From Candidatus Thorarchaeota archaeon (GTDB taxonomy: Archaea; Asgardarchaeota; Thorarchaeia; Thorarchaeales; Thorarchaeaceae), in NCBI GenBank assembly GCA_004524595.1, contig SDOA01000108.1, positions 1 through 13,951 of the forward strand: a stretch of DNA of 13,951 nt, given 5' to 3'. The position numbers and the translations under genes were made by a program. Positions 1 through 13,951 of this stretch are shown here, piece by piece. Positions within the stretch are counted from its first letter, which is position 1; each line of letters starts with the position of its first letter. Below the pieces are notes generated by a model that was not told the origin of the DNA, did not search any database, and saw nothing but the letters and a program-made list of their open reading frames with translations.

Positions 1-1965
1 AAATCTTCTGGTGATTTAATAGAACATTTCAAACATAGAGTTCTAACTCCAACTGCGATAGAGCTTTTAACGAAAACAGTACCTGAAACGGGATGCGAAA
101 TTTTAACTGAGCTGAACACATACGCTTATGCAATAGAAGAAGCTGATGTTGTCGAAGGCTTAATCTCTATTCTTACGGAGTTTCTTCAACGTGATTCAAT
201 TACTTTAGTAGATTTCAATTCTTTAAAGAATAATATCGATGAATTTGTTAGTTATTTTATTGAAACTGTCAATGCGCTAGAATATCTGGTTGAAGCGCAT
301 ATCGGTTCAGGTAAAATCTTGAATGTTACTGGTCACAAGGAAGCTCTACTAAGCGATATTGAGGACAATATCGATAAATTTGAGGGAACAAAATACAAAC
401 TAGCTAAAGAACTAGTTTCTAAGTTCATGTTATCAATTGAACGTGAAACCACGAATGATGAGGAAATTAAGGCATGGCAGCTTAAAGGATCTCTAAGTTA
501 TGCTGTTGCCTACGCAAATAGAGTCGCTAAATACTTTTCAAAAGAACTGAACCAATATCTCGTTGTTTCTGCTGCACGAGCGGCATTTTTCACAGCACTT
601 CGCGAATTCCGTACTGAAGCAGTAACTGATGAAATGGATTCAACTGATATAATGCTATTCGATAAATTCTATGCTGAAGTACAATCTCAATTGAACGCAT
701 CATTTTCAAAACGTTTATTCAAAGGTGTAGAATATACAGAATATACAGATCTTATGGATGCTATCACACGCGAGATGATTGATGTCTTCAAACAGATAGA
801 CGTCTGGAGTTTAATTGGTTTTTCTGATATTGCTGAAATTGCACGAGCTGAAATTAAAAAGAAGTACTCCGCATTTCAATCTCCTGATTCACTTACAGAT
901 ACTGGCCAAGCAATTATGGGTATATTAAATGAATTTGAAGCAGCAGTCACTGATATCATCCCAGATGTAGCTGATACCATCCTTTCAAAGCCGCTTGTTC
1001 GTAAGATGATTGATCAAATAAAATCAGATGGTGGTAGTCTAAGTGATGTCCTTAGTACTGCAGTTGAAGGTGTTGGTGAGAAGTCAAACGAATGGAATAA
1101 AGAAGCACTTAGCTGGGTTGAAGGTTTCAAGGACAGTGTGGATAGTACTCATTCAGAAGCTGAATCCTTACTAGCATTGCTGCAATTTGTACATGAACTT
1201 CATGGTCAAGCCATTACTGCAAGTTCTATTGCAGATCGAATCAAAATCGAAGCTGATAGAAGAGAATCTATCTACCAGGCACAAGTTAGTGAATGGAAGG
1301 ACGAGTGTCGTGAAATAGAAATTGTAAATGACAGCATTAGACAACGCAATCAAAATCGTGATGAACTGATTGCTAAAGCAACACAGACATTTGAGAATGA
1401 GATGAACACATACGAGCAAGGTCTCAGAGAATACCAAGAAAAAATCAATCAACATCAGAAAAGAATCGAAGAAGCTAAGGCAAGTGAAACAGGATATATC
1501 GGTGATTTGCCTCCCCCGCCACTCGAGCCTGAAAGACCTGCACCACTTGAACCACGTATTGATTCTATCAAGAGAGAATATCCAGTTGAACAGGAATTGA
1601 CTTATCCGCCTGAACCACAACCAGAACCATCTCTTCAGTACTATATTGAGCTTCGTGATTTAATTTTTGACAAGTTGACAGAAATGAAGGAACGAGAGTC
1701 GATTATGGAAGATACATTTGCTCGTCGCGTCTTACGATTGCAGGCAGAAGGATTGAGTGCTATTGGTGCAATTAACATTGGAATCGGACACGAATTTACT
1801 GAATATCTCATGGATTCAAGAATTCGAAGTCTTGGAAGATTACTGCCTCGGATATCTCGAGTCTATCTTCGTGATCCCAAATTATCCGACCTATTATATT
1901 TGGTAATTTATGAACACTACAGTGATAGTATGATTGTCTCTATTGGAAGTACCTTTCTGAGGTGA
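1..1965 (+). CDS. large helical protein of unknown function, 5'-partial
   Basis: The reading frame is open from base 1 to the TGA at 1963-1965, giving 654 residues in the window with the true N-terminus upstream. A TTG at 319 is in frame, but nothing favours it as the start because the frame continues upstream with normal protein-like sequence. Composition predicts a mostly alpha-helical soluble protein with no obvious signal peptide or membrane segment. A charged, Glu/Gln/Arg-rich probable coiled coil spans about 1255-1490. A Pro/Glu-rich hinge at about 1504-1632 (PPPPLEPERP and further PEP motifs) follows, then a C-terminal helical domain rich in Arg and Leu. I recognise no family. The stop codon overlaps the Shine-Dalgarno site of the next gene, so the two are probably co-translated and may act in one complex (inference). 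Confidence 0.85.
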   Translation, partial: KSSGDLIEHFKHRVLTPTAIELLTKTVPETGCEILTELNTYAYAIEEADVVEGLISILTEFLQRDSITLVDFNSLKNNIDEFVSYFIETVNALEYLVEAHIGSGKILNVTGHKEALLSDIEDNIDKFEGTKYKLAKELVSKFMLSIERETTNDEEIKAWQLKGSLSYAVAYANRVAKYFSKELNQYLVVSAARAAFFTALREFRTEAVTDEMDSTDIMLFDKFYAEVQSQLNASFSKRLFKGVEYTEYTDLMDAITREMIDVFKQIDVWSLIGFSDIAEIARAEIKKKYSAFQSPDSLTDTGQAIMGILNEFEAAVTDIIPDVADTILSKPLVRKMIDQIKSDGGSLSDVLSTAVEGVGEKSNEWNKEALSWVEGFKDSVDSTHSEAESLLALLQFVHELHGQAITASSIADRIKIEADRRESIYQAQVSEWKDECREIEIVNDSIRQRNQNRDELIAKATQTFENEMNTYEQGLREYQEKINQHQKRIEEAKASETGYIGDLPPPPLEPERPAPLEPRIDSIKREYPVEQELTYPPEPQPEPSLQYYIELRDLIFDKLTEMKERESIMEDTFARRVLRLQAEGLSAIGAINIGIGHEFTEYLMDSRIRSLGRLLPRISRVYLRDPKLSDLLYLVIYEHYSDSMIVSIGSTFLR

Positions 1966-1966
1966 T
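1959..1966 (+). promoter_or_regulatory. Shine-Dalgarno site overlapping the upstream stop codon
   Basis: GAGGTGAT matches the anti-Shine-Dalgarno end of archaeal 16S rRNA and lies 3 nt before the ATG at 1970. It contains the TGA that ends the preceding gene, which suggests translational coupling of the two large helical proteins. Confidence 0.7.
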
Positions 1967-1969
1967 ATC

Positions 1970-4417
1970 ATGTCAAGTTCGTGGGTTCTAAAAACTCGAC
2001 AGGGAAGTGAAGCAGGAAAAGAGATACTATTGCGAGAAGCTCTAGCAACTCATATGCGTAGTACTCGAGATAGACAACTATTTGCAGAACTATTACGAGA
2101 ACCTCAACCTATTGAGGATGTGTTCTCTTTTTTTGCATCATTTTACCTCCATAGTTATCAAGGAATACGATTGCTTAACCCTTCAGACACACCTGAATTG
2201 ACGACTGAAGGAAAAGATGAGTTAGGACAAGAGGAAAGACGACAACTTGAGCTTGAAATACGACAGATATTTGGTGATAAGCAACGGGAGGAACTTGATA
2301 CTGCACAGCTCTGTAGTGAATTGATAATTAAACTCGCTAATGAATTAGCTGACAAAGATCCATCTTCTGAATTGAAGCAACATGTCATTGATTTAGTAAA
2401 AGAGTATTTGAAGAAGATACCTTCAGAATACACACCTAATCATGATATCGATCTGATTCTTGAAGTTACTGGATGGGGTCAAGAATGGCGTGATGAACTC
2501 TATTCTAAAGCCTCAGGGCTCAAAGAAAGTTCTCTCTCTCTAAGAGAAGAATTGCTTCGTGACCACCTCTCTGAAGTTCCAGAAACAACCATCCTAAAAA
2601 AGGCTCTAGAGATGATTTTTGGAAGGATAGAATATGCTAAGGGAAGACTTGCTGATGCACTAGTTCCTGTAAAGAGCTGGGATGCGATAGCATCTTCAAT
2701 TATGGCCCGTTTCTGTAAGGATTCTACTTATCTTAGTAGTGTCATAAATGCTCATAAAATAAGGCTTGAACTTCTTGAAGTTATCGAAGAAGATTATGAC
2801 ATTCCAACAACAATAGATGATTATGAAAGACGTCTAGCAGCAAAAGTCGCTGATCCAATAGCATCAATACTTGCTTCCAATCCATTAAAAATACTTGATA
2901 CTCTCTCACATCTTTCTCATATAAGTGTAGATGACCTTAAAGCACAGCTTCGTAGAAAAGGGATTGATGACCCATTGGCAATTACTTCAGGATTACAATC
3001 GCTGAGTAATCTACCCACAGAGTCTTCATCTGGTCCCCAAGTTAGTAAAGATGAGTTGGAGATGCTCGAACGTTCTTTGAAGACTCTTGAAAAAATAGAA
3101 AACACACTAGAAAAACCTGTTAAAGGACTTTTAAAATCAAAAGGATTACGCTCTTCAGAGCTAGATAAAATCACTATAGATCTTCTCATGAAAGATAGAA
3201 AGACCTTAGTTGGGATTGAGTTGGAAGTCCTTGCTGAGCTTGAGAAGAAGATGCGAGTACCACCTCCAGAAGAAGTTAAGAGATTGATGGAAATCCGTGA
3301 CCAAGTGAAGACAGGAGCACTTAGTTCTCTTGGAATTTCATCCGCACGAGATTTTAGTCAACAACGAGTCGAGGAGGAAACGATAGCTTCAATTCGAATG
3401 GATATCATCTGGCATTTTACGACAGGTATCTTAACTAGCCTTACGCGGGTGGTTGAGTCATATATCCGGTCGAAACAAGATTTACTTCGCATAAAGGCTC
3501 TTTTGAAGAGTATCTATGAAGATACGGACATTAATCTTCAATTCTTGCGAGAAGAGATTCTCATTGATTTGACTTCGATGCGAATCTACGAGATGAAGAT
3601 AGTTCATCCTGAATTAGATGCGAGTGCCATCTGTACTTGGATGCACGCTCGATTATCAAGTAAAGATATGATGGCAGCAAAGAAAGAACTAGAAACAACT
3701 CAAAGCCCAGTGTTTGAAGGAATTCTGGATATGCCTTTGGAAACAGAAAACCTAGAATTTGATAATTATGGAATTGCTTTTGACATTATGCAAAGATTTC
3801 TGAAAAAAGAAAGACTTGAAAAACTTGCTAAAGAAGAATATGCTTTTGAAGCAAAGCAAAAGGAACAGAAAGCAGTTGCCTCGAAACGTGAAGGTCTAGA
3901 TGTGCTAATGTATTTGCACAATAAATCTGCAACTGTGTTCAGAGCAATAAGTAGAGTTGGTACTAAGGGCTTAGAATGGACACATAGTGATACAACCAAG
4001 TGTGCAAATCTCTTGACTTACTTCATAAAGACAAATAGAGGACGTATGATATGTTCAGCTTGTGGTGCGGTACCAAAATCGAGCAAATGCGATCAACATG
4101 GTAATACTTTCATGAAGGAAGCCACTGACATGGATAATCTTGCAATTTTCATCATGCGTGGAATATATGAAATCAAAGATGGTCTAATAGGAGCTGGAAA
4201 GGGTGCTGAACAAATGCCTTGGGATAAAGCGAAAGCCTCTCTTGAAAGAGAGATTGGCATATTGAAACGTAAAGGAAAATTAACATCTAAGACAAATCTA
4301 AAAGAGCTCTTACCAGGTGAAATGAATTACATTGTCGGTCCAGCTGTATGTGCTATAATTGGTCAATATTTCAATGAGTCATTAATATATGCTGCTAGAC
4401 GTGCTGACATTGCATAG
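1970..4417 (+). CDS. 815-aa helical protein with C-terminal zinc-finger-like motif, unknown function
   Basis: This large, probably cytosolic, predominantly helical protein has several charged stretches likely to form coiled coils. Examples are about residues 355-400, around the LERSLKTLEKIENTLEK segment, and about 610-650, which is rich in Lys and Glu. No membrane segment or signal peptide is evident. Near the C-terminus Cys695, Cys698, Cys707 and His710 form a CxxC-x8-CxxH arrangement (ICSACG...KCDQHG), compatible with one bound zinc. A conserved-looking helical tail follows. The start is the ATG directly after a strong Shine-Dalgarno site. The gene forms an operon with the preceding large helical protein. 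I do not recognise the family; a structural or scaffolding role is only a guess from composition. The gene ends 2 bp from the end of the convergent cutA. Confidence 0.88.
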   Translation: MSSSWVLKTRQGSEAGKEILLREALATHMRSTRDRQLFAELLREPQPIEDVFSFFASFYLHSYQGIRLLNPSDTPELTTEGKDELGQEERRQLELEIRQIFGDKQREELDTAQLCSELIIKLANELADKDPSSELKQHVIDLVKEYLKKIPSEYTPNHDIDLILEVTGWGQEWRDELYSKASGLKESSLSLREELLRDHLSEVPETTILKKALEMIFGRIEYAKGRLADALVPVKSWDAIASSIMARFCKDSTYLSSVINAHKIRLELLEVIEEDYDIPTTIDDYERRLAAKVADPIASILASNPLKILDTLSHLSHISVDDLKAQLRRKGIDDPLAITSGLQSLSNLPTESSSGPQVSKDELEMLERSLKTLEKIENTLEKPVKGLLKSKGLRSSELDKITIDLLMKDRKTLVGIELEVLAELEKKMRVPPPEEVKRLMEIRDQVKTGALSSLGISSARDFSQQRVEEETIASIRMDIIWHFTTGILTSLTRVVESYIRSKQDLLRIKALLKSIYEDTDINLQFLREEILIDLTSMRIYEMKIVHPELDASAICTWMHARLSSKDMMAAKKELETTQSPVFEGILDMPLETENLEFDNYGIAFDIMQRFLKKERLEKLAKEEYAFEAKQKEQKAVASKREGLDVLMYLHNKSATVFRAISRVGTKGLEWTHSDTTKCANLLTYFIKTNRGRMICSACGAVPKSSKCDQHGNTFMKEATDMDNLAIFIMRGIYEIKDGLIGAGKGAEQMPWDKAKASLEREIGILKRKGKLTSKTNLKELLPGEMNYIVGPAVCAIIGQYFNESLIYAARRADIA

Positions 4418-4419
4418 AA

Positions 4420-4746
4420 CTATGACGATGGCATTAGGAGATTTGCTGATATCCATTCAAGGTAGTCCTTAGAGCCTGATTCGATTTTCAAAACAATGAA
4501 TTCAGGAAGCTCATAAGAATGATTTTTAGTTATCACGCTCTTCAACATTTCCTCAAATCTGGCTTCTGTTTTTATAAATAGAATTGCCTCTGAATCAGTA
4601 ATAATATCTCCCTTCCAATTATAAACACTCTTTACACTAGGAATAATGTTGACACATGCACACACCTTGGTATCTACAAGAATTTGTGCTAACTTATAGC
4701 TCTCTGCTTCTGGACATGTTGTAATCGCGATAATGTATTCCTTCAT
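4420..4746 (-). CDS. cutA: CutA1 family divalent-cation tolerance protein
   Basis: This is a 108-residue protein of the usual CutA1 length. It carries the family hallmarks: an N-terminal beta strand followed by TTCP, a CACVNIIP motif, the VYNWKGDI strand, the SEAILFIKT strand, and a C-terminal HSYELPEFIVLKI followed by YLEWI. CutA1 proteins form trimers with a ferredoxin-like fold and bind divalent metals. The physiological role is unsettled, and in archaea it is often called a copper-tolerance protein. The gene stands alone, divergent from the aldolase-Fae genes and convergent with the large helical protein. A TATA-like element about 26 bp upstream of the ATG suggests a leaderless or nearly leaderless transcript. 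Confidence 0.93.
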   Translation of the reverse strand: MKEYIIAITTCPEAESYKLAQILVDTKVCACVNIIPSVKSVYNWKGDIITDSEAILFIKTEARFEEMLKSVITKNHSYELPEFIVLKIESGSKDYLEWISANLLMPSS

Positions 4747-4767
4747 ATCTTATGAGTTACACTTCTA

Positions 4768-4777
4768 AACATATATT
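4768..4777. promoter_or_regulatory. TATA-like box in the cutA / aldolase-Fae divergent region
   Basis: The near-symmetrical sequence AACATATATT in the 88-bp divergent intergenic region could bind TBP in either direction. On the minus strand it lies about 26 bp before the cutA ATG, as for a leaderless transcript. On the plus strand it would start transcription near 4800, about 35 nt before the aldolase gene. A second AT element (ATTTATA, 4812-4818) is too close to the ATG at 4835 for a normal leader. Sequence-only call. Confidence 0.45.
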
Positions 4778-4819
4778 GACTTCTCTTTGAAATCTATCAC
4801 AAACGAAGGTCATTTATAC

Positions 4820-4834
4820 TGACCCGTTTGGTCA
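4820..4834 (+). promoter_or_regulatory. inverted repeat abutting the start codon
   Basis: TGACC, five bases (CGTTT), then GGTCA form a perfect 5-bp inverted repeat that ends immediately before the ATG at 4835. No clear Shine-Dalgarno site precedes this gene. The repeat could be a repressor operator or a small hairpin controlling initiation, or chance. Confidence 0.3.
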
Positions 4835-6247
4835 ATGATTGGTGATTCTGTGGGAAAATTCATTCCTGAAGGTGTGATGCCTGCTCTCGTTACGCCTTTC
4901 ACAAGAGATGGCGACATTAACGAAGAAGGTTTCAGACAAGTTATCGAGTATACAATAAGTAAGGGAGTCACAGGAGTAGTGCCGGCAGGTACCACTGGAG
5001 AATTCTCTTACATGAGAACTGAAGAGCGCAAGAAACTACTGAAATTAACGGTTGAATATGTTGACGGACGTGTTCCAATTGTTGCAGGAACTGGTCAACA
5101 TAGCACTCGTGCAACTGTTGAATTGACGAAATACGCAGCGGACGTTGGTTGTGATGCAGCTCTTGTAATCTCACCTTACTATCTCCGACCTACTGATAAG
5201 GGCTATTACGATCATTATGCAACAGTTGCAAGAAAGGGGAACTTGCCGATAATCTTGTACAATCTTCCTCAATGTACTTTAGGTATCCTTAATTCAAATG
5301 TTGTCGAGGATCTAGCTCAGCTGGATACAGTTGTTGGTATTAAAGATAGCAGTGGCAATGTTCCCTATCTACTTGAGCTAATTCAAAAACTAAAGGGAAA
5401 AATCGAAGTTCTTTGTGGGGCTGATGAATGCTTCCTCTCATCAATTGTCGCGGGTTCAAAGGCTGCTATTATGGCTTCAGCTAATGTAATTCCACACATC
5501 TGGTTGGAAGTCATGAAACTTGTAAAAGAAGGGAATCTTGAGAAAGCTGCAGAATTGCAAAGAGAGGCTCAAACATTTGCTAGGATGGTACTAAAGTATG
5601 GTGCAGCGCCTCCAGTCAAAGCCGCTCTAAGGATAATGGGGATTGATGCTGGGAAGAGTCGTATGCCTCTTAATACAGGTGGAACACTTACCCCTGAAGT
5701 GAAAGAAGAGATTCGGATTGAACTTGAAAAACTGGGTGTAATTGAAAAGAAAGACCACGAATCTATAGAAAAGGGCATCAATATTGTTGAGGTTCTTGAG
5801 AATCAAGGCATCATTCTTGGACATTCTGCTGGTCTATTAACAAGTCATGCCTCAAATGATGTCGTGTCTGTTGGTATTGCGGCAGGACCCAAAAATGGGT
5901 CTATAGGCAAAGCCTTTGTGAAATTACTTACAATGCCTAAAATTGGCCATGAGGCATTAACAGTTATTTTGGAACCAAATTTGGCGGTGAAACCTAGTAG
6001 TTTGATGCTGCCTACACGTAAAATCAAATCCATGCGACAGGCTTCATTGTTCTATGGACCTGTTCAATCAGGGGCTGCTAAAGCAATTGCAACACTTCTT
6101 GAAATTGGCAAAGTCCCTAAGAAATCACTGAGCCAAGATGTCATAATAATGGCATTGGATATCAATCTAGATTCAAGAGACCGTAGAATGGTGACTAATG
6201 CAACACAAGAAGTAGTTGAAACCGCTCTTAAAGGAATATGGAGGTAA
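4835..6247 (+). CDS. DapA/NAL-family aldolase fused to a degenerate Fae domain (copy 1)
   Basis: The 470-residue protein has two domains. Residues about 12-300 are a DHDPS/N-acetylneuraminate-lyase (beta/alpha)8 barrel with GTTGE (52-56), SPYY (113-116), catalytic Tyr142 in YNLP and Schiff-base Lys170 in GIKDSSG. Cys147 sits where true DHDPS has the arginine that binds aspartate semialdehyde, so lysine-pathway activity is doubtful. Residues about 326-470 match formaldehyde-activating enzyme: GSIGKAF, PNLAVKP (381-387), RQASLFYGPVQ (401-411) and the following helices. The conserved Fae histidine (the H of AHID) is replaced by Ser345, and the C-terminal HPFA tail is absent. The Fae domain is therefore probably not active alone. 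The start at 4835 is likely but lacks a strong Shine-Dalgarno site; GTG at 4850 is an alternative. It is coupled to the homologous next gene. Confidence 0.9.
   Translation: MIGDSVGKFIPEGVMPALVTPFTRDGDINEEGFRQVIEYTISKGVTGVVPAGTTGEFSYMRTEERKKLLKLTVEYVDGRVPIVAGTGQHSTRATVELTKYAADVGCDAALVISPYYLRPTDKGYYDHYATVARKGNLPIILYNLPQCTLGILNSNVVEDLAQLDTVVGIKDSSGNVPYLLELIQKLKGKIEVLCGADECFLSSIVAGSKAAIMASANVIPHIWLEVMKLVKEGNLEKAAELQREAQTFARMVLKYGAAPPVKAALRIMGIDAGKSRMPLNTGGTLTPEVKEEIRIELEKLGVIEKKDHESIEKGINIVEVLENQGIILGHSAGLLTSHASNDVVSVGIAAGPKNGSIGKAFVKLLTMPKIGHEALTVILEPNLAVKPSSLMLPTRKIKSMRQASLFYGPVQSGAAKAIATLLEIGKVPKKSLSQDVIIMALDINLDSRDRRMVTNATQEVVETALKGIWR
6240..6245 (+). promoter_or_regulatory. Shine-Dalgarno site deciding the start of copy 2
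   Basis: GGAGGT overlaps the TAA stop of copy 1 (6245-6247) and precedes the ATG at 6253 by 7 nt. This favours 6253 over the in-frame ATG at 6238, which would place the site inside the coding sequence. It also indicates translational coupling of the two aldolase-Fae genes. Confidence 0.8.
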
Positions 6248-6252
6248 TAAGA

Positions 6253-7731
6253 ATGTCAGAAACAAAATTCCGTTTCCAGGGAGTCTATCCTGCCCTAGTC
6301 ACACCCTTTACCGAGAAAGGCATCAATGAAAAGCAGTACAGAAAATTGATAGATTATGTTATCAAAGCCGGTGCTACTGGGATTGTTCCCTGCGGGACCA
6401 CGGGAGAATTCACAAGCATGAAATTTGAAGAAAAAGCTGAAGCTATAAAGATTGCTTGTGAAGCGGTGAAAGGTAGAGTACCCGTTCTTGCTGGTACTGG
6501 TGCTGCCTATACTGGGGATGCAATCAAGTTAACACGTAGAGCGGCTGAACTAGGAGCTGATGCAGCGCTTGTTGTGTCACCTTATTTCTTAAAACCTTCA
6601 CCAAAAGAAATCTATGAGCATTTCGAACGAATTGCTAATAACAGTGATATCCCTATCTTTGTCTATAACATCCCACAAGTGACGGGAGTCCCACTCCACT
6701 GGACAATGATTGATGGTTTACGGGAAATTGATGGGATTATAGGCCTCAAAGACTCCAGTGGAGATCTCATCAATTTAACTACAATCCTAGTACGCAGACC
6801 CGAAGATTTCCAAGTTGTAATTGGTCATGATGAAGTTGCTCTTCCAGCTTTGGCGTCAGGATGCGATGGCGCTATCTTAGCAAGTGCTAACGTGTTTCCT
6901 GATCGATATATCAAAATGCAATCAGCTCTTGCGAGTGGAGATCTAAAAGAGGCACGCATCATTCAACGCAGTATTCAAAAAACTGTTCGCATCTTTGTGA
7001 ACAATGGCGGTGGGATGGCTGTAAAAGCTGCATTAAATATGATTGGCATTCCAGTTGGTGATGCGAGGTTACCTCTGCAAATCAGCGATTCTCTGGGTTA
7101 CGCTAATCTCGATGAGCTTCGATGTTGTTTAGAAGACCTTCAATTGATACCACATGGCTCTGTTGTCTTCAAAATGGGGAATAGATCAATTGAAGCTGAG
7201 AACTACCCCAAAGCAGTTGGAATGGTACCTGATGTTGTAGAGGACCTTACTCTTCTCCATGGCGAAGCTCTCTTTGGTTCAAATACAGAAGTTGCTCATG
7301 TTGATCTAATTCTGGGGATTAAGGACGGACCAATGAATGAAGCATTAGCAAACGCTGGTAAGATTGTAGAGGACACACATCCTTCGAACATTATCAAAGA
7401 CTTGGAATTAACTACTGTATTTGCACCAACAGTTACAATCACCTCTGAGAGTCATAAGAAAATGGTCTACGAGGTTGCTCAGAAGGCTATAGTGGACGCT
7501 GTAAAACGGACCATCACAGATATGATAATTCCAGATGAACTGGTAAAGGATTTGATTCTTGCAGTAAATGTGTTCGTGCATCCGAGTGCAGCAAATCCGA
7601 AGCGAGTCCATATTAACAACTTCATAGCCACCAGACATGCAATTCGGCGGGCTATAGAAGATAGACAGAGTGTTGATGAGATTATCGCACAAAAAGACTC
7701 TGCTCGGCATCCATTTGCATATAATCCATAG
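6253..7731 (+). CDS. DapA/NAL-family aldolase fused to an Fae domain retaining the histidine (copy 2)
   Basis: The 492-residue protein has the same architecture as copy 1. The aldolase barrel (about 8-300) has GTTGE (48-52), SPYF (109-112), Tyr138 in YNIP and Schiff-base Lys166 in GLKDSSG. Val143 stands at the DHDPS arginine position. A linker of about 30 residues leads to the Fae domain (about 336-492). It has HGEALFG, VAHVDLILG with the conserved His349, the VNVFVHP strand, the FIATRHAIRRAIE helix and the family C-terminal tail SARHPFAYNP. It lacks the central PNLPxKPxTL and FGPxQ motifs that copy 1 keeps; this segment is about ten residues shorter than usual. Fae joins formaldehyde to tetrahydromethanopterin, giving the methylene form. 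The fusion suggests that formaldehyde is made or used by the aldolase half (inference). The gene is followed by a hairpin terminator. Confidence 0.91.
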   Translation: MSETKFRFQGVYPALVTPFTEKGINEKQYRKLIDYVIKAGATGIVPCGTTGEFTSMKFEEKAEAIKIACEAVKGRVPVLAGTGAAYTGDAIKLTRRAAELGADAALVVSPYFLKPSPKEIYEHFERIANNSDIPIFVYNIPQVTGVPLHWTMIDGLREIDGIIGLKDSSGDLINLTTILVRRPEDFQVVIGHDEVALPALASGCDGAILASANVFPDRYIKMQSALASGDLKEARIIQRSIQKTVRIFVNNGGGMAVKAALNMIGIPVGDARLPLQISDSLGYANLDELRCCLEDLQLIPHGSVVFKMGNRSIEAENYPKAVGMVPDVVEDLTLLHGEALFGSNTEVAHVDLILGIKDGPMNEALANAGKIVEDTHPSNIIKDLELTTVFAPTVTITSESHKKMVYEVAQKAIVDAVKRTITDMIIPDELVKDLILAVNVFVHPSAANPKRVHINNFIATRHAIRRAIEDRQSVDEIIAQKDSARHPFAYNP

Positions 7732-7747
7732 GTAGAAAATCTTCTAT

Positions 7748-7787
7748 ACGATGCGGTATTATCTCCGCATCGTGCCTCTTTCTTTTC
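7748..7787 (+). terminator. hairpin plus pyrimidine-rich tail after the aldolase-Fae operon
   Basis: A perfect 9-bp stem (ACGATGCGG, 7748-7756, pairing with CCGCATCGT, 7765-7773) with an 8-nt loop is followed by a T/C-rich run to about 7787. It begins 16 nt after the stop codon. Archaeal termination mainly needs the U-rich tract; the hairpin may also protect the 3' end. Confidence 0.7.
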
Positions 7788-7946
7788 CGATGTCATTTAC
7801 GGACTATTGGCCATTTGTTAAGTATGATTTGAGATATAAAGCACGAATCATCACAAAAGATAAAACTCACAAAAAGTCGTGACTCTGAAAAAATTAAAAT
7901 CAATCTAGACGCTCTTTAGATGCATTCTAGGCCAATCCTACATCTG
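7788..7946. other. intergenic stretch with no gene seen
   Basis: This AT-rich stretch is part of the 321-bp gap between the second aldolase-Fae gene and the small 56-aa gene. I see no convincing reading frame, tRNA or structured RNA. A GTGATGA on the minus strand at about 7845 resembles a C box but has no matching D box. Confidence 0.5.
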
Positions 7947-7963
7947 GTTTTTCTATATATACT
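7947..7963 (+). promoter_or_regulatory. TATA-box promoter of the 56-aa gene
   Basis: A T-run leading into TCTATATATAC is the best TATA-like element in this gap. Transcription would start near 7985, leaving a leader of about 65 nt before the ATG at 8053. A second weaker element (ACTATAATG, near 7972) would give a shorter leader. Confidence 0.5.
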
Positions 7964-8052
7964 CTATTGTACTATAATGCAACTAAGTCTTGCATCCCTC
8001 TTAGACTGTCGCGTCGCCACAAATTAACACAACATCCGTCGGAGTTTAAGCA

Positions 8053-8223
8053 ATGGCTGAAACTTACATAATCCATATCAACGATATTCCATCAAAGAAA
8101 ATTCGAAAGAATGTTCGTATTTTCCTAGAGGATCATGATGTAGCAATTGTTGGTGAAGATGGGCAGAAACTTGAAGTTGTTCTCGAAAGGAATCAACTCA
8201 TTGTTGTGCGTGACATGTATTGA
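8053..8223 (+). CDS. 56-aa protein of unknown function
   Basis: This small frame starts at ATG 8053 and stops at TGA 8221-8223. A GGAG Shine-Dalgarno site at 8041-8044 lies 8 nt before the start, and a TATA-like promoter lies upstream. The composition is protein-like: alternating hydrophobic residues (YIIHINDIP, VAIVGEDG, LEVVLERNQLIVVRDMY) suggest a small mostly beta protein, with a basic KKIRKNVR stretch at 15-22. There are no cysteines and no membrane segment. I do not recognise a family. The promoter, ribosome site and terminated upstream operon point to a monocistronic gene. Confidence 0.65.
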   Translation: MAETYIIHINDIPSKKIRKNVRIFLEDHDVAIVGEDGQKLEVVLERNQLIVVRDMY

Positions 8224-8340
8224 AAAGCACAAAGTTGCGATGAAGTATCCAAATCTCTCTCCCCACTATGCCCAAAAATCATGTAAGTTTCAGCCCACAA
8301 TTGTGGCTATTTATCTATCAAAACCATGATTAATAGAAAG

Positions 8341-8413
8341 TGGCAAATCTCAGCCTGCTCTTGGCTCGTCATCGCTTTTGCTCAGCCAGGGGTAACTGCC
8401 TCATCGATTGCCA
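8341..8413 (-). ncRNA. candidate C/D box small RNA (2'-O-methylation guide)
   Basis: Read on the minus strand, the order is: stem arm TGGCAA (8413-8408), C box TCGATGA (8407-8401), a 15-nt guide, D' box CTGA (8385-8382), a 6-nt spacer, C' box GCGATGA (8375-8369), a second 15-nt guide, D box CTGA (8353-8350), GAT, and closing arm TTGCCA (8346-8341). This is the archaeal C/D sRNA architecture, with equal guide lengths and a 6-bp terminal stem. A TATA-like TTGATAAG at 8443-8436 lies about 26 bp before the predicted 5' end. Weak points: both C-type boxes have C where the consensus RTGATGA has T, three bases separate box D from the stem, and the guides are slightly long. I could not assign a target. 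Confidence 0.5.
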
Positions 8414-8507
8414 GTTATCTCTCATGCTTCTTACCCTTATCAAATTGTTTACTAGACGCAATCTTCTTAGCCGAGAGTTTCTATCCTCCGTTAAGGTGCT
8501 ATTCACG

Positions 8508-9647
8508 GTGAATGAATCCAGAGTGATATCACTTCTGAAAGACATGGTTTCTACTAATTCAGAAAACCCTCCTGGCAGAGAAGATGCTATTGCTAAGATA
8601 ATAAAAGAACACGTAGAAGCATATGGAATTTCGTGCGTATCAATAGGACCGAGAAAGAGACCTAATCTGATTTTTTTCAGTCATGAAGAACAGAAGGGCG
8701 ACCTTCTTTTTCATGGCCACATGGATACAGTTCCCATTGGTGATCTTAGCTCTTGGGAATATGATCCATTTGGTGCAGAAGTCCACGAAGGTCTTCTCTT
8801 CGGTCGTGGTGCTTGTGATATGAAAGGTCCTGTTTCAGCTATTGTAGAAGCTCTCATTCTTTACACCGAAGAGAAACATGAACAGCCTCTCTTGGTGTTA
8901 ACTACATCTGACGAGGAAAGTGGATGTTCTGGAGCTGGAGAAGTAGCAAAAAGTGGTAAACTCTCAGGTGTCAAATTTGGAGTCTGTGCTGAGCCAACTG
9001 ATTTGCAGGTTTTAATCGGAGAGAAGGGTATCTTCTGGTTCAAAGTGATTGCAGAAGGAAAATCTGCACATGGGTCGAGACCTGAAGAAGGGATTAATGC
9101 CATCAATGACTGCATGGATGCAATCGGAATAATTGCATCAAAACCATTCCCATATGATGAAGACGAGCTTCTTGGGAAGCCAACACTCAATATTGGAATG
9201 ATTGAAGGTGGCATCAAAGTAAATGTTGTACCTGCTCATTGTGAGGCTCAATTAGACATGAGAACAGTGAAAGGACAGACCCCAGAATCTCTTACAAATC
9301 TGATGAACGAACGTCTTGATTTGGCAGGGCTATCCAATAGAGTTCGAATCCAATATATTCATGGAAAGCCAGCTGTTTCTACTCCATTGAACTCAAAGAT
9401 AGTGAATATTACAAAAGACCAAGTCTTACAGGTTACTGGAGTTGTACCATCCATAAGTACAGCAACTTATGGTACTGACTGCTCTGTGTTACAACCTAAG
9501 ATTGGAATAACAAACGTGATCTGTGGGCCAGGTTCTATCAAACAAGCGCATCAACCGAATGAGTTCATCAGATTAGATCAACTCTACCAATCTGTTGATG
9601 TATATCTACGGATTGCGAGAAGTTTTGATAATCAATCCAGTAGCTAG
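8508..9647 (+). CDS. M20 family metallo-deacylase/peptidase (ArgE/DapE-like)
   Basis: The family hydrolyses amide bonds of N-acyl amino acids or small peptides using two zinc ions. Numbering from the GTG at 8508 (379 residues, normal for the family), the sequence shows HGHMDTVP with zinc ligand His71 and Asp73, GRGACDMKGP with bridging Asp104, DEES with catalytic Glu136 and ligand Glu137, AEPT with Glu162, the dimerisation-domain motif SAHGSRPEEG, and C-terminal ligand His348 in QAHQPNE. The frame is open back to an ATG at 8340, but those 56 codons do not look like M20 sequence and overlap the antisense sRNA candidate. GTG 8508, with AAGGTG upstream, fits the family start; GTG 8496 is an alternative. 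Substrate is not determinable: acetylornithine, succinyl-diaminopimelate, LysW-linked lysine or a dipeptide are all possible. Confidence 0.9.
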   Translation: MNESRVISLLKDMVSTNSENPPGREDAIAKIIKEHVEAYGISCVSIGPRKRPNLIFFSHEEQKGDLLFHGHMDTVPIGDLSSWEYDPFGAEVHEGLLFGRGACDMKGPVSAIVEALILYTEEKHEQPLLVLTTSDEESGCSGAGEVAKSGKLSGVKFGVCAEPTDLQVLIGEKGIFWFKVIAEGKSAHGSRPEEGINAINDCMDAIGIIASKPFPYDEDELLGKPTLNIGMIEGGIKVNVVPAHCEAQLDMRTVKGQTPESLTNLMNERLDLAGLSNRVRIQYIHGKPAVSTPLNSKIVNITKDQVLQVTGVVPSISTATYGTDCSVLQPKIGITNVICGPGSIKQAHQPNEFIRLDQLYQSVDVYLRIARSFDNQSSS

Positions 9648-9663
9648 ATCTTCTAGAATTTTT
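9644..9663 (+). terminator. short hairpin and T-run after the M20 gene
   Basis: CTAGA (9644-9648), a TCT loop and TCTAG (9652-9656) form a 5-bp hairpin that includes the TAG stop codon. AATTTTT follows. It is weak but well placed between two transcription units. Confidence 0.45.
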
Positions 9664-9715
9664 CGGGCTCCATTCATGCATCTCACCAATGAATTATGCT
9701 ATTTCTCACATCAGG

Positions 9716-9728
9716 ATAAACCTTAAAG
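9716..9728 (+). promoter_or_regulatory. putative promoter of the membrane-protein/alaX operon
   Basis: ATAAACCTTAAAG is AT-rich and TATA-like. A start about 26 bp downstream would fall near 9750. That is after the in-frame ATG at 9744 and before the ATG at 9789, which supports the latter as the real start. Confidence 0.35.
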
Positions 9729-9788
9729 TTGACATTGTGTTGAATGAATTTGCTGTGTTATCAATCATCAGCAGAGGGGCAACCTTTC

Positions 9789-10358
9789 ATGCAAAACGAA
9801 ATCATCGATACCTTCCTTAATCTCTTCTCTGATCCACTTATTCTAATCCTTACATTATGGATTGTAGGTGTAATCGTCGGTATAGCAGTTTTTCGGAGAC
9901 CCAAGGGCTCAAAAGAGGAAAAACCGGAAAAAAAGGCAAAGAAACCAAAAATTAAGGTTAAAGGTCCATTGATGAAGCAAATGGATAAGATGATGAACGA
10001 AGCTGAGAAAGGGAAAGAATTGACAGTTCCTCCAGTTCGTTCACGGGATGAGATAATCACCGATATGTTTGAATCAAAGATGAACTCCATTGGTCTTCAG
10101 GCCTCAACAGCAAGTGGTTATATACCAATGTCATATACTCCCTTGGCACGATTTCTGAAAGAGCGCGGTGTTCCTGAGGATACAGTGAATGCAATCATAA
10201 CTGGCATTCTCGAAGAGGAGAACGAGACTGATGTACGAGCAATCATCGAAGCAACAGCAGAATCTCCTGAAGTTAATCTCGTAGGTGAGGAGTTAGAAAA
10301 GGCAAAACAACTAGCGGTAGATGAATGGTCTCATATTAAGAAACCTCAGGAGTCTTAG
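9789..10358 (+). CDS. single-pass membrane protein of unknown function
   Basis: Starting from ATG 9789 the protein has 189 residues. A GAGG at 9774-9777 precedes this ATG. The in-frame ATG at 9744 would add 15 residues before the hydrophobic segment and lies upstream of the likely transcription start. Residues about 15-35 (PLILILTLWIVGVIVGIAVF) form one transmembrane helix. It is followed by an Arg/Lys-rich linker (RRPKGSKEEKPEKKAKKPK), which by the positive-inside rule places the C-terminus in the cytosol. The remaining roughly 130 residues are charged and helical, with an acidic end. I recognise no family. The stop overlaps the Shine-Dalgarno site of alaX, so the two genes are cotranscribed; a link in function is only a guess. 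Confidence 0.8.
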   Translation: MQNEIIDTFLNLFSDPLILILTLWIVGVIVGIAVFRRPKGSKEEKPEKKAKKPKIKVKGPLMKQMDKMMNEAEKGKELTVPPVRSRDEIITDMFESKMNSIGLQASTASGYIPMSYTPLARFLKERGVPEDTVNAIITGILEEENETDVRAIIEATAESPEVNLVGEELEKAKQLAVDEWSHIKKPQES

Positions 10359-10371
10359 GAGATCTAATCAA

Positions 10372-11094
10372 ATGACTGAACTTCTTCATATGAAGGATAA
10401 TTATCTCCAAGAATTTGATGCTATTGTTTTAGACAAAGGAGAGAATTATGTTGTGCTTGATCGTACAGCATTTTATCCTGAGGGTGGTGGTCAGTCAAGT
10501 GACAAAGGTAAATTATCAGAGGGTTCCAAGAGTATTGATGTGAAAGAAGTTCGGAAAATAAATGGTGAAATACGCCATATCCTACAGACTTCATCTTTTA
10601 AAATCGGAGCTAAAGTACACGGTATGATTGACTGGAATCATCGGTACGAGTGTATGCGTTTTCACACTGCTCAACATGTTTTGTCAAGGTATCTTCAATT
10701 GAATTACAACGTAGAAACTGTTGGTAACAATATCTCTCCTGGTGAAAGTAGAGCTGATTATTCGCCACTCGAGTCATTTGATGAAGATATGAAACGTGAA
10801 GTTGAACATGGAGTAAACGAAATATTACATCAGAATCTTCCTGTGGATATCGTTTTTATGCCTAGAGCTGAAGCAATTGAATTTCTTAACAAACGAGGTT
10901 ATCAGACTAGATATCTTGAGATGGTTCCACCATATGTGAAGGAATTTCGTATTTTAGTGATTGGTGATTACGATGTTGCATCATGTGCTGGAACACATGT
11001 GAGAAATACTCAAGAGATTGGTGGCATAATGATAGGTAAATCGAAAAATGTTGGTGCAAACAAAAGAAGGATATACTTTCACTTAATCAATTAG
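10372..11094 (+). CDS. alaX: alanyl-tRNA editing protein AlaX
   Basis: AlaX is a free-standing relative of the AlaRS editing domain that deacylates mischarged Ser-tRNA(Ala) (and Gly-tRNA(Ala) in some members) in the cytosol. The 240-residue sequence has the N-terminal LDRTAFYPEGGGQ glycine motif (29-41), zinc ligands His98 and His102 in HTAQH, and Cys205 and His209 in CAGTH. It ends in a basic strand typical of the family. The length fits the medium AlaX-M type, with no C-terminal oligomerisation extension. The start at 10372 is set by AGGAG at 10357-10361, which overlaps the TAG stop of the membrane-protein gene. An in-frame ATG at 10321 lies inside that gene and is rejected. Confidence 0.93.
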   Translation: MTELLHMKDNYLQEFDAIVLDKGENYVVLDRTAFYPEGGGQSSDKGKLSEGSKSIDVKEVRKINGEIRHILQTSSFKIGAKVHGMIDWNHRYECMRFHTAQHVLSRYLQLNYNVETVGNNISPGESRADYSPLESFDEDMKREVEHGVNEILHQNLPVDIVFMPRAEAIEFLNKRGYQTRYLEMVPPYVKEFRILVIGDYDVASCAGTHVRNTQEIGGIMIGKSKNVGANKRRIYFHLIN

Positions 11095-11122
11095 GAAGTG
11101 GTACATTTACCTGACTGCCAAC

Positions 11123-11131
11123 AGTTTTATG
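11123..11131 (+). promoter_or_regulatory. weak TATA-like element before the nucleotidyltransferase
   Basis: AGTTTTATG lies about 40 bp before the ATG at 11168 in the 73-bp gap. It would give a leader of about 14 nt. No clear Shine-Dalgarno site is present. Low confidence; read-through from alaX is also possible. Confidence 0.3.
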
Positions 11132-11167
11132 CTCACTGATGATAGGATTATAGTAGTGTGAAAGAAA

Positions 11168-12457
11168 ATGAAAGCGCTCGTCTTGACTGCTGGGGAAGGT
11201 CAAAGGCTAAGACCATTGACATCTAATAGATCGAAATCAATGTTGATGATTGCAGGAAGACCAGTATTGCAATATATCATTGATAGCCTTGTTGAGAATG
11301 AAATTCGTGACATCGTAATGGTTGTAGGCCATGGTCGTGAAGAATTGATTGACCATTTTCAGATGGGGAGTGACCAAGGAGTAAGGATAAAGTATGTCAT
11401 TCAGCACAAACAGATTGGTGCTGAGAATGCAATTCTCACAGCTCGGGATGAATTTGAAGACGAAGATGAATTTCTTTTAGTAAATGGTGATGTACTTGTT
11501 GAACCGGATATGGTGACTCGAACTCTAAATAACCATAAGACTATAGACGGTATTGTTACAATGCTCGTAACTCTTGTGTCAAATCCTGAACAGTTTGGTA
11601 CTGTCAAGATTGGTAGCAATGGTGTTGTAGAAAAGTTAGTCGAAAAAGGTGGACCTGACAGATATGTGAGCAATTATGCAGTAGCCGGCGTATCTATATT
11701 CAATAGAGAAGCTCTTTCGTTTTTAGAAAAATATGAAAAGATGGAAAAAACATTCGAGGAAATGATTAAATCAGGCAAAAAGGTTAGTGCTACTGTCTGG
11801 GAAAAAGAATGGGCTGAATTCACCTATCCTTGGGATTTACTGAATGCAAATAGAATTGTAATGGATCGTCAACTCCGAGGTAAGGGCAGCTTCATTGCAG
11901 AATCTGCTGATATCCATCATAGCGTTGTAATTGAAGGATCTGTTCATATTGATGAAGGTGCAATCATACGCCCTCATGCAACTCTCCGTGGTCCAGTTTA
12001 TGTTGGTAAGAGGGTCTACATAGGTAATAATTCTCTTATACGGGACTATAGTAGCTTGTGTGATGGTAGTAAAATTGGATTTTCTGTAGAAATGAGAAAC
12101 AGCATGGTCTTTGAACGCGTTAATATTGGCCGAATGACTTACTTGGCAGATTCGATTATTGGAGCTGATACCTGCATTGAAGCTGGTGCACAGCTCTGGA
12201 ATTGGAGACCTGGTAATGAACCATTGTTTCTAGAGCACGGAACGGAACGCGTACAAATCCCCTCCCGTAAATTTGGCGTGATTATCGGTGATAATGTTGT
12301 TATTGGAGTAAATGCATCAATTTTTCCGGCAACACGAATTGGAGAGAATTCGACTATATCCGCGGGTTGCGTTATTACAGATGATATTGAACCGAACAGT
12401 GAGGTCTATTTAGAACAAAAATTAAAGATTAATGAAAGGAAGAACTCTAGAGAATGA
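11168..12457 (+). CDS. GlmU-like bifunctional sugar-1-phosphate nucleotidyltransferase/acyltransferase
   Basis: The 429-residue protein has an N-terminal nucleotidyltransferase domain (about 1-230). It shows TAGEGQRLRPLT (7-18), Lys23, the QHKQIGAENAI substrate loop (79-89), VNGD with metal-binding Asp108, and the EFTYPWDLLNAN motif common in archaeal family members. A C-terminal left-handed beta-helix (about 240-425) follows, with hexapeptide repeats such as IGNNSL, IGENSTI and IIGDNVVIGVNASI. Such proteins make UDP-GlcNAc or dTDP/UDP-sugars for glycans and lipids; archaeal homologues can also acetylate GlcN-1-P or GalN-1-P. The usual Pro before the catalytic-loop Lys (PK) is Ser here (SK), and the usual Thr of QxGTA is Glu (GAENAI). 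The exact sugar is not determinable. It ends 1 bp from the convergent metallopeptidase-like gene. Confidence 0.92.
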   Translation: MKALVLTAGEGQRLRPLTSNRSKSMLMIAGRPVLQYIIDSLVENEIRDIVMVVGHGREELIDHFQMGSDQGVRIKYVIQHKQIGAENAILTARDEFEDEDEFLLVNGDVLVEPDMVTRTLNNHKTIDGIVTMLVTLVSNPEQFGTVKIGSNGVVEKLVEKGGPDRYVSNYAVAGVSIFNREALSFLEKYEKMEKTFEEMIKSGKKVSATVWEKEWAEFTYPWDLLNANRIVMDRQLRGKGSFIAESADIHHSVVIEGSVHIDEGAIIRPHATLRGPVYVGKRVYIGNNSLIRDYSSLCDGSKIGFSVEMRNSMVFERVNIGRMTYLADSIIGADTCIEAGAQLWNWRPGNEPLFLEHGTERVQIPSRKFGVIIGDNVVIGVNASIFPATRIGENSTISAGCVITDDIEPNSEVYLEQKLKINERKNSRE

Positions 12458-12458
12458 A

Positions 12459-13142
12459 TTAACTTATGTTATTATCTAGTTTTGCAACTTCAATATTCTT
12501 CACGTAGATAATAGATTGATCACATTTGTCAACGATTCGAACATCTCTATCCGTAATCCTGCCCTCAACTGAAATTTGCTTTCCATCAATACTAATTGAA
12601 GTAGTTTCATTAAATTGTACTATACTCATATCATGATACTGTCTTTTTAGGTTAGCTTTCTTCATTGGTATCATTCGCATTTCTACTAATAGTCTATCAA
12701 GCTGTTCTAGTTCTTCATTAGAAAGTAGTTTGCGTATTGAAGAATAGCCAAGATATCTATCTCTCCCTCTTTTAATTACATGATCTTCATACTTGCCTGT
12801 GAACAATCTCTCTATAGCTAGATAAATCCCAAGACCCCTGTTAATCACATCAATGTCGGTGTTCATTTCAAGATTTTTCGATTTTTTTGATAAGGGGTGA
12901 CTCAACTCATGAGATAGGAGTCCGTATAAAGCGGCTTCATGCCATTTTTTTGTGACGGTATTGCATCTAATTATTATCTCATGGTTTTTTTGATTCCAGA
13001 TAATTGAGGCAAAGTAATTCGCCCTCCCCCAATCAATAGTAATATCATAATTTCGGAATTCAGTATACACAAGTTCGACAAGATTCCTGACTTGATTATA
13101 GATGTCTTTTTTTGATTTCATCTCTGTTTCTTCCATAGACAT
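12459..13142 (-). CDS. putative HExxH zinc metallopeptidase
   Basis: The 227-residue protein contains LLSHELSHPLSKK with His78, Glu79 and His82 forming a HExxH zinc site. It is followed by MNTDIDVINRGLG (93-105), where Asp96 or Asp98 could be the third ligand, and by GYSSIRKLL (132-140). This HExxH-TDxxVxxRG-GYS order resembles uncharacterised archaeal SprT-like or minigluzincin-type peptidases, but I cannot name the family firmly. The C-terminal 55 residues look like a small beta domain (SIDGKQISVEGRITDRDVRIV). No signal peptide or membrane segment is seen, so it is probably cytosolic. A TTTAAA box about 25 bp upstream of the ATG suggests a leaderless transcript. An in-frame ATG two codons later is an alternative start. 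Confidence 0.78.
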   Translation of the reverse strand: MSMEETEMKSKKDIYNQVRNLVELVYTEFRNYDITIDWGRANYFASIIWNQKNHEIIIRCNTVTKKWHEAALYGLLSHELSHPLSKKSKNLEMNTDIDVINRGLGIYLAIERLFTGKYEDHVIKRGRDRYLGYSSIRKLLSNEELEQLDRLLVEMRMIPMKKANLKRQYHDMSIVQFNETTSISIDGKQISVEGRITDRDVRIVDKCDQSIIYVKNIEVAKLDNNIS

Positions 13143-13161
13143 AAAGACTGACTAATGAGCA

Positions 13162-13171
13162 TCTTTAAAAG
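13162..13171. promoter_or_regulatory. shared divergent TATA box (TTTAAA)
   Basis: The palindromic TTTAAA at 13164-13169 sits about 25 bp before the metallopeptidase ATG on the minus strand. On the plus strand it would start transcription near 13195, giving a leader of about 33 nt for the S25e-like gene. It is the only good TATA candidate for either gene. Confidence 0.55.
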
Positions 13172-13212
13172 TCAAACTCCAGCAATCCCTTTTGACCTAG
13201 TCAGCTGTATCT

Positions 13213-13219
13213 AGGAGAG
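13213..13219 (+). promoter_or_regulatory. Shine-Dalgarno site of the S25e-like gene
   Basis: AGGAGAG lies 8 nt before ATT 13228 and 2 nt before ATC 13222. It places translation initiation here although no ATG, GTG or TTG exists in frame nearby. Confidence 0.55.
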
Positions 13220-13227
13220 TAATCACA

Positions 13228-13951
13228 ATTTCAAAGAAGAAATGGGGCAAGTCCGCCACCAAGACCGAGAAGATAATTCGCGACGCAGTTCCGAAACCAG
13301 ACGTTCTAACTGGAATAGACGAGTATCTAAGCAAAGCAAGATCGGTCACTTGCTATGATGTTGCTAATCGTTTCAATGTACGAATGAGCGTTGCTCGTAG
13401 AATTCTAAGAGAAAAGGAAGCGAAAGGGGAACTTATACCCTACATCAGAGAGAGTGGATTTGTTGTGTATACCACCCGAGCTGAACTTGAAAAGAGGGAA
13501 GGTGGCGTGCCAGTCATGATTGCTGATGCTCTTGAAGAAGTTGCATCTACTGTCCCTGAAAGACCTGTCATCACAGGTGAGATGGATGAGGCTCTTGCGG
13601 CTGCAGCGACTCCAGGTGCTGTGAAACCAAGCAAACTAGCTAGAAAGCGAAGAGAAGCAGGTGAACGTAAGGAACGTAAGGATCAACGTCCTGAAGTTGT
13701 AGTTGAGCCACTTGAAGTTATGGAAAGTCCACGGATGCCAATCGTTGAACCAAAAGAGGCAATAAAATCAGTAGAGAAGAAGGAAGAGAAACCCAAGAAG
13801 GCTACTGAGAAGAAGGAAGAGAAACCTAAGAAGGCTACTGAGAAGAAGGAAGAGAAACCTAAGAAGGCTACTGAGAAGAAGGAAGAGAAACCTAAGAAGG
13901 CTACTGAGAAGAAGGAAGAGAAACCTAAGAAGGCTACTGAGAAGAAGGAAG
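13228..13951 (+). CDS. ribosomal protein S25e-like protein with long repetitive Lys/Glu tail, 3'-partial, apparent ATT start
   Basis: The frame is open from the TAG at 13198-13200 to the window end. The first about 90 residues resemble small-subunit protein S25e, a winged-helix ribosomal protein of archaea and eukaryotes. The similarities are the basic SKKKWGKSATK N-terminus, a VTCYDVANRFNVRMSVARRILRE helix-turn-helix, a wing, and the ending VVYTTR. An Ala/Pro/Lys-rich tail of at least 150 residues follows, far longer than normal S25e. It ends in tandem KKEEKPKKATE repeats cut off by the window. There is no in-frame ATG, GTG or TTG before 13384, which lies inside the winged helix. Initiation at ATT 13228 (or ATC 13222) after AGGAG is the simplest reading; a sequence error is the alternative. 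A non-ribosomal nucleic-acid-binding role is possible. Confidence 0.78.
   Translation, partial: MSKKKWGKSATKTEKIIRDAVPKPDVLTGIDEYLSKARSVTCYDVANRFNVRMSVARRILREKEAKGELIPYIRESGFVVYTTRAELEKREGGVPVMIADALEEVASTVPERPVITGEMDEALAAAATPGAVKPSKLARKRREAGERKERKDQRPEVVVEPLEVMESPRMPIVEPKEAIKSVEKKEEKPKKATEKKEEKPKKATEKKEEKPKKATEKKEEKPKKATEKKEEKPKKATEKKE
13774..13951 (+). repeat. 33-bp in-frame tandem repeats, at least 5.4 copies
   Basis: Full units begin at 13774, 13807, 13840, 13873 and 13906, with a sixth cut by the window end. Each encodes EKKEEKPKKAT. Only the first unit differs, with CCC for CCT at one proline codon. Near-identity at the DNA level indicates recent slippage or unequal recombination. It also means the copy number may be wrong in an assembly. 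Confidence 0.95.

Follow-up and report, generated by a model that had tools for sequence, protein, structure and literature searches.

Why would an archaeon carry, side by side, two genes that each join a pyruvate-type aldolase to a formaldehyde-activating enzyme (Fae) domain? Such a pair lies in tandem in the window (the whole 13,951-nucleotide stretch of DNA that was analysed), which comes from a member of the Thorarchaeia, a lineage related to the archaeal ancestors of eukaryotes (Table 1). The preliminary description had recognized each gene as a fusion of a DapA/NAL aldolase with Fae, distinct in architecture from Fae-Hps. This is borne out: Pfam finds both domains in both copies, with Fae scores well above the cut-off, which rules out a chance Fae match, and PF00215 (OMPDC/HPS) has no match at E 0.001 in either copy. 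The Fae parts alone also found the M. extorquens Fae, 1Y5Y, in a PDB sequence search (E 2.7e-10 for copy 1 and 6.9e-18 for copy 2). Structure prediction of each protein, proposed in the same description, gave AlphaFold2 models with a mean pLDDT of 89.2 and pTM of 0.74 for copy 1, and 90.2 and 0.88 for copy 2. Among the matches listed, searches with the whole models returned the barrel only, and the fold assigned to the Fae part of both copies is a prediction from sequence and from these models. Copy 2 may start at the ATG at 6253, which would give a protein of 492 aa and a 5-base gap instead of the 10-base overlap, since its best 120 relatives are mostly 491–492 aa long. A PADLOC search of four flanking ORFs gave no match.

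Table 1. Features of the tandem fusion genes, in window coordinates.
Feature	Position	Strand	Basis
Copy 1 (T1), DapA-type aldolase joined to a partial Fae domain, 470 aa	4835..6247	+	open ORF, Pfam, AlphaFold2 model
Copy 2 (T2), DapA-type aldolase joined to a partial Fae domain, 497 aa	6238..7731	+	open ORF, Pfam, AlphaFold2 model
10-base overlap of the two genes	6238..6247	+	ORF coordinates
Copy 1 aldolase barrel PF00701, residues 12-281	4868..5677	+	Pfam 260.3 bits; structure search
Copy 2 aldolase barrel PF00701, residues 13-281	6274..7080	+	Pfam 247.5 bits; structure search
Copy 1 Fae domain PF08714, residues 341-466	5855..6232	+	Pfam 91.0 bits (cut-off 27); keeps PN..P, GP.Q
Copy 2 Fae domain PF08714, residues 342-493	7261..7716	+	Pfam 100.7 bits (cut-off 27); keeps H/D segment, FVHP, NN, HPF tail; lacks PNL, GP
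Copy 1 Lys170, predicted Schiff-base lysine	5342..5344	+	100% in copy 1 relatives and single-copy fusions
Copy 2 Lys171, predicted Schiff-base lysine	6748..6750	+	96% in copy 2 relatives
Copy 1 Ser345-Val346-Gly347, aligned with Fae H22-I23-D24 but without the H and D	5867..5875	+	alignment to 1Y5Y, residue table
Copy 2 His354-Val355-Asp356, equivalent to Fae H22-I23-D24, H and D kept	7297..7305	+	alignment to 1Y5Y, residue table

Both domains are present in all of the best 120 relatives of copy 1. The best 120 relatives of copy 2 comprise 111 full-length fusions, five shorter pieces with both domains and four barrel-only proteins (P0230, P0231, P0234 and P0235) that look like truncations, judging by an abrupt end or an unrelated tail. 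In every one of the 40 Thor-type loci examined, copy 1 and copy 2 are adjacent and their order is conserved. It had been envisaged that the halves might prove to be separate genes in relatives, or the fusion an artefact of assembly; both are ruled out by the two-domain relatives and the conserved order of the pair. The searches of genomes focused on a single phylum, and their count (at least 44) leaves out the shorter or odd frames G080:C131, G085, G109, G110 and G100. Other Asgard genomes carry the DapA-Fae fusion as a single copy, and one, G018, has a tandem pair with the same complementary split, less advanced than that of the Thor pair. The G018 members group copy by copy with Thor copy 1 and copy 2, which leaves an independent duplication in G018 unsupported. 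In an outgroup-rooted tree of the barrels, copy 1 falls outside a group made up of copy 2 and the single-copy fusions (97/84, with long-branch warnings), yet a tree in which the two copies are sisters also passes the AU test (p 0.34).

What has become of the Fae domains within the pair? The genes had been taken for equivalent bifunctional enzymes, a view that the residue table rules out, since it shows complementary, partial Fae domains. Copy 1 has lost H22/D24, FVHP, NN and the C-terminal tail and retains PN..P and GP.Q; copy 2 has the opposite pattern, retaining H22/D24, FVHP, NN and the tail, with the PN..P and GP segments gone. P58, N59, G85 and P86 are conserved in copy 1, while in copy 2 positions 58–61 are deleted and G85/P86 mostly lost. 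Among the six residues that we take to form the Fae site (H22, D24, L53, K71, T73 and Q88, in the Met numbering of the 1Y5Y sequence), Q88 is the sole survivor in the window's copy 1, and H22, D24, T73 and Q88 are retained in its copy 2. By alignment, the single-copy fusions of other Asgard genomes carry a fuller Fae domain (H22, D24 and Q88 each in 139/139, L53 in 7/139, T73 in 6/139 and K71 in 1/139, from G077). In Fae-Hps, H22, L53, K71, T73 and Q88 are each found in 30/30 and D24 in 26/30. At 42 of the 56 positions conserved in the single-copy fusions, the residue survives in one copy but not in the other (28 in copy 2, 14 in copy 1); when the set is narrowed to the 36 positions that Fae-Hps and the single-copy fusions both conserve, the Thor pair reaches only p 0.08, and in all of these statistics the alignment positions are not independent. 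The residue tables leave out copy 1 relatives shorter than 440 aa (P0075, P0099 and P0109) and nine copy 2 pieces (P0230–P0238). At the level of sequence, then, strictly paired paralogues have reciprocally lost active-site segments. Both copies fall below the cut-off of TIGR03126, the NCBIfam Fae equivalog (85.9 and 114.2 bits for copies 1 and 2, cut-off 118.05), so neither would be classed by itself as a Fae enzyme. Because the conserved Fae residues are incomplete in each, in complementary fashion, it is likely that neither Fae domain of the window works as Fae alone.

How might two such proteins function? In known Fae, the active site lies between neighbouring subunits. The H22/D24-FVHP-NN-tail face could come from copy 2 and the PN..P-GP.Q face from copy 1, so that the two tandem copies of the Thorarchaeia and G018 would divide the active site between them. 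With the site shared out in this way, the two products would have to assemble as an obligate hetero-oligomer in which a single type of Fae interface works, and the residue pattern suggests that each Thor protein probably depends on the other to function. In many Asgard genomes one gene would suffice, presumably as a homo-oligomer. Fae is a pentamer, which counts against an alternating pair, since a ring of five cannot alternate two subunit types. Joining Fae to a pyruvate-dependent class I aldolase would allow formaldehyde to be handed to or from tetrahydromethanopterin (H4MPT), the putative cofactor, without ever being freed; the predicted Schiff-base lysine is retained in the aldolase halves of both copies. 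A further point against is the Phe that copy 2 has at the position of DHDPS Tyr107 (99%). The preferred reading, in which the single composite Fae site of a hetero-oligomer is coupled to a formaldehyde-exchanging pyruvate aldolase, is given a probability of roughly 0.45.

The aldolase half would most likely make or split 4-hydroxy-2-oxobutanoate (HOB), the sum of pyruvate and formaldehyde, with HOB as product or substrate according to the direction of the reaction. The neighbouring genes point to HOB. A gene called '427' adjoins most single-copy fusions, and in genomes without Fae it stands beside an aminotransferase gene, often with homoserine dehydrogenase as well. It is beside the Thor-type pair in 0 of 40 loci as fetched, and present in 39 of 47 Thor-type genomes. 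The chemistry first proposed for the locus (pyruvate plus formaldehyde to and from HOB, linked to methylene-H4MPT) thus gains indirect support from the neighbourhoods; the reaction itself we infer. Neither the '427' nor the '312' protein has a match in Pfam, NCBIfam or PDB at the usual thresholds (weak Pfam matches appear at E up to 10), and their profile comparison, at a probability of 6.9, does not support homology. A route from HOB through homoserine to threonine was screened for homoserine dehydrogenase (missing in 13 of 19 DapA-Fae genomes, present in 6), aspartate semialdehyde dehydrogenase (in 13 of 26 genomes), homoserine kinase (ThrB, above cut-off in 0 of 26 genomes versus 11 of 14 controls) and ThrC; the picture is mixed, and the route is not established and not claimed here.

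Could both Fae domains instead be catalytically dead, serving the aldolase as oligomerization or pterin/formaldehyde-sensing modules, with the losses reflecting relaxed constraint? Catalytic-type residues are indeed missing from each copy, both copies are under the equivalog cut-off, and nearly every single-copy fusion also has L53, K71 and T73 changed, so that the fusions may bind H4MPT differently or not at all. However, the retained residues are near-invariant in more than 100 relatives per copy and mutually exclusive, the losses are not random, and the pair is the sole Fae found in 16 of 16 genomes examined, yet Mch is kept in all five of these that were tested. Dead domains seem rather unlikely, though the idea deserves to be taken seriously. 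It is quite improbable that copy 2 alone is a reduced Fae with a changed site that keeps H22/D24, and copy 1 a regulatory aldolase subunit. Copy 2 does outscore copy 1 with the Fae model (114 versus 86 bits) and holds more sites alone (28 versus 14), but it lacks the 58–61 and, mostly, the G85/P86 positions that copy 1 conserves, and the two copies strictly co-occur.

The aldolase might also be an ordinary one, either the DHDPS of lysine synthesis or an aldolase of the KDG type that acts on sugar acids, with Fae as a formaldehyde-detoxifying passenger. The aldolase half has the PF00701 fold, Schiff-base lysine and YN.P tyrosine of class I pyruvate aldolases (DHDPS/NAL); Lys170 of copy 1 is the equivalent of E. 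coli DapA K161, its Schiff-base role being taken from the DHDPS literature. Both copies pass the TIGR00674 dapA cut-off of 206 (224 bits for copy 1 and 237 for copy 2), and a DUF4147/MOFRL gene, presumably of the glycerate-kinase type, lies near two single-copy loci. On the other hand, Arg138 of DHDPS, which binds aspartate semialdehyde, is replaced by Cys in copy 1 (100%) and the single-copy fusions (96%) and by Val in copy 2 (92%), and its loss rules out a true DHDPS (DapA). Scores with the KDG-aldolase model are far under its cut-off of 390 (121 and 111 bits for copies 1 and 2), and the pattern of neighbouring '427', aminotransferase and homoserine dehydrogenase genes also speaks against an ordinary aldolase, which is an unlikely explanation.

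The composite-site reading can be extended to a broader scenario, doubtful as a whole. The Thorarchaeia Fae would have become an obligate hetero-oligomer by reciprocal decay of an interface site after duplication, and Asgard archaea would make HOB from pyruvate and H4MPT-bound C1, in a natural parallel to the synthetic homoserine cycle, to feed a '427' enzyme that Mch-less Asgard archaea feed from aspartate via homoserine and the aminotransferase. If the composite site is real, the pair reveals at the level of sequence how two duplicated genes come to divide a shared active site to the point where neither functions by itself, with a less advanced state surviving in G018, and the Asgard archaea gain a formaldehyde-channelling pyruvate aldolase. 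Two purified proteins would be enough to put these claims to a direct test.

How does the pair compare with known systems? No description of a DapA-Fae fusion was found in literature titles and abstract openings, a body that includes PMC5020050, PMC9931769, PMC11291895, PMC7278568 and PMC8879981 and has most subscription journals outside its coverage. The archaeal Fae-Hps is similar in fusing Fae to an aldolase that makes or uses formaldehyde, but its Fae is N-terminal and is joined to a domain of the OMPDC family instead of a pyruvate aldolase of the DHDPS fold. Several Asgard genomes with single-copy DapA-Fae also carry Fae-Hps, which was found in none of five Thor-type genomes tested. The stand-alone M. 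extorquens Fae (1Y5Y, 1Y60), encoded by one gene and forming a homo-oligomer, has a homologous Fae domain, whereas the Asgard domain is fused to an aldolase and, in Thorarchaeia, divided between two paralogues. DHDPS/NAL aldolases (DapA, HOGA1 and KDG aldolase) share the fold and Schiff-base residues, but the Asgard fusions lack the Arg138 of DHDPS, and we know of no member of this superfamily fused to Fae. In the synthetic homoserine cycle, according to passages of PMC8879981, a promiscuous aldolase condenses pyruvate and formaldehyde to HOB, there termed non-native, and works with a HOB aminotransferase in E. coli. That cycle differs in being engineered and in using another aldolase, RhmA; its natural Asgard counterpart is put forward here only as a proposal, which, if true, would suggest a natural C1-to-C4 step that these passages of PMC8879981 describe only as a component of an engineered pathway.

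The tandem DapA-Fae genes of the Thor-type genomes, termed copy 1 and copy 2 and each joining a DapA-type aldolase to a partial Fae domain, are best seen as one enzyme carried on two genes. Fae domains from 30 Fae-Hps proteins, 18 single-copy fusions (one DapA-Fae gene, in other Asgard genomes), 118 copy-1 and 109 copy-2 proteins were aligned, with positions numbered from the methionine of the 1Y5Y sequence. The single-copy fusions keep H22, D24, P58, N59, P64, G85, P86, Q88, F119-P122, R129, N133, N134 and the H164-P165 tail. Copy 1 retains E57-P58-N59, P64, R78-Q79-A80, G85-P86 and Q88 and lacks the tail; H22/D24 have mostly become Ser/Gly, position 119 Asp, and position 121 Asp or Asn. Copy 2 retains H22, D24, F119-P122, R129, N133-N134 and the tail; it has lost positions 58-61 by deletion and, for the most part, G85-P86. 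In an enlarged set thinned to less than 90% identity (42 single-copy, 95 copy-1 and 86 copy-2 proteins), 56 positions were at least 95% conserved in the single-copy fusions, and these were kept by copy 1 only at 14, by copy 2 only at 28, by both at 8 and by neither at 6 (Fisher p = 6.7e-4). For the stricter 36 positions conserved in Fae-Hps as well, the counts were 8, 16, 8 and 4 (p = 0.08). Since neighbouring positions are not independent, one pattern was also slid along the other; of 55 such shifts, one gave a discordance as high as the 42 observed. The window's own pair gives 16, 28, 9 and 3. Taken as a sequence pattern, this reciprocal loss supports a putative hetero-oligomer of copy 1 and copy 2.

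In the aldolase half, the DHDPS-family Schiff-base lysine, YN.P tyrosine and TT pair are conserved at 94-100% per group, and most of the fusions have Cys or Val in place of the arginine characteristic of true DHDPS. For copy 2, which occupies 6238-7731 of the window, the Tyr107 position of DHDPS is Phe in 99% of relatives; it is Tyr in 88% of copy 1 and 99% of single-copy fusions. Because Tyr107 extends across the DHDPS dimer into the partner's active site, a mixed dimer would fill the copy-2 site with the tyrosine of copy 1, an arrangement that is suggestive only.

How might such a division have arisen? Genome G018, treated as non-Thor (it was listed apart and has a Fae-Hps-like gene, on L080), carries two DapA-Fae genes in tandem, G018a and G018b, with a 312-aa gene ahead of them. 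H22/D24 and the tail are missing from G018a, the PNL segment and Q88 from G018b. A tree built from full-length fusions groups G018a with copy 1 (branch supports 100/99) and G018b with copy 2 (99/98); of the 14 copy-1-only sites, 13 are kept in G018a and 6 in G018b, and of the 28 copy-2-only sites, 25 are kept in G018b and 9 in G018a. This pattern is consistent with a single old duplication, after which the Fae site was divided step by step. As to the age of that duplication, a rooted barrel tree places copy 1 outside copy 2 plus the single-copy fusions (97/84, with long branches flagged), and a clade of copy 1 and copy 2 is not rejected (AU p = 0.34).

Coordinates of genes in the window and of representative genes at other loci
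Feature	Location	Length	Remarks
Large protein	window 1-1965	at least 654 aa	relatives upstream of the pair in 29/40 Thor-type loci
Large protein	window 1970-4417	815 aa	relatives upstream of the pair in 36/40 Thor-type loci
ORF with short tandem KKATEKKEEKP repeat	window 13384-13951		runs off the window end
427 family, example	L095:5626-6906		
312 family, example	L096:5873-6817		
G018a, DapA-Fae	L170:6303-7715		
G018b, DapA-Fae	L170:7722-9191		

The fusion reported in the preliminary description is real and old within the Asgard archaea. Copy 1 lies immediately upstream of copy 2 in 40/40 loci (28 genome loci, 11 more and the window, all found via copy 2 or the pair); record titles of the 28 name 25 Thorarchaeota, 2 Lokiarchaeota (L016, L020) and 1 "archaeon". 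The two large proteins encoded at the start of the window had no family match except a sub-threshold one to HetE-N. Among the best 120 relatives listed for each copy, the organism names given were Thorarchaeota, Promethearchaeota or Promethearchaeia. All 16 genomes behind Thor-type loci have exactly two Fae matches. A further 31 genomes, selected because the phylum scan lists them around those with organism names, include 26 with two matches, one with a single match at the end of a contig and four without any. The Asgard scan found a Fae match in 152 of 227 genomes; alongside Fae-Hps-like frames of about 400 aa it lists others of about 500 aa, and the 16 fetched from the latter were all single-copy DapA-Fae fusions. 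A search with one single-copy fusion found both domains in all of the best 120 relatives listed, named (where a name is given) Promethearchaeota/Promethearchaeia, Hodarchaeota and Thorarchaeota, apart from two labelled as bacteria, which are probably misbinned.

Mch (PF02289), an H4MPT enzyme, was found in all 12 genomes tested, namely five Thor-type genomes, six carrying single-copy DapA-Fae and one that has only a Fae-Hps-like gene. An OMPDC-family search of five Thor-type genomes gave one match each, below the cut-off in one genome, and since this sole match sits outside the Fae pair, no Fae-Hps was found there. Of the residues that we take to form the Fae site (H22, D24, L53, K71, T73 and Q88), the single-copy fusions have H22, D24 and Q88 in 139/139 each, L53 in 7/139, K71 in 1/139 (G077) and T73 in 6/139; these changes speak against a plain Fae function.

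The neighbouring genes offer a further view. Among the Fae matches listed, 44 genes (frames of 495-522 aa, 16 confirmed as fusions by reading) include 38 that adjoin a gene of the 427 family, 4 that adjoin one of the 312 family and 2 (in G193 and G194) with these elsewhere. Both families are named by approximate length: 427 is highly conserved and present in 126/227 Asgard genomes, and no match to it in Pfam, NCBIfam or the PDB passed the usual thresholds; 312 is present in 12/227, one member having weak U32 similarity (E = 0.2). In eight more loci, selected for holding a 427 gene, the order was always 427 then DapA-Fae. In some genomes 312 stands in for 427 next to DapA-Fae. One conserved gene order (L165/L169 versus L173) has the 427 gene and the 312 gene in the same slot, as seen in G193/G191 and G194, which suggests the same role for both. 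The 427 gene is present in 39/47 Thor-type genomes and was not found in the 40 pair loci. At Thor-type 427 loci, it is preceded in 9/10 by a small gene whose match to TIGR04002 is sub-threshold, perhaps an ECF transporter S component, and has a threonine-synthase gene close by in 5/10. The 427 match spans one in-frame stop each in G103-G107 (L204-L208), TAG in G106 and TAA in the other four; the stop may mark the end of the gene, a frameshift or recoding.

Of 30 loci of the 427 gene from genomes lacking any Fae match, 25 have a class I aminotransferase immediately after 427 and 17 have homoserine dehydrogenase nearby; Mch was absent from all 28 Fae-less genomes examined and, by the same search, present in 3/3 genomes of the 427-DapA-Fae type. 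In hand-picked, related genomes whose completeness is not known, homoserine dehydrogenase is missing from 13/19 with DapA-Fae and 1/7 others, and present in 14/14 controls. Homoserine kinase exceeded the cut-off in 0/26 genomes versus 11/14 controls, and threonine synthase in 20/26. On these counts, neither a flow from 4-hydroxy-2-oxobutanoate (HOB) to threonine nor a reaction direction is claimed. HOB is the simplest metabolite linking the aminotransferase and homoserine dehydrogenase with a pyruvate aldolase and Fae, and the HOB reaction proposed earlier for DapA-Fae, still a reasoned guess, now has this neighbourhood argument behind it. In PMC8879981, an HOB aldolase and an aminotransferase belong to a cycle engineered in E. 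coli.
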